Assembly: GCF_034479635.1 (NCBI RefSeq)
Contig: NZ_CP140153.1
Location: 1,185,501-1,249,500 of the forward strand
Length of the DNA: 64,000 nucleotides
Origin: Guyparkeria halophila
GTDB taxonomy: Bacteria; Pseudomonadota; Gammaproteobacteria; Halothiobacillales; Halothiobacillaceae
Reading direction: 5' to 3'
In this document: positions 1-64,000 of the stretch, piece by piece
Layout of the letters: every line of letters begins with the position of its first letter
Position numbering within the stretch: position 1 is the stretch's first letter
Notes under the pieces: model-generated
Database searches by the model: none
What the model saw: only the letters and a program-made list of their open reading frames with translations
What the model was told of the DNA's origin: nothing
Made by a program: the position numbers and the translations under genes

Positions 1-1
1 A

Positions 2-193
2 ATTATCGGGCTGGCCCTGCTTGTACTGGGTCTCATCCTGCTGTTCTTCGGCTACCAGGCGTCGCAAGGGCTGGAAGACCAGCTCTCCGAGGCGGTCACC
101 GGGGAATACACCGACAACACGATGATCTACTGGATTGCCGGTGGCGTGAGTGCGGTTGTCGGGCTGGCAATGCTGGCGTTCGGTAAGAAGTGA
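2..193 (+). CDS. DUF3185 family small membrane protein (5'-partial)
   Basis: This is the C-terminal 63 residues of a small membrane protein whose start lies before the window. The frame begins inside a hydrophobic segment (about residues 1-17 of the visible part), continues through a polar loop with the motif SQGLEDQLSEAVTG, and ends with a second hydrophobic segment before a short GKK tail and TGA. Two transmembrane helices joined by a loop containing a Ser-x-x-x-(Ser)-x-x-x-TG pattern is the layout I associate with DUF3185 proteins of gammaproteobacteria. No function is established for that family. It is not visibly linked to the next gene: 157 bases of non-coding sequence follow. Confidence 0.65.
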   Translation: MIGLALLVLGLILLFFGYQASQGLEDQLSEAVTGEYTDNTMIYWIAGGVSAVVGLAMLAFGKK

Positions 194-350
194 CACTCGC
201 CTCCTAACCGACGTCCCCGGCGACGGTGTCTTACCGTCGCCTTCCGCTCGCTGCGAAACCATCTCACAGGTTTTCGGGGAGCGGTGTTTGTCGTTTGCTG
301 CCCTAGCGAGACTGATAGAATTCCGCCTCGAATTCGAACCGCGAGCGTCC

Positions 351-980
351 ATGTCCTCCCAGACCACCCGACTCGACCTGATCCGCCACGGCGAACCCGT
401 TGGCGGCCGCCGCTTTCGTGGCGATGCCGTCGACGACCCGCTGAGTGAACTCGGCTGGCAGCAGTTGGAGCGACGCGTGGAATTGCTGGCGGATCGCGGG
501 CTGGCCGATTGGGACGTGATCGCGACCTCGCCGATGCGCCGCTGCCGGGCCTTTGCCGCCTCCGTCGCCGAGCGTCGCGGGCTTGAGCTCGTCGTCGACC
601 CCGACCTGCGCGAGATCGGGTTCGGTCCCTGGGAAGGCCTGCGCCACGCCGAGATCCCCGAGCGGTATCCCGAACAGCACGCGGCGTTCCTCGCCGACCC
701 GGTCGACGGTCGTCCCCCCGGCAGCGAACCGATGACCGACTTCGTCGAGCGGGTCACGCGCGGGCTCGAGCGCCTGGAAACCAATCACGCCGGCCAGTCC
801 GTGCTGGTGCTCTCGCACGCGATCGTCATGCGCGCCGCCTGCGTCTGGGTGCTCAACGCCCCGCTGGCGGCGATCGCGCACGTGGAAACCGAATACGCCG
901 CCATGCTCTCCATCCGCCACAACCACCGCGGCCGGCGCTTGCTCGGCCTCGACAATGGCCTGCCGGGAGACGAGGCGTGA
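351..980 (+). CDS. Histidine phosphatase family protein (CobC/phosphoglycerate-mutase-like)
   Basis: A 209-residue cytoplasmic protein of the histidine phosphatase superfamily. The phospho-accepting histidine is in LIRHGEP (Arg12-His13-Gly14). The second catalytic histidine is His156 in VLVLSHAIVM, and the acid motif REIGFGPWEG is at 87-96. The order and spacing fit small members such as alpha-ribazole phosphatase, but the substrate cannot be fixed from sequence. The frame stays open upstream to about 150, but residues before Met351 do not resemble the family, so 351 is chosen as start. The stop overlaps the GTG of the next gene (GTGA), suggesting translational coupling with the COG4255-like gene and then recJ. 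Confidence 0.8.
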   Translation: MSSQTTRLDLIRHGEPVGGRRFRGDAVDDPLSELGWQQLERRVELLADRGLADWDVIATSPMRRCRAFAASVAERRGLELVVDPDLREIGFGPWEGLRHAEIPERYPEQHAAFLADPVDGRPPGSEPMTDFVERVTRGLERLETNHAGQSVLVLSHAIVMRAACVWVLNAPLAAIAHVETEYAAMLSIRHNHRGRRLLGLDNGLPGDEA

Positions 981-2161
981 CGCGGCGGGTCGTTGACGTG
1001 GAACTGGCCGTATTGGGCCTCGAGCCGATCGATGCGCCTGGCGATGACCGCAGCGGCTTTTCCCGCCCCGTCTGGACCTGGCCGACAGGCGGCGCGGCCG
1101 GGCAAGCGACCGGTGAGCGACCATTGGCCCATCTGCTCGCTGGTCGCTTCCAGCGTGTTGCCGCCGCCGACGATGCGGTCCACGAGATTACCTGTGACGA
1201 TCCCGATGTGCTGGCGTTGGTGGCCGTGCACCGCGCGGCTCGCGACGAGAGCGCATCGGCCAGCAGCGCGCATGGTTATGCCACCGCCCGCGCCCTGGGC
1301 GATTGGTGCCTTGCCGGTGGCACGCGTTCGGGTTTCGCGGAGCAGGTGGAGGCCTGGCGCGAACGAGGTTTCGAGCGGCTGCTGTGTTTCGATCCCGTCC
1401 ACCTCAAGCCGGAAACCGATCATGCGATCACGTTGGGCCCGCGCTTTCTCGGCTTGACCGAGGCGGAACTCGACGGTCTGCTTGCCGAGCTGAATCCCTG
1501 GCTGGCCGAAGACGGCATGCGGGCCGTGCGCCTGGGACGTCAGCCCTACCTGCTGGCCGAATCGCGGGTCGATGGTGTCGGTCCGGCGAACGCGGCATTG
1601 CAGCGCAGTGGGGCACCCTTGGCCTGCCTGTTGAATCGCAACGCCGGGGTCTTCCTCGACGAGGAACGCAGCGACCCCGTGTTGCGCCAGTGGCTGACCG
1701 AACTGCAGATGTGGCTTTATCCGCAGCCACTCAACGATCGGCGCGCCGCGCAGGGTCAGCCCATCCTGAGCAGTTTCTGGCCACATGGGTTGAGTGCCCT
1801 GTCCAATGGGTTGCCGTCCCCCCAGGTCGATCAACGGCAGATTTTGACCGACTCGCCGGCGGTGCTCGCCGCATGCGAGGCAACGGTGTGGCAAGCCGAC
1901 GAGATGGATGCGGCACGTGAGGCGATCCGTGCCGGCAGGTGCGTGCGGGTGCTGCTGACCGAGGCGGCGTGGTGTCGACTGGAGGGCGACGTGGGCGGTT
2001 TTCAGCAGGAACTGGCCGGCATCGATGCCTGGCTCGAGCGACTGCAGAGCGAGCACCCGGGCCTGCGTGTTCGCCTGGATGATGGCCAGGGCGGGGTGTG
2101 GCAACCGGCATCGGCGTTGAAACGGGCCTGGCGTCGACTGTTGAACCGGGTGGGGCGATGA
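977..2161 (+). CDS. COG4255-like protein (phosphoglycerate-mutase-related), recJ neighbour
   Basis: A 394-residue protein with no obvious signal or membrane segment. The segment FDPVHLKPETDHAI (about residues 138-151) resembles the A/F-DPVHL-x-x-x-x-DH signature I recall from COG4255 proteins, which are related to cofactor-independent phosphoglycerate mutase and often lie just upstream of recJ in gammaproteobacteria. It begins with GTG overlapping the previous stop and ends in an ATGA overlap with recJ, so all three genes are probably cotranscribed. The biochemical role of this family is not known to me; the name rests on this motif and the position. Confidence 0.55.
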   Translation: MTRRVVDVELAVLGLEPIDAPGDDRSGFSRPVWTWPTGGAAGQATGERPLAHLLAGRFQRVAAADDAVHEITCDDPDVLALVAVHRAARDESASASSAHGYATARALGDWCLAGGTRSGFAEQVEAWRERGFERLLCFDPVHLKPETDHAITLGPRFLGLTEAELDGLLAELNPWLAEDGMRAVRLGRQPYLLAESRVDGVGPANAALQRSGAPLACLLNRNAGVFLDEERSDPVLRQWLTELQMWLYPQPLNDRRAAQGQPILSSFWPHGLSALSNGLPSPQVDQRQILTDSPAVLAACEATVWQADEMDAAREAIRAGRCVRVLLTEAAWCRLEGDVGGFQQELAGIDAWLERLQSEHPGLRVRLDDGQGGVWQPASALKRAWRRLLNRVGR

Positions 2162-3972
2162 CCGTAGAGACAAAAGCGGGCCCCAATGCCGACAAGGCCG
2201 AGAAGACCGCGCGCCTGCTGGGAGTCGCGAGCATTCGCCGGCGTCAGGTGTCCGAGCCGACCGAGGCCTTGGCACACCTCAACCCACGGCTGGCCCGCGT
2301 GCTCGCCGCGCGTGGTATCACGCAGGCCGCGCAACTCGACCAGCGCCTGGGCGCGGTGCTCCCGCCCACCGGTCTGCCGGATCTCGACGAGGCGGCCCGC
2401 CTGATCAGCGATGCCATCGAGCGACAGGAATCCATCCTGATCGTGGGCGACTTCGATGCCGACGGCGCGACCGCGACCGCGCTGTGCCTGCGTGGTCTGC
2501 GTGCCATGGGCGCTGAACAGGTGGACTTCCTGATCCCGGATCGCCAGCGTCACGGCTACGGCCTGAGCCCCGCGTTGCTCGACGAGCTTGAGACGCCGCC
2601 GGCGCTGATCCTCACGGTCGACAACGGCATCAGCGCCCACGACGGCGTGGCCGCCGCCAAGGCCGCCGGATCGCGCGTGGTCGTCACCGACCATCACCTG
2701 CCGGGCGAGACCCTTCCCGCCGCCGATGCCATCGTCAATCCCAACCGCGCGGATGCGGCCTTCGGTTCAACCGCGCTGGCAGGCGTCGGCGTGGCCTTCT
2801 ATCTGCTCGCCGCTGTGCGCAGCGAGCTCGACCGTCGCGGCTGGTTTGCCGAGCGCGAGCGTCCCAATCTGGCCAACTGGCTGGATCTCGTGGCCCTGGG
2901 CACCATTGCCGACGTGGTTGAATTGGACGACAACAACCGCCGCCTGGTCGCCCAGGGCTTGTCCCGCATTCGTGCCCACGCCTGCGCCCCGGGCATACTC
3001 GCGCTGTTCGCCGTCGCCGGGCGCGACCCGCGCGAGGCCCGTTCCAGCGATCTGGGCTTTGCCATCGGCCCGCGGCTGAACGCCGCCGGGCGGCTGGAGA
3101 ACATGCGGCTGGGGGTCGAATGCCTGCTCGCCGACGAGCCGGCCGAGGCCCGGCAACTGGCCGCCACGCTCGACCAGATCAATCGGCAACGCCGCGACGT
3201 CGAGGCCGACATGCTGGACACCGTCGCCGCCGACCTCGACCGGGCCATGGCCGGGCAGGGCGACACACCGCCCAGCGAGCCGGCCGACTGGGTGCGCTTT
3301 GACCCCGGCTTTCATCCCGGCGTGATCGGTATCGTCGCCGGGCGGCTGAAAAGCCGTTGGATGCGCCCCGTGTTCGTGTTCGCCCCGGCCGAGGTGGGCA
3401 GCGATGACGGTCGTCTCAAAGGCTCGGGACGCTCGATCCCCGGCATCCACCTGCGCGACCTGCTGGTCGAGATCGACGCCCGCCATCCCGGCCTGATCGA
3501 TGGCTTCGGCGGGCACGCCATGGCCGCGGGCCTGTCACTCGACCGCGCCCGGCTCGATGCCTTTCGCCAGGCCTTCACGCACGTGATGAGCCGCCACCAA
3601 GAGCGGCTGCCCGACGGTCGCGAAGTGATCACCGACGGCCCACTGGAGCCCGCCGATCTGCACCTCGACTTCATCGACACCCTCGACCACCACGGCCCAT
3701 GGGGCACCGGCTTTCCCGAACCGCTGTTCGACAACACCTTCGAGGTGCTCGAGCGCACCGCGCTAAAAGACGGCAAACACTGGCGTCTGTCCGTGCGTCT
3801 CCTTGACCACCCGAACGCCCGCCCCGTCGACGCCATCTGGTTCCGCGCCCCCGATCAACTCCCCCCGGGCCGCCACTGGCAGATCGCCTACCGTCCCGTC
3901 GCCGACAGCTTTCGTGGCCGAAAGCGCCTCAAACTATTCGTGGAGACGGCGTTGCCGGTCCCGGCGTCATAG
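2158..3972 (+). CDS. recJ: Single-stranded-DNA-specific exonuclease RecJ
   Basis: RecJ degrades single-stranded DNA 5' to 3' in recombination (RecF pathway), mismatch and base excision repair. The 604-residue product has the DHH phosphoesterase motifs in order: GDFDADG (97-103), DNGISAHDG (155-163), and the DHH triad in VVVTDHH (178-180), followed by a DHHA1 region with a Gly-rich GFGGHAMAAG motif near residue 450. E. coli RecJ is 577 residues, so this is full length. The ATG at 2158 overlaps the preceding stop as ATGA. An upstream in-frame ATG at 2098 lies inside the previous gene and is less likely. Confidence 0.95.
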   Translation: MTVETKAGPNADKAEKTARLLGVASIRRRQVSEPTEALAHLNPRLARVLAARGITQAAQLDQRLGAVLPPTGLPDLDEAARLISDAIERQESILIVGDFDADGATATALCLRGLRAMGAEQVDFLIPDRQRHGYGLSPALLDELETPPALILTVDNGISAHDGVAAAKAAGSRVVVTDHHLPGETLPAADAIVNPNRADAAFGSTALAGVGVAFYLLAAVRSELDRRGWFAERERPNLANWLDLVALGTIADVVELDDNNRRLVAQGLSRIRAHACAPGILALFAVAGRDPREARSSDLGFAIGPRLNAAGRLENMRLGVECLLADEPAEARQLAATLDQINRQRRDVEADMLDTVAADLDRAMAGQGDTPPSEPADWVRFDPGFHPGVIGIVAGRLKSRWMRPVFVFAPAEVGSDDGRLKGSGRSIPGIHLRDLLVEIDARHPGLIDGFGGHAMAAGLSLDRARLDAFRQAFTHVMSRHQERLPDGREVITDGPLEPADLHLDFIDTLDHHGPWGTGFPEPLFDNTFEVLERTALKDGKHWRLSVRLLDHPNARPVDAIWFRAPDQLPPGRHWQIAYRPVADSFRGRKRLKLFVETALPVPAS

Positions 3973-3997
3973 CAGCGACCCGTGGTATTGAGTGAAC

Positions 3998-4028
3998 CCG
4001 TGGGTCGGGCTTCTGCCTGACAATCCGC
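3998..4028. repeat. Degenerate GGGCTTCAGCCC-type palindrome
   Basis: The stretch GTGGGTCGGGCTTCTGCCTG after recJ resembles the better-preserved palindromes at 25408-25430 and 25497-25524 (GTGGGTCGGGCTTCAGCCC type). The stem is imperfect, so this is probably a decayed copy of the same dispersed repeat family. Confidence 0.45.
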
Positions 4029-4093
4029 TCGGCGGGGCGGATGAGGGTTACACTGAAAGCCGTTTCACGAACACCAACCGGACGGTCAAGCGC

Positions 4094-4510
4094 ATGCCGA
4101 TAAAACCGCCGTTAACGCACGCCCCCGTACTCGACCGGCTCGGTTCGATCGCCAAGGACACGCCGGAAATCGCCGTGCTCTGGCTTTACGGGTCGCAGGC
4201 AAAGGGAACCGCGACGCCCAACAGCGACTACGACCTGGCGGTAGCCTTCGCAAAGCCGCTTGCCGATCCATTCGAGCGTCGGCTCCGACCCGAGTTGCTG
4301 GCACAGGCCTGGCAGGATGCACTGGATCTGCCCGCTGAAAAGCTCTCGGTGATCGATATCGATCTGGCACCCATTCCCCTTGCAATGGCCGTGGTGCGCA
4401 CAGGACGTCCCTTGTGCGTCAATGATCCGTTGCGATTGGCGAGGGAAGAAAACCGGATCACGTCGATGTGGGAACTCGACTATCAACACCACCAACAGCA
4501 GTATGGTTGA
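4094..4510 (+). CDS. mntA: MntA-like nucleotidyltransferase antitoxin
   Basis: A 138-residue minimal nucleotidyltransferase. The signature GSQAKGTATPNSDYD (33-47) has the Gly-Ser pair and the two metal-binding aspartates (Asp45, Asp47) of the polymerase-beta fold. In type VII toxin-antitoxin systems MntA neutralises its HEPN partner HepT by transferring AMP groups to a tyrosine beside the toxin's catalytic motif. The partner gene follows after 12 bases, which strongly supports this reading. The open frame extends to 3992, but that upstream part overlaps a decayed repeat and does not resemble the family, so the ATG at 4094 is preferred. No strong ribosome binding site is visible. Confidence 0.82.
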   Translation: MPIKPPLTHAPVLDRLGSIAKDTPEIAVLWLYGSQAKGTATPNSDYDLAVAFAKPLADPFERRLRPELLAQAWQDALDLPAEKLSVIDIDLAPIPLAMAVVRTGRPLCVNDPLRLAREENRITSMWELDYQHHQQQYG

Positions 4511-4522
4511 GGAGCCGTGGCG

Positions 4523-4939
4523 ATGACCGAGCGGATGGAACCCGAATACGTTGCTGCCATGCGGGAGCATGTCGCGCAGCTGGCCGAGGAACTCGACGAA
4601 CTTCGCCGTCTCGCGAATGAGGGGAGTGCCCTGCCATCGCTTCTTTACCGGGCGGCCGAACGCAACCTGCAACTGCTGACCGAGGCGTGCATTGGAATCG
4701 CTAAGCAAAAACTAAAGGCGTCTGGGCTGGTCGTGCCGAGCGAATCGCGCCAGGCGTTTGCGAAGTTAGCCGCCATGGGCGCGGATCACAGCGGCACACC
4801 CTGGAACAAGGTGATCGGGTTGCGCAACGCGCTGGTGCACGATTATCTGAATCTTGACCCAGAAATCGTGACCACCGTGATTCGCGAAGGCCATTACGAG
4901 ACGCTCCTGGCATTCGCCAAGGAACACCTGGCGGGGTGA
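4523..4939 (+). CDS. hepT: HepT-like HEPN toxin
   Basis: A 138-residue, largely helical protein with the HEPN RNase motif R-x4-H-x-Y: Arg101, His106 and Tyr108 in RNALVHDY. In HepT toxins Arg and His cut RNA, and the Tyr is the site AMPylated by MntA. The catalytic motif is intact, so the toxin is probably active. The start is set at ATG 4523 because AGGAG lies 8 bases upstream; a GTG at 4517 is in frame but only 2 bases from AGGAG. Gene order is antitoxin then toxin. The pair lies between recJ and a RAYT transposase, in an accessory patch. Confidence 0.82.
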   Translation: MTERMEPEYVAAMREHVAQLAEELDELRRLANEGSALPSLLYRAAERNLQLLTEACIGIAKQKLKASGLVVPSESRQAFAKLAAMGADHSGTPWNKVIGLRNALVHDYLNLDPEIVTTVIREGHYETLLAFAKEHLAG

Positions 4940-5014
4940 TTCGGGGGAATGGCCGGCCCCCTACGGTCGTTTCCAGACTGCAATGCTGAACTACGTCCCG
5001 GACGTGCCTGGACC

Positions 5015-5062
5015 GCGGAGTTGCACTCCGCGCCACGGCGAGTCCAACTCGCCGTTCCCATA
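5015..5062. repeat. RAYT-type REP pair upstream of the transposase
   Basis: Two adjacent imperfect palindromes: GCGGAGTTGCACTCCGCG and, after CCAC, GGCGAGTCCAACTCGCCG. The same two-hairpin unit recurs in the array downstream of the RAYT gene (5746-6086) and, singly, at 10201-10250 and 25345-25390. Flanking of a RAYT gene by REP palindromes is the classical arrangement. Confidence 0.8.
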
Positions 5063-5118
5063 TGGCCTGACAGGAACTGATCGACAGACTGACATCGAAA
5101 AACCATGGAGGTTGATGC

Positions 5119-5736
5119 ATGGTGGCAAGGATGCCCCAATCGCGTTACCGGCACGGAGGGCTTCCGCACCTCGATGCGCCGGGACATTTTCAGCACATTG
5201 TCTTTCACCTGGCCGATTCGTTGCCGCGCGAGGCGCTCACCAGCATTGAGTTGGAATTGGCTGAGCTTCCCCATTCTCGACGTAAACGGGCGATGGCTCG
5301 CCGGATTGCCGCCTTGTTGGATGCGGGGCTTGGCTCCTGCCTACTTGCTGATCCGTTTTGCGCACGGATTGTGGCGGACACGCTGATTTTCGGTCATGGG
5401 AACCGTTACTGGCTCCACGACTGGGTAATCATGCCGAATCATGTTCACGTACTGATTCGTCAGGGCGAGCGTGAGCCCTTGGCGCGAATTATCCAGTCAT
5501 GGAAGCGACACTCGGCCCGCGAGATTCGGCGCAAAGGAGCGGACATCTATCGGCATGCCGGCAGTGAGAGTGCGGGCCTGTGGCAACGCGACTACTGGGA
5601 TCGATACATCCGGGATGAGCGTCATCTTGCCGCAGTAAAAGAGTACATCTGGCAAAACCCGGTCGCTGCCGGGTTGGTATCGAGTCCGGAGGACTGGCCC
5701 TACGGCTCAGCAGCTCGGGGAGACGACGAAACCTAA
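5119..5736 (+). CDS. REP-associated tyrosine transposase (RAYT, Y1/HUH family)
   Basis: A 205-residue relative of the IS200/IS605 TnpA transposases. The HUH metal site is in MPNHVHVLI (His108, His110), followed by a helix (SWKRHSAREIRR) and the conserved LWQRDYWDRYIRDE segment, with a candidate nucleophile at Tyr159, then an IWQNPVAAGLV tail typical of RAYTs. Family members nick and rejoin single-stranded REP palindromes. REP palindromes flank this gene closely on both sides, and a six-unit array begins 10 bases after the stop. The ATG at 5119 is preceded by GGAGG at 5107-5111. All key motifs look intact. Confidence 0.9.
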   Translation: MVARMPQSRYRHGGLPHLDAPGHFQHIVFHLADSLPREALTSIELELAELPHSRRKRAMARRIAALLDAGLGSCLLADPFCARIVADTLIFGHGNRYWLHDWVIMPNHVHVLIRQGEREPLARIIQSWKRHSAREIRRKGADIYRHAGSESAGLWQRDYWDRYIRDERHLAAVKEYIWQNPVAAGLVSSPEDWPYGSAARGDDET

Positions 5737-5745
5737 ACAGAGTTG

Positions 5746-6086
5746 GGACCGCGGGAGTGCATCAGCGCCGGCGAGTGCAACCCAGCGCTCCCCGGCCCGG
5801 CATGGACCGCGGAGTTGCACTCCGCGCGCCGGCGAGTTCCACTCCCCACTCCCAGCACTCCAACGACGGACCGTAGCGTTGCATCCCACGCCACGGCGAG
5901 CGCAACTCGCCGCTCCCAGCACCCGACCACGGACCGTGGAGTTGCACTCCACGCCACGGCGAGTGCAACTCACCGCTCCCAGCTCCCAACGATGGACCGT
6001 GGAGTTGTACTCCACGCCGGCGAGTATAACTCGCCGCTCCGATGGACCGCGGAGTTGTACTTCACGCCTACGAGTGCAACTGATCA
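5746..6086. repeat. Six-unit tandem array of two-hairpin REP units
   Basis: Six units begin with GGACCG at 5746, 5804, 5868, 5931, 5994 and 6044, giving periods of 58, 64, 63, 63 and 50 bases. Each unit contains a GGAGTTGCACTCC-type hairpin, a CGAGTGCAACTCG-type hairpin and a short linker (CTCCCAGC...). The first and last units are degenerate, and the fifth lacks part of its linker. The array fills nearly all the gap between the RAYT gene and glmS. It is not a CRISPR: there are no unique spacers. Confidence 0.85.
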
Positions 6087-6162
6087 ATTCAGTCCCTGTA
6101 ACCCACCTCATTGAGATACAATCCCGCGCTATTCAATTCCGAGTTAAACGGGAAACGGATTC

Positions 6163-8016
<1,854 letters not shown>

Positions 8017-8045
8017 GACTCAAGCGCCAAGCAAGGAACCTCTGG

Positions 8046-8894
8046 ATGAACGAAATCCGGCCCAGTCAGCCAGCCACACCCAATCCGCCGCGATTCGATG
8101 ACGAGATCGATCTGATCGACCTCGCCGTCGCGCTCTGGCGGCGCAAATGGGTAGTGATCATCGTGGCGGTGGTGATTACCGCGATGGCGGCCACATTTGC
8201 TTTCGGGCGGGGTGATGCATCCAAGGCCACATCATTTGCCTCGATCTATAGCCTGCCGAAAGTTTCAGTTGATGGTGGTGATGAAAAGCCCGTCGTTGCA
8301 CCGAGTGCGGTGATGGAACTGAGCCAGCGGGTTTTCGTGCCGCAGGCCTTGAAGCAGGATCGCGAGGCGGATACCGGCAAAGATTTCCAAAAACTGGAAG
8401 TAGCCCTCCAACAGCCCGAGGACACGTCGTTGATCGTGATTGAGACCGAGGCCACCGAGACACAGTCGGAACGCATCACTGACCTGCATAAGGCGATCAT
8501 GGGGCGAATCGAGAAGCTGGCCGAGTCCGAAGTGGATGATCTGCGTGCAAAGCTCGATCAGCGCATCGAGATGCTAGAGACCCGTCTGGCGGACGCTGAG
8601 TCGCTAGCCGATTCCCTTTCAAAGACCGATGGTGACCTTTCTGAAATCTCGCTGGAAATAGCGGAAGTAAAGCGAGAATTATTGCAGGCCGAGTTGAAGA
8701 AATCGTCTTTGAGCACCGGTCGCCTGGTGGAGCTGGGTCAGCAACGTGAACTCGATGGGGGAACATCGAGCACCTTGATCGTTGCCCTCGGCGCCATCCT
8801 CGGCCTGTTCGCCGGTCTGTTCGCTGCCCTGATGGTGGGCTTTGTCGCCGCGGCGCGCGAGCGCCTGCACGAAACCGAATCCACGGAAGACTGA
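8046..8894 (+). CDS. wzz: Wzz-type O-antigen chain length determinant
   Basis: A 282-residue inner-membrane protein with the Wzz topology. A cytoplasmic N-terminus contains [17 protein letters not shown], followed by a first transmembrane helix (about 35-55), a mostly helical periplasmic domain (about 56-240), and a second helix (about 242-267, [19 protein letters not shown]), then a short cytoplasmic tail. Wzz proteins set the modal length of Wzy-polymerised chains. It is somewhat shorter than typical Wzz proteins (about 320-370). It lies 29 bases after glmS, with an AAGGA ribosome binding site, and 7 bases before tviB/wbpA, so it opens the polysaccharide operon. Confidence 0.85.
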
Positions 8895-8901
8895 TCTCGA
8901 C

Positions 8902-10194
8902 ATGACGCAATCCACCTTTGCCGCGCCCCAGGAAACCCGCATCGCCATGATCGGCCTGGGCTACGTCGGCCTGCCGCTCGCGGTCGCCTTCGGTCGCGTC
9001 CAGCCGGTGGTCGGATTCGACATCAACGCCAAGCGCATCGCCGAGCTCAAGGACGGTATCGACCACACCCGAGAGGTCGAGCCGGATGAACTGGCCGAGG
9101 CGACCCAGCTTTCCTTCACCGATCGCCTCGAAGATATCGCCGATTGCAATGTCTTCATCGTCACCGTCCCCACGCCGATCGACCGCTACAAGCGCCCGGA
9201 CCTCAGCCCGCTGATCGGCGCCTCCACGACGGTCGGGCAGGTGCTGAAAAAGGGTGACGTGGTGATCTACGAATCCACTGTCTACCCCGGCGCGACGGAA
9301 GACGACTGCGTACCGGTCCTGGAGCAGACCAGCGGCCTGACCTTCAACGTAGACTTCTTCGCCGGCTACAGCCCCGAGCGTATCAACCCCGGCGACAAGG
9401 AACACCGCGTCTCTGACATCATGAAGGTTACCGCCGGCTCCACGCCCGAGGCCGCCGAGTTCATCGATTCGCTCTATCGGCGCGTTATTCACGCCGGCAC
9501 GCACCTTGCCCCGGCCATTCGCGTCGCCGAGGCCGCGAAGGTGATCGAGAACACCCAGCGGGACGTGAACATCGCCCTGGTCAACGAACTGGCCATGCTG
9601 TTCAACAAGATGGGCGTGGATACCCAGGCCGTGCTCGAAGCCGCCGCCACCAAGTGGAACTTCCTGCCGTTCAAGCCGGGCCTGGTGGGTGGCCACTGCA
9701 TCGGTGTCGATCCGTACTACCTCACCCAGAAGGCCCAGGAAATCGGCTACCACCCCGAGATGATCCTCGCTGGCCGCCGTACCAACGATGGCATGGGCGA
9801 ATACGTCGCCGCCCAGATCGTGCAGCTGATGACCCGGCGCCGGGTGCAGGTCGTCGACTCCAAGGTGCTCATCCTCGGCCTGACCTTCAAGGAAAACTGC
9901 CCGGACCTGCGCAACACCCGCGTGGTCGACGTCATCAACGAACTGCGTGACTACAACGTCAACGTCGAGGTCCATGATCCGTGGGCAGATCCTGCCCAGG
10001 CCTGCGATGAATACGGTATCTCCTTGGTCGAGCAGCCGGCGCAAGGGCACTACGACGCCGTTGTGATCGCCGTGTCGCATAACCAATTCGTGCAACTGGG
10101 AGCACAAGGCATCCGATCCCTGGCCCGCGATGGGGGGCTGGTCTACGACATCAAGCACGTACTTGGACGCGACGAAGTCGACGGGCGCCTGTAA
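8902..10194 (+). CDS. tviB: UDP-N-acetylglucosamine 6-dehydrogenase (TviB/WbpA step)
   Basis: A 430-residue NAD-dependent UDP-sugar 6-dehydrogenase that oxidises C6 to a carboxylate, giving a UDP-N-acetylhexosaminuronic acid. It has a Rossmann motif GLGYVGLP (18-25), VPTPID, the segment [13 protein letters not shown], and the catalytic cysteine Cys266 in [11 protein letters not shown]. Overall it reads like Salmonella TviB (Vi antigen) rather than P. aeruginosa WbpA, but both oxidise UDP-GlcNAc. With wbpB, wbpD, wbpE and wbpI in the same locus it should provide the first step to UDP-ManNAc3NAcA. The ATG at 8902 is 7 bases after the wzz stop; a frame extension to 8842 overlaps wzz and is not used. 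Confidence 0.92.
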
Positions 10195-10200
10195 CCTCGC

Positions 10201-10250
10201 TTGGAGCGGCGAGTTGCACTCGCCGATACGCGGAGTGCAACTCCGCTTGC
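10201..10250. repeat. RAYT-type REP pair, inverted orientation
   Basis: GGCGAGTTGCACTCGCC then GCGGAGTGCAACTCCGC, the same two hairpins as near the RAYT gene but in reverse order. It lies between tviB and wbpB, within the polysaccharide locus, about 4.5 kb from the transposase. Confidence 0.8.
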
Positions 10251-10269
10251 CATGCACCCCGGCGGTGGG

Positions 10270-10328
10270 TCTCGCGGCTAAAGCCGATCCTACGGTCTAT
10301 TTGTGCGTAAGAGCGCCTTCAGGCGCGA
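10270..10328. repeat. Pair of CGCCTTCAGGCG / CGGCTAAAGCCG palindromes
   Basis: CGCGGCTAAAGCCGATCCTACGG is followed by a divergent GTGCGTAAGAGCGCCTTCAGGCGCG. The same head-to-head design recurs at 25549-25607, 33349-33407 and 35921-35997, and a single copy is at 27751-27772. This is a second dispersed palindromic family, distinct from the RAYT-type repeat. Confidence 0.8.
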
Positions 10329-10442
10329 TGCCATCGGTTTTACACAAAACCCGCGAGTCGTGCTTGAACTGACAGTCCCCCCGATAGGGCGGATGAAAAG
10401 CAAAATTCACTTCTAGAACCAACCAACAAAAGACAAGACTGC

Positions 10443-11495
10443 ATGTTTCCAACAATCAAGGATCGCAAGATTCGCATCGCCGTGGTCGGCTGCGGCCGCA
10501 TTTCCCGCAACCATTTCGGCTCAATCGAAAAACACGCCGACAATCTCGAACTGGCCGCGGTCTGCGACACCGATAAGCCCACGCTGGATGAGCACGCCGA
10601 AAAGTACGGCGTGCCGGGCTACGACAACATGGAAACCATGCTCGAGTCGGAAAACATCGACCTGGTGGCGCTGTGCACCCCCAGCGGTATCCATCCGGAC
10701 CAGGCGGAACTGGCCGCGCGCTACAAGGTCAACGTGATGACCGAAAAGCCCATGGCCACCCGCTGGTCGGATGGCATGCGCATGGTCAAGGCCTGCGACG
10801 ATGCCCGAGTACGCCTGTTCGTGGTCAAGCAGAATCGCCGCAACAGCACACTGCAACTACTCAAGCGCGCCGTGCAGGAAAAGCGCTTCGGTCGCATCAA
10901 CATGGTCCACCTGAATGTCTTCTGGACCCGTCCGCAGGAATACTACGACGCCAGCAAGTGGCGCGGCACCTGGGAACTGGACGGCGGTGCCTTCATGAAC
11001 CAGGCCAGCCACTATGTCGACCTGTTCGACTGGCTGATCGGCCCCATCGCCGACGTGCAGGCCATGACCGGCACGCTGGGTCGCGATATCGAGGTCGAAG
11101 ACTCCGGCGTGCTCAACGTCCGCTGGCGCACCGGTGCTCTGGGTTCCATGTCCGTGACCATGTTGACCTACCCGAAGAACCTCGAGGGTTCGATCACTAT
11201 CCTGGGTGAAAAAGGCACCGTAAAAGTCGGCGGCGTCGCGGTAAACGAAATCGAGCACTGGGAATTCGACGAACCGCGCGACTACGACGAGGACGTCGTC
11301 AAGGCCAACTACGAAACCACCTCCGTCTATGGCTTCGGTCACCCGCTCTACTACAAGAACGTCGTCGACACCCTGCGCGGTGACGCCGAACCGGAAACCG
11401 ACGGCCGCGAAGGCCTCAAGTCTCTCGAACTTCTCATCGCCGCCTACCTCTCCGCCCGCGACCGGAAGACCATCTCCCTGCCTTTGGAGTATTGA
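10443..11495 (+). CDS. wbpB: UDP-GlcNAcA 3-dehydrogenase (WbpB/WlbA family)
   Basis: A 350-residue Gfo/Idh/MocA-family oxidoreductase. The N-terminal Rossmann motif is VVGCGRISRNH (residues 14-24), followed by the family's TEKPMA motif and a substrate-domain segment GGAFMNQASHYVDLFDWL. In the P. aeruginosa and Bordetella pathways this enzyme oxidises C3 of UDP-GlcNAcA, giving the 3-keto sugar that WbpE aminates. Its presence with wbpE, wbpD and wbpI makes the specific assignment strong. The ATG at 10443 follows a repeat-containing 248-base gap. Six bases after the stop begins the left arm of the GxxExxY mobile unit. Confidence 0.92.
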   Translation: MFPTIKDRKIRIAVVGCGRISRNHFGSIEKHADNLELAAVCDTDKPTLDEHAEKYGVPGYDNMETMLESENIDLVALCTPSGIHPDQAELAARYKVNVMTEKPMATRWSDGMRMVKACDDARVRLFVVKQNRRNSTLQLLKRAVQEKRFGRINMVHLNVFWTRPQEYYDASKWRGTWELDGGAFMNQASHYVDLFDWLIGPIADVQAMTGTLGRDIEVEDSGVLNVRWRTGALGSMSVTMLTYPKNLEGSITILGEKGTVKVGGVAVNEIEHWEFDEPRDYDEDVVKANYETTSVYGFGHPLYYKNVVDTLRGDAEPETDGREGLKSLELLIAAYLSARDRKTISLPLEY

Positions 11496-11500
11496 TTCAT

Positions 11501-11933
11501 TGGCCACGGACGGCCACGGAAAGCACGGACAAGGAAATGTTGGAATGTGAAGATCTCACCTACGCGGTGAGAGGGGCGATATTCGAGGTGTCGCGGGAGT
11601 TGGGCGCCGGATTTCTCGAATCCGTATACGAGAAATCTCTGGCGCACGAGCGGACAGTTCGCGGTCTAGGCGTCGAACGACAGATGCCCGTGACCACGTA
11701 CTACAAGCAGGTGGCCGTAGGTCAGCATGTGCTCGACCTCCTCGTTGAGGACCAACTGGTCATTGAACTGAAGGCAGTGCGGGCCTTGGTACCGGAACAT
11801 GAAGCCCAGTTGCTGCACTACTTGAAGGCAACCGGGTATCGGCTAGGGCTTTTGGTGAATTTCACCCACCCCAAGGCCCAGGTGAAACGCCTTATCCGCT
11901 GACCGTCCGTGCTTTCCGTGACAGTCCGTGGCA
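11501..11933. mobile_element. Putative minimal mobile unit: GxxExxY gene between inverted arms
   Basis: The left arm is 11501-11530 and the right arm 11905-11933. Read inward from each end both contain CCACGGAC, then three bases, then CACGGAAAGCACGGAC, with two mismatches in 27 positions. The enclosed gene starts 7 bases after the left arm and its stop codon is 2 bases before the right arm. The unit is inserted between wbpB and wbpD. Related gene-less copies lie at 11956-12053, 12646-12780 and 20195-20353, and in-frame copies within wbpE and wbpI. No target-site duplication is obvious. That it moves is inferred from its structure and copy number, not shown. Confidence 0.6.
11537..11902 (+). 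CDS. GxxExxY family protein (PD-(D/E)XK nuclease-like)
   Basis: A 121-residue protein with the name-giving motif GFLESVYEKSL (Gly-x-x-Glu-x-x-Tyr) and a downstream core LDLLVEDQLVIELKAV that looks like the D...E-x-K part of a PD-(D/E)XK nuclease fold, then a HEAQLLHYLKATGY segment. The cellular role of the family is not established. The ATG at 11537 is used; the frame is open to 11492, but the upstream part is only the repeat arm. The gene sits exactly between two inverted repeat arms, which suggests it may be the catalytic passenger of a small mobile element rather than a polysaccharide gene. Confidence 0.85.
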   Translation: MLECEDLTYAVRGAIFEVSRELGAGFLESVYEKSLAHERTVRGLGVERQMPVTTYYKQVAVGQHVLDLLVEDQLVIELKAVRALVPEHEAQLLHYLKATGYRLGLLVNFTHPKAQVKRLIR

Positions 11934-11955
11934 ACGCAGCAGTTAGTAAAGAGGG

Positions 11956-12053
11956 TAGCCACGGAAAACACGGAAAGCACAGACGGTTGAAAGACGCGGT
12001 TCTGAGCCCTTCAAGCTTCTTACGTCCGCGTTTTTCCGTGACAGTCCGTGGCA
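11956..12053. repeat. Gene-less 98-bp copy of the CACGGA-arm element
   Basis: The left arm (11956-11986) begins TAGCCACGGAAAACACGGAA. The right arm (12025-12053), in reverse complement, begins TGCCACGGACTGTCACGGAA. About 38 bases without a gene lie between them. The block GTTAGTAAAGAGGG at 11942-11955 just before it is repeated before the copy at 12646, so the repeated unit extends left of the arm. It ends 16 bases before the wbpD start. Confidence 0.7.
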
Positions 12054-12069
12054 AACAAAAAAGAGACTT

Positions 12070-12648
12070 ATGAATTACCAAGTACACGAAACAGCCATCG
12101 TCGACGAAGGCGCCCAGATCGGCGCCGACACCCGCATCTGGCACTGGGTACACGTCTCAGGCGGTGCCCGCATTGGCGAGAAGTGCTCGTTCGGCCAGAA
12201 CGTCTTCGTCGGCAACCGCGTGGTGATCGGCGACAACGTCAAGGTGCAGAACAATGTCTCGGTCTACGACGACGTCACTCTTGAAGACGATGTCTTCTGC
12301 GGCCCGAGCATGGTGTTCACCAACGTCTACAACCCGCGATCGGCTGTACCGCGCAAAGACGAATACCGCCCGACGCTCGTCAAGCAGGGCGCAACCCTGG
12401 GCGCGAACTGCACCATCGTCTGCGGCGTCACCGTCGGCCACCACGCCTTCATCGGCGCCGGCGCCGTCATCAACCGCGACGTACCCGACTATGCCCTCAT
12501 GGTCGGCGTGCCGGCCAAACAGATCGGCTGGATGAGCGAACACGGCGAACGCCTCGACCTGCCCTTAGAAGGCGAGGGCCAGACAACATGCCCGCATACT
12601 GGTGACATTTACCGCTTGAGCCACGGAATGGTTAGTAAAGAGGGATAG
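12070..12648 (+). CDS. wbpD: UDP-2-acetamido-3-amino-glucuronate N-acetyltransferase
   Basis: A 192-residue left-handed beta-helix acetyltransferase with repeated hexapeptides ([57 protein letters not shown]). WbpD uses acetyl-CoA to acetylate the 3-amino group, giving UDP-GlcNAc3NAcA. ATG 12070 follows a gene-less repeat element. The stop TAG (12646-12648) is the first three bases of the next repeat's left arm, and the last five codons (VSKEG) fall in a block that also precedes the copy at 11956, so the protein's end is repeat-derived. The catalytic core lies well upstream and appears intact. Confidence 0.92.
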
Positions 12649-12780
12649 CCACGGAAAACACGGAAAGCACTGACGGTTTTAAAGCCTTCCCGGCTTTCAC
12701 AGTAAAATCCCTACATTCCGCGCTTTCCGTGTCCGTCCGTGGCAACCCAATCCGAGTTTTCCGTGACCACCCGTGGCCAC
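12646..12780. repeat. CACGGA-arm element with two right ends
   Basis: The left arm (12646-12676) is nearly identical to that at 11956, including the preceding GTTAGTAAAGAGGG block (12631-12644). A right arm at 12718-12744 (CGCTTTCCGTGTCCGTCCGT) is followed by a second right arm at 12752-12780 (TTTTCCGTGACCACCCGTGG). The extra right end suggests a nested or tandem insertion. No gene lies inside. Confidence 0.65.
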
Positions 12781-12799
12781 ACAAATTGAAGAGTCAAAC

Positions 12800-13933
12800 A
12801 TGCAGTTCATCGACCTCGCCGCGCAGCAGGCGCGCATCAAGGACAAAATCGACGCGAACATTCAGCGAGTGCTTGCCCACGGCAAGTACATTCTCGGCCC
12901 GGAAGTGGCCGAGTTGGAAGAAAAACTCGCCGACTTCACCGGCGCGAAGTACTGCATTTCCTGCGCCAACGGTACGGACGCCCTGCAGATTGCCCAAATG
13001 GCCGTCGGCGTCGGTCCTGGTGACGAGGTGATCGTCCCGGGCTTCTCCTACATCGCGACCGCGGAAACACCCGCCGTACTGGGTGCGAGACCGGTCTATG
13101 TCGACATCGATCCGGTTACCTACAACATGGATTCGGCAAAGATTGAAGCCGCGATTACGTCGAAGACACGCGCAATCATCCCCGTTTCTCTATATGGCCA
13201 GTGTGCCGACTTCGATGAAATCAATGCGATTGCGGAAAAGCACGGCATCCCGGTGATCGAGGACGGCGCGCAGAGTTTTGGTGCCACCTACAAGGGCAAA
13301 CGATCCTGCAACCTCACCACCATCGGCACCACCAGCTTCTTCCCCAGCAAGCCCCTGGGCGCGTACGGCGACGGCGGCGCGCTGTTTACGAACGACGAAG
13401 AACTGGCCACGAAGCTGCGCCAGATCGCCCGCCACGGCCAGGACCGCCGCTACCACCACCTGCGCGTGGGTGTGAATAGCCGCCTGGACACTCTTCAAGC
13501 CGCCATTCTGCTGCCCAAACTGGAAATCCTTGAAGAGGAGCTTGCCCGCCGAAACGAGGTTGCGGATCGATACAACAGCCTCTTATCTGCCACGGACATC
13601 CACGGACACCCGCTGACACAAACCCCGTCCGAGACCATCCGTGATTTCCGTGGCAAAACCCCTGTCGTCAAGGAGCACAACATCAGCGCCTGGGCGCAGT
13701 ACACCATCCGCGTGAACGATCGCGAGGCAGTTCAGGGAGCGCTCAAGGACGCCGGGATTCCCACCGCCGTGCACTACCCGATCCCCCTGAACAAGCAGCC
13801 GGCGGTAAGTGACGACGCCACATCGTTGCCTGAAGGAGACTTGGCTGCGACGCGCGTAATCAGCCTACCACTTCACCCCTATCTCCCGCATCAAGCCCAA
13901 GATAAGATAGTCGCCAACATCCTTGCAGTATGA
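12800..13933 (+). CDS. wbpE: UDP-2-acetamido-3-keto-glucuronate aminotransferase
   Basis: A 377-residue DegT/DnrJ/EryC1-family PLP aminotransferase. It has the cofactor-site segment CANGTDALQIA, EDGAQSFGA, and the Schiff-base lysine in FFPSKPLGAYGDGGA. WbpE transfers an amino group from glutamate to the 3-keto sugar made by WbpB. Residues about 263-285 (SATDIHGH...DFRGK) are encoded by a 68-bp repeat element at 13588-13655 that keeps the frame; on both sides the protein resumes ordinary family sequence (RYNSLL, then TPVVKEHNISAWAQYTI). The insert lies in a surface-loop-like region before the C-terminal domain, so activity may be retained. ATG 12800 is preferred to 12773, which lies in the preceding repeat arm. 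Confidence 0.92.
   Translation: MQFIDLAAQQARIKDKIDANIQRVLAHGKYILGPEVAELEEKLADFTGAKYCISCANGTDALQIAQMAVGVGPGDEVIVPGFSYIATAETPAVLGARPVYVDIDPVTYNMDSAKIEAAITSKTRAIIPVSLYGQCADFDEINAIAEKHGIPVIEDGAQSFGATYKGKRSCNLTTIGTTSFFPSKPLGAYGDGGALFTNDEELATKLRQIARHGQDRRYHHLRVGVNSRLDTLQAAILLPKLEILEEELARRNEVADRYNSLLSATDIHGHPLTQTPSETIRDFRGKTPVVKEHNISAWAQYTIRVNDREAVQGALKDAGIPTAVHYPIPLNKQPAVSDDATSLPEGDLAATRVISLPLHPYLPHQAQDKIVANILAV
13588..13655. repeat. In-frame CACGGA-arm element inside wbpE
   Basis: The left end TGCCACGGACATCCACGGAC (13588-13607) is mirrored by CCGTGATTTCCGTGGCA (13639-13655), whose complement starts TGCCACGGAAATCACGG. The 68-bp element with inverted ends lies within wbpE and is translated without a stop; its left arm reads Ala-Thr-Asp-Ile-His-Gly. 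Confidence 0.75.
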
Positions 13934-13991
13934 ACAGAATCAAAATCAATTTCTCCAACCCTCACGTGACCGAAATCCGATTTCATAATCC

Positions 13992-15071
13992 GTGAAAATA
14001 TTACTCTTGGCACCCGCAAAAAACCCTTTGATCCGCCGTCTTAAAGCGCGATTGCTAGAGCGGGGCTGCGAGGTGGTTCTCGTCTCTTATGATGATGGGG
14101 CCGATTATCGTTTAAGGGGAAGGGGGCGTTTCTCAGATTATCTCCGTTTTTGGGGTATTCGCGGAATAGTCAAAAAGGAGGCCCCCGATGTTATCCATGC
14201 CCACGGGGTGAACCATTATGGTTTGCTGGCTAGTTTCCAGTGGTCCGTGCCGGTTGTGTTAGCAGCATGGGGTAGCGATGTTTTAGGAGTGGCGCAGAGA
14301 TCAAATCCGGTAGCCAGGTTTGTTCTGCGCGCGATTAATGCCTGGTCGGTGTCGCGCGCATCTAAGATCCATTCATCGGCGCAGCATGTTTTGGATGAAG
14401 CTAGGCGGCAGGCTGTTTTTGCAAAAAAGGAAAAATTTACTTCGTTTTATTGGGGGCTTCCGCCCGTTTGTGGTGACGCAAAAAGTGTGCAAACGGGTGA
14501 ATCTCATGATTGTTTAACCGGTTCTGGTCTGAAACCGGACGACCGTGTCGTACTATTTCCGAGAGGACTCCGTTCGTTATATCGTCCGTTGCTTGTTTTA
14601 GATTTGATAAGAAAATGGAACGAACTCAATCCTGACCGAGTGTGTGTGGTGCTGAAAGCGTTTTCGAAGCCTTATGATGAGAAGGTTTTCTTTGAGAACG
14701 CAAATGGCGCAAATTTTGTTTATATCGATCGCTTATTGGATGATGGCGAGCTGTGCTGTCTGTACAGTAAAACTGATATTCATGTGAACGTTCCGATCAG
14801 CGATGCCTTGGGTGGCGGGGTGATCGAGCCGATTCAGTTTGGCAGTGTTCCGGTGTTAAGCGACTTGAAGCCCTATCGCGACCTGTTGGCGATCACCCAA
14901 GGCTCCTTGCTTGAGTCGGAATCTGATCAAGGTTTGGAGCGCGCGATTAGCACAGCGGAAAGCCTTGCCAAACAGCCAATTAAGTCAAAATATAGCGAAT
15001 ACTCGGCTACGACCGTGGTGAGCAATGTGATAGACCTATATGAAAAGGTTATCGGGCGGCGCACAACGTGA
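13992..15071 (+). CDS. Glycosyltransferase, GT4-like (GT-B fold)
   Basis: A 359-residue putative glycosyltransferase. The N-terminal half has a typical GT-B opening (MKILLLAPAKNP) and DVIHAHGVNHYGLLAS. The C-terminal half contains VVLFPRGLRSLYRP and the nucleotide-sugar site region NVPISDALGGGVIEPIQFGSVPVLSD, matching the E-x7-E region of GT4 enzymes only loosely. The donor and acceptor cannot be deduced. It starts with GTG at 13992 and has no clear ribosome binding site. Base composition is lower in GC than wbpE upstream. It probably adds one sugar of the repeating unit in the cytoplasm. Confidence 0.7.
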   Translation: MKILLLAPAKNPLIRRLKARLLERGCEVVLVSYDDGADYRLRGRGRFSDYLRFWGIRGIVKKEAPDVIHAHGVNHYGLLASFQWSVPVVLAAWGSDVLGVAQRSNPVARFVLRAINAWSVSRASKIHSSAQHVLDEARRQAVFAKKEKFTSFYWGLPPVCGDAKSVQTGESHDCLTGSGLKPDDRVVLFPRGLRSLYRPLLVLDLIRKWNELNPDRVCVVLKAFSKPYDEKVFFENANGANFVYIDRLLDDGELCCLYSKTDIHVNVPISDALGGGVIEPIQFGSVPVLSDLKPYRDLLAITQGSLLESESDQGLERAISTAESLAKQPIKSKYSEYSATTVVSNVIDLYEKVIGRRTT

Positions 15072-15126
15072 AGCTGGGCTGCCCATCAGTCCTTCTGGTT
15101 TTGACCTCCAAGCCTGGCGAGTCGTC

Positions 15127-16470
15127 ATGAATGAACTCAGGAATATCGGACGTACCCTTCGCCAAGGATTTTTAATTCGCGCGGGGCTAGGCAGCATTGT
15201 AATAAAATTTTCTTCGAAGATTATATCGCTCGTTACCGTTGTGGTTTTGGCTAATGTTCTGGGTGCAAGCGATTTCGGCGTGTTTGTGTTCATTATCGCG
15301 CTCATTGGGCTTTTAAGCATGCCTGCTCAGCTTGGCCTTTCAAATCTTGTAATGAAGGTGACTTCTGCCGAACTCGTATCGCGTGATTGGTCTGCAATAA
15401 AAGGTGTTTGGCGTTGGTCGACGCGTCTAAGCTTAGCTTCATCATCTATCATTGTCCTCGTTGCGGTCGCTATATCAGTTGGCTTCGTTGAATCTATCAA
15501 TGATAAACTTTTTTATGGGTTTCTTGTTAGCCTTCCGTTAGTGTTTTTTGTACCCCTTTCAAATATTCGAGGAGGGGCGCTTCGCGGATTGCATCTGGTT
15601 AATTTGGGGCAATTTCCAGAGCAAATAATTCGACCGGGCTTGTTTTTGGTGTTAGTCGCTTTGTCCGTGCTTTTTGGTTATGAGAGTAGTGTTGAAGCGG
15701 CGATTGCGATGAGCGTGACAGCTGCTGCCGTGGCCTTTGTGAGCGGCCAGTTTCTACTGTCCAGATATACGCCTAATGCCGTGAGATCGACTAAGCCAGA
15801 CTATTCTAGTTGGAGATCGTGGCTTTATGCCGCGATCCCGTTGTCGCTTACGGAAGGTGCGTCATTAATCATGGCGAACACAGACTCTGTCATGCTTGGC
15901 ATGTTTTCGACATCCTCGGCAGTTGGGGTGTATAAAATTGCCGTACAGGGGGCGGTCCTCATTGCCTTTGTTATGGATGCCTTGAGCATGGTGGTGGCGC
16001 CGTATTTTTCTAAGCTGCACGCAAGTGATAAAAAGTACGAATTGCAGAAATTGGTTTCATATACTTGTTTGGCTTCGTTTGTGTTTGCGTTGTTTGCATT
16101 TTTATTCTTCGTCATTTTTGGGGAATTATTACTTGAGGTGTTATTCGCTTCCGATTTTTCGTTTGCGTACATTCCGCTTTTGATTCTTTCGGTGTCGCAT
16201 TTGGTGAGCTCATGGGTCGGGCCAGTTGGTGTTTTGCTTAATATGACGGGCAGCCATAGGGTTGTTTTGGTGGCGGTTGCATCCGCGAGCATTTTGAACG
16301 TTGCTCTGAATTTTGTGTTAATTCCGGCTTTTTCTTTGGAAGGCGCCGCGTGGGCAACCGGCATTTCATTGATTTACTGGAAGACTTTTTTGTGGCTGGC
16401 TTCAAAAAGACAACTGGATATCAATAGCAGCCCATCACCCCTATGTTCCAGTCTGTTTTCTTCAAGATGA
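15127..16470 (+). CDS. wzx: Wzx-type O-unit flippase
   Basis: A 447-residue polytopic membrane protein of the MOP/MATE-like polysaccharide exporter superfamily with about 12 hydrophobic helices, starting IVIKFSSKIISLVTVVVLANVLGASDFGVF, which is typical of the first Wzx helix. Wzx flips undecaprenyl-linked units to the periplasmic face. ATG 15127 is chosen because the family similarity begins right after it; the frame extends to 15040, overlapping the previous gene. It shares the AT-rich codon use of its neighbours. Wzx is usually specific for the first sugar, here predicted to be di-N-acetylbacillosamine. Confidence 0.85.
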   Translation: MNELRNIGRTLRQGFLIRAGLGSIVIKFSSKIISLVTVVVLANVLGASDFGVFVFIIALIGLLSMPAQLGLSNLVMKVTSAELVSRDWSAIKGVWRWSTRLSLASSSIIVLVAVAISVGFVESINDKLFYGFLVSLPLVFFVPLSNIRGGALRGLHLVNLGQFPEQIIRPGLFLVLVALSVLFGYESSVEAAIAMSVTAAAVAFVSGQFLLSRYTPNAVRSTKPDYSSWRSWLYAAIPLSLTEGASLIMANTDSVMLGMFSTSSAVGVYKIAVQGAVLIAFVMDALSMVVAPYFSKLHASDKKYELQKLVSYTCLASFVFALFAFLFFVIFGELLLEVLFASDFSFAYIPLLILSVSHLVSSWVGPVGVLLNMTGSHRVVLVAVASASILNVALNFVLIPAFSLEGAAWATGISLIYWKTFLWLASKRQLDINSSPSPLCSSLFSSR

Positions 16471-16501
16471 CTTTTAAACATAAAGCTGCGAGGACAAGGA
16501 T

Positions 16502-17515
16502 GTGATCAAATTCGTTGTTTTTTTGATTTTTATACTGGCGTTGGTTGGTTCTGATTTTTGGCTTCATGACAAGCTGTCGAACTTTCCGAACTATTTTGGC
16601 TGGCGTGAGCTGGCTAAAACCGCTAACGCAGAATACCGAGAGCTTGGCGTGGATGTGAAGGATTTTGAGTCTGGGTATTCGTATAACGGCCCATACATGG
16701 ATTACGGGAATGGTCGGTACTTCAAAGAGTCGAAGGGAAGAATTCGACTGGATAAATCGGGTATTCCGGAGGTTCGTTATGGCGAAGAGTTTCATTATAA
16801 CCCTGTGACAACGGCTCAATTTGCTCTCGCGGAATATAGTCGACCGGGGGGTGTATCAAGCAAGTTCCTTGATATCGTCGATAGTTTAGTGTCAAGACAA
16901 GACGCTAACGGTGCGTTTCGATATAACTTTGTTTTTCGAAAGTATGCGCATGAAGAAGACTACGAACCTGGCTGGACATCTGCTATGGCTCAGGGGCAAG
17001 CACTTAGCGCGCTAGCGAGAGCGTATGCCTTAACAGAGGATGAGAAGTATTTGGAAAGTGGTGAGCTTGCGTTTAATTATCTCACAACCCCCTTCGATGA
17101 GGGTGGCGTGAAAACGGACTTAGGCGAACTGAGGAGTTCGTGGTCTGGTGACGTCTTTTTTATGGAATATCCGGCCGATCCGCCTGTCTACACATTGAAT
17201 GGTTATATGTTCGTAATTATTGGTTTGTATGATTGGAATGAAGCAATTGGTCGATCGGACGCAACGCGCAGGGTGTTAGAGGACTCCCTTTTAAGTTTTC
17301 GGAAAATTCTTGGTTTCTATGATTTGGGAGCATTTAGCTCCTACGATCTATCTTTCATGACCTTGCCTTTTAAAAAATCGGGAGAAAAACGTTCGCCGCA
17401 CTATTCTCCTTATTACCACGCCGTTCATATCGAACAGCTGAATTTGCTTTATGACATTTTTGGCGAACAGTACATGAGGGAAACTGCTGAAAGGTGGGCC
17501 GAGTATGTTCGGTGA
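16502..17515 (+). CDS. D-glucuronyl C5-epimerase-like protein, membrane-anchored
   Basis: A 337-residue protein with an N-terminal signal-anchor helix (about residues 3-20), followed by a domain that resembles the C-terminal catalytic domain of glucuronyl C5-epimerases: HYNPVTTAQFALAEY, WTSAMAQGQALSALARAY, FMEYPADPPVYTLNGYMF and YYHAVHIEQLNLLYDIF. In heparan sulfate synthesis such enzymes convert D-glucuronate to L-iduronate within the polymer. Here the locus makes a diacetamido-mannuronate, so C5 inversion would yield an L-gulo configured residue; this is inference. The anchor suggests it acts in the periplasm. Start GTG 16502 follows AGGACAAGGA. An unusual gene for an O-antigen locus, and part of the AT-rich segment. 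Confidence 0.75.
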   Translation: MIKFVVFLIFILALVGSDFWLHDKLSNFPNYFGWRELAKTANAEYRELGVDVKDFESGYSYNGPYMDYGNGRYFKESKGRIRLDKSGIPEVRYGEEFHYNPVTTAQFALAEYSRPGGVSSKFLDIVDSLVSRQDANGAFRYNFVFRKYAHEEDYEPGWTSAMAQGQALSALARAYALTEDEKYLESGELAFNYLTTPFDEGGVKTDLGELRSSWSGDVFFMEYPADPPVYTLNGYMFVIIGLYDWNEAIGRSDATRRVLEDSLLSFRKILGFYDLGAFSSYDLSFMTLPFKKSGEKRSPHYSPYYHAVHIEQLNLLYDIFGEQYMRETAERWAEYVR

Positions 17516-17537
17516 TATTTTCTATTAGATTCATGAT

Positions 17538-19004
17538 GTGAGAAGAATGCAACTGCGCGGATTCAATTTGTTGTCTTTCCGGTCATTTGGTATGCGCAAC
17601 CCAGTTGTGTTTATTGGCCTTCAATTATTTCTCCTTGTGGCGCTGGCGAGTTTTGTGCCCTACTTGTCCGAGCACGCTTGGTTTGGTTTTGCCATAATTC
17701 TTGTCCTCTTGGGCTTTGGTTTTATATTTTCTCAACGTCTAGATTGGGTATTTTCACCCCTGACGTTTTTTTCGGTGTCATATCTTGGCTACGCGGTTGG
17801 AGCGATTTATTACTCGATTGCCGGTGGTGTCGGCAAGTTTTCAATTTTAACTGGGACCGAGGTTGAGTTTTGGTCGTATGCTCCATCGGTGAGCTTGTTG
17901 CTCGTATTATGTTTTATAGGGTTTGGTGCTGGATACCTTTTCGGTGAGTTTCGGATTCATGGTTGTCGTGCAAAACCGCCTAGTCGGGAGGCCGCGGCTG
18001 GGCAAAAGGGTAAGTGGCTTTTGTCAGTATATAAACCAATTGTGTTTATTAGCCTTTTCATTGGATTGGTTTGGTGGGTGTATATTGCATATACGGTATC
18101 CGACGGATTATGGCAATTTATAAAAGAATTTCAGGTGTTTCCACATAGGGTTGCTGAGTATGGCATTTCGACTCTTCCGTACCACTTCTATTACGCTGGT
18201 ATTTTTTTATGGCTGTATGTGTTTCTACTTAAGGATGAAAGCCCGGGTGTTTTGTTTTGGTTGTTGTCCCTGGTCGGAGTGTTGATCAACTTAACGCAAG
18301 GGCGAGTTATGCTGTCGGCCACCTTTCTTATGTCATTATTGGTCGCGTTAGGGGTTTTTCGTCCAGTGCTAAGAGCACGGATTGTATATTTGTTATTAGG
18401 CGTGGTTGTATTAGCCATAGTGGCCTATGTTTTGAGGATTTATAGTAATTACTCTTTTATTGGGAAAGAGTTTGACTTGTTTGATGGTGGTCTTGTCTCG
18501 TCCGTTTTGGGATCCTTGGTTGCCGGTGGGAATGTTCCGGACCTGCAGCAACTGGTCATTATAACGCATGGCTGGCCTCATGGGTCAGGGGTTTATGGAT
18601 TAACGTACCTTGATGGCTTTAGAAATATGTTTTCTGGTTTGTTTGGGTTTGAACCTTCGTCGGTTGGGCTGCAAATAAAAGAACTATACTTCCCTGATCG
18701 GTCGGGCCCCCCTACGCCGGGAGCTGTTGGAGAAACGTATTACAATTTTGGTATGTTTTCGCCACTGTTCTTTGTCTTTGTTGGGTTTGTTTTGGCAAAA
18801 ATTTATAGGCATGTCTTGGCCTCTGGTTCGGCTCTCTTGTATATTATTTACGCTATATTTTTGACCAGATTTGTCTTTATGTATCCAAAAGTGGACTCGA
18901 CTATGATCGTTAATTTTCTTTGGGGAGTCGGCCCTTTTTTATTTATTTTGTTGGTTTCTTATTTGTGTTGGGGTTTTTTGAGGTTTGGTCGAGAATTTCG
19001 CTAG
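17538..19004 (+). CDS. wzy: Wzy-type O-antigen polymerase
   Basis: A 488-residue membrane protein with about 10-12 hydrophobic segments and a large polar loop in the C-terminal half (about residues 345-400, with GWPHGSGVYGLTYLDGFRNM and PPTPGAVGETYYNFGM). The TPGAVGE-x-Y-x-NFG pattern is typical of oligosaccharide repeat unit polymerases. Wzy joins flipped units in the periplasm. The start is uncertain: GTG 17538, ATG 17547 and ATG 17592 are all in frame, and no strong ribosome binding site is seen. It follows the epimerase gene by 22 bases and shares its low GC. Confidence 0.8.
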   Translation: MRRMQLRGFNLLSFRSFGMRNPVVFIGLQLFLLVALASFVPYLSEHAWFGFAIILVLLGFGFIFSQRLDWVFSPLTFFSVSYLGYAVGAIYYSIAGGVGKFSILTGTEVEFWSYAPSVSLLLVLCFIGFGAGYLFGEFRIHGCRAKPPSREAAAGQKGKWLLSVYKPIVFISLFIGLVWWVYIAYTVSDGLWQFIKEFQVFPHRVAEYGISTLPYHFYYAGIFLWLYVFLLKDESPGVLFWLLSLVGVLINLTQGRVMLSATFLMSLLVALGVFRPVLRARIVYLLLGVVVLAIVAYVLRIYSNYSFIGKEFDLFDGGLVSSVLGSLVAGGNVPDLQQLVIITHGWPHGSGVYGLTYLDGFRNMFSGLFGFEPSSVGLQIKELYFPDRSGPPTPGAVGETYYNFGMFSPLFFVFVGFVLAKIYRHVLASGSALLYIIYAIFLTRFVFMYPKVDSTMIVNFLWGVGPFLFILLVSYLCWGFLRFGREFR

Positions 19005-19072
19005 AAGTAATATTTCTTTTCTTAAAAAGGATGGGCGGTGGGTTTTATGTTTTTTTGCGTGGTCTTGGTTAA

Positions 19073-20191
19073 ATGATTATTCATTTCAGCACAGTTCATG
19101 CCCGAACCGACACTCGCATCCGCGTCAAACAGGTCGCCTCGTTGGCTGGGGCCTTTGATGAGCGGGTAGCGCTCTACGTACAGGACGGAAAAGGTAACGA
19201 GCGGGACGAGGCCCATGGTATCGAGGTGATGGATACGGGGTTGCCGTCTGGTGGCCGCTTGGCCCGGATGACCAAGGGTGCTTGGCGGATGTACCGTGCG
19301 GTGCGCCGGGCACGGCCGTCCGTGGCGCATTTTCATGACCCGGAATTGATCCCGGTGGGGCTGGCGCTGAAATTCTCCGGTATCAAGGTGGTCTACGACG
19401 TTCACGAAGATGTGCCGCGTCAGATCCTGGGAAAGCACTGGATCAGCCCCTGGCTGCGCCGCCCGGTGGCTGGATTGGTTGAGGGTGTCGAGTGGGTCGC
19501 GGCACGGGTGTTCGATGGTGTGGTGACGGCCACGCCGACCATATCGGCTCGGTTCCCCTCCAAGAAGACGGTCACCGTGCAGAATTTCCCGATCCTGGGC
19601 GAATTGGTGCTTCCGGAGTCGACACCGTTTTCTGAGCGCCCGCTTCATGTGGTTTATGTTGGTGGCATCACGGCGGCTCGGGGTGCCGTGGAGATGGTTG
19701 ACGCTCTCGAACGCGTGACGAACGATCAGGTCCGCCTGCAACTGGGCGGGACGTTCACGCCCGTTGGCCGGGAGAATGAGGTCAGTGCCTTGCCGGGCTG
19801 GTCGCGTGTGGTGGCGCATGGCTGGGTGGATCGCATTACCGTGGCGGAATTACTTGGGAATGTGCGGGCTGGGTTGGTGCTGTTTCACCCGGCCCCTAAT
19901 CACATGGATGCCCAACCCAACAAGATGTTTGAATATATGGCCGCGGCCTTGCCGGTGATTGCCTCGGACTTTCCACTGTGGCGCAAGATCATCGACGGGG
20001 CGCGTTGCGGGCTGCTGGTCGATCCGCTCGATCCGCAAGCCATCGCCGAGGCCATCGATTGGATCCTTATGCATCCCGAAGAAGCCGAAGCGATGGGGCG
20101 GCGCGGCCGCAAGGCGGTCGAGTCAACTTATAACTGGGAGCGCGAGTCGGAGACGCTCATCAACTTCTATAAACAACTTCTCGCGAAGTGA
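19073..20191 (+). CDS. Glycosyltransferase family 4 protein
   Basis: A 372-residue GT-B glycosyltransferase. The N-terminal domain has HFHDPELIPVGLALK and VVYDVHEDVPRQIL. The C-terminal donor-binding domain has VVYVGGITAARG and the GT4 nucleotide-binding region PNKMFEYMAAALPVIASDF (the acid residues of E-x7-E lie here). The HDPEL plus DVHED combination is common among O-antigen GT4 enzymes of the WbpH/CapM type, but donor and acceptor are unknown. Base composition returns to GC-rich at this gene. It is followed after 3 bases by a gene-less repeat element separating it from wbpI. Confidence 0.82.
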   Translation: MIIHFSTVHARTDTRIRVKQVASLAGAFDERVALYVQDGKGNERDEAHGIEVMDTGLPSGGRLARMTKGAWRMYRAVRRARPSVAHFHDPELIPVGLALKFSGIKVVYDVHEDVPRQILGKHWISPWLRRPVAGLVEGVEWVAARVFDGVVTATPTISARFPSKKTVTVQNFPILGELVLPESTPFSERPLHVVYVGGITAARGAVEMVDALERVTNDQVRLQLGGTFTPVGRENEVSALPGWSRVVAHGWVDRITVAELLGNVRAGLVLFHPAPNHMDAQPNKMFEYMAAALPVIASDFPLWRKIIDGARCGLLVDPLDPQAIAEAIDWILMHPEEAEAMGRRGRKAVESTYNWERESETLINFYKQLLAK

Positions 20192-20194
20192 TAT

Positions 20195-20353
20195 TTGCCA
20201 CGGACAGACATGGAAAGCACTGAAAAGGGACTCTCGCTAAGGCGCCAAGCCGCAAAGATTGAAACAGGGCAATGGAGCTCTGCATCCTTTGTGCCCTGGC
20301 GACTTTGCGCGGGCCATCAATATTCCGTGCTTTCCGTGCCCGTCCGTGGCCAA
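20195..20353. repeat. 159-bp gene-less CACGGA-arm element
   Basis: The left arm (20195-20227, TTGCCACGGACAGACATGGA...) and the inverted right arm (20322-20353, TTCCGTGCTTTCCGTGCCCG...) enclose about 95 bases without a gene. It sits between a glycosyltransferase stop and the wbpI start (17 bases from the right arm). Confidence 0.7.
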
Positions 20354-20370
20354 TTGGATTAACCAAACCT

Positions 20371-21498
20371 ATGCAACGAATTCTTACGATCATCGGTGCC
20401 CGCCCGCAGTTCATCAAGGCGAGCGTGGTTTCTCGCGCCATTCAAGCCACCGAGGGCATCGAGGAGATTCTCCTGCATACAGGGCAGCACTTTGATGCCA
20501 ACATGTCGGAGGTGTTCTTCGACCAGCTCGGCATCCCGCGTCCAGATGTGCAACTGGATATCCACGGTGGTTCGCACGGGGCGATGACCGGTCGGATGCT
20601 CTCTGAAATCGAACAGATAATCCTGCGTGAGAAGCCTGACCGGGTCATGGTTTACGGCGATACCAACTCCACCCTGGCCGGTGCGTTGGCCGCCGCGAAA
20701 CTGCACGTGCGGGTGGCCCATGTCGAGGCCGGCCTGCGCAGTTTCAACATGGCCATGCCCGAAGAGTTAAATCGCATCCTCACCGACCAGATCAGTGACC
20801 TGTTGTTTTGCCCCACGGACACTGCATTGCGCAACCTGGAAGCCGAAGGCTTTGACAACAAGCCGGTGCAGGTGTTGCAGGTAGGTGACGTTATGCAGGA
20901 TGCCGCGTTGTTCTTCGCGCGGCATGCCGTCGCGCCGGAAGGCTTGCCTGCCGAGATATTTGCCACGGACGGTCACGGACAGTCACGGAAAAACGGGGCT
21001 GGGGGCGCGGGTTTTATCCTTGCGACGCTTCACCGAGCGGAGAACACGGATGATCCCCTGCGCCTAGCCGGCATCGTCGAGGCGCTTAATCAGATTCACC
21101 GCGAGATTGCCCCCGTCATTCTGCCGCTGCACCCGCGCACTCGGGCGGCGATAGACCGGGAAGGGCTGACGCTCGAACCCCATGTCATCGATCCGGTGGG
21201 TTACTTCGAGATGCTCTGGCTGCTCGATCACTGCGGTCTTGTCTTGACCGACAGCGGCGGCGTGCAGAAGGAAGCCTTCTTCTTCGGCAAGGCCTGCGTC
21301 ACCATGCGCGACCAGACCGAGTGGGTGGAACTGGTCGAGGCGGGCGCCAACGAACTGGTCGGTGCCGATGCTGAGCGCATCCTGTCCGCCGGCCGCCGTC
21401 ACCTTGGGCGGACGATCGAGGACCGCCATGAGTTGTATGGCGGCGGCAAGGCGGCGGAACGGATTGTCGGCAAAATACTGGAAGAGGGCAGGGCATGA
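20371..21498 (+). CDS. wbpI: UDP-2,3-diacetamido-2,3-dideoxyglucuronate 2-epimerase
   Basis: A 375-residue non-hydrolysing UDP-sugar 2-epimerase. It has GARPQFIKAS (7-16), GDTNSTLAGALAAAKL, HVEAGLRSFN, PEELNRILTD, LATLHRAEN and LTDSGGVQKEAFFF. In P. aeruginosa WbpI converts UDP-GlcNAc3NAcA to UDP-ManNAc3NAcA; with the other wbp genes here that substrate is the best guess. Residues about 197-209 (ATDGHGQSRKNG) are encoded by a single repeat arm at 20961-20996 inserted in frame just before the GFILATLHRAEN core. ATG 20371 is the family start; an extension to 20272 runs through the preceding repeat element. Confidence 0.9.
   Translation: MQRILTIIGARPQFIKASVVSRAIQATEGIEEILLHTGQHFDANMSEVFFDQLGIPRPDVQLDIHGGSHGAMTGRMLSEIEQIILREKPDRVMVYGDTNSTLAGALAAAKLHVRVAHVEAGLRSFNMAMPEELNRILTDQISDLLFCPTDTALRNLEAEGFDNKPVQVLQVGDVMQDAALFFARHAVAPEGLPAEIFATDGHGQSRKNGAGGAGFILATLHRAENTDDPLRLAGIVEALNQIHREIAPVILPLHPRTRAAIDREGLTLEPHVIDPVGYFEMLWLLDHCGLVLTDSGGVQKEAFFFGKACVTMRDQTEWVELVEAGANELVGADAERILSAGRRHLGRTIEDRHELYGGGKAAERIVGKILEEGRA
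20961..20996. repeat. In-frame CACGGA arm inside wbpI
   Basis: TGCCACGGACGGTCACGGAC followed by AGTCACGGAAAAACGG is one arm of the dispersed element, read as Ala-Thr-Asp-Gly-His-Gly. This is the same reading frame as the copy in wbpE. No opposite arm is visible, so this is a partial copy. Confidence 0.7.
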
Positions 21499-21622
21499 GT
21501 ACAGGGCTATGGCTCCAGAGCTCTCGGGCCGCGAACTTTCGGGAAGTTGGTCGATGAGGGAGAAGTGTGTTCAAGAGGGATCCCAAGGCGAAGGCCGGCA
21601 AGCGAATTCCCCTATTGAGGGC

Positions 21623-22894
21623 ATGGCTGTTCCCCCGCGAAGATCCGATAGACCGCTCACCCTGTGGATCATCAACCAGTACGCCTCTTCGCCTTCCACC
21701 GGCTATGCCGGTCGGCATTATTATCTGGCCCGTGAGTTGGCAGCACAGGGACACCAGGTGTACGTGGTGGCGGCCAGCTTTACCCACTTGCTCCGCGAAT
21801 CACCGAGGGTCGATGGTGATGTCACCATCGAGACGATTGACGGGGTTCACATGGTTTGGCTACGGATGCCGTCCTACCCGCACGCCCATTCCAAGAAACG
21901 TGTCTGGAACTGGCTACGCTTTGCCTGGGCCTTGCGGCGCCTGCCCAGTGCGCTCCCCGAGAGCCCCGGTGCAATCCTCTACTCCTCGCCCACGCTGGTC
22001 GGCTTCCTTGGCGCCCAGCGCCTGGCGCGTCGGTTCGATGTCCCGCTGATTTTTGAGGTGCGGGATATCTGGCCTTTGACCCTGATGCAGGTGGGTGGGT
22101 ATTCCGAACGCCACCCCGTCATGCGCTTTCTGCAATGGATCGAGGACAAGGCCTATCGGGAATCGGACCGGGTCATCTCCAATCTCAAGAATGCCGTTGA
22201 ACATATGCAGGCCCGCGGTATGGACCCGGCCAAATTTGCCTGGGTGCCGAATGGTTTCTCGATGGCCGAGGTCTCGAAGCCCGAGCCACTTGATCCGTCA
22301 ACGAGGGCTCAACTGCCACGGGACAAGTTCATCGTCGGCTACACCGGTACGTTGGGCGTGGCCAACGCGTTGGATACGTTGCTGGATGCTGCCGAGCGGC
22401 TCAAGAATGAAGACGACGTTGCTTTTGTGTTGGTGGGTGGCGGAAAGGAAAAGCCTGCCCTTCAACGGCGTGCCAAGGAGAAGGGGCTGAAGAATGTCGT
22501 CTTTATCGACCCAATACCCAAAGCGCAGATACAGACGATGTTGCAGTGCTTTGATGTGTGCTTTATCGGGCTGTCAAAGGAGCCACTTTTCCACTTTGGC
22601 GTATCTCCTAACAAGTTGTTCGATTACTTGATCTCGGGGAGGCCGATCATCTATTCCATCGATTCCGGTGCCTATCGTCCCGTGGATGAGGCAGGTTGTG
22701 GATTGACGGTTCCCGCAGAGGATTCAGGAGCGATCGCCGAGGCGGTCATGAAACTGAAAATGTTGTCAGAGGCAGAGCGGGGGGAAATGGGTGGCCGAGG
22801 TCGTGCCTATGCGTTGGGAAAGCACGAATACGGCGAGCTTGCTGGTCAGCTCTTGCACGTGGTCGATGGGGCGATTGATGAAAAGGGTGTTTGA
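21623..22894 (+). CDS. Glycosyltransferase family 4 (WbuB-like)
   Basis: A protein of about 423 residues. The N-terminal segment LWIINQYASSPSTGYAGRHY is the characteristic opening of WbuB-like GT4 enzymes (family reported as amino-sugar transferases in O-antigen synthesis), followed by VPLIFEVRDIWPLTL, and a donor-site region HFGVSPNKLFDYLISGRPIIY. It likely transfers one of the aminosugars of the unit, possibly the second one, since it directly precedes pglC. The start is uncertain: Met 21623 is preceded by TTGAGG, and Met 21554 is also in frame, while upstream sequence overlaps wbpI. The stop overlaps pglC by 17 bases. Confidence 0.8.
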   Translation: MAVPPRRSDRPLTLWIINQYASSPSTGYAGRHYYLARELAAQGHQVYVVAASFTHLLRESPRVDGDVTIETIDGVHMVWLRMPSYPHAHSKKRVWNWLRFAWALRRLPSALPESPGAILYSSPTLVGFLGAQRLARRFDVPLIFEVRDIWPLTLMQVGGYSERHPVMRFLQWIEDKAYRESDRVISNLKNAVEHMQARGMDPAKFAWVPNGFSMAEVSKPEPLDPSTRAQLPRDKFIVGYTGTLGVANALDTLLDAAERLKNEDDVAFVLVGGGKEKPALQRRAKEKGLKNVVFIDPIPKAQIQTMLQCFDVCFIGLSKEPLFHFGVSPNKLFDYLISGRPIIYSIDSGAYRPVDEAGCGLTVPAEDSGAIAEAVMKLKMLSEAERGEMGGRGRAYALGKHEYGELAGQLLHVVDGAIDEKGV

Positions 22895-23471
22895 TTTTTC
22901 GGTTTCGCTACTGGCTCTTCTTTTGCTGTCGCCAATGCTTCTGGTGCTGGCTGTCCTGATCCGCTGGAAGCTGGGTTCACCGATATTCTTTCGACAGACT
23001 CGCCCGGGGGTGGGTGGTCGACCATTCCGAATGATCAAGTTCCGCACCATGCTCGATGCGGTGGACGAGTTCGGTGATCCGCTGCCGGATGAAAGGCGAA
23101 TGACCCGTCTCGGCCATTTTTTGCGAGCGACCAGCCTGGATGAGCTGCCGGAGCTTTGGAATGTCATCAAGGGTGACATGAGCCTGGTCGGACCCAGGCC
23201 CCTGCTGATGGAGTACCTGCCCCTGTATAACGCTGAACAGATGCGGCGCCATGACGTCCGCCCCGGTATCACGGGCTGGGCGCAGGTCAATGGGCGCAAT
23301 GCGGTCTCGTGGGAAGAGAAGTTCAAGCTCGATTGCTGGTATGTCGATAATCAGTCGTTTTGGCTGGATGTGAAAATCTTGTTTCTGACCGTCAAGAAGG
23401 TGATTGCCCGCGAAGGGGTGTCAGCAAGCGATCATGTCACGGCGGAACGTTTCCGGGGGAACGATAAGTGA
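22878..23471 (+). CDS. pglC: Initiating phosphoglycosyl transferase, PglC-like
   Basis: A 197-residue monotopic phosphoglycosyltransferase. A hydrophobic re-entrant N-terminal helix (about 9-27) precedes GSPIFFRQTRPG, FRMIKFRTM, the catalytic Asp-Glu pair in TSLDELPELWNV, GDMSLVGPRPL and RPGITGWAQVNGRNA. PglC loads phospho-di-N-acetylbacillosamine onto undecaprenyl phosphate at the cytoplasmic face. The short length (Wbap-type proteins have four extra helices) and the adjacent pglD and pglE homologues point to diNAcBac as substrate. It overlaps the upstream glycosyltransferase by 17 bases and pglD by 4 bases (GTGA). Confidence 0.88.
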   Translation: MKRVFDFSVSLLALLLLSPMLLVLAVLIRWKLGSPIFFRQTRPGVGGRPFRMIKFRTMLDAVDEFGDPLPDERRMTRLGHFLRATSLDELPELWNVIKGDMSLVGPRPLLMEYLPLYNAEQMRRHDVRPGITGWAQVNGRNAVSWEEKFKLDCWYVDNQSFWLDVKILFLTVKKVIAREGVSASDHVTAERFRGNDK

Positions 23472-24085
23472 GGCTGGCAATACTGGGTGCGAGTGGTCAC
23501 GGCAAAGTGGTGGCGGACACGGCCAGGGCTGCCGGCTGGTCTGACGTGACGTTCTTTGACGATGCTTGGGTGGGAAAACGCTTCGTGACACATCACCCGA
23601 TTGTTGGCGATGCGGCCGCCTTGTTTCGCTCAGTCGCGGAGTTCGATGGCGTGATCGTCGCTATCGGCAACAATCGTGTGCGTCTGGACAAGACCCGGGC
23701 CCTGTTTGACGCCGGTGCCAAGCTGGTGAGCGTGGTTCATCCCGCGTCCGTAGTCAGTGAGTTGAGTGCGATTCAAGAAGGCTCGGTCGTTATGGCCGGT
23801 GCGGTGGTACAGGCGGACGCCCGTCTCGGTATCGCCTGCATCGTCAATACGAACGCGAGCGTGGATCACGATTGCGAACTGGCGGACGGGGTTCATATCT
23901 GCCCTGGCGTGGCGATCTCCGGGGATGTGGTCGGTGGTGAGTGTGCTTGGTTTGGCGTGGGTGCCAGTGTCCGTCAAGGGTTGCGGATTGGTGCCGATGC
24001 CGTGATTGGCGCTGGTGCTGCCGTGGTCAAGGATGTCGAGGCCGGGACGACGGTGGTGGGCGTGCCGGCTAGACCGGCTTCTTGA
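23468..24085 (+). CDS. pglD: UDP-4-amino-sugar acetyltransferase, PglD-like
   Basis: A 205-residue protein with an N-terminal nucleotide-binding domain (LAILGASGHGKVVAD) and a C-terminal left-handed beta-helix with hexapeptide repeats (VVMAGAVVQADARLG, VNTNASVDHDCELADGVHICPG, IGAGAAVVKDV). His-Asp-His in ASVDHDC carries the expected catalytic histidine. PglD acetylates the 4-amino group of UDP-2-acetamido-4-amino-2,4,6-trideoxyglucose, completing UDP-diNAcBac. It starts with GTG overlapping the pglC stop, so the two are translationally coupled. Confidence 0.88.
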   Translation: MRLAILGASGHGKVVADTARAAGWSDVTFFDDAWVGKRFVTHHPIVGDAAALFRSVAEFDGVIVAIGNNRVRLDKTRALFDAGAKLVSVVHPASVVSELSAIQEGSVVMAGAVVQADARLGIACIVNTNASVDHDCELADGVHICPGVAISGDVVGGECAWFGVGASVRQGLRIGADAVIGAGAAVVKDVEAGTTVVGVPARPAS

Positions 24086-24132
24086 TCTTTTAGGCGATTG
24101 TCTCGCCGCCGCTTCTATTTTTTGGTTTAGAT

Positions 24133-25311
24133 ATGTTGAATGGACCGTTTTCGCCTTGGCCTTCCTTCACGCAGGAAGAGGCCGAGGTGGTGCAGCGTGT
24201 GCTGCTTTCCAACAAGGTGAATTACTGGACGGGCCAGGAAGGGCGTGAGTTCGAGCGCGAATTCGCGGCCTTTGCCGGAACGGACCATTCCATTGCCGTG
24301 GCCAACGGCACGGTAGCGCTGGACTTGGCGTTGAAAGGGCTAGATATCGGCGACGGTGATGAGGTGATCGTTACCTCGCGGTCTTTCCTTGCCTCGGTTT
24401 CCAGTATCGCCACGGCGGGTGCGGTACCTGTGTTCGCGGACGTGGACCGGGATTCGCAGAACGTCACGCCGGAGACGGTCGCGGAAAAGATCACGCCGCG
24501 CACGCGGGCGATCATGGCGGTGCATTTGGCGGGCTGGCCCTGCGAAATGGACGGGATGATGGCGTTGGCCGAGGAGCACAGCCTGTTCGTTATCGAGGAT
24601 TGTGCCCAGGCGCATGGGGCAACCTATAAGGGGCGCAGCGTGGGCTCGATCGGTCACGTTGGGGCGTGGTCTTTCTGTCAGGACAAAATCATGTCGACCG
24701 GCGGTGAGGGTGGCATGGTGACCACTAACGACCGGACATTGTGGAGCCGCATGTGGTCGTACAAGGACCACGGCAAGAGCTGGGAATCGGTCTACGAGCG
24801 CGAGCACCCGCCGGGTTTCCGTTGGCTACACGAGAGTTTCGGCACCAACTGGCGGCTGACGGAGATGCAGTCGGCCATTGGGCGGATTCAATTGCAGCGT
24901 ATGCCGGAGTGGAACCGGTCGCGGCTGGCCAATGCCCAACGAATCTGGGAAGGGGCGCGGCAGTGCTTGGGCCTGCGGGTGCCAGTGATTCCCGAGCATG
25001 TCGAGCATGCGGCCTACAAGTGCTACCTGTTCGTCGAGCCGGAGGCGTTGGCCGAAGGTTGGAGCCGCGATCGAATCATGTCGGAGATGCAGGCCCGCGG
25101 TGTGCCGTGCATGAGCGGTTCGTGCTCCGAGGTGTATCGGGAAAAGGCTTTCGAGGGCACCGGCTGGCGACCGACCGAACCGCTACCGGTGGCCCGGGAG
25201 CTTGGCGAAACCAGCCTGATGTTCCTTTGCCATCCGACCTTGACGGAAGCCGAGATCGAGAAAACCTGCTCGGTGTTGCAGGAGGTGATGGCCGAGGCGG
25301 CTGGGGAATGA
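24133..25311 (+). CDS. pglE: UDP-4-keto-sugar aminotransferase, PglE-like
   Basis: A 392-residue DegT/DnrJ/EryC1/StrS aminotransferase. It has VANGTVALDLALKGL, VIEDCAQAHGA, and the PLP-binding lysine in WSFCQDKIMSTGGEGGM. PglE converts the 4-keto sugar formed by PglF into the 4-amino sugar. It contrasts with WbpE in the same locus (different lysine motif: QDKIMSTGGEGG versus PSKPLGAYGDGG), so they serve different pathways. ATG 24133 follows pglD by 47 bases. A 497-base repeat-filled gap follows. Confidence 0.87.
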   Translation: MLNGPFSPWPSFTQEEAEVVQRVLLSNKVNYWTGQEGREFEREFAAFAGTDHSIAVANGTVALDLALKGLDIGDGDEVIVTSRSFLASVSSIATAGAVPVFADVDRDSQNVTPETVAEKITPRTRAIMAVHLAGWPCEMDGMMALAEEHSLFVIEDCAQAHGATYKGRSVGSIGHVGAWSFCQDKIMSTGGEGGMVTTNDRTLWSRMWSYKDHGKSWESVYEREHPPGFRWLHESFGTNWRLTEMQSAIGRIQLQRMPEWNRSRLANAQRIWEGARQCLGLRVPVIPEHVEHAAYKCYLFVEPEALAEGWSRDRIMSEMQARGVPCMSGSCSEVYREKAFEGTGWRPTEPLPVARELGETSLMFLCHPTLTEAEIEKTCSVLQEVMAEAAGE

Positions 25312-25344
25312 AACTCGGCGCATGAGCCAGGTGTTCTGCATTGG

Positions 25345-25390
25345 CCGTCGGAGTTGCACGCCGCGCCGGCGAGTGCAACTCGCCGCTCCT
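25345..25390. repeat. RAYT-type REP pair
   Basis: CGGAGTTGCACGCCGCG and GGCGAGTGCAACTCGCC, in the same order as at 5015-5062, shortly after pglE. The first hairpin carries a mismatch. Confidence 0.8.
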
Positions 25391-25407
25391 AAGGGGGGAT
25401 CTTGGCT

Positions 25408-25524
25408 GTGGGTTGGGCTTCAGCCCAACATTTGATCGCCAGACTGACGGCTACACAGAGTGGTTAATCAGTTATCGCATCGGTCCGGTCGGGCGGATTG
25501 TCGGGCTGAAGCCCGACCCACGGT
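25408..25524. repeat. Two GGGCTTCAGCCC palindromes in opposite orientation
   Basis: GTGGGTTGGGCTTCAGCCCA (25408-25427) and TCGGGCTGAAGCCCGACCCA (25501-25520) are inverted relative to one another and about 70 bases apart. A decayed copy lies after recJ at 3998-4028. This is a third palindromic family. Confidence 0.75.
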
Positions 25525-25548
25525 GTGTGGTGGCACTTGGTTGCGTAT

Positions 25549-25607
25549 CGCGCCTCAAGGCACTCCTACGGAAAACCGGTGCGTAGGAGTTCCTTCAGGT
25601 GCGACAT
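25549..25607. repeat. CGCCTTCAGGCG-type palindrome pair
   Basis: CGCGCCTCAAGGCACTCCTACGG followed by the divergent GTGCGTAGGAGTTCCTTCAGGTGCGA, as at 33349-33407, with more mismatches. Confidence 0.75.
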
Positions 25608-25654
25608 CTCTGTTCCCTCGGAGCTTTTGGTCACCAGGTTTTTTCCTGCGGTGG

Positions 25655-25740
25655 ACAAGTACAACTCGCCGCGTCCTGGTGTTGGCATGAAGAACGAAGG
25701 TGTGCTCGGCATGACGGCGAGCACAACTCGCCGCTCCTGG
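25655..25740. repeat. Decayed RAYT-type hairpins before pglF
   Basis: AAGTACAACTCGCCGCGTCC (25658-25677) and GACGGCGAGCACAACTCGCC (25713-25732) are half-units of the RAYT-type repeat. With the three entries before it, these repeats fill the 497-base pglE-pglF gap; I see no gene there. Confidence 0.6.
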
Positions 25741-25808
25741 CCGTGGCAGAATGCCTTCCATTCGACCGCCCGGTGGGGCGTTGTTTTTCTTTGCATGGAT
25801 GACGTTCA

Positions 25809-27728
25809 GTGCCCTTGATCGCTCGCATCAAACTATTCCTTCGTGATCTCCCGTCGATCTACAAGCGCGGGCTGATGGTCGCGTTGGATCTGTTGTTGAT
25901 TCCGCTCGCGCTTTGGGCGGCGTTGTCGTTGCGTTACGGCGAGTGGTTCACGGATTTCAACCGCGCCGCGCTGGTATTCGCCGGCATCGTGGCGTTCACC
26001 ATTCCGGTGTTCATCAAGCTGGGGCTGTATCGGGCGGTGATGCGCTTTCTGGGCTGGAAGGCGATGGAGCAGATCGGCACGGGGGTGGCCGGTTCCACGC
26101 TGATCCTGCTGACCATCCTGCTGTTGCATCCGCAGGCGGAGCTGCCGCGCTCGACGTTCGTGATCTACGGGTTGGTGCTGTTCGTGCTGGTGGGTGGTTC
26201 GCGGTTTCTGGCGCGGCGGTTATTGGGGGCAAGCTCTGGCGGCAAGGGGCGCGAACGGGTGGCCGTTTATGGGGCCGGTGCCAGTGGTCGACAGGTAGTG
26301 GGCATGCTGCGGCAGGGCATGGACTACGAACCGGTGGTATTCCTCGATGATGCCGAGACGCTGGAAGGTCGAGAGATCGACGGGTTGCGGGTCATCGCTC
26401 CCAGGAAAAGCATCGGCAAAAAGGATCTGACCCCATTGCTGCAGCGGCTGGGCGTGCGCTCGATCCTGTTGTCGGTGCCGTCGGCGTCGGCTTCGAGGCG
26501 ACGCGAGATCCTGAACTTTCTCGAGCCGTTGCCATTCCATGTGCGTACCGTGCCGGGTATCGAGGACATCCTTTCCGGCAAGGCCACCCTGGACCAGGTG
26601 CGCGAGGTAGACATCGAGGATTTGCTCGGGCGCGAGCCGGTACCGCCCCGGCCCGAATTGCTCGGCAAATGCATCACCGGCAAGGCGGTGCTGGTCACCG
26701 GCGCGGGTGGGTCGATTGGTTCGGAGTTGTGCCGGCAGGTGGTGGAGCAGGGCGCCAGGCGGCTGATCCTGTTCGAGGTATCCGAGTACGGGCTATACCA
26801 GATCGATCAGGAATTGCGCGCCCTCCCGGTCGTTGCGAACGGCGAGGTGGAGCTCATCGCCGCACTCGGCAGCGTGCTGGACGAGCGGCGCCTGCAGCGC
26901 CTTTTCGAGCACTTCGCCATCGACACGATCTACCATGCGGCGGCTTACAAGCATGTGCCGCTGGTCGAGCACAATCCCATCGAGGGTCTGTCCAACAACG
27001 CGCTGGGCACCCTGATCGCCGCCCGCGTGGCGGCGCGTCACGGCGTGAGGCATTTCGTGCTCATCTCCACCGACAAGGCCGTGCGCCCGACCAACGTGAT
27101 GGGTGCGAGCAAGCGCCTGGCGGAGATGGCCCTGCAGGCGCTGCAGCCGGAGCACCCGGAGACGACGTTCGCGATGGTGCGTTTCGGCAACGTGCTGGGC
27201 TCGAGTGGCTCGGTGGTGCCGCTGTTCCGCCGGCAGATCGCCGATGGGGGTCCGGTGACGGTCACGCACCCGGAGATCACGCGCTACTTCATGACCATCC
27301 CCGAGGCGGTGCAGCTGGTCATTCAGGCGGGCAGCATGGCCGAGGGCGGCGACGTGTTCGTCCTGGACATGGGCGAGCCGGTGAAGATCGACCACCTGGC
27401 GCGGCGCATGGTGCATCTGAGTGGCCTCGAGATACGCGACGAGGAGTATCCGGACGGCGACATCGAGATCACCTACACCGGCTTGCGCCCCGGCGAGAAG
27501 CTCTACGAGGAACTGCTGATCGGCGAGGCCGTCAATGGCACTGATCACCCGCGCATCATGCGCGCCAGCGAGGATTGCCTGCCGTGGCGGGCGTTCGACA
27601 AGGGGCTGCGGCGGTTGGAGAAGGACATGGAGCGCCATGATCTCCCCGCCGTGCGCACGCATCTTGGTGAGCTGGTCAGCGGTTACCAGCCGCACGAGCG
27701 GATCGAGGATCATTGCTGGAAGGATTGA
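25809..27728 (+). CDS. pglF: UDP-GlcNAc 4,6-dehydratase, PglF/WbpM family
   Basis: A 639-residue inner-membrane dehydratase. Four N-terminal transmembrane helices (about 20-150), a degenerate nucleotide-binding domain (VAVYGAGASGRQV), and a C-terminal extended-SDR domain with TGAGGSIGSELCRQV. The catalytic region STDKAVRPTNVMGASKR has Met where most SDRs have Tyr (Ser-Met-Lys type), as known for WbpM/PglF/FlmA-like proteins. It converts UDP-GlcNAc to UDP-2-acetamido-2,6-dideoxy-4-hexulose, the entry step to UDP-diNAcBac (PglF, PglE, PglD). It starts with GTG at 25809. Confidence 0.93.
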   Translation: MPLIARIKLFLRDLPSIYKRGLMVALDLLLIPLALWAALSLRYGEWFTDFNRAALVFAGIVAFTIPVFIKLGLYRAVMRFLGWKAMEQIGTGVAGSTLILLTILLLHPQAELPRSTFVIYGLVLFVLVGGSRFLARRLLGASSGGKGRERVAVYGAGASGRQVVGMLRQGMDYEPVVFLDDAETLEGREIDGLRVIAPRKSIGKKDLTPLLQRLGVRSILLSVPSASASRRREILNFLEPLPFHVRTVPGIEDILSGKATLDQVREVDIEDLLGREPVPPRPELLGKCITGKAVLVTGAGGSIGSELCRQVVEQGARRLILFEVSEYGLYQIDQELRALPVVANGEVELIAALGSVLDERRLQRLFEHFAIDTIYHAAAYKHVPLVEHNPIEGLSNNALGTLIAARVAARHGVRHFVLISTDKAVRPTNVMGASKRLAEMALQALQPEHPETTFAMVRFGNVLGSSGSVVPLFRRQIADGGPVTVTHPEITRYFMTIPEAVQLVIQAGSMAEGGDVFVLDMGEPVKIDHLARRMVHLSGLEIRDEEYPDGDIEITYTGLRPGEKLYEELLIGEAVNGTDHPRIMRASEDCLPWRAFDKGLRRLEKDMERHDLPAVRTHLGELVSGYQPHERIEDHCWKD

Positions 27729-27750
27729 TGGTGGTGTCGTTGTTTGGGTA

Positions 27751-27772
27751 TCGCGCCTGAAGGCGCTCCTAC
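27751..27772. repeat. Single CGCCTGAAGGCG palindrome
   Basis: TCGCGCCTGAAGGCGCTCCT in the pglF-waaL gap, one half of the pair seen elsewhere in the window. Confidence 0.75.
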
Positions 27773-27862
27773 AATTGCTGATGCCGACCCCGCGGTTTCC
27801 ACGACCTTTTACTGGGCTCTGCGCGCGCTAGAATCTCCATTTTCTGACGGAACCGTACCTGC

Positions 27863-29146
27863 ATGTCATCTCTCTTCCACGCCTTGGCCCGATGGGATCG
27901 CCTCACTCTGGCGATCGTCGTCCTGACGATCCTCACGTTTCTGGTCTTCCCCTTCGGCCGTTCGGCGAATGCGCCGCTGGCGATCCTGGCGTTGGTCGGG
28001 CTGTGGCTGCTGGCTACCCGTTGGCGGGAGGTCTGGACGCAGCCGGTGATGCGCTGGTTGCTGATTCTGATAGCCGCATTGTGGATCCCGCAGTGGCTCG
28101 CCTTGCCCGGGGCGGTCAATTTCGAGCGGGCCTGGAGTGACGCGATTTATTACCCGTTGTTCGGCATCGCGGCGTTGCCGATCATCTGGGCCGCGATGCG
28201 CCACGACGTGGTGCCGCTGGTCTTGTATTGCCTGCTGGGCATCGTGTTCGTCTGGTCGTTGGATGGGTTGCTTCAGTTCGCGACGGGCAGCAACGTGTTC
28301 GGGTTTCCCTACAACGGCGTGCGTCTCTCCGGCATGTTCGGTGAAAACCTGACCATGGGTGTGGTGATCGCCCACCTGCTGCCGCTCCTACTCGAGGCGA
28401 CCCGGCGACTCATGCAGCGCTGCTTGGCCTGGGGGCTGGTCATCCTGCCGATTCTGGCGGTGATCATGCTCTCGGGTTCGCGCTCCGCGATGTTGTTGAT
28501 GCTGTTCGGTCTGGTGCTCTACGGCGCGTTGATGATCTGGTTCTATCGACCGCGCTGGTACTGGATTGTCGGCGCGGTCGCGGTGGTGCTCGTGGGGATG
28601 GCTGGCACGTTGGCGGTCTCCCCGGAAACGCGCGATCGTGTCGAGCGAGTCGGCAAGATCTTCGAGATGGACCGGGAAGGCTTCAACCAGGCCACCGCCA
28701 TGCGCGGTGATGTCTGGCTCTCCGGCTGGGAGGTGGCCAAGGATGATCCCTGGCTGGGCGTCGGCGTGCGCGGCTATGAGTTGGCCGCGGTGGAGCGAGG
28801 CTATACCGACCGTCCCTACATGCATCTGCATTTCTTTGCCCTGGACGTGCAGGTGAGCACGGGACTGGTGGGGTTGTTGGCCTACCTCTCCGCCTACTTG
28901 GCGTTTCTCGTTGTGCTGTGGCGTAGCGGCGGGGGCATGCCTGCCGGGGTCGGTGTGGTGGCCGCAGGCCTCGCCCTGCTGCCCATCAACACGCATTTCG
29001 GTTTCTACGCGTCCTACACGCTCGCGATTATCTGGCCGATTATCGGTTTGGGGGGCGCCCTGACAGTCAGTGGGCGTGGTGTGACCGCCCACGCCGATGC
29101 ACACGACCGTCATTCCCGCGCAGGCGGGAATCCAGATCGGCGATGA
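27863..29146 (+). CDS. waaL: O-antigen ligase family protein (WaaL-like)
   Basis: A 427-residue polytopic membrane protein with 10 or more hydrophobic helices and the Wzy_C/O-antigen-ligase region: LSGMFGENLTMGVV, MLSGSRSAMLLML, and a periplasmic loop with RGDVWLSGWEVAKDDPWLGVG ending in HLHFFALDVQVSTG (conserved His). WaaL moves the finished polymer from undecaprenyl pyrophosphate to lipid A-core. Its place at the end of the locus fits ligase better than polymerase, since a wzy is already present. The last ~12 residues (RHSRAGGNPDRR) are read from a palindromic repeat at 29109-29182, so the native end was probably different. Confidence 0.8.
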   Translation: MSSLFHALARWDRLTLAIVVLTILTFLVFPFGRSANAPLAILALVGLWLLATRWREVWTQPVMRWLLILIAALWIPQWLALPGAVNFERAWSDAIYYPLFGIAALPIIWAAMRHDVVPLVLYCLLGIVFVWSLDGLLQFATGSNVFGFPYNGVRLSGMFGENLTMGVVIAHLLPLLLEATRRLMQRCLAWGLVILPILAVIMLSGSRSAMLLMLFGLVLYGALMIWFYRPRWYWIVGAVAVVLVGMAGTLAVSPETRDRVERVGKIFEMDREGFNQATAMRGDVWLSGWEVAKDDPWLGVGVRGYELAAVERGYTDRPYMHLHFFALDVQVSTGLVGLLAYLSAYLAFLVVLWRSGGGMPAGVGVVAAGLALLPINTHFGFYASYTLAIIWPIIGLGGALTVSGRGVTAHADAHDRHSRAGGNPDRR

Positions 29147-29182
29147 CCCTCAAGCGTGGATTCCCGCCTGCGCGGGAATGAC
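29109..29182. repeat. Inverted pair of GTCATTCCCGCGCAGGCGGG repeats
   Basis: GTCATTCCCGCGCAGGCGGG (29109-29128, continuing AATCCA) is mirrored at 29157-29182. Both halves are themselves partly palindromic. The left half overlaps the end of waaL and supplies its final codons. This is a fourth repeat family. Confidence 0.85.
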
Positions 29183-29364
29183 GTTGGTGGGGCTAGAAGG
29201 CTTGGCGCGAGGTCGGAGGCTTTAACAGAGCATTTCGCTCGGGTTTTCGCCCGGTGCGGCCCACACTTGCGGCTCGGCCTGCTATCCTTCTTCCATCTTT
29301 CGATACCTCCGGCATGCGTGTCGGAGGACGTCCTTGTTTGAGCAACCAAGAAGGAGATCTTGAT

Positions 29365-29973
29365 ATGGCTTTTCAACTGCCTGATCTGCCGTATGGCTAC
29401 GGTGACCTGGAGAAGTCCATCGACGCACAGACGATGGAGCTGCACCACACCAAGCACCACAACACCTACGTCACCAAGCTGAACGACGCCATCAAGGACT
29501 CCGAGTGGGACGACAAGTCCATCGACGAGATCATGGCGAACATCTCCAAGCTGCCGACCGCGGTACGCAACAACGGTGGTGGTCACTTCAACCACGACCT
29601 GTTCTGGAAGATGATGTCGCCGAATGGCGGTGGCAAGCCGAGTGGCGCGCTGGCTGACGACATTACCTCCACCTTCGGTTCGTTCGACGAGCTGGTTGAG
29701 AAGTTCAACAACGCGGCACTGACTCGCTTCGGTTCCGGTTGGGCCTGGCTGATCGTCGATGGCAACGGCAAGCTGCAGGTCACCTCGACCCCGAACCAGG
29801 ACAACCCGGTGATGGACATCGCCGAGGTCAAGGGCAGCCCGATCCTGGGTCTGGACGTCTGGGAGCACGCCTACTACCTGCGTTACCAGAACCGCCGCCC
29901 GGACTACGTCAACGCCTTCTGGGACGTGGTTAACTGGGACGAAGTGGTCAAGCGTTACGACGCGGCCAAGTAA
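29365..29973 (+). CDS. sodA: Superoxide dismutase, Mn-type signature
   Basis: A 202-residue Fe/Mn superoxide dismutase. Metal ligands are the His in [13 protein letters not shown], the His in [11 protein letters not shown], and Asp and His in LDVWEHAYY. The segments GSGWAWLIV and [10 protein letters not shown] place Gln in the position used by Mn enzymes (Fe enzymes usually have Gln elsewhere and Ala-Ala-Gly here), so Mn or cambialistic use is likely. No signal peptide, so cytoplasmic. ATG 29365 is preceded by AAGGAG at 29351-29356. It is a single gene followed by a strong terminator. Confidence 0.93.
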
Positions 29974-30001
29974 AACCGGGTTCCGCAGCTAGATCGACGA
30001 A

Positions 30002-30026
30002 AGCCGGGCATTGCCCGGCTTTTTTG
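30002..30026 (+). terminator. Rho-independent terminator of sodA
   Basis: AAGCCGGGCATTGCCCGGCTT stem-loop followed by six T, 28 bases after the sodA stop. Confidence 0.92.
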
Positions 30027-30065
30027 TAACTAGTTAGCGGGGAATTGATTCAACTAGGCACAAAA

Positions 30066-30087
30066 AAAACCGCCCGAAGGCGGTTTT
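30066..30087 (-). terminator. Rho-independent terminator of the FadL-like gene
   Basis: AAAACCGCCCGAAGGCGGTT stem (30066-30087) with eight A before it on the plus strand, i.e. a T run on the minus strand, just after the stop of the porin gene at 30108. Confidence 0.9.
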
Positions 30088-30107
30088 CATTTTGAAGCGG
30101 GGAAGGC

Positions 30108-31466
30108 TTAGAACTTGTAGGTGTAGCCCACGGTTGCCTGATACTGCTTCATCCTGATGGTGGTTTGCGCTTCGTCGCCAGTGCCAGCCGTCAGCGGGTT
30201 TACGCCGGTCACGGATACTTCCGGGGCGTACATGAACGCGCCGTGAATCTCGTGATTTTGATCGAACGAGTAGCTGAGGCCTGCGGTGTAGTGATTTTCC
30301 ATTACACCCGGAGCGATGGTGTTGAACAGGACTTCATCGCTACCGATCGGGTTGTCACCACGGTTCCAACCAGCACGGAGTTGCAGGTGCGGAGTGGCCT
30401 GCCACTGGACGCCGAGTTTGTAGACGTTGATGTCATCCCAGCCGAAGCCGGCGCCGTTTGAACCACCAAGCCGCTTGTCTGCTTCGCCCGACGTCAGGTA
30501 TTCGAAAGAAGGATTGCTGACCGCTTTCACATCGGAGTAGTTGATGCGCTGGTAGTCGAAGGTGACGGTCCAGTCATCGGTGACTGCAGCCGCGAGGCCG
30601 ACTGTCCAGGTTGACGGGATATCAAAGTCGCCTTCTTCCGCGAACAGGCCGGCATATTTATCAAAATTGTCGGTGTCGACTTCAGACTGGTAGCTCGCGC
30701 CCAAAGTAATGCGATCTGTCGGCTTGAAGGTTACGCCAACCTTGCCGCCGTAACCCCAGACTTTCTCGTGACCATTATTCGACAGGTTCTGAGCATCGGT
30801 GCTATAGCCACCGAAACCGCCGATACCCTTCGCGCGGAATTTTTGACGCACGATCAGCGCGCTGACACCCACGGAGAGCTTGTCGTCCATGAAGGAGCGC
30901 GCATAAGTCGGTGCGATGAAGAGTTGTTCCAGGTTGACCCCCGCAGCACCGCCGTCATAGGTACCACCCTGCATTTGGGTATAAGCAAGCGTGTCGGCAT
31001 CCGGCGCAAAGTCCGTGTTGAGGCCACCATTGCCGTACACCGCAATACCGATGGAATCGTTTTCGGTCAGTGCGTAACTGGCGGACAGGCCCGGGATGAT
31101 GAAGCGCTCGCTGTCACTGTCAGCTTGTGCCGCCGGGAGTGGGAACGTTGGGACGTTCATGCCACCGGTCGGTTGGCCCGGATCGTATTGGGGGTTCCCC
31201 TGGCTGCCGGAGGTTTGACTGTAACCTCGTTCGGGACGGAACCAGCTGATCTCAAATCCAACTTGATTGTCCACCGCGGTAAGGCCGGCAGGGTTGGTCG
31301 CGATGACCATGGCGCTGTTGTTGGCGAAGGCGACGCCGCCGCCGGCCATGCCTTGACTCTTCACACCAAAGCCGTGAGAGAAGTAGCCGTTGGTGGCGTG
31401 CGCGGTACCGGCGGCGAAGGTCGCACCGGTAATTGCTGCTGCTAGCAGGGTCCTTTTAAAGGTCAT
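30108..31466 (-). CDS. FadL/OmpP1/TodX-family outer membrane protein
   Basis: A 452-residue outer-membrane beta-barrel. The signal peptide ends ...GTAHA before TNGYFSHGFG. The mature start ATNGYFSHGFGVKSQGMAGGGVA with NPAGL (NPA box) is the hallmark of FadL-like channels, whose N-terminus plugs the barrel. The protein ends in an aromatic residue (YTYKF), as outer-membrane barrels do. The family takes up hydrophobic compounds such as long-chain fatty acids and aromatics; the actual substrate here is unknown. ATG 31466 is preceded by GAAAGAGGA; an in-frame ATG at 31496 lacks this. Monocistronic, with its own terminator. Confidence 0.9.
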   Translation of the reverse strand: MTFKRTLLAAAITGATFAAGTAHATNGYFSHGFGVKSQGMAGGGVAFANNSAMVIATNPAGLTAVDNQVGFEISWFRPERGYSQTSGSQGNPQYDPGQPTGGMNVPTFPLPAAQADSDSERFIIPGLSASYALTENDSIGIAVYGNGGLNTDFAPDADTLAYTQMQGGTYDGGAAGVNLEQLFIAPTYARSFMDDKLSVGVSALIVRQKFRAKGIGGFGGYSTDAQNLSNNGHEKVWGYGGKVGVTFKPTDRITLGASYQSEVDTDNFDKYAGLFAEEGDFDIPSTWTVGLAAAVTDDWTVTFDYQRINYSDVKAVSNPSFEYLTSGEADKRLGGSNGAGFGWDDINVYKLGVQWQATPHLQLRAGWNRGDNPIGSDEVLFNTIAPGVMENHYTAGLSYSFDQNHEIHGAFMYAPEVSVTGVNPLTAGTGDEAQTTIRMKQYQATVGYTYKF

Positions 31467-32454
31467 TCCTCTTTCCTCTCCTGTCGTCAATTCCATTGCC
31501 TGAAATTGTTGTTATCAAATCCATCTCGCCGACATCACTGTCGGCATGCAGAGCACGTAGATCGGGTCCGGCATGTCCTTGCCGAAGCTGTCCTTGAGGC
31601 CGTCTGCAGCGACCCGCCCGCATCAGTGACGGACGTCAACGTATCAGAAATCGGTAATTTGCCCATTCAAAAACATTAAGGCTTGATTAAAAATTCCTAC
31701 CATTGCTTATGAATCGAATTGCTTATATTAGAACGGGCTGATTTACAAGAGCCGACGGATATTTGTAAGCGATTGATAAGACGAGGTCTGTCGTGATCTG
31801 CTGAAGGATCTAGTGGGTTTGTGAAGAAGGATTTGTGAAGATCAGTGGTGATACCTGCCGGGTGGCGGGGTGTTGTTTTTTAGACGAAAGGCTGTGGCGA
31901 AGGTGCGTGACTGACGGGCCGTTGCCATCGACCGTTGGCAGCGGCGTTTTGAGTGGATACCTGGGCAAGACCCTGCTGTTGTGGGGTGTGTAGCGTTGAT
32001 TGAGAGGTGGTGCGCTTTCCGTCCTCCAACCGTTGTTCGCTAGCGGCTGTCGGGGGCGTCTGACTGTCTTGCTCACCGAGGCGGATTGTTGCGTCATCCC
32101 AAGTGGGAGGTGGCGATGGTTGGAGCGGCGGAACCAGGCTGATTGGCGGCCTTAAGCCCTATGACCACTAAGGGGTGATCGGCACGGGATCAAGCGAGAG
32201 GAGTCCGTCGCCAGAAGTATTCCGGATCTCGTTCCGTAGGGGAGGTCCGTGCGGATACGCAATACCACCAGCTTGCCGGCATGTTCACCATCAAGGTGTC
32301 GACTTGACGGCGGATGCAGAGCTATCACTCAGACCCGCCGAGAATGGGAACCCTAGGGAGTGGGCAGGCCGGCAACCCCCGCGGAAGCGTTGGCTATTCG
32401 TTCAGACCTTCCCTAGGGTTGGTAATGACGGTTGATGCCATTTGAGGAGGGCCA
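31467..32454. other. Long intergenic region, no convincing gene
   Basis: About 990 bases between the divergently oriented FadL-like gene and the FAH gene. The part 31650-31760 is distinctly AT-rich and could hold promoters (for example TTGCTT...TATATT on the plus strand with a short 15-base spacer). Short open frames at 31810-32097 (minus) and 32175-32435 (plus) show no family features and lack ribosome binding sites. A small RNA is possible but I see no clear terminator. Confidence 0.5.
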
Positions 32455-33321
32455 ATGAAGCTGCTGACATATTCGATCGACGGTGAGTCCCGCGTAGGGG
32501 CGTGGTGGGATAGTGCCTCGATTGTGGAGTTGTCTGTCGCCGCCAGCGAGTTCCCGGACTCGATGTTGGGCTTGATCCAAGAGTGGGGTGCCTGGAAGGA
32601 TCGGTTGCCCGAGTTGATCGAGCAAGGCCCGCGGCGCTCACTGTCCGACGTGCGTCTCGAGGCGCCGATTCCGGTCCCACCGCGCGACATTCTGTGTGTG
32701 GGAAAGAACTACGCCGATCATGTCAACGAGGTGAAGGCGTTGGGATACGGCTCGATTCCGAGTCACCCGATCGTGTTCTCCAAGGCGACGACCACGATCA
32801 ATCGACCTGAAGGCTTGGTGGATATTTCGGCCGACCCGACCGAGACCACCGATTACGAAGGCGAGTTGGCCGTCATCATCGGGGAGGGCGGACGGTATAT
32901 CGATGAACGTGATGCGCGCGATCACGTCTTTGGCTACACGCTGATCAATGACGTCTCGTCGCGCGACCTGCAGGGCCGGCACGTGCAGTGGTTTCTCGGC
33001 AAGAGCATCGATGGTTATGCGCCGATGGGGCCGGTGGTCGTCACCGAGGGCGAGGCCGGCGCCATCCGCGACTGGCAGTTGCAGACTCACGTCAATGGCG
33101 AACTGCGCCAGGATGCGGCCATCAGCCAGATGATCTTTTCGGTTTCCGAGATCATCGCCACGGTTTCGCGGTATGTGACGCTGATGCCGGGCGACATTAT
33201 CGCTACCGGGACGCCGTCGGGCGTGGGCGCCGGGCATGAACCGCCGGTCTACCTCAAGCCGGGCGATGAAGTGGTGGTGAGCTGCGAGGTGATCGGGGAG
33301 TTACGCTCGCGGTTTGTATGA
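32455..33321 (+). CDS. Fumarylacetoacetate hydrolase family protein
   Basis: A 288-residue FAH-superfamily enzyme. The family core starts at about residue 80 (ILCVGKNYADHV), followed by metal-binding acids in DYEGELAVIIG and NDVSSRDLQGRH, KSIDGYAPMGPVVV and the closing IATGTPSGVGAG. Members hydrolyse or decarboxylate 1,3-diketo acids or act as oxaloacetate decarboxylases/tautomerases; the closest activity cannot be told here. The start is supported by GAGGAGG 7 bases upstream. The gene is isolated, followed by palindromic repeats. Confidence 0.88.
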   Translation: MKLLTYSIDGESRVGAWWDSASIVELSVAASEFPDSMLGLIQEWGAWKDRLPELIEQGPRRSLSDVRLEAPIPVPPRDILCVGKNYADHVNEVKALGYGSIPSHPIVFSKATTTINRPEGLVDISADPTETTDYEGELAVIIGEGGRYIDERDARDHVFGYTLINDVSSRDLQGRHVQWFLGKSIDGYAPMGPVVVTEGEAGAIRDWQLQTHVNGELRQDAAISQMIFSVSEIIATVSRYVTLMPGDIIATGTPSGVGAGHEPPVYLKPGDEVVVSCEVIGELRSRFV

Positions 33322-33348
33322 TTCGAACCCCGGGCGGGTTGCCTTGAT

Positions 33349-33407
33349 TTCGCGCCTGAAGGCGCTCCTACGGTAGCCGTGTGCGTAGGAGTGCCTTCAG
33401 GCGCGAA
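33349..33407. repeat. Well-preserved CGCCTGAAGGCG palindrome pair
   Basis: TTCGCGCCTGAAGGCGCTCC (33349-33368, continuing TACGG) and, 7 bases later, GTGCGTAGGAGTGCCTTCAG (33381-33400, continuing GCGCGAA). The best copy in the window of the head-to-head two-palindrome repeat. Confidence 0.85.
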
Positions 33408-33452
33408 CTTCTGTCCAGCTCGCAGTTAAGCACTCACGCGCCGGTTGATGGC

Positions 33453-34856
33453 TCAAAGGTCGATTGACTCCCCCTGTTCCGGCATCAACACCTTCGTGCC
33501 ATGTAGCGTCTCGGCGAAGGCGGCCATCGCCTTTTCCTCGCCGTGGACGAGGATGGTTCGATCTGGCTTGATCGCGCCGTGCCAGGCCAGCAGTTCGTCG
33601 CGGTCGGCGTGGGCGGAAAATCCGTTGATGGTGTAGATCCGGGCGTTGACGGGGATGTCGTCGCCGAACAGGCGTACCTGCGGCTTCTTGTCTTCCTGCT
33701 TGCTGCTGTCGATGATGCGGCGGGCGAGGGTGCCGGGGGCGGCGAAGCCGACGAAGATCACGCTCGATTCGCGTTTCCACAGGTTGTGGCGCAGGTGGTG
33801 GCGTACCCGGCCGCCGGTGCACATGCCGGATCCGGCCATGATCACCGCGCCGCCGGCCAGCCGGTTGAGTGCCATCGAGTCGGCCGTCTCGCGGGTGAAG
33901 TGCACGCCGGGGAACCAGAACGGGTCGATGCCCCGGGCGAACAAGGCCTGGGCATCCTCGTCGTAGCAATCCGGGTGATGCCGGAAGATCTCGGTGGCCG
34001 AAATGGCCATCGGCGAGTCGAGAAACACCTGCAACGTTTTCGGCAGGGCGCCGGACTCGATGCCTTCGCGCAGGTGATAGAGGAGTTCCTGGGCCCGCTC
34101 GAGGGCGAAGGTCGGGATGATGACGTTGCCACCGCGCGCCATCGATTCGTTGATGGCGCCGTAGAATTCCTGGATCGACGGGCCCAGCGGCTTGTGATCA
34201 CGATCGCCGTAGGTGGTCTCCATGACCACGGTTTCCGCGGCCGGCGGCACATGGGGATCGCGCAGCATGGGGCGATTGCTGCTGCCCAGATCGCCGGAGA
34301 AGATGATCGCCTTGTCTTGCTCGTCGTCGCGGTAGGTCACGCGGATACTTGATGAGCCCAGAATGTGTCCGGCGTCGTAGAAGGTGGCGCTGACGCCCGT
34401 CGACAGATCAACCGGCTCCTCGTAATGGGCCCGGCGACCGAACAGGTCCATGGCATTGAGGGCGTCGAGTTCACCATACAACGGTCCCTCGGCGCGCTTG
34501 CCGCGTCGCTTGGCCTTGCGGGCGTTGCGTTCGGCCTCTTCCTCCTGCAGATGGGCGGCATCGAGCAGGATCACGCGGGCGAGCTCGCGCGTGGCCGGCG
34601 TGGCGATGATCTCGCCGGTGAAGCCACGTTTGACCAGCAGCGGGATGCGCCCGCAGTGATCGAGATGGGCGTGGGTCAGCAGCAGGAGATCGATCTCGCT
34701 CGGCTCGAAGCCGAATTCCGCCGCATTCTCCTCGTCGATCTCCCGTCCGCCCTGGAACAGCCCGCAGTCGATGAGGACCTTGAGCCCGTCGAGTTCCAGT
34801 AGGTGACAGGAGCCGGTGACACCCCGGTTCGCTCCATGAAAAGACAACCGCATCAT
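33453..34856 (-). CDS. Metallo-beta-lactamase fold beta-CASP nuclease-like protein
   Basis: A 467-residue protein with the MBL motif HAHLDHCG (about 61-68), further ligands in GHILGSSS and SGDLG, a beta-CASP insert (PTFALERAQELLYHL ... GMCTGG) and a C-terminal RMMBL motif NGFSAHADRDELLAW followed by ILVHGEEKAM. Beta-CASP proteins of this bacterial group resemble CPSF73/Ysh1 and are predicted RNA endo- or exonucleases. It has no signal peptide. The first of two tandem ATG codons (34856) is placed 7 bases after AAGGAG. Monocistronic between a repeat and a tRNA gene. Confidence 0.88.
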   Translation of the reverse strand: MMRLSFHGANRGVTGSCHLLELDGLKVLIDCGLFQGGREIDEENAAEFGFEPSEIDLLLLTHAHLDHCGRIPLLVKRGFTGEIIATPATRELARVILLDAAHLQEEEAERNARKAKRRGKRAEGPLYGELDALNAMDLFGRRAHYEEPVDLSTGVSATFYDAGHILGSSSIRVTYRDDEQDKAIIFSGDLGSSNRPMLRDPHVPPAAETVVMETTYGDRDHKPLGPSIQEFYGAINESMARGGNVIIPTFALERAQELLYHLREGIESGALPKTLQVFLDSPMAISATEIFRHHPDCYDEDAQALFARGIDPFWFPGVHFTRETADSMALNRLAGGAVIMAGSGMCTGGRVRHHLRHNLWKRESSVIFVGFAAPGTLARRIIDSSKQEDKKPQVRLFGDDIPVNARIYTINGFSAHADRDELLAWHGAIKPDRTILVHGEEKAMAAFAETLHGTKVLMPEQGESIDL

Positions 34857-34970
34857 GCGTGTTCTCCTTGCCGCCGTGAATGACCGTTACCTTATTCAAG
34901 CACGGACCGGGCGCGAGTGCGCGGCGATATGACAAAGGGGTGGCAAACCGACAGGCCCCAGAAACGAAAA

Positions 34971-34994
34971 AGGCGACATCCGCGGATGTCGCCT
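34971..34994 (-). terminator. Terminator of tRNA-Leu
   Basis: AGGCGACATCCGCGGATGTC stem (34971-34994), followed on the minus strand by TTTTTC, 17 bases after the tRNA 3' end. Confidence 0.88.
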
Positions 34995-35011
34995 GAATCG
35001 CCATTGAGTTT

Positions 35012-35098
35012 TGGTGCCGAGGGTCGGACTCGAACCGACACGATGTTTCCATCGGCGGATTTTGAATCCGCTGCGTCTACCAATTCCGCCACCCCGGC
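35012..35098 (-). tRNA. tRNA-Leu (CAA)
   Basis: An 87-base class II tRNA, CCA encoded. Acceptor GCCGGGG pairs with CCTCGGC; the D-arm is followed by the anticodon stem GCGGA/TCCGC with loop TTCAAAA, so the anticodon is CAA (reads UUG). The long variable arm (GCCGATGGAAACATCG region) and the TTCGAGTC T-loop are those of bacterial leucine tRNAs. Confidence 0.95.
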
Positions 35099-35108
35099 AG
35101 GGCAGCGA

Positions 35109-35137
35109 AAGGTAGCGCAACTGTGGTACAAAGGCAA
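35109..35137 (-). promoter_or_regulatory. Sigma-70-like promoter of tRNA-Leu
   Basis: On the minus strand, TTGCCT (35132-35137) and TACCTT (35109-35114) are separated by 17 bases. The -10 box lies 10 bases before the tRNA 5' end, an ideal distance. Confidence 0.7.
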
Positions 35138-35223
35138 GCCGCCGGGCGGGGTGCCAGCGCCGTTGGCGCGCTGCGAGCTTGCCCCGGTAACGAAACCGTT
35201 TCGACGAAGGACGACTGACGCTG

Positions 35224-35559
35224 ATGTGGACCCTTGGGGACGTATTCATCTTGATCCTGGTGCTGGCCGCGGTCGGCCTCTGGGTGCAGCACGATCGGTT
35301 TCGTCGCCGGGCCTTGTCGTTGGCGCGCCAGGCAACCGAAAAGGCCGATGTGCAGCTGCTCGATCAGAGCGTGAGTCTGCGCCGGGTCGGGCTGGGCCGG
35401 GATGATCGGGGCTGGCCGCTGATCACGCGTCGGTTCGGGTTCGAGTTCTCGCGCAGCGGGTTCGATCGTTATCGGGGCCACGTGGCGTTTCGCGGCCAGC
35501 ATCTGACCGAGGTCGAACTCGATCTCGGGGATCCGCACTGGCGCCACGAGAAGAACTGA
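35224..35559 (+). CDS. DUF3301 family protein
   Basis: A 111-residue protein with an N-terminal signal-anchor helix (about 4-22) and a cytoplasmic domain with LLDQSVSLRRVGLGRD, RRFGFEFSRSG and DRYRGHVAF, the pattern of DUF3301 of gammaproteobacteria. No function is known. It is followed after one base by a DUF3024 gene, so the two are probably cotranscribed. Confidence 0.75.
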   Translation: MWTLGDVFILILVLAAVGLWVQHDRFRRRALSLARQATEKADVQLLDQSVSLRRVGLGRDDRGWPLITRRFGFEFSRSGFDRYRGHVAFRGQHLTEVELDLGDPHWRHEKN

Positions 35560-35560
35560 A

Positions 35561-35902
35561 ATGGCATTGAGCGAGCTGGACCAGCGCCGCATCGAGAAAC
35601 AGGTCGGCGAATTCGTCGAGGCGCGTCGGCCGCCGTCAGAGATTCGCCCCCAGCTCGATATTGGCTATCGACTGGATCGGCAGGCCGTCGAGTTGTTCGA
35701 GGTGCGCCGGTCGATGCGGGGGCATCGGATCGAGGAAGAGTTCGCCCGGCTGGTGTACGTGAAGTCACGTGATGTCTGGAAGCTTTACTGGACGCGTGCC
35801 GATTTGAGGTGGCATCGCTACACGCCGTTTCCGGAGTCGACCCGGCTGGACCTGTTGCTGCAGGAGATCGACGAGGATCCCAACGCCTGTTTTTTTGGGT
35901 GA
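35561..35902 (+). CDS. DUF3024 family protein
   Basis: A 113-residue soluble protein. RRIEKQVGEFVEARRPP at the start and VWKLYWTRADLRWHRYTP near residues 84-101 match the DUF3024 pattern. Role unknown. The ATG is one base after the DUF3301 stop. The next 150 bases contain palindromes and a terminator for the opposing gene deaD. Confidence 0.78.
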   Translation: MALSELDQRRIEKQVGEFVEARRPPSEIRPQLDIGYRLDRQAVELFEVRRSMRGHRIEEEFARLVYVKSRDVWKLYWTRADLRWHRYTPFPESTRLDLLLQEIDEDPNACFFG

Positions 35903-35920
35903 GGTTTGAGCGATCGGAAT

Positions 35921-35997
35921 CCGTAGGAGCGCCTTCAGGCGCGAAATGCCCAGGCTTGCAACCGTCTTGGTTTCGCGGCTAAAGCCGCTCCTACGGC
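35921..35997. repeat. CGCCTTCAGGCG and CGGCTAAAGCCG palindrome pair
   Basis: CCGTAGGAGCGCCTTCAGGC (35921-35940) and, inverted, TCGCGGCTAAAGCCGCTCCT (35973-35992). Both stem variants of the family occur side by side. Confidence 0.85.
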
Positions 35998-36030
35998 CGA
36001 GCCGGACGAATCGTGAACGCCCAAACGCAA

Positions 36031-36054
36031 AATGGCCGCCCGAAGGCGGCCATT
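36031..36054 (-). terminator. Terminator of deaD, probably bidirectional
   Basis: AATGGCCGCCCGAAGGCGGC stem (36031-36054), 4 bases after the deaD stop, with T-rich sequence on the plus side and TTTTGCG on the minus side. Confidence 0.8.
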
Positions 36055-36058
36055 TTCT

Positions 36059-37801
36059 TTATCGACGGTCGAAATTGCGCCGCGGCGGGCGCCCCTTGCC
36101 GGGGTGACCACCCGGGCCACCCGGGCCACCGGGGCCGCGGGGTTTGCGGCGCGGTCGGCCGGCGGGGGCCGGGCCGATCGCCTGCAAGCCGAGCTTGATG
36201 CCGAACAGGTGGATGTTGCTCATCTGCTGGACCAGGCGGTCGGGCATGCCGGCGGGCAGGTCGACGAAGCTGTGATCCTGCTCGATCTCGATCGCACCGA
36301 TCTGCTTGCCGTTGATGCCGCCCTCGTTGGTCAGCGCGCCGACGATATTGCCCGGCGTGACGCCGTGCTCGCGGCCGACGTTGATGCGATAGCGGATCTT
36401 GTCGGAATCGTCGCGCGGGCCGCTGTCACGTTCCTGCATCGCCGGCGGCGGGGCCATTTCCTTGATCTGCTCGGCGATCACCGGGCGATCCTTCTGCAGC
36501 AGGAAGGCCAGCGCGGCGGCGACTTCCGCCATCTCGATGTCGTGCTCGTTCTGGTAGTCGTTCAACATCTCGACGAACGGTGTCAGGTCTTCGGCCTCCC
36601 GGACCTCGGTGATCTGGTCCTTGAGCTGCGAGCTGCGCTTGCTGGCGATGTCGGTCGCGCTCGGCAGGCGCATCTGCTCGATCGGCTGGCGCGTGGCCCG
36701 CTCGATGGCCTTGAGCATGCGCTTCTCGCGCGGGGTGACGAACAGGATCGCCTCGCCCGAGCGCCCGGCACGGCCGGTGCGGCCGATACGGTGAACGTAG
36801 GCCTCGGTGTCGTAGGGGATGTCGTAGTTGATGACATGGCTGATGCGCGGCACGTCCAGGCCGCGGGCGGCGACGTCGGTGGCGACGATCATGTCGAGCT
36901 GGCCGTTCTTGAGCTTCTCGACCGTCTTTTCCCGCTCGGCCTGGCCCATCTCGCCCGACAGGGCCGCGGCCGAATGGCCCCGTGCCTTGAGGCGTTCGGC
37001 CAGGTCGTTGGTGGCCTGACGGGTGCGCACGAAGATGATCGCCGCATCGAAGTCCTCGACCTCGAGAATGCGGGTCAGCGCGTCGGGCTTGTGCATGCCA
37101 GAGACCGGCCAGAACCGCTGGCGGATCGCCGAAACGGTGCTGGTGCTGGCCTTGATCTTGATTTCCTGCGGGTCGCGCAGGTGACGCTGGGCGATGCGAC
37201 GGATCGGCTCCGGCATGGTGGCCGAGAACAGGGCCACCTGGCGTTCGGCCGGCACCTCGGCGAGGATGGCATCGACGTCATCGATAAAGCCCATGCGCAG
37301 CATCTCGTCGGCCTCGTCGAGGACGACCATGCGGATCTGGTCGAACCGCAGGGTGCCGCGACGCAGGTGATCCTGGATGCGGCCCGGGGTGCCGACGACC
37401 ACGTGCACGCCACGGTCGAGCAGCTTGCGCTGCTGGAACATGGCCTGTCCGCCGTAGATCGGCGCGATGTGGAAGTCCGGCAGGTGGCGGGCGTAGTTCG
37501 CCATCGCCTCGGCGACCTGGATGGCCAGTTCGCGGGTCGGGGCGAGCACCAGCATCTGCGGGGCGCGGATGGAGGTGTCGATACGGCTCAACAGCGGCAG
37601 CGAGAACGCGGCGGTCTTGCCGGTGCCCGTCTGGGCCATGCCGATCAGGTCGCGGCCTTCCAGCAGCGGCGGGATGCTCTGCGCCTGGATCGGGGAGGGG
37701 GTTTCGTAGCCGACGTCCTGGATCGCCTGCTGGATGGCAGGGCTCAGATCGAGATCGGCAAAGCGAACCGAGGGTTGCTCGGTGGCGGGGGTATCGGACA
37801 T
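36059..37801 (-). CDS. deaD: ATP-dependent DEAD-box RNA helicase
   Basis: A 580-residue RNA helicase. The Q motif region FADLDLSPAI, Walker A AQTGTGKT, PTRELAIQV, DEAD in VVLDEADEML, SAT in FSATMPEP, and the helicase C domain with HRIGRTGRAGR. After about residue 440 comes a DbpA-type RNA-binding domain (RYRINVGREHGVTPGNIVGAL) and a basic, Gly/Pro/Arg-rich tail. This matches DeaD/CsdA, which helps ribosome assembly and mRNA decay in the cold. It lies alone with its own terminator. Confidence 0.93.
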   Translation of the reverse strand: MSDTPATEQPSVRFADLDLSPAIQQAIQDVGYETPSPIQAQSIPPLLEGRDLIGMAQTGTGKTAAFSLPLLSRIDTSIRAPQMLVLAPTRELAIQVAEAMANYARHLPDFHIAPIYGGQAMFQQRKLLDRGVHVVVGTPGRIQDHLRRGTLRFDQIRMVVLDEADEMLRMGFIDDVDAILAEVPAERQVALFSATMPEPIRRIAQRHLRDPQEIKIKASTSTVSAIRQRFWPVSGMHKPDALTRILEVEDFDAAIIFVRTRQATNDLAERLKARGHSAAALSGEMGQAEREKTVEKLKNGQLDMIVATDVAARGLDVPRISHVINYDIPYDTEAYVHRIGRTGRAGRSGEAILFVTPREKRMLKAIERATRQPIEQMRLPSATDIASKRSSQLKDQITEVREAEDLTPFVEMLNDYQNEHDIEMAEVAAALAFLLQKDRPVIAEQIKEMAPPPAMQERDSGPRDDSDKIRYRINVGREHGVTPGNIVGALTNEGGINGKQIGAIEIEQDHSFVDLPAGMPDRLVQQMSNIHLFGIKLGLQAIGPAPAGRPRRKPRGPGGPGGPGGHPGKGRPPRRNFDRR

Positions 37802-38120
37802 GGATATCTCAACAACAGGCGGCAGGGGCCGCGGGGGACAGGCGGGCGCTGGGCCCTCACATCGGAGCGCTCCGGAGATGGTCCGGGGCTCTTTGGCGGG
37901 CTCGTGGCTCGGCGGATTCCGGGGGACGCGGGGGATCGCATGGCGATTTCCAAATGCCGAGTCCCGGGGAAGCGTTGGATTGTACCGTTCCGGTTGCTCT
38001 TTGTCCCGAACTATCGTGTGTCATGCGGATCGCGAGCCGACGAGACGACCCAGACGTTGCTATGTTGGGGTGACGCCGATGCGTCTGCCGTAACTCTCGT
38101 GAATTGCAATGGAGCTTGCC

Positions 38121-40016
38121 ATGATCCGCGGATTCGAGTCGTTGTTTCGATCGCCCCGGCGCCCCCGGCTCGTTTGTCTGCCTTTCTCGGTCAGGATGCC
38201 CCTGTGGCGGGGTCTGCTGGTGATCGCGCTTCTGGCGGTGGCCGTGCCGTCGTGCGCGGCATCGGCCGGCGCGCTGCCGTCAGGATCGGAATCGTCGAGT
38301 GCAGCCGACACGAGCGCCGATCAGTCGCCTCAACTGAATCTCGACGCGCAACTGTACGGTGCCGACGGGGAGCTGCGTGATGCCGCGATAGGCGATCTCG
38401 GCAATCCCCGCGGGGCCCTGATGAATCTGTTGTCGGCGGCCGGCGGGGGCGACTATCGACAGGCGGTCAAATCACTGCAACTGCCGGGCGACATGACCGA
38501 CGCCGAGGCCGAGGACATCGCCGGCAAGCTCACCTACGTGCTCAGGCAGCGGCTTCGGCTGGAAGCGGACGTGTTGCCCGACCGTGCCGACGGCTTGCGC
38601 AAGGAGGAACGCGAACGGGGGCGGTCACCTCGCGAGTCGATCCTGTTGACGGAGTTCGAGGTCGGGGGAGAGCGGATACCGGTCCGTCTCGTGCGAACGG
38701 ACACCGACGAGGGCCCACGCTGGCTGTTCGATTCGCAGACCGTGGCGGGGACCGACACGCTCTACGACCACACCGGGATGGGGCGGGTGATCTCGGTATT
38801 GCCGTTCTACCGGATCAAGTACGAAATGCTGGGCACCGATGTGTTCCGGCTGGGGCTGGCGGTCCTCGGGCTCGCGATCAGCGCGATCCTGGCCGCCCTG
38901 ATTCGGCGTGTCGCGCTTCGGATGATGCGGCGGCTCCTGCCGACCGACGTCGTCTCCGACTGGTTGCCATTTCTGGAGCGCTATCTCAGTCACGGATTCC
39001 TGTCGCTGCTGTTCTTCGCGCTGCTCGGCTCGTTGTCCAGACCCTTGATCCTGTTGCCACCCCGCTGGAACGAGCTGTACGACTCGCTGGTGTTCGTCGG
39101 CGTGGTGGCCTCGGTGACGTGGTTGCTGATCAACGCGGTGCGCATGTACTTCTCCACCTACGGTCAGCGCAAGTTGCGGCGACTGGAGGGCAAGAGCATC
39201 TTCTCCGCCCGCACGTACCACACCAAGATGACGGTCCTCAGCCGGTCGCTGATCGGCGTGATCTTCTTTGTGGGCACGGTTGTGGCGCTCTCGACCTTCG
39301 ACTGGTTTGCCTCGCTGGGGCTCTCGCTGCTGGCCTCGGCCGGCCTGATCAGTGTCGTGATCGGCATCGGTGCCCAGCGAACCATCGCCAACCTGTTTGC
39401 CGGCCTGCAGGTGGCGCTCACCCAGCCGATGCGCATCGGCGACATGGTGATCTTCAAGGGCGACTGGGGCTACATCGAGAACATCACCTACACCTACGTG
39501 GTGATACGCATCTGGGACCTGCGACGACTTACGGTGCCGACCACGATGCTGATCGACGAGCCGGTCTACAACTATTCGCATGCCAGCGAGGAGGGTGATC
39601 TCAAGGTCTACGGCGAGGTCTATCTGTATCTGGACTACAGCGTGCCGATCGATCGGATCCGGGAGAAGCTGGTCGAACTGGTCAAGGACGACGACAACCA
39701 CGACGGCGAGGTAGCCAGCGTGCTGGTGACGGATTGCCGTGACTGGAACGTCGAGGTGCGGGCCCTGGTAAGCGCAACCGACGGTCTGGCCGCCTGGTAT
39801 CTGCGCTGCAAGGTGCGGGAGGGGTTGATCCGCTTTCTGCAGGATCTCGACGGCGGTCGGTATCTGCCCCGGTCGCGGGTGGTGCTCGAGCGAGAGCGCG
39901 CCGATGACTCAAGTGGGGAGCCAAGTGCCGGGGATAGCGAGGAGCGGCCGCGTCAGTCGCAGGAGGAGCGTCGTGGGGTTGGCGAGCGCCCCGACGACCT
40001 CCTCGAGGATGACTGA
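38121..40016 (+). CDS. Mechanosensitive ion channel family protein (MscS superfamily)
   Basis: A 631-residue protein with an N-terminal signal segment (about 27-48), a periplasmic domain of about 190 residues, then several transmembrane helices (about 240-410), the pore-lining helix and hinge GLISVVIGIGAQRTIANLFAG, and the MscS beta-domain (IGDMVIFKGDWGYIENITYTYVVIRIWD). The C-terminal tail is acidic and Arg-rich. MscS channels release solutes on hypo-osmotic shock. It is much longer than E. coli MscS (286) and has an extra periplasmic domain, like YbdG/YnaI-type or larger members. ATG 38121 follows GGAG by 6 bases; ATG 38109 also in frame. Confidence 0.88.
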   Translation: MIRGFESLFRSPRRPRLVCLPFSVRMPLWRGLLVIALLAVAVPSCAASAGALPSGSESSSAADTSADQSPQLNLDAQLYGADGELRDAAIGDLGNPRGALMNLLSAAGGGDYRQAVKSLQLPGDMTDAEAEDIAGKLTYVLRQRLRLEADVLPDRADGLRKEERERGRSPRESILLTEFEVGGERIPVRLVRTDTDEGPRWLFDSQTVAGTDTLYDHTGMGRVISVLPFYRIKYEMLGTDVFRLGLAVLGLAISAILAALIRRVALRMMRRLLPTDVVSDWLPFLERYLSHGFLSLLFFALLGSLSRPLILLPPRWNELYDSLVFVGVVASVTWLLINAVRMYFSTYGQRKLRRLEGKSIFSARTYHTKMTVLSRSLIGVIFFVGTVVALSTFDWFASLGLSLLASAGLISVVIGIGAQRTIANLFAGLQVALTQPMRIGDMVIFKGDWGYIENITYTYVVIRIWDLRRLTVPTTMLIDEPVYNYSHASEEGDLKVYGEVYLYLDYSVPIDRIREKLVELVKDDDNHDGEVASVLVTDCRDWNVEVRALVSATDGLAAWYLRCKVREGLIRFLQDLDGGRYLPRSRVVLERERADDSSGEPSAGDSEERPRQSQEERRGVGERPDDLLEDD

Positions 40017-40075
40017 GGCGCGATATGCCCCTCCGCGTCGGCCCGGCGGTGTGACGCAGGGCCGCCCACAAAAAA

Positions 40076-40096
40076 CCCGGCCGCTTGGGCCGGGTC
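40076..40096 (-). terminator. Terminator of grxD
   Basis: ACCCGGCCGCTTGGGCCGGG stem (40076-40096), with six A before it on the plus strand (T run on the minus strand), 28 bases after the grxD stop. Confidence 0.88.
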
Positions 40097-40124
40097 TGTC
40101 ATTGGGCGTGTGGCGGTCGGTCGC

Positions 40125-40463
40125 TTATTCGCCCTTGTCCTGTTCGGCCTTGGCGTTCGCCTCTTCGAACAGCGGCTTGAGTTCGCCGCGCTCGTACATC
40201 TCGATGGTGATGTCGGCACCGCCGATCAACTCGCCATTGACGTAGACCTGCGGGAAGGTCGGCCAGTCCTGGTAGCTTGGCAGGGCCTGCATGATCTCCG
40301 GGTCGGCCATGACGTTGACGTAGCCGAACGGCACGCCGCAGCCCTTCATTGCCTCGGCGGTGCGACTGGAAAAGCCGCAGGTCGGGAATTGCGGGGTGCC
40401 CTTCATGAAGATCAGGATCGGGTTTTCTTTGACGAACTGGTCGATGCGCTCAAGAGCATCCAT
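40125..40463 (-). CDS. grxD: Monothiol glutaredoxin, Grx4 family
   Basis: A 112-residue glutaredoxin with the monothiol active site CGFS in PTCGFSSRT and the glutathione-binding segments WPTFPQVYVNGELIGG. Such proteins bind a [2Fe-2S] cluster shared with glutathione and serve in Fe-S delivery. The frame extends upstream to 40568, but the family starts at MDALERI; ATG 40463 follows GGGAG by 9 bases. Isolated gene with a terminator. Confidence 0.94.
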   Translation of the reverse strand: MDALERIDQFVKENPILIFMKGTPQFPTCGFSSRTAEAMKGCGVPFGYVNVMADPEIMQALPSYQDWPTFPQVYVNGELIGGADITIEMYERGELKPLFEEANAKAEQDKGE

Positions 40464-40733
40464 GGTGATGGTCTCCCGTCTATGTCGGTGTCTGGTGGCC
40501 CGATGAGGAACCGGTGGGCCGAATGACTTTATATGGGACCAAATTCGTACCGATTTGGCAAGGGGCAATGGAGTGTGGCGCTTTTCCGGCCGCCCCGGGG
40601 GTCTGCCGTTGGTGGACCGTAGCCCGACCTATCGCGCGCGGGACTGGTCAAGGGAGTCTGGACCGGGCGGCTCACCAATGCGGCGATCGCGCAGGGGGGT
40701 GGTCGTTCGATGGCGCCTGCGGCGGTGGCGCGG

Positions 40734-42350
40734 TCAGTCTTCGTAGTGACGCGCCTTGACCTGGTTGCGCCCGGCCTGCTTGGCCGCGTACAAGGCGCCA
40801 TCGGCGGCGCTGATGATTTCCTGCGGCGTGATGTGCTCGGGATAGCCCGCGACGCCGGCGCTGAACTGGCAATGGATGGTGTCGCCGGCCTCGGTGGTCA
40901 TGGCGATGTCGGCGAACTGTTCGCGCAGGCGGTCGATCAGTTCCACCGCGGCATCGATCTCGGTCGCCGGCAGGACGACCATGAATTCCTCGCCCCCATA
41001 GCGACCCACGCCGTCGTACTTGCGTAGTCGGGTGTTCAGCAGGGTCGACAGCCGGCGGATCACGCGATCGCCACTGGGGTGGCCGTGGGTGTCGTTGACG
41101 CTCTTGAACCGGTCGATGTCGATCATCACCACGGACAGCGGCAGTTCCTGGCGGATGGCGCGGTCGAGCTCGCTGTCGACCAGGCTGGTGATCGCGCGGT
41201 GGTTGAGCAGTCCGGTGAGCGAGTCGGTGCGCCGTTCGGCCCGGGCTTGGCGGTAACGTTGCGCCCGGTAGCGGACCATGCGGATCAGGTCGTCGCCGGC
41301 AATCGACTTGTTGAGGAAGTCGTCGCCGCCCTTGAGCTTGGCTTCCAGACGGTGCTGGTCGCGCTCCTCGGTGGACATGAACAGGATCGGCACGTCCGAG
41401 AGCTGCGGGTGTTCGCGGAAGATGCGCGCGAGATCCACGCCGTCCATCTCCGGCATGTAGAGATCCAGCAGGATCACGTCGGGCTGTTCGGCAAGCGCCG
41501 CGTCGAAGGCGGCCTGGGGACGGGTCTCGAACAGCAGCCGCACATTGGCGCGGGCGAACTGCTTGCGCCAGTACATGCCCGCGGTGGCCATGTCGTCGAC
41601 CAGGAGCACGGTGATCTGCTCGTCGTCGCATTCATAGGCGCGCGCACCGGTCAGCAGGGTGTTGAGGCGCGCAGAGTCGATCGGGTAGGTGATCACATGG
41701 TCGATGCCGGCCCGCACGGCAGCCGCGCGGATGGCAAAGTCGTCGCGCTGACTGATCATCAGCGACTGGGCGCAGGCGGACATACGCTTTCTCAGCTCGG
41801 CGAGTTGGCCGAATTCGCGCTCGTGATCGGCCTCGTCCCGCGCGAGGTAGATCAACAGCCCCGTATGTTCCAGCAGGGCCGGGTCGGGGTTTTCCAGGTT
41901 GATTGGATGCGCGCCGAAGCCGCTGCGCCGCAGGGAGTCTTCCAGCAATTCGGGGACGTCGGTGCTGCCGGTGTAGAGCGCGATGGCCTCCGGCGTGTCG
42001 TCCTGCGTCTTTTGCAGGTGCTGGACCAGGCGATCGAAGTAACGGATCAATCGGTTGAGCCGCGACAGATCGGCCGAGCCCTGGGCGTGTTCACGCGCGA
42101 TTTCCTGATCGATGCGGTTGAGCACGCCCAGCAACACCCGCAGCTTCTGGTGGCGGGCGTGCCTTACCAGGCAGCGGACCTGGTTCTGCAGATCGGCGAG
42201 CCGTGTCGCGCGACGCGCGGTGGGATCGTCGATGGTCGACCGCAGCGACGAGGCGGCCAAGGGCCAGTCGCTGGGGCCCGCGTGCCACTCAGGCAGGTCG
42301 ATGGGGTCGGGCTCGGTCAGGGCGTTGTCGGGCATGGTCGCTCGGTCCAT
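40734..42350 (-). CDS. Receiver-domain diguanylate cyclase
   Basis: A 538-residue cytoplasmic c-di-GMP synthase. An N-terminal helical region (about 40-120), a receiver-like segment lacking a clear phosphoacceptor (about 122-235), a true receiver domain (VLLVDD at 248-253, phosphoacceptor Asp296 in DVILLDLYMP), and a GGDEF domain with intact active site GGEEF (452-456). An RxxD inhibitory site (RKYD, 443-446) lies exactly 5 residues upstream. The tandem receiver plan recalls PleD. No histidine kinase gene is adjacent. The start could also be ATG 42335. Confidence 0.88.
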   Translation of the reverse strand: MDRATMPDNALTEPDPIDLPEWHAGPSDWPLAASSLRSTIDDPTARRATRLADLQNQVRCLVRHARHQKLRVLLGVLNRIDQEIAREHAQGSADLSRLNRLIRYFDRLVQHLQKTQDDTPEAIALYTGSTDVPELLEDSLRRSGFGAHPINLENPDPALLEHTGLLIYLARDEADHEREFGQLAELRKRMSACAQSLMISQRDDFAIRAAAVRAGIDHVITYPIDSARLNTLLTGARAYECDDEQITVLLVDDMATAGMYWRKQFARANVRLLFETRPQAAFDAALAEQPDVILLDLYMPEMDGVDLARIFREHPQLSDVPILFMSTEERDQHRLEAKLKGGDDFLNKSIAGDDLIRMVRYRAQRYRQARAERRTDSLTGLLNHRAITSLVDSELDRAIRQELPLSVVMIDIDRFKSVNDTHGHPSGDRVIRRLSTLLNTRLRKYDGVGRYGGEEFMVVLPATEIDAAVELIDRLREQFADIAMTTEAGDTIHCQFSAGVAGYPEHITPQEIISAADGALYAAKQAGRNQVKARHYED

Positions 42351-42483
42351 TGAGTCACGGTGGCTGAGAGGATTCAGCGTTTCCTGATATTGACTCTAAC
42401 GCAATCGATCGATGGTCTGTACCGCCGTGATTTGATCGCCCATAAGGAACGATAGCGTCCCGAACGATCGGCCTTTGAGGGGG

Positions 42484-44250
42484 TCAGAGCCCCTGTTCCT
42501 GCAGCCACAGTTCGAACACGGCCAGGTGCCAGATCTTCGCCCCCTGCAGGCGGGTGAAATGGCGATCGGGCTCGGCCAGGAGCTTTTCCACGTAGGCCGG
42601 TTCGAACAGGCCGCGGGCCCGGGCGGTGTCCGAGGTGAGGATCTCGCGCATGAACTCGAGGAACGGGCCGCGCACGAACTTGAGGGCCGGCACCGGGAAG
42701 TAGCCCTTGGGACGATCGATCACCGCATCCGGAATGCGCCCCCGGGCAATGCTCTTGAGGATGCCCTTGCCACCCTGGGCGAGCTTGTGTTCCGCCGGTA
42801 CGCGCATGGCCGCCTCGACCAGGCTTGTATCCAGGAAGGGCACGCGCGCCTCCAGGCCCCAGGCCATCGTCATGTTGTCGACCCGCTTGACCGGGTCGTC
42901 GACGATCAGGGTGCTGGCATCGAAACCCAGTACCCGATTGGCGAACGAGCCGTGTCCGGCCCCGGCCAGTCCTTTCTTCACCAGTTCGCTGGTCGCGTCC
43001 GGGCCGCGAAAGCGCTGGGTGACCATCGCCATCAGCTCCTCGTGGCTGCGGTCGAAGTAGTAGGGCGCGAAGCGTTCGAGATCCGAGCCGTCGGTCTCGG
43101 CCATCTTGGGGTACCAGAAGTAACCACCGAACACCTCGTCGGCGCCCTGGCCGGACAGCACCACCTTGACCTCGCGGGCGACCTGCTCGGACAGCAGGTA
43201 GAAGGCCACCGCGTCCTGGCCGAACATCGGCTCGTTCATCTCGCGCACCGCCTCGGGCAGGCGGGTGAGCACCTGCTCGTTGGGCACGTGGAAACGGAAG
43301 TGCTCGGTCCGGTAGCGCTCGGCGACGGGATCGGCGAATTCGAATTCGCTGCCTTTCTCCTCCGGCTGGTCCTCGAAGCCGATGGTGAAGGTCTTCGGGG
43401 TCACGCCGGCCTCGTGGGCCAGGGCGACGATCAACGAAGAGTCCAGCCCGCCGGAGAGCAGCACGCCCACCGGCACGTCGCTGATGGCCAGGCGTTTGCG
43501 CACGGCATCCAGCAGCCGCTCGTGGATCAGCTCGGGCCATTCGTCGGCGGGGACGTCGTGGTCCTCGGCGGTGTCGATGGCCCAGTAGCGCTGCAATTGG
43601 CGGTTGCCATTGCGATCGACCCGCATCCAGTGGCCCGGCGGCAGCTTGTTCACACCACGAAAGATGGTGCGTGGGGCGGGCACCACGGCATGCAGGGTGA
43701 ACTGGTGGTGCAGGGCGCTGGGGTCAAAGTCGGTATCGACGTTGCCGGCGGCCAGCAGGGCGGGGATGCTCGAGGCAAAGCGCAGCGGGCCGTCACCGAC
43801 GGTGTGATACAGCGGCTTGATGCCCTGGCGGTCGCGGAACAGGAAGAGCGAGTGGTCGCGCATGTCCCAGATGGCGAAGGCAAACATGCCGTCGAGACGG
43901 GCCACGCAGTCCGGGCCCCACTCGCGGAAGGCGGTCAAGATCACCTCGGTGTCGCCGGTTGAGGCGAAACGATGGCCGAGCGACTGCAGTTCCTCGCGCA
44001 GTTGGGGATGGTTGTAGATGGTGCCGTTGAAGACGATCGCCAGCCCGCGCTCGCGGTCGACCATCGGTTGGTGGCCGTGGAAGGACAGGTCCAGGATCGC
44101 CAGCCGGCGGTGGCCGAAGGCTAGCGGCCCGTCCGAGAAGCTGCCCTCGTGGTCCGGGCCACGTCGTTCCAGTCGGCTCATCATCCGACGTACCGCGGTC
44201 AGGTTGCCGTCACGCGTTCCGGTTTCCAGCCATCCGCAAATGCCACACAT
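42484..44250 (-). CDS. Asparagine-synthase-family amidotransferase, probable N-acetylglutaminylglutamine amidotransferase
   Basis: A 588-residue protein: class II glutaminase domain starting MCGICGW (Cys2 nucleophile), RRGPDHEG, FNGTIYNH and TGDTEVIL, then a synthetase domain with PP-loop LLSGGLDSSL and SGQGADEVFGGY. The C-terminal stretch DRPKGYFPVPALKFVRGP and LQGAKIWHLAVFELWLQ is what I recall for the amidotransferase that makes the osmolyte N-acetylglutaminylglutamine amide (NAGGN). In other genomes it sits with a GNAT/ATP-grasp synthetase and a peptidase; neither is in this window. Plain asparagine synthetase is the alternative. Confidence 0.75.
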   Translation of the reverse strand: MCGICGWLETGTRDGNLTAVRRMMSRLERRGPDHEGSFSDGPLAFGHRRLAILDLSFHGHQPMVDRERGLAIVFNGTIYNHPQLREELQSLGHRFASTGDTEVILTAFREWGPDCVARLDGMFAFAIWDMRDHSLFLFRDRQGIKPLYHTVGDGPLRFASSIPALLAAGNVDTDFDPSALHHQFTLHAVVPAPRTIFRGVNKLPPGHWMRVDRNGNRQLQRYWAIDTAEDHDVPADEWPELIHERLLDAVRKRLAISDVPVGVLLSGGLDSSLIVALAHEAGVTPKTFTIGFEDQPEEKGSEFEFADPVAERYRTEHFRFHVPNEQVLTRLPEAVREMNEPMFGQDAVAFYLLSEQVAREVKVVLSGQGADEVFGGYFWYPKMAETDGSDLERFAPYYFDRSHEELMAMVTQRFRGPDATSELVKKGLAGAGHGSFANRVLGFDASTLIVDDPVKRVDNMTMAWGLEARVPFLDTSLVEAAMRVPAEHKLAQGGKGILKSIARGRIPDAVIDRPKGYFPVPALKFVRGPFLEFMREILTSDTARARGLFEPAYVEKLLAEPDRHFTRLQGAKIWHLAVFELWLQEQGL

Positions 44251-44309
44251 CGATTCGTTCGCCTGTCGTCGGTTGATTGGGGTAGGGGAGTCTAGCGCAC
44301 CAATCCGAC

Positions 44310-45059
44310 TTACAGGCCGATGATGCCGTACTCGGACAGGGTGGTTTCCCAGCGGCGCCAGTCAGGATAGGCGTCATCCATGACGGCGTAGAACCGGCGG
44401 TTGTGGCCGCGCTCGATCAGGTGGGCCAGTTCGTGAACGATCACGAGATCGATCGCCTCGAGCGGCATGCGGGCGAGTTCCAGGTTCAACCAGATGCGCC
44501 GCGCTTGGATATTGCAGGTGCCCCAGCGGGTCTTCATGCGGCGCACCCGCGATTCCGGCTGCGGCAGACTCATCCGGCTGGCCCACATCGATACCCGCGC
44601 GTCGAGATGGCCCTTGAGGAGCTGGCGGCAGTGCTCGCGCAGCCGCTGGCGGGCCGTCTGCTGATCGGGACCGGTCAGATGGACATGGCCCTCGGCGATC
44701 ACCAGGCGCTCGCTACGCGGAACGTCGTCATCCGTCGCCCGCCAGGAGATCACATGTTCCTGGCCCAGCAGGTGGATTGAGTCGGGCAGGTTGGCTTCGG
44801 TGAGGATGGCCGGGCGTCGGGCCCGGCGCTCGCGTTGGGTGGCAATCCACCCGGCACGCGAGGTAACGAAGGCACGGATCGCCCGGTCGGAAACCCGTTT
44901 GGGGGCACTGACTCGCAGGCTGCCGTCCCTGGCATCCAGGCGCAGGTAAAGATGGCGAATCGCCTTGCGCTCGACCCGGATCGTCCCGAGCGAGTGGTCG
45001 AGCGTCTGTGGGCCGCGGGGGTGACGAGGGGCGAATAGATGGCGTGTCACGGGAGTCAT
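44310..45059 (-). CDS. YgjP-like metallopeptidase domain protein
   Basis: A 249-residue protein of the YgjP/WLM (M48-related) family. It has MKTRWGTCN (the conserved RWGSC-like motif) and the zinc site HELAHLIERGHNRRFY, which contains HExxH followed by a distal His, and ends AYPDWRRWETTL. Activity of bacterial YgjP proteins is poorly defined. The start at ATG 45059 has no strong ribosome binding site. It is 59 bases upstream of the amidotransferase on the same strand. Confidence 0.85.
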   Translation of the reverse strand: MTPVTRHLFAPRHPRGPQTLDHSLGTIRVERKAIRHLYLRLDARDGSLRVSAPKRVSDRAIRAFVTSRAGWIATQRERRARRPAILTEANLPDSIHLLGQEHVISWRATDDDVPRSERLVIAEGHVHLTGPDQQTARQRLREHCRQLLKGHLDARVSMWASRMSLPQPESRVRRMKTRWGTCNIQARRIWLNLELARMPLEAIDLVIVHELAHLIERGHNRRFYAVMDDAYPDWRRWETTLSEYGIIGL

Positions 45060-45209
45060 GATGGGGGCAGTGTAACGGAGCCGATATTGAGGTGCCGGAT
45101 CATGTGCCGGGCGAGGTGAACGAAGAGCGACTAGGCTGATCTAGATTGCCACGTGGCCTCAAGGCACGATGCCATTCATCGCTCAATCGACCTGCCTACG
45201 GGACTGCTT

Positions 45210-45665
45210 ATGCTCAAGACCCTGCAAGCCCTGTTCTTCCCCGACGATCGGGGCAAGGAAACCGCCGTTGAAACTCGCGTCGATGCGGCCGTTGCCATTC
45301 TCTTGATGGAGGTGGCCAGAGCGGACTTCGATGTGGCCGACGACGAACTCGAGGTGATCCGCCGCACCCTGGTCGACGATTTCGCCATGGCGCGGGACGA
45401 GGCGGACGAACTGGTCCGTCATGCCGCGGCCGAGGTGGACGATTCGACCGGGTTCTTCCCGTTCGTTCGGGTGCTCAACGAGCAGCTCGGTTCCGACCAG
45501 AAGCGTCAGGTGGTGGAAACCCTCTGGCGGGTCGCCTATGCCGACGCCGGCAAGCACCATCTGGAAGAGTCGGTCATTCGTCAGATCGCCGATCTCCTGT
45601 ACGTCCCGCACAGCGATTTCATCCGGGCCCGGCTACGCGCCGAAGAATCGGTTCCGCCCGACTGA
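45210..45665 (+). CDS. TerB-like tellurite-resistance/COG4103 family protein
   Basis: A 151-residue acidic, helical protein with a TerB-like core: AVAILLMEVARADFDVADDELEVI (paired acid residues) and WRVAYADAGKHHLEESVIRQIADLL. TerB-like domains bind metal through acid residues in these helices, but the cellular role of stand-alone members is not known. The frame extends to 45153; ATG 45210 matches the family start (MLKTLQALF). Confidence 0.8.
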   Translation: MLKTLQALFFPDDRGKETAVETRVDAAVAILLMEVARADFDVADDELEVIRRTLVDDFAMARDEADELVRHAAAEVDDSTGFFPFVRVLNEQLGSDQKRQVVETLWRVAYADAGKHHLEESVIRQIADLLYVPHSDFIRARLRAEESVPPD

Positions 45666-45703
45666 GGTTTCCCGTTATACGTCCCGGCGCGGCCGGCAAA
45701 AAA

Positions 45704-45733
45704 AGGCCCCGCAACCGTCCGGTCGCGGGGCTT
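45704..45733. terminator. Bidirectional terminator between terB and the MCP gene
   Basis: AGGCCCCGCAACCGTCCGGT continuing to CGCGGGGCTTT forms a strong stem. Seven A on its left side give a T run for the minus-strand MCP gene, and CTTTCT lies on the right for terB. Confidence 0.85.
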
Positions 45734-45755
45734 TCTCGTGCGGCTCTTCCGCCCG

Positions 45756-47675
45756 TCAGGTGCGGAACTGGTTGACCAGTACCTGTAGCTGTGAGGCCAG
45801 TCGTGCCAGTTCGTGGCTGGCCGTGGAGGTCTGCGCCCCGCCCTCGGCCGTCTGCGAGGCGGCCTCGTTGATGTTGGAGACGTTGCGGTTGATCTCCTCG
45901 GCCACCTGACCCTGTTCCTCGGCGGCCGAGGCGATCTGGTGGTTCATGTCGGTGATCGTCTCGATCGCGCGGGTGATGGTCACCAGCGACTGGCCGGCCT
46001 CGCGGGCCTGATCGGCGGTCTTGCGGGCGTGCACCTGGCTGCTCTGCATGGCGCCGACCGCCTGTTTCGAGCCGCCCTGGATGCTCTCGACCATCTCGCG
46101 GATCTCGAGGGTGGAGGCCTGGGTCTTGCTTGCGAGCGAACGGACTTCCTCGGCGACCACCGCGAAACCGCGGCCGTGTTCGCCCGCGCGAGCCGCCTCG
46201 ATGGCGGCGTTGAGCGCCAGCAGGTTGGTCTGCTCGGCGATCTCGCGGATGACGTCGACCACCGTGCTGATCTTCTCGCTGGCCGATTCGAGGTTGCCGA
46301 TGATGGTGCCGGCTTCTTCGATCTCGTCGGCCAGCGCCGCGACATGGTCGATCGTCTCGTTGACCACGCGCTGACCGTCCTTGGCCTCGTCGTCGGCATT
46401 CTGGGCGGCGTCGGCTGCACCGGAGGCGTTCTGCGCGATGTCCTGGACCGTGCTGGTCATCTCGTTCATCGCGGAGGCGACCATCTCGGTCTCCTCACGC
46501 TGGCGCTGGACGCCCTCGTTGGTGTCGGCCGTGATCTGCGAGAGCTCCTCGGCCGAGGCGGAGAGCTGGCTGGTGGAATTGGCGACCTCGTGAATCGAAT
46601 CGCGCATCTTGCCGGCAAAGCGGTTGAAGGCGGCCGACAGGTCGGCAATCTCGTCGCGGCCGCTCTCGTCGAGCTTCTGGGTGAGATCGCCGTCACCGGC
46701 GGCAATGTCGTCCATGGCCCGTACGGTGCGGCGCAGCGGCCGCGTGATGCTGCGGGTGATCAGAAAGCCGATGATGGCGGCAATCGCTATCGCCACGGCC
46801 ATCACCGAGATGACCTTGTTGCGTGCCGCGGCCTGGAGCTCGACGTACTCGCTGCGATCCATGCTTACCGCGAGCACGCCCACCGGATCGCCGGAGAAGT
46901 CGGCGATGGTATGGGCGTAGGTGACCGTGGGCGTTTCGCCCATGCTGTGTTCCCAGATAGTGGTTTCACCCTGGGCGGCACGCAGTTGGTCGGCATCAAG
47001 TGCGGCCGGGTCCTTGAGGGTCGAGCCGAAGGGCTCGAAGTTGCCGCCGTCGGTCTCGAGGTACAGGCCGATGTCGACGCCGTAGCCATTCTTGAACTTG
47101 TCGAAGAAGGGCTGGCCGAAACTCATACCGAACTCGACACTGCCCTGGTGCTCGCCCTGGTAGCTGATCGGCGAGATGCCGCGCATGCCGAGACCGGCGA
47201 CGCCCCGTTCCAGCCCGCGCACGCGTTTGCCTTCATTGTTGGTCGCCAGGACGGTCTTGCGAAAGCCGGAGAGGTCGTCGCCGAACTTGGCCGGCTTGTG
47301 GGCGCGGAAGAACGACACGGCGGGCGCCAGGTGGAAGTGGAACTGGCGTGCGCCAAAGTTTTCCTTGAGCGGCGGGAAGATCGGCTGAGTCATTGCGGCG
47401 AGTCGCTCGCGATCGCGCTCGGCCATGGCCTGCCCGACGTCCGGGATGCGGGAAATGGCCACGCTCAGCGCCTCGGCCAGTCGGCCCTCGGCACCGATTT
47501 CCGCCTGCGCGCTCTCGAACAGCCCTCTAAGTTCGCGTTGCTGCGCCTGCTTGATGGTGGCGGAGAACTCGGTGATCACCAACGGGATGATCAGGGCGGC
47601 GATGAAGACGATAACCAGGGCAAAGCCAAGGGCGAGTCGAGCGCCGATGGTGAGGTTCTTGAACAGGGCAGGCAT
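45756..47675 (-). CDS. Methyl-accepting chemotaxis protein with periplasmic Cache-like sensor
   Basis: A 639-residue chemoreceptor. First transmembrane helix at about 15-38, a periplasmic domain to about 285 with [20 protein letters not shown] and [15 protein letters not shown] (a dCache-type pattern), a second helix (about 288-310), a HAMP domain ([20 protein letters not shown]), and a signalling domain with the conserved hairpin tip [20 protein letters not shown]. The ligand is unknown. There is no C-terminal NWETF-like pentapeptide, so adaptation enzymes would not be tethered. No che genes are nearby. Confidence 0.92.
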
Positions 47676-47952
47676 GGTTGGCTCCGTGACGGCGGCATTC
47701 GGTCGTGTCGATTTCGAGACACGGGACCGTTCAATCGGCAGGTGTCCCGCGTCCTTTAGCCCGAGCGTTTAGCTGGGGTAATGGTTCGCTGACTATCCAT
47801 ATCGGCCGGGTGCCGCGCGTGTCCCTGACCAGTCCCCTGGTGCGCAGCCCGTTGGAAGGTCGCGCACGTTAGCGAAATGCGATCGCGGAGTCCATTGTCC
47901 GGCTTGTTGCCGGCCGGCGACCGAACACTCGGTGCCCGACGGGGGGGCGAGA

Positions 47953-49839
47953 TCAGCCGCCCTCGAGCTCCATCCAGCGTTCGAGGACCGCCTCGAGTTC
48001 CTGCTCGAGTTCGGTCACGCGGGCGAGGCTGCGCTCGATGTCGGCGGCATCGCCCTGATAGAAGGCGGGGTCGTTGATGGCGGTCTGCAGTTCGGCCTGT
48101 TCGGCCTCCAATGCCTCGAGCCGGCCGGGTAGGGCGTCGAGCTCGCGTTGATCCTTGTAGGAAAGCTTCTTGGCCTTCTTGGCTGGGGCCGCGGGCTTGG
48201 CAGGTGCCGGTTTGGCGCTGGCCCCGGATTTGGCCGTTGTCCGGTTCGATCCGACCGTACGCCGGGCGAGATAGTCCTCGTAACCGCCGAACACCTCCTC
48301 GATCTCGCCATCGCCCTTGAACACCAGCAGGCTGGTGACGACGTTGTCCAGAAACGCCCGGTCGTGGCTGACCAGCAGCAGGGTGCCGTTGTAGTCGGCG
48401 AGCGCCTGCTCGAGTACCTCGAGGGTCTCGAGGTCGAGATCGTTGGTGGGTTCGTCGAGCACCAGCAGGTTGGCGGGCTTGGCGAACAGCTTGGCCAGCA
48501 GCAGGCGGTTGCGCTCCCCGCCGGAGAGCAGTTCCACGCGGGTTCGGGCGCGTTCCGGGGTGAACAGGAACTGTTGCAGGTAACCGATGCCGTGCACATT
48601 GGACTCGCCGACCTGCAGGCGGTCGCCGCCGTCGCAGAGGTTCTCGATCGCGGTCCAGTCGTCGCGCAATTGGGCGCGATGCTGGTCGAAGTAGGCCACC
48701 TCGAGTTGCGTGCCCCGCTTGATGTGCCCGGCGGTCGGCTCGATCTGCCCCAGCAGCAGCTTGATCAGGGTGGACTTGCCGGCGCCATTGGGACCCACCA
48801 GCCCGACGCGATCGCCGCGCAGGATGGTGGTGGACAGATCGCGGATGACGGTCTTGTCGCCGAAGCTCACGTCGACGTGGTCCGTCTCGGCGATGATCTT
48901 GCCGGAGGTACGGCCCGAGTCGGCCGACAGGGCCACCTTGCCGGCCTTCTCGCGGCGTGCGGCCCGCTCGGCACGCAGCTTTTCCAGGTTGCGCACCCGG
49001 CCCTCGTTGCGCGTCCGGCGTGCCTTGATGCCCTGGCGAATCCAGACTTCCTCCTGGGCGAGCGTCTTGTCGAAACGCGCGTTCTCCTGCGCCTCCGCAT
49101 TGGCGCGCTCCTCGACGCGGCGCAGGTAGTTGTCGTAATCGCCCGGCCAGGTGGTCAGGTTGCCGCGATCGAGCTCGATGATGCCGTTGGCCAGTCGCTT
49201 GAGGAACGCCCGGTCGTGGGTGATGAAGACCACCGCGCCGTTGAAACGCTTGACCAGCTCCTCCAACCACTCGATGCCGGCGATGTCGAGATGGTTGGTG
49301 GGCTCGTCGAGCAGCAGCAGCTCCGGCTCGAGCACCAGCGCCTGGCCGAGCAGGACGCGGCGGCGCTCGCCGCCGGACAGCCCGCGTACCGAGGCATCCG
49401 GGTCGAGCCCCAGCCGGGTGACGACCTCGTCGATCTTCTGTCCGGCCATCCAGCCGTCGCGGGTTTCCAGTTCGTGCTGCAGGGTCGACAGGCGATCGAG
49501 CGCTGCGTCGCTGTCGGCGTTCTGCACCAACTGGTGATATTCGGTGAGCACGTCGTGCAGGTCGCCCAGTCCCTCGGCGATCACGGAGTAGACCGAATCG
49601 TCGGTATCCAGATGCGGGTCCTGCGGCAGGTAGGCGACTCGTGCGCCCGGCTCGAGTCGGATCTGGCCGTCGTCGGCCCGCTGGATGCCGGCCAGCATCT
49701 TGAGGAAGGTGGACTTGCCCTCGCCGTTTCGGCCGATCAGCGCGAACTTGTCGCCACGCTCCATGGTGAGGTTGGCGTGGTCGAGCAGGACACGGTCGCC
49801 GATGGCGAATTGCAGGTTTTCTATGGTCAGAAGGGGCAT
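47953..49839 (-). CDS. uup: ABC-F ATPase, Uup-like
   Basis: A 628-residue protein with two ABC ATPase domains and no membrane segments. First: Walker A IGRNGEGKST, signature LSGGERRRV, LLLDEPTNHLD. Second: VGPNGAGKST, LSGGERNRLLL, LVLDEPTNDLD. The inter-domain linker is basic and helical (RRTRNEGRVRNLEKLRAERA), and the C-terminal region after an Ala/Pro/Lys-rich stretch is a coiled coil (about 565-625), both typical of Uup. Family members act on the ribosome or, for Uup, on branched DNA. 277 bases without features separate it from the MCP gene. Confidence 0.92.
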   Translation of the reverse strand: MPLLTIENLQFAIGDRVLLDHANLTMERGDKFALIGRNGEGKSTFLKMLAGIQRADDGQIRLEPGARVAYLPQDPHLDTDDSVYSVIAEGLGDLHDVLTEYHQLVQNADSDAALDRLSTLQHELETRDGWMAGQKIDEVVTRLGLDPDASVRGLSGGERRRVLLGQALVLEPELLLLDEPTNHLDIAGIEWLEELVKRFNGAVVFITHDRAFLKRLANGIIELDRGNLTTWPGDYDNYLRRVEERANAEAQENARFDKTLAQEEVWIRQGIKARRTRNEGRVRNLEKLRAERAARREKAGKVALSADSGRTSGKIIAETDHVDVSFGDKTVIRDLSTTILRGDRVGLVGPNGAGKSTLIKLLLGQIEPTAGHIKRGTQLEVAYFDQHRAQLRDDWTAIENLCDGGDRLQVGESNVHGIGYLQQFLFTPERARTRVELLSGGERNRLLLAKLFAKPANLLVLDEPTNDLDLETLEVLEQALADYNGTLLLVSHDRAFLDNVVTSLLVFKGDGEIEEVFGGYEDYLARRTVGSNRTTAKSGASAKPAPAKPAAPAKKAKKLSYKDQRELDALPGRLEALEAEQAELQTAINDPAFYQGDAADIERSLARVTELEQELEAVLERWMELEGG

Positions 49840-49914
49840 AGGGATGGAGCTTGAATCTGGAGGCTGAAAGAGGCGGGCATTGTACGCGGTTGACGATGAG
49901 GTATCCGACTGTGT

Positions 49915-50370
49915 TCAGCGGCGGTCCCGGAAGAATGCGGTGAGCAGTTCGGCGGCCTCGGTCTCACAGGGGCCGGTATCGATGACGGGGCGGAAGTGGT
50001 GCCAGTCGGCGCGGTTGAGGTCGATGGCAGACCCGCAGGCGCCGGCGCGCGGGTCGGGGGCGGCGTAGACGATGCGACTGATGCGCGCGTGACAGGCGGC
50101 GGCCAGGCACATGGGGCAGGGCTCGAGGGTGACGTAGAGGGTGCAGTCGTCCAGGCGGTAATTTCCCAACCGTTCCCCCGCGTCGCGCATGGCCAGGATC
50201 TCGGCATGGGCGCTGGGGTCGTGCAGGCCCACCGGGCGATTGTGACCGCGGCCGATTGTCGTGTCGTTGGCATCCACCACGATGGCGCCGACTGGCACCT
50301 CGCCGAGCATGATCGAGCGTCGGGCCAGTACCAGGCACTCCCGCATGTGGCTTCGGTCGCGGCCCGTCAT
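49915..50370 (-). CDS. tadA: tRNA-specific adenosine(34) deaminase
   Basis: A 151-residue zinc deaminase that converts A34 to inosine in tRNA-Arg(ACG). The zinc/catalytic motif is HAE in DPSAHAEILAM and PCPMC in LEPCPMCLAA. It follows guaA after 25 bases, so guaB-guaA-tadA form a purine-related operon. Length fits TadA (about 150-170). Confidence 0.93.
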   Translation of the reverse strand: MTGRDRSHMRECLVLARRSIMLGEVPVGAIVVDANDTTIGRGHNRPVGLHDPSAHAEILAMRDAGERLGNYRLDDCTLYVTLEPCPMCLAAACHARISRIVYAAPDPRAGACGSAIDLNRADWHHFRPVIDTGPCETEAAELLTAFFRDRR

Positions 50371-50395
50371 CGTTTGCCGGGGCGGGGAGCCAGCG

Positions 50396-51997
<1,602 letters not shown>

Positions 51998-52108
51998 CGT
52001 GAGGTCCGTGTTGTTCAGGCAAGGGCCGAATGACCCTGTAACAAGTCGACCCGGCGGGCAAGGCCGGGTCGATTAGGAGTTCGGCGCCCCGCAGGGCGCG
52101 GGACAGGA

Positions 52109-53644
<1,536 letters not shown>

Positions 53645-53690
53645 TCAGTAACCTCGCAGGTACTATCCGAATGCGGTTTTGGCGGCATAA

Positions 53691-53958
53691 GGAACCTCGG
53701 CACGATTAGCAATGCCACTCTGGCTTGGTGAGTGGCCCGCCTTCAAGGCGCGGCGTCGCCGGCGTGCTGGCGGCCACGCCAAGATGGCGCAACGCGGAAG
53801 GGGGGTGACTCGGCAAGCTCCGCAGGGCGTGCCTTGAGCCGGACACCTGCGGCGTTGCCGTCCTTGACAAGGGACTCACCCTTGCGCGACGGACGGTCGC
53901 CTTGCATCTGTCCGGCTCAAGGCGCGCAGAGCCGTATTGCTAATCGTGCCGAGGTTCC
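53691..53958. mobile_element. 268-bp MITE-like element with perfect 23-bp terminal inverted repeats
   Basis: GGAACCTCGGCACGATTAGC (plus AAT) at 53691-53713 is perfectly mirrored at 53936-53958. Inside is a second inverted pair, GCCTTGAGCCGGACA (53831-53845) and its complement at 53909-53923, plus GC-rich smaller hairpins. No gene with recognisable features lies inside; an open frame from 53732 crosses the right end and reads as low-complexity. No target-site duplication is obvious. It fills most of the guaB to 54040 gap. Confidence 0.7.
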
Positions 53959-54039
53959 AGGGGGTTGTTGGCATCCCGAGTTTGATTGCGCTAAAGTCGG
54001 ACTCGCTACCAGAGCAAACCACCTAGGAGGCAGTAAATA

Positions 54040-54360
54040 ATGATTAAAACAGCACGCGTTGTTGCCGCAGCAGCGGGCTTTGCCCTGATCGGTACCGCCG
54101 GCATGGCGAACGCCGCCAGCATGGAAGACTACGAGCAGGCCAAGCAGGAAGCCCAGGCGGCTATCCAGGCCGTTGAAGAGCAGGGCTACGCAGCCTGGAG
54201 CCCGCATCCGAAGAGCGCCCTTTTCGGCGAAGCCGACAAGCTGGCCAAGAAAGGCGAGTACGACAAGGCCATCGAGAAGGCCGAGTACATCGAATCGCTG
54301 CAGGCACTGGCCGAGAAGCAATGGGAAACTCAGGACGCCGGTCCGTACAACGGCTGGTAA
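54040..54360 (+). CDS. Small exported helical protein, SoxXA-binding-protein-like
   Basis: A 106-residue protein with a Sec signal peptide (MIKTARVVAAAAGFALIGTA...; likely cleavage after NAA or ANA) and an 80-residue helical mature part with an Ala/Lys/Glu-rich pattern: YEQAKQEAQAAIQA, W-x2-HPKSALFGEADKLAKKGEYDKAIEKAEYIESLQALAEKQWE. The GEYDKAIEKA segment resembles small SoxXA-binding (SoxK-type) or DUF4398-like proteins. No sox genes are nearby. A strong AGGAGG ribosome binding site and a following terminator suggest an independently and well expressed gene. Confidence 0.7.
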   Translation: MIKTARVVAAAAGFALIGTAGMANAASMEDYEQAKQEAQAAIQAVEEQGYAAWSPHPKSALFGEADKLAKKGEYDKAIEKAEYIESLQALAEKQWETQDAGPYNGW

Positions 54361-54424
54361 GGGCCTGATGGTCCCGGCCAACCCCGGTGGGTTGGCCTAC
54401 CGCTAGAAACAGCAAGCTTTCCCG

Positions 54425-54452
54425 GGCCGCGAGCGTCGTTCGCGGCCTTTTT
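54425..54452 (+). terminator. Terminator after the small exported protein
   Basis: GGCCGCGAGCGTCGTTCGCGGCC stem followed by TTTTTC, 65 bases after the stop. Confidence 0.9.
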
Positions 54453-54511
54453 CGTGCCGCCCTCGGATCAGACCCGAGCGCGGTATTGTTGCCTGATCAC
54501 GGATCGCGCCC

Positions 54512-56044
54512 ATGTCGTCTCCCACCGGATCGACCGCCCTGTCGGTCACCCAGATCAACAAGCAGGCCGGCGATCTGCTCGGCCAGGTCTTCGGCATGGT
54601 CGAGGTGGTCGGTGAGATCAGCGAACACAAGCGGGCCGCCTCCGGTCATCATTATTTTGCGCTCAAGGATGATCGCTCGCAGTTGCGCTGCGCCTTCTTT
54701 CGCGGCAACGCCCAGCGCTGCGCCCATCCACTGCGCGAGGGCGAGGAGGTGGTCGCGACCGGCCGGCTGGGCATCTACACCGAGCGCGGCGCCTATCAGC
54801 TGATCGTCCAGTCGATCGCGCCGGCCGGCGAGGGGCGCCTGGCCGCCGAGTTCGAACGGCTCAAGCAACGCCTGCTGACCGAGGGGATGTTTGCGCCCGA
54901 ACACAAGCGGGCGACGCCGGCATTGCCGCGCCATATCGCGGTGATCTCCTCGGACACCGGCGCGGCGATCCACGACGTGCGCGTGACCCTGGCACGACGT
55001 TTTCCACTCGCCCGGGTCACCTTGTTCCCGGTTCGGGTGCAGGGTAGTGAGTCGGCGGGCGAGTTGCGCGAGGCGGTATCGCAACTCACCGGTGACGTCT
55101 TCGATGTCGCCCTGATCGTGCGCGGCGGTGGGTCGTTGTCGGATCTCTGGTCCTTCAACGACGAGACGCTGGTGCGTGCCTTGTACGACTGCCCGGTACC
55201 CGTGATCAGTGGCGTCGGCCACGAGACCGACACCACGCTCTGTGATCTGGTCGCGGATCGGCGTGCGGCCACCCCGACCGGGGCCGCTGAACTCGCCACG
55301 CCGATCACGACCAGTGACATGCGCCAGCAGGTCCGGCGGTGGGCCGATCTGGGCCGGATGCGCTGGCAAGGACGGTTGCAGGCCGAGTCGCAACGTCTTG
55401 ACGGACTGACACGACGGCTGGATCGCGGCGGGCCGGTCGAGCAGCTGCGTTTTGGCCGGTATCGACTGGCCGCCCTGAACTCGCCGCTGCGACACGGTAT
55501 CGAGCGACGCGTCGCCCATGGCCGCGAACGTGCCCATGGTTTGCGCCGACGTCTGGAGGGTGCCCATCCTCGGCGGCGGCTTGAAGGACTCAGGGAGCAG
55601 CTGGTGGGGCCGGCGAGTCGGTTGCATCGCTCCCTCGCCGCTGTCACCGCCGTCGAACGTGAGCGCATCACCACGTTCTCCCGGCGCCTGCTGGTGAGCC
55701 GAGAGCGCCTGATCCCTCGGTGGCGAGCCCGACTTGATGTCGCCCGGCTTGATCCCCGCGACTTCGAACGGCGCCTGAATGCGGAGCGCACGCGTCTAGC
55801 CGGCCTGTCCCGTCAGCTGGAGGCCCTCGGCCCCCGTCAGGTCCAGCAGCGGGGATATGCCCTGATCGAGACGCGCGGTGAGCGCCGAGGCGACGGTTCG
55901 GGTGTGTTGATCAAGCGGGCGGCGGAGGTCGAGCGGCTGGGTGGGGCGACCGGTCGATTGCCACTGACCATTCGGTTCGTTGACGGCGACGTGGCGGTGG
56001 AGTGGACGAGGCCGCCCCCCAGCCAGTCGTCCTCGTCCGCCTGA
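54512..56044 (+). CDS. xseA: Exodeoxyribonuclease VII large subunit
   Basis: A 510-residue protein. N-terminal OB-fold (VEVVGEISEHKRAASGHHYFALKD), catalytic domain with IAVISSDTGAAIHDV, ALIVRGGGSLSDLWSFNDE, and VISGVGHETDTTLCDLVADRRAATPTGAAE, followed by a long Arg-rich coiled-coil region (about 300-460). XseA with XseB degrades single-stranded DNA in both directions. E. coli XseA is 456 residues; the extra length lies in the coiled coil. xseB is not in the window. Confidence 0.95.
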   Translation: MSSPTGSTALSVTQINKQAGDLLGQVFGMVEVVGEISEHKRAASGHHYFALKDDRSQLRCAFFRGNAQRCAHPLREGEEVVATGRLGIYTERGAYQLIVQSIAPAGEGRLAAEFERLKQRLLTEGMFAPEHKRATPALPRHIAVISSDTGAAIHDVRVTLARRFPLARVTLFPVRVQGSESAGELREAVSQLTGDVFDVALIVRGGGSLSDLWSFNDETLVRALYDCPVPVISGVGHETDTTLCDLVADRRAATPTGAAELATPITTSDMRQQVRRWADLGRMRWQGRLQAESQRLDGLTRRLDRGGPVEQLRFGRYRLAALNSPLRHGIERRVAHGRERAHGLRRRLEGAHPRRRLEGLREQLVGPASRLHRSLAAVTAVERERITTFSRRLLVSRERLIPRWRARLDVARLDPRDFERRLNAERTRLAGLSRQLEALGPRQVQQRGYALIETRGERRGDGSGVLIKRAAEVERLGGATGRLPLTIRFVDGDVAVEWTRPPPSQSSSSA

Positions 56045-56105
56045 CGGCCGGATCACGGGGGGGCTGATTGCCCGTTGGCGTGTTTTGGGTCGACAAGCCG
56101 ATCGA

Positions 56106-58979
56106 TCAGGTCGGTGAACGGCGCTCCATGGCCTCCAGCTGTTCCTCGATCCACTGACGCGCCGGCACGGGGCGGGCAAAGCAGAAACCCTGGAATCGGG
56201 TGCAGTCGTTGGCCTTGAGATAGTCGAACTGTTCGCAGGTCTCCACGCCCTCGGCAACCACGTCGATGCCGAGGCGGTTGGCCATGGCGAGGATGGCCTC
56301 GACCATGGCCGTGTCACCCGGCGTGCCGGGGACGTCGTCGACGAAGCTCTTGTCGAGCTTGATCTCGCTTAAGGGCAGGCGCTTTAGGTAGGCGAACGAG
56401 GAATAGCCGGTACCGAAATCGTCGATCGAAAAGGACAGGCCCAGGGCAGCCAGCGCGCGCATTCGAGCGATGGCATCGTCGGCGTGGCTGACCAGCATGT
56501 TCTCGGTGATCTCGATCATCAGGTGTGATGGATCGATGCCGGTCTGATCGATGGTATGGCGTACGCGGTCGACGAAGTCGGGGGTGTGGAACTGGCGGGG
56601 GCTGACGTTCACCGAGATGTTGAGGCCGGTATGCCCGGGCGGTGTGGACTGCTCCAGACCATGCAGCAGGTGGCAGGCCTCGTTGAGCACCCATTCGCCG
56701 ATGGCGATGATCTGACCGGATTCCTCGGCCACCGGGATGAATTCCCCCGGGGAGACCAGTCCGCGAACCGGGTGACGCCAGCGCAGCAGTACTTCCGCAC
56801 CGATTACCCGTTCGTCACGGTCAAGCTGTGATTGCAGGTGCAGTTCGAACTCGCCGCGCTCCAGGGCGAGCTTGAGTTCCTGTTCGAGTCGATAGCGACG
56901 GGTGACCGACTCGACCATGCCGGACTCGAAGTTGACCAGGTTGTTCCGGCCCGCCCGCTTCGCCTGGTACATCGCGATATCCGCCTCGCGTACCAGTTCT
57001 TCCGCGCTGTCCACCTTGCCGGCGAACAACGTCAGGCCGACGCTCGCGGTGGCCAGGTGACGGAATTCCTCGAACTCGAATGGCTGCCCCATGGCATGGC
57101 GCAGCTTGTCGGCGAGTATCGTCGCGGCCTGGCGGGCCCCGTGGATGTCGTGCGCCATTTCGGGAATCAGCACCAGGAATTCGTCGCCACCCAGGCGGGC
57201 GACCGTGTCGGTATCGCGGACCAGGCCGGACAGCCGTCGCGCGACTTCCATCAGGACCTGGTCGCCGAGCGCGTGACCGTAGAGGTCGTTGATCTGCTTG
57301 AATTCGTCCAGGTCGACGAAGAGCAGCGTCCCGACGCCGCCATGGCGTTTGCGTTGCCGGATGGCTTGATCGACCCGATCGAGCAGCAGGGCGCGGTTGG
57401 GCAGGTCGGTCAAGCCGTCGTGATAGGCCAGCCGCTCGAGCTGGGCGGCGGTTTCCTTATCCGCCGTAACATCGATGCATTGCCCCATGAAACCGAGGAA
57501 CTCGCCCCGGCTGTTGAAGCGAGGCGTACCCTTGGCCAGCAACCAGCGGTATTCGCCACTGCGATGGCGCAATCGATATTCACGCGTAAACGAGACCCGG
57601 CGCTCGTAGGCTGAGACGATCACCTGTTGCAGGGCGGGCAGGTCGTCGGGATGGACGGCCTGCTGCCAATCGTCGTTCAATGCCTGGTTGGGAGCCAGGC
57701 CGGTGAAGGTCAGCCAGGGACGATTGACGTAGTCGCGCTTGCCGTCGAGATCGGCCGTCCAGATCAGTGCCTGGCCGTTGTCGGCCAGCGTGCGGAAGTG
57801 CTGTTCGCTCTCGGCAAGCGCTTCGCGCAGGCGATATTCCTGGCTCATGTCGTGGAAGACGAGGACCACGCCGACCAGCGAGCCGTCGTCATGCTGGATC
57901 GGTGCGGCGCTGTCGGCGATATGGTGGCGATTGCCATGGCGATCGGTGAGCACGGTGTGGTTCGCCAGCCCCACCAGGGTGCCTTCGGCGAGCACCTGGC
58001 GGATCGGGATCGCCACCGGACGGTCGTCATTGGCATGGCAAATCACGAAGACCGCCTCGATGGACTTGCCGATCGCCTCCTCGCGCGACCAGCCGGTCAG
58101 CCTTTCCGCCACCGGGTTCATCAGCGTGATCATGCCGTCAAGATCGGTGGCGATCAGGCCATCACCGATCGAGTCGAGGGTGACGGCGAGACGTTTTTCG
58201 CTTTGCAGCAGTTGATCGCGCGCCTCGCCGATCGCACGTGCCATGGCATTGAAGCCCTGGGCCACGGCAGCGATTTCGCTGCAGCCGCGCTCGGGCAGAC
58301 GGACGTCGAGGTTGCCCTGACGCAGGCGCATTGCCGCATCACGCAGGCGTCCCAGCGGGCGGGTGATCTGGCTGTTGAGCACCCAGGCGGTCAGCAGGAT
58401 GATCAGTAGCATCACGCCGGCCTCGGGGAGCCGCGCGAGGATGGCCTCGTTGCGGATGCGGGCGAGCGAGGCGGTCAGGTCCATGCGCACGCAGACCACG
58501 CCCCGGCTTTCCGAGCGTGGGCGGCCGGAAAGGCCGGGCAATTCGAAGGATTGCAACGCCCGAAGGGTCTGTTCCTCGTCGAGTCGGTTGAGGTTGGGTA
58601 AGCGCTGATCCTGTTGATCGATAAAGGCGGTGAGGTCGAGCTCGGCAAACAGCTCATCGACCGGTTTGCCTTGCCAGGTTTGGTAGGGCGATACCAGCAC
58701 CTCGCGATCGGGTCCGATGGCGATCAGCATGTCGACGCGTGGATCGGTCAGGATGCTGCTGACACGAGCCTTGAGTAGGCCGGTGCCTTCCAGCCCGCCT
58801 TGCTCGATGGTGCGTGCGATCTCGGTGGTGTAGCCGAGCAACCGCTGGCTCGAGTCGGCCATGAAGATGGCCGAGCGATTGTGGATGCCGTTGATCAGCG
58901 AGACGGCCGTGATCAGGAGGAACAGCAAGCTCAGGCCCAGCGGGACCATCAGTCGCAGGGAGAGCCGCGGCAACGTCAT
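56106..58979 (-). CDS. Membrane GGDEF-EAL protein with periplasmic sensor, HAMP and two PAS domains
   Basis: A 957-residue c-di-GMP turnover protein. Transmembrane helix (about 10-30), periplasmic domain (31-183), second helix (about 184-201), HAMP (ITRPLGRLRDAAMRLR), PAS 1 (about 260-380), PAS 2 (about 390-508), GGDEF domain with intact GGDEF (597-601) and I-site RDTD (588-591), and EAL domain with EVL in place of EAL (729-731) but with the other hallmarks NVSPRQF, ITENML, DDFGTGYSSF and VAEGVET. Both activities could be present. Its start overlaps the stop of the substrate-binding lipoprotein gene as ATGA, so the two are translationally coupled. Confidence 0.92.
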   Translation of the reverse strand: MTLPRLSLRLMVPLGLSLLFLLITAVSLINGIHNRSAIFMADSSQRLLGYTTEIARTIEQGGLEGTGLLKARVSSILTDPRVDMLIAIGPDREVLVSPYQTWQGKPVDELFAELDLTAFIDQQDQRLPNLNRLDEEQTLRALQSFELPGLSGRPRSESRGVVCVRMDLTASLARIRNEAILARLPEAGVMLLIILLTAWVLNSQITRPLGRLRDAAMRLRQGNLDVRLPERGCSEIAAVAQGFNAMARAIGEARDQLLQSEKRLAVTLDSIGDGLIATDLDGMITLMNPVAERLTGWSREEAIGKSIEAVFVICHANDDRPVAIPIRQVLAEGTLVGLANHTVLTDRHGNRHHIADSAAPIQHDDGSLVGVVLVFHDMSQEYRLREALAESEQHFRTLADNGQALIWTADLDGKRDYVNRPWLTFTGLAPNQALNDDWQQAVHPDDLPALQQVIVSAYERRVSFTREYRLRHRSGEYRWLLAKGTPRFNSRGEFLGFMGQCIDVTADKETAAQLERLAYHDGLTDLPNRALLLDRVDQAIRQRKRHGGVGTLLFVDLDEFKQINDLYGHALGDQVLMEVARRLSGLVRDTDTVARLGGDEFLVLIPEMAHDIHGARQAATILADKLRHAMGQPFEFEEFRHLATASVGLTLFAGKVDSAEELVREADIAMYQAKRAGRNNLVNFESGMVESVTRRYRLEQELKLALERGEFELHLQSQLDRDERVIGAEVLLRWRHPVRGLVSPGEFIPVAEESGQIIAIGEWVLNEACHLLHGLEQSTPPGHTGLNISVNVSPRQFHTPDFVDRVRHTIDQTGIDPSHLMIEITENMLVSHADDAIARMRALAALGLSFSIDDFGTGYSSFAYLKRLPLSEIKLDKSFVDDVPGTPGDTAMVEAILAMANRLGIDVVAEGVETCEQFDYLKANDCTRFQGFCFARPVPARQWIEEQLEAMERRSPT

Positions 58980-59935
58980 GGCCCCTCCGGCAGGAAGCCC
59001 GCCGTGGCGAGGTTCGACAGGTCGGGAACCTGCTCGATCAGCGCGTTGGATTGCATGATCTCGGCGACGGTGATGGCCGCCTCGCGCAGCGGCGTGGCGG
59101 GTGGCTTCAGCCAGGCATGATTGTCGGCGAGGCTCAACAGGGCGATCCCTTCATAGGCCAGCGCCGTGCCCTCGACGGTCAGTCCCAGCCGCGGTGCCAT
59201 CAGGCGATGGGCGCGTCCGGGGCTCGACTGGATCACGGCCAGGGACTCGAAATAGGCCGTCAGCAGGTCGGTGAGTGCCCGTGGCTGATGGTTGACGGCA
59301 TGGTCGCTGACCGCCAGCACGTCGACGATCAGGCCCGGGAACGCACTGCTGTCGTGAAGGCGGGTGGCACCGAGGGCGGCCAGCCGCGAGGCGAACGGCT
59401 CGTAACTGATCACCGCGTCGATGGCGCCTTCCTGGTAGGCGGACAGCTGGCCACTGCCAATGACGGGTACGCGGATCACGTCTTCGGGGGTGAGACCGGT
59501 CGCCTCGAGCGACTTTCTCAGCATCAGGGCGCCGGCGGCGGTCTCTTCCACGCCGATACGTCGGCCGGCCAGGTCCTCGAGTCGATCGATACCGGGACGC
59601 GCCATGACCACGTCGGCGCCCTGGGAGGTGTCGAACACAAGGGCGATGCGTACCGGGATGCCGCCGGCACGGGCGAGGATGAATTCGTCGAGAGTGAGCG
59701 TGGCGACCTCGACTTCACCGGAGGCCAGCTGCATCAGGCTGTTGGTATTGGAGGGGGACTCGATCAGGCGGATGCGGTCGGGGGGCAGCAGGTCGAGTTC
59801 GCGGGCGAGGAACAGCGGTTCGTAACCGACCCAGGTGATGCCGGAGACCCGCAGTAGTGGTTCTCGGCCTTCACAACCCAGCAGGGCGGCGAGCGGGGCG
59901 AGTGCACCGGTGACGAGAAACTGCCTGCGTTCCAT
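58976..59935 (-). CDS. Periplasmic substrate-binding lipoprotein (NMT1/SsuA-like), partner of the c-di-GMP enzyme
   Basis: A 319-residue binding protein of the ABC sulfonate/nitrate/thiamine-precursor type. The N-terminus MERRQFLVTGALAPLAALLGC has a twin-arginine motif and a lipobox ending in Cys21, so it is a likely Tat-exported lipoprotein. The mature part has VGYEPLFLARELDLLP, SNTNSLMQLASGEVEVATL and AGRRIGVEETAAGALMLRKSLEA, typical of the NMT1/SsuA fold. No permease or ATPase gene is nearby; instead the stop overlaps the GGDEF-EAL gene. It may present a ligand to that protein's periplasmic domain. Confidence 0.87.
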   Translation of the reverse strand: MERRQFLVTGALAPLAALLGCEGREPLLRVSGITWVGYEPLFLARELDLLPPDRIRLIESPSNTNSLMQLASGEVEVATLTLDEFILARAGGIPVRIALVFDTSQGADVVMARPGIDRLEDLAGRRIGVEETAAGALMLRKSLEATGLTPEDVIRVPVIGSGQLSAYQEGAIDAVISYEPFASRLAALGATRLHDSSAFPGLIVDVLAVSDHAVNHQPRALTDLLTAYFESLAVIQSSPGRAHRLMAPRLGLTVEGTALAYEGIALLSLADNHAWLKPPATPLREAAITVAEIMQSNALIEQVPDLSNLATAGFLPEGP

Positions 59936-60064
59936 GGCAGATGCCCTCCCTGTGGGGCGTCGTTGTCCTTGTCCGACCTACCGCCGTTGCCGCGATCTCA
60001 TGGAAGCCGCGGTGGCCGATTTACCCCCTTGTCCGCCGGGACTCGGCGGCGTCAACAGGCCGGC

Positions 60065-60763
60065 TCAGAAATCCTCGGGGTGGTTTCCTGCCAACTGTAG
60101 CTCATTGGCCTCTGCGGCGCGTCCCCCGCCAACGTACTTGCGAGCCCAGAATACGTTGTCGAGGCTGGCGAACGAGACCGTCTTGCCGCTTGACGGGGCG
60201 TGGATGAAACGCTCGCCGCCGACGTAGATGCCGACGTGGTCCACGCGCTTGCCGTTGAGCCGGAAGAAGACCAGGTCGCCCGGACGCAGCGCGTTGCGCT
60301 TGATGCGGGTGGTGGCGCGGTATTGCTGGAAGGAGGTGCGCGGCAGGTTGATGCTTGCCGCCTGGTAGGCGTGTTGGGTCAGGCCGCTGCAGTCAAAGCC
60401 GTTCTCGGCCGATTCGCCGCCCCAGCGGTAGGGGGTGCCCAGTTGAGCGACCGCCTGAATGACGGCCTCAATGGCACGCGGGTGCATGCCGGAAAGCGTG
60501 TCGATGGTTTCGAGCGGGTTGTAGGGCAGCTCACGGCGGCGTTGGGCCTCCGCGAGCAGCGCCGCCGCTTCGTCGGCCTGGCTGGCGTGCTCATTGCCCG
60601 GGCCGTACCCCGGCTGGCTGGCGCAACCACTGCCAAGGGCCACGGCGCTCGCCAGCAACACCCAGCCGGCTAGGTGCCGCGCGGTCGATCGACCGCGCGC
60701 CGGTGGTGCCCAAACGGCGCCAGTGCGGGCCCGGTCCGTCCACTCAGCGCCGTCGGATTTCAC
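60065..60763 (-). CDS. NlpC/P60 family lipoprotein endopeptidase
   Basis: A 232-residue putative peptidoglycan endopeptidase. A lipoprotein signal ends LLASAVALGSGC, then a helical linker, then the NlpC/P60 domain with catalytic Cys in GFDCSGLTQHAY, His in RVDHVGIYVGG and the third residue in IHAPSSGK. The start is set at GTG 60763, which overlaps the end of rlmKL by 20 bases; the open frame to 60892 lies inside rlmKL and is unlikely. Such enzymes cut D-Glu-mDAP bonds in stem peptides. Confidence 0.85.
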   Translation of the reverse strand: MKSDGAEWTDRARTGAVWAPPARGRSTARHLAGWVLLASAVALGSGCASQPGYGPGNEHASQADEAAALLAEAQRRRELPYNPLETIDTLSGMHPRAIEAVIQAVAQLGTPYRWGGESAENGFDCSGLTQHAYQAASINLPRTSFQQYRATTRIKRNALRPGDLVFFRLNGKRVDHVGIYVGGERFIHAPSSGKTVSFASLDNVFWARKYVGGGRAAEANELQLAGNHPEDF

Positions 60764-63014
60764 AGACAAACCGTCGTTCCGGGGTGCGTGCAAAATCCTT
60801 GGGCAGTGTTTTTCTCGAAATATCATCGATTTGGAATCGCTTCTCGATGGAAGAGTGCAATGTAAACCCTTTGCGGTTGTTTGAAAAGACAAGGACGCCG
60901 CCCGAGGCGAGATGGGGCATGCAGGCCTCGATCAGGTCCGGGTGATCCCGCTGGACGTCGAGGGTGTCCTCCATCGACTTGGAATTGGAGAACGACGGTG
61001 GGTCGAGAAAGATCACGTCGAAGCGTTCCGCGGCCGACGGCCGGTGGTCGAGCCAGCGCAGCACGTCCGCGCGCAGCAGCTGGTGATGGCCGTTCACGGC
61101 AATGCCGTTGAGCTCGAAGTTGCGCTCGGCCCAGTCGAGGTAGGTATTGGAAAGATCCACCGAGGTGGTGGCCTGCGCCCCGGCGACCGCGGCGCGTACT
61201 GAGGCGCTGGCGGTATAGCAGAACAGGTTGAGCAAGCGCTTGCCCCGTGACAATTCCGCCAGGCGGTCGCGCACCAGCCGGTGGTCGATGAACAGGCCGA
61301 CGTCGAGGTAGTCGGTGAAATTGATCAGCAACCGGGTATCACGCTCGCGCAGGATGCGCTCGATGTGCTCCCCGCCGAGGCGACCGTATTGCTGCCGACC
61401 GGACTGGCGGGCGCGCTGGCGCACCACGACACAGTCCGGGTCAATGCCCAGGGTGTCGACCGCGACCGCCGTGGCGGCCGCCAGGCGTGCTCGTGCCTTC
61501 TGCGGGTCGATCTGTTTCGGTGCCTGGTACTCCTGGATGTCCAGCCAGGCCTGGTCATCCTCGGTGCGGTACCAGTCCACGGCGAGCTTGAAGTCGGGCA
61601 GATCGGCATCGTAGAGGCGCAGGGCATTCTCGCCCTGCTTGATCAGCGACTTGCGCTGCTTCCAGTTCTTGGCCAGGCGATTGGCGAAGTCGGCGGCATC
61701 GTATTGCTCGCGGCGCCCCTGCTCGATCAATCGGCCGGCCAGGGCGTGCGGTCCGGCGGCGCGGCGCAGGCTCTTCTCCGAGAACTGTCCGCGCAGGAAT
61801 TCCACCTCGACGCCGCCGTGGAGCACCATCACGCGCTTTTCGAAACGCAGCGGCCAGGTTAACTCGCTTTCCGCGGCCCGCAGGATGCCCCAGTACCAAC
61901 CGGGCAGGCCTTCCACCCAGCGAGAGCACAGGGCGGTCCACTCGGCCTGGTCCAGTGATGCGTAGATGCGCTGGCCGAAGGGCACATTGCTGATTAGCAG
62001 GCCGGTTTCGGCGGCTCGAAGTTCGGTCGGAACGGGGGCGCGGAAGCTATCGGCGTGGATCAGCTCGATCGCCTCGCCGAGCCCGGCCGCCTCGATGTTC
62101 GCGTGCGCGGCGGCGAGCTGCAGTGGATCGCGATCCTGACCGAGGATGGGCAGCGTGCCCCGCGCTGGCGGGGTGTCGAGCCAGCCACGCCCAGCGTCAT
62201 CGAGGATGGCGTCACGGGCCGTCGGCACATGCCCCTGCCACCCGGGCGAGCCCAGACGCCGCCGGCGCATGGCGGCAGGCATGCCCCAGAGCGATAGGGC
62301 CGCCTCGACCAGAAAGGTTCCCGAGCCACACATCGGGTCGAACAGACCGCCGCCGAGGCTGGCGACCTGCGGCCAGCGTGCCCGCCACAGCAGGCCGGCG
62401 GCCAGGTTTTCGCGCAGGGGGGCCTCGCCGCCATCGACACGGTAGCCGCGCCGATGCAGCGAGCCGTTGGAGAGCTCTATGGCGAGACTGGCGGTACCGT
62501 TTCCGGAGACGTGACAGTGCAGGCGCAGGCCGGGGGTCTCGCTGTCGATATCGGGGCGTTGCCCGGTTGCTGCACGCAACTGGTCGACGACCGCATCTTT
62601 GACGCGGGTGGCGATGAAGCCGGTGTGTCGCAGGGCCTCGTTGCCGCCGGTAGCCGTGATCGACAGGCTGTCCGTGGCGGCGAGATGCGCCGACCAGTCG
62701 ACCGAGTCGGCCAGATCGTAGAGTTCGTCGGCCTGTGCGGCCGGACCGCGCGCGACAGGCAGGTAGACGCGCCCGGCGATCAGGCTGTCGGCGAGCACGC
62801 GGTAGACCGCCTCGACCGACAGGTCGGCGCTCGCCCCGAACGGCCGATCGCTGATCGGCTCGCCGGTCAGGTGGCGCAGTTCTTCGGCCAGGGCCGTCTC
62901 CAGGCCGGGCGGGGCGATGACTTCCACCGACCAGACTGGGCCCCGGTCCGCATCCGTGGAGGGATCGGAACCGAAGACAGCAGGGGATGAGGGAGGCGTG
63001 ACGGAATCTGTCAT
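60744..63014 (-). CDS. rlmKL: Bifunctional 23S rRNA methyltransferase RlmKL
   Basis: A 756-residue protein with an N-terminal THUMP domain and RlmL methyltransferase (FDPMCGSGTFLVEAAL, then ISNVPFGQRI with the NPPF-like NVPF motif) that would methylate G2445, and a C-terminal RlmK part (LLNLFCYTASASVRAAVAGA, VIFLDPPSFSNS) that would make m7G2069. The NVPF rather than NPPY/F in the first catalytic motif is slightly unusual. E. coli RlmKL is 702 residues. ATG 63014 is preferred to the upstream 63092, which has no family similarity. Confidence 0.93.
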   Translation of the reverse strand: MTDSVTPPSSPAVFGSDPSTDADRGPVWSVEVIAPPGLETALAEELRHLTGEPISDRPFGASADLSVEAVYRVLADSLIAGRVYLPVARGPAAQADELYDLADSVDWSAHLAATDSLSITATGGNEALRHTGFIATRVKDAVVDQLRAATGQRPDIDSETPGLRLHCHVSGNGTASLAIELSNGSLHRRGYRVDGGEAPLRENLAAGLLWRARWPQVASLGGGLFDPMCGSGTFLVEAALSLWGMPAAMRRRRLGSPGWQGHVPTARDAILDDAGRGWLDTPPARGTLPILGQDRDPLQLAAAHANIEAAGLGEAIELIHADSFRAPVPTELRAAETGLLISNVPFGQRIYASLDQAEWTALCSRWVEGLPGWYWGILRAAESELTWPLRFEKRVMVLHGGVEVEFLRGQFSEKSLRRAAGPHALAGRLIEQGRREQYDAADFANRLAKNWKQRKSLIKQGENALRLYDADLPDFKLAVDWYRTEDDQAWLDIQEYQAPKQIDPQKARARLAAATAVAVDTLGIDPDCVVVRQRARQSGRQQYGRLGGEHIERILRERDTRLLINFTDYLDVGLFIDHRLVRDRLAELSRGKRLLNLFCYTASASVRAAVAGAQATTSVDLSNTYLDWAERNFELNGIAVNGHHQLLRADVLRWLDHRPSAAERFDVIFLDPPSFSNSKSMEDTLDVQRDHPDLIEACMPHLASGGVLVFSNNRKGFTLHSSIEKRFQIDDISRKTLPKDFARTPERRFVCEIRRR

Positions 63015-63075
63015 GGCAAAACAAGCGAGTTTACCGGAATGGCCCAGGCATTCCGATCGTTTTCGTTGTCCGCCC

Positions 63076-63894
63076 TCATGGGGCGGCGGCACCGCGCACC
63101 AGGTGGAGGCGTGACTCGAGCCGGCCCTCGAAGTACGCCTCGAGCGTCACCCCCTGGTCGTCCGACTCGATCGCCAAGCCAGGTTGTGCCGGTGGCGAGC
63201 TTTCCTCGAAGGCGAGCATCCCCTCGGGCCAGCTCACCGCCAGGCGGACGTGCATGGGGTAATAGCCATCGAGAAACCGCCGCATGAACGGACCGTTGTC
63301 GACCACGTAACCGGCCTTGTCCGGATGGGGCAGGATGGCGAGCACTTGCGCGGCCACGCACAGGCTCGCGCCCCGCTCGATGTCCCTCATTTGCACACTG
63401 GGACCATCCACCTCGGCCCGACCGACGCCGTCCCGACGGGTGATGCGGATGTCGCGTGTGCGCTCGTCGTTGTAGACGATCTGCACGGCCGCGGCCGGGT
63501 CGAGATTGTGGTGGCACTGGTGCATCCGGGCCCAGCCGTCGTCAAGGCTTTCCCATTTCAACTCGAGGTGTTTTTCCATCCGGGCGGAGTTGGCGGCGGG
63601 CTCTTGTGGCAGGAAGGCAAGCTCACCCTCGTTAACCTCGCGGGCTTGTGTCTCCAACCTGGCGCGCTCCTCGGCGGCTTTCCACGCGGCCTCCCATTCG
63701 GCCTCCCGTTCGGCCTCCCGTTCGGCCTCTTCGGCGGTTGCGCTGGTGGAACCGGCGGCCATGATGGGGGTGGCAACAAGGGCGAGGCTGGCAAGGGCTA
63801 CCGCGGAAGCCAAGCCGACGAGAAATCTGGGCCGTCGCATGGCAAGCGCGGAACGGCGTTCGGATTGAGGGGTCATACAGCATCTGGGGGACAT
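63076..63894 (-). CDS. Exported protein of unknown function with Glu/Arg-rich repeat
   Basis: A 272-residue protein I do not recognise. The N-terminus carries a signal peptide (MRRPRFLVGLASAVALASLALVATP...; likely cleavage near IMAAG). The mature part begins with a strongly charged helix (EEAEREAEREAEWEAAW) encoded by a 12-base tandem repeat. It is followed by a domain with HQCHHNLDPAAAVQIVYNDE and two conserved-looking Cys (HQC and SLCVAAQVLA) that may form a disulfide. The start at ATG 63894 is preceded by GGAG; ATG 63876 and 63840 are alternatives. It precedes rlmKL on the same strand. Confidence 0.7.
   Translation of the reverse strand: MSPRCCMTPQSERRSALAMRRPRFLVGLASAVALASLALVATPIMAAGSTSATAEEAEREAEREAEWEAAWKAAEERARLETQAREVNEGELAFLPQEPAANSARMEKHLELKWESLDDGWARMHQCHHNLDPAAAVQIVYNDERTRDIRITRRDGVGRAEVDGPSVQMRDIERGASLCVAAQVLAILPHPDKAGYVVDNGPFMRRFLDGYYPMHVRLAVSWPEGMLAFEESSPPAQPGLAIESDDQGVTLEAYFEGRLESRLHLVRGAAAP
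63685..63735. repeat. Short 12-base tandem repeat inside the unknown exported protein
   Basis: About four copies of TTCGGCCTCCCG (one variant CATTCGGCCTCC) encode Glu-Arg-Glu-Ala-type repeats on the minus strand. Because the unit is 12 bases, copy-number change would keep the frame. Confidence 0.7.
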
Positions 63895-64000
63895 GGATGC
63901 ACTCCGTGGGCGTCGTTTGCCGGGTTTCGGCAAGGAAAATAGACCACCAACGAGCCTAGCCCGGATGTTTCTTCAAGCTATCCGGGCTATTGGTCGACTT

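Follow-up and report, generated by a model that had tools for sequence, protein, structure and literature searches.

Inverted tandem-unit arms flank GxxExxY genes of the predicted PD-(D/E)XK nuclease fold in bacteria and archaea and recur in gene-less elements

Among the systems described to date, RAYT, or TnpA(REP), with its REP, BIME and REPIN elements comes closest to the locus reported herein, and the evidence defining it comprises inverted flanking repeats, co-variation, and a correlation with repeat number (Nunvar et al. 2010, PMC2817692). The GxxExxY gene of Guyparkeria halophila, situated in the 64,000-nt stretch analysed in this study (hereafter, the window), shares these features, in that one small nuclease gene is flanked by two inverted repeats, cognate repeats are dispersed without the gene and their abundance correlates with it (exceptions being the genomes G156, G037 and G223), and the repeats co-vary with the protein. 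In contrast to RAYT, which is a HUH tyrosine (Y1) transposase of the IS200/IS605 kind, the protein is a predicted PD-(D/E)XK nuclease and not of the HUH type. Furthermore, whereas REPs are short imperfect palindromes, an arm here comprises about three 8-11-bp units in tandem, and it takes two distant arms to make the palindrome. Since its enzyme belongs to an unrelated superfamily, the GxxExxY system would work like RAYT/REP without being a member of it.

Two further kinds of repeat offer partial parallels, as far as they are portrayed in the relevant portions of PMC10969869. The gene-less relatives of the arms resemble MITEs in being 63-200-bp, hairpin-forming elements with terminal inverted repeats, located between genes and sometimes in frame; however, no target-site duplication was detected for them, and the candidate parent is the GxxExxY unit instead of a DDE transposase. 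They also recall the Rickettsia palindromic elements (RPE), which are inserted in frame in housekeeping proteins, as seen here in WbpE and WecB, but those portions of the source mention no nuclease partner for RPE, whereas a cognate gene lies 1.7 kb away here. A DDE insertion sequence differs in its enzyme, as no DDE/RNase H-fold transposase is present and only PD-(D/E)XK family and fold matches were obtained.

The gene-bearing unit is composed of the following features (window coordinates).

11503-11530, plus strand: left arm, GCCACGGACGGCCACGGAAAGCACGGAC, in which CACGGA occurs three times, spaced 10 and 9 bp apart; also found in G300 and G321
11537-11902, plus strand: GxxExxY (TIGR04256/PDDEXK_3) gene, 121 aa, ATG to TGA; predicted PD-(D/E)XK nuclease
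11905-11932, minus strand: right arm, an inverted copy of the left arm (26/28 in the arm alignment)

The arms, 28 nt each and 93% complementary (26/28), stand 6 bases from the gene on the left side and 2 bases on the right, and the values of 25/27 and 7/2 given by the sequence-only reading differ merely in where the arms are cut. The flanking genes encode a Gfo/Idh/MocA oxidoreductase (WbpB-like) and a hexapeptide acyltransferase (WbpD-like) by profile, in good agreement with the earlier placement of the unit between wbpB and wbpD. The GxxExxY gene is single-copy in the 2.45-Mb genome. What had been missed is that the window arms are built of 2-3 tandem copies of a 9-10-bp unit. The shuffle control predicted 2.9 occurrences of CACGGAAAGCACGGA (≤3 mismatches) and 0 of TTTCCGTGACAGTCCGTGGC in the window, where 15 and 9, respectively, were counted. 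Genome-wide, a single arm-core match with ≤1 mismatch fell outside window positions 11515-20338, a stretch of the polysaccharide cluster. A separate palindromic repeat unrelated to the arms, GCGGCGAGTTGCACTCGCCGATACGCGGAGTGCAACTCCG, is located at window positions 10203-10246, and several matches to it lie upstream in the G300 cluster region (L163, ~3190-4399).

The window protein scored higher than the curated profile cut-offs require, both for TIGR04256 (E 1.1e-39, 135.4 bits against a cut-off of 35) and for PF13366 (E 3.5e-38, 131 bits against a cut-off of 22), and PDDEXK_3/GxxExxY was its only Pfam/NCBIfam match. An AlphaFold2 model (pLDDT 94, pTM 0.86) was compared with known folds by Foldseek and VIA-align, and the nearest ones included Cas4 SSO0001, lambda exonuclease, AddAB, MGME1 and Hjc, the best match being Cas4 SSO0001 (Z 10.3, 2.1 Å over 90 residues). 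The motif residues D67, E77-x-K79 and Q91xxxY95 are, together with G25, E28 and Y31, invariant in 47 sequences. The predicted fold and the D...ExK...QxxxY motif agree with the earlier description of GxxExxY proteins as PD-(D/E)XK-nuclease-like, and the window protein is predicted to be a minimal nuclease of this superfamily nearest to Cas4/lambda exonuclease. While it shares with Cas4, lambda exonuclease and AddB-type proteins this predicted fold, the RecB-type nuclease core and the motif, it differs from Cas4 in its length of 121 aa, in having a single Cys and no four-cysteine iron-sulfur cluster, and in having no adjoining helicase or CRISPR partner. PADLOC Cas4 profiles gave marginal matches only (E about 1e-3), and a search by sequence found no relatives among solved structures. 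A literature search found the family rarely named and never for its function, no relevant paper on the arm repeat strings, and no prior description of a GxxExxY-arm system.

In addition to the gene-bearing unit, the window holds gene-less relatives of the arms.

11938-12052, unstranded: gene-less element E2, with arms at 11958-12052; present in G321, absent from G300
12648-12743, unstranded: gene-less element E3, between wbpD and wbpE; forms a hairpin (z -6.75)
12758-12777, unstranded: solitary arm fragment adjoining E3
13589-13653, unstranded: gene-less element E4, in frame within wbpE; also in G321
20198-20350, unstranded: gene-less element E5, with a second arm family inside
20963-20993, plus strand: one-sided arm remnant E6, in frame within the WecB-like epimerase gene

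The four elements and the one-sided remnant bear out the sequence-only reading that such relatives occur nearby. E4 coincides with 18 extra residues relative to the Pseudomonas aeruginosa WbpE (3NU7), and the second arm family nested in E5, CGCTAAGGCGCCAAG... (~20235-20310), reads CGCTAAGGCGCCAAGCCGCAAAG ... CCTTTGTGCCCTGGCGACTTTGCG. In G300, the wbpD-wbpE gap contains a related family, CGCTAAGGCGCAAAGTCACAAAGG, in place of the CACGGA element. Gene-less elements fold as hairpins better than their shuffles, elements of 63-200 bp are common across the genomes examined, and their interiors, when read, contained no evident gene remnants. It is this gene-less hairpin that varies and multiplies, sometimes in frame inside proteins.

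The fine structure of these elements bears on one alternative, according to which the arms are the binding sites of a repair enzyme, either a host or a selfish one; this protein would process or tolerate the structures without spreading them, and ordinary processes between repeats, namely recombination, slippage and template switching, would let the arms multiply or persist. The arms of E2 are preceded by ~20 bp with similarity to the 3' end of wbpD, which lies downstream, and E2 has in common with E3 the left arm and this stretch of wbpD, so that it looks as if E2 were an E3 copy taken together with its ~20-bp flank. The 120-bp E2 unit is carried by the window and G321 and missing from G300, for which a deletion between 22-bp direct repeats offers an equally simple account. 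Such a copy, the nested elements, and the single 10-bp unit by which the left arms of G300 and the window differ are all favourable to the repair enzyme, as is the persistence of arms in genomes without the gene described below.

The association between arms and gene was assessed in 299 genomes of the phylum to which the window belongs by scoring three-unit AG-type arms. They were present in 51 of the 57 genomes with a GxxExxY gene and in 28 of the 242 without one (odds ratio 65, p 3e-30), with odds ratios of 27 inside the dominant family and 28 outside it; the arm pattern itself gave 1686 matches as compared with 32 for a reversed control pattern. At closer range, CACGGA-type arms were found in exactly three of the 40 closest relatives (G000, G300 and G321), which carry the GxxExxY subtype of the window, and in none of the 37 others. 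Five of these 37 carry other GxxExxY genes, and the two whose flanks were read, one with its downstream flank masked, have other arm classes. There were, however, genomes with many arms and no GxxExxY gene over the cut-off, namely G156 (133 matches), G037 (21) and G223 (28), and no divergent PDDEXK_3 gene rose above the cut-off in 15 arm-rich gene-less genomes. The arms therefore persist, and may spread, without the gene; in G156, G037 and G223 the gene may have been lost or may be supplied in trans, or the arms may have spread independently. In G068, a genome without a GxxExxY gene, arm units were also seen within a coding-looking tandem repeat of ~165 bp (L277, C34:4008-4360).

To see how far the arrangement extends, a profile search was carried out, which yielded 80 GxxExxY loci from many phyla, and 78 of them were scored for flanking arms by aligning each 160-bp upstream flank with the reverse-complemented downstream flank of equal length (cut-off ≥20). 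Inverted arms were detected at 51 of the 78 GxxExxY genes as against 2 of 522 other ORFs on the same contigs; when upstream and downstream flanks were paired across loci, 1.8% of the mismatched pairs reached the arm score. With a wider search span and a cut-off of 18, the number rose to 59 of 78, and these 59 loci represent 21 labelled groups, among which are at least 17-18 named phyla including Methanobacteriota (Archaea), the groups outside named phyla being unclassified bacteria or MAGs. About one quarter to one third of GxxExxY genes are without recognisable arms. The arms have a common grammar and no common sequence: an AT-rich TTNA end is followed by (A/G)CC(A/G)C in most and then by about three 8-11-bp units, such as CACAGAG, CACGAAG, CGCCAAG, CGCAGATGAA, ACAGGATTA and CACGGAAAG. 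In two IMG/VR contigs (L133 and L134), distant GxxExxY relatives have long inverted flanks of a different tandem unit, ACTTAAAATTT, which suggests that the gene-between-arms arrangement extends to viral or host-derived contigs.

An artefact, whether of chance or of local composition in one polysaccharide cluster, would be in keeping with the confinement of the arms to ~9-9.5 kb of the window genome. The shuffle controls and the cross-phylum comparisons exclude this explanation, which we regard as scarcely credible.

The arms were further found to follow the protein. On a protein tree of 152 proteins and 121 columns, many forks of which are weak, arm class changed 8 times as compared with 41 times with shuffled labels, and none of 200 shuffles gave a value as low. 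In the diverse set, the similarity of arms correlated with the identity of the proteins (Mantel rho 0.35, p 0.0005). Where a genome has two or three GxxExxY genes (~40% identity), the arms often differ from gene to gene, matching the subtypes, so that the effect cannot be put down to genomic background. At most variable positions, the left and right arms of a locus agree in ~70-90% of cases, as compared with ~35-50% between loci, and this agreement implies concerted change or constraint. Although co-inheritance alone could produce the arm-class signal, its survival at 40-50% protein identity speaks for a constraint on the sequence of the arms. The repair enzyme considered above leaves unexplained both why arm type follows protein subtype and why, in at least 17-18 named phyla, this gene and not other ORFs should lie between the arms, and we thus consider it unlikely.

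A different account would have the arms be an independent repeat family moved by other machinery, with the GxxExxY gene as passenger or beneficiary. The arm-rich genomes without the gene fit this account, as does the history of the unit in the window lineage, where the polysaccharide cluster has probably carried it from one genus to another. Against it, the arm pairs located in 755 kb enclosed no gene of another kind. Of three longer gene-size arm pairs that were opened, the two with an intact ORF each proved to enclose another GxxExxY gene; nested repeats lay within a 522-bp pair in L078, and pairs of 390 bp (G229) and 395 bp (G116) contained nested or decayed material. Together with the distribution of arm classes on the protein tree, these observations leave the passenger account very improbable. 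Genes for four-helix-bundle proteins might likewise travel within repeats of this sort.

Orthologous sites with and without the unit were identified in the genus g70. Between trpD and trpC, the unit is present in 13 genomes (one broken and one frameshifted) and absent from 6, and the four tightest empty sites show a 4-nt ATGA stop/start overlap. Comparison of the two states fixed the ends of the unit to within a few bases, as the empty site of G184 reads TGA followed by AAAGCTTTTGAC, and the filled site of G160 reads TGA followed by ACCGC...GCGGT and then AAAAAGCTTTTGACC. Between ribF and ileS, a gene-bearing GAT-type unit was found in G025 and G017, gene-less AG-type elements in G124 and G132, and nothing in G021 and G009. 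At this site in G025 (L031/L279), the last codons and stop of ribF are supplied by the left arm, indicating that the element replaced the natural 3' end of ribF. No empty site was found between wbpB and wbpD, as all three clusters available from the window lineage are filled; G331 has a distant WbpB homologue with no wbpD after it. Empty sites could reflect loss instead of gain. Because the arms correlate with GxxExxY genes and orthologous sites without the unit exist, neither of the outcomes named beforehand as fatal to the proposal, namely uncorrelated arms or an arrangement never absent from orthologous sites, was obtained.

The terminal inverted arms directly outside one small gene, the gene-less relatives and the empty orthologous sites are also what would be expected of an autonomous cut-and-paste transposon, in which the nuclease excises the unit at its terminal inverted repeats and the gene-less elements are internal-deletion derivatives, as the sequence-only reading had proposed. 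Several lines of evidence speak against it. Target-site duplications of 2-8 bp showed no excess over shuffled pairs in 72 elements, among which old insertions could have lost theirs, and the ATGA that borders the unit on either side at trpD-trpC could be due to selection for the stop and the start. In an all-against-all DNA comparison of 158 genes, no near-identical copies were found at unrelated sites, such as recent movement would leave; near-identical pairs share at least one flank, and of the pairs above the 78% cut-off only L204/L206, at 78%, had no similarity in the flanks. Relatives were detected on only 8 of 72,556 plasmids and 0 of 50,697 phages, and a plasmid DNA search gave no match. 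Moreover, those interiors of gene-less elements that were read are not evident gene remnants. The genes showed no orientation bias relative to their neighbours, both of which were codirectional in 37 of 67 cases as compared with 194 of 381 control ORFs. Several copies of the CACAGAG elements of G124 lie inside a larger repeated sequence and are thus not independent insertions. On present evidence the unit is not a classical transposon, an interpretation to which we give little probability, and its pattern more nearly resembles that of RAYT/REP systems.

Taken together, we consider it probable that the locus represents a repeat-associated nuclease system of a RAYT/REP-like kind, in which the gene and its two arms form one inherited unit, the enzyme acts on the arms, and mainly small copies without the gene spread. 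Arm-rich genomes without the gene, GxxExxY genes without recognisable arms, and the failure to find near-identical copies of the gene elsewhere count against this interpretation. In the mechanism we propose, the GxxExxY protein would recognise its own arms by their tandem 8-11-bp units, probably in the paired state of a hairpin or cruciform, and the nuclease would cut at or near the arm ends. Repair or replication following the cut may then copy or re-insert arm-bounded DNA at other gaps with no target-site duplication. The gene-bearing copy would move rarely and be inherited mostly in place, and small gene-less hairpin elements would accumulate, for the most part in intergenic positions and now and then in frame within a gene.

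As a result of these comparisons, GxxExxY, a very common family without an assigned function, gains a testable partner in its own arms, and widespread unexplained dispersed repeats gain a candidate maker. If the protein acts on the arms, RAYT/REP would have a counterpart of independent evolutionary origin, a second repeat-and-nuclease system in which the enzyme is Cas4-like. We advance, tentatively, the broader possibility that GxxExxY proteins found an unrecognised class of genome-colonising element in bacteria and archaea, wherein a stand-alone Cas4-like nuclease would recognise inverted arms of tandem units and spread the hairpins they bound, leaving no target-site duplication, in convergence with RAYT/REP and by different chemistry. 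Were this true, it would explain a large share of the CACAGAG-, CGCAGAT- and CACGAAG-type dispersed repeats in environmental genomes, and arm-specific cutting and dispersal would make the GxxExxY system a new class.
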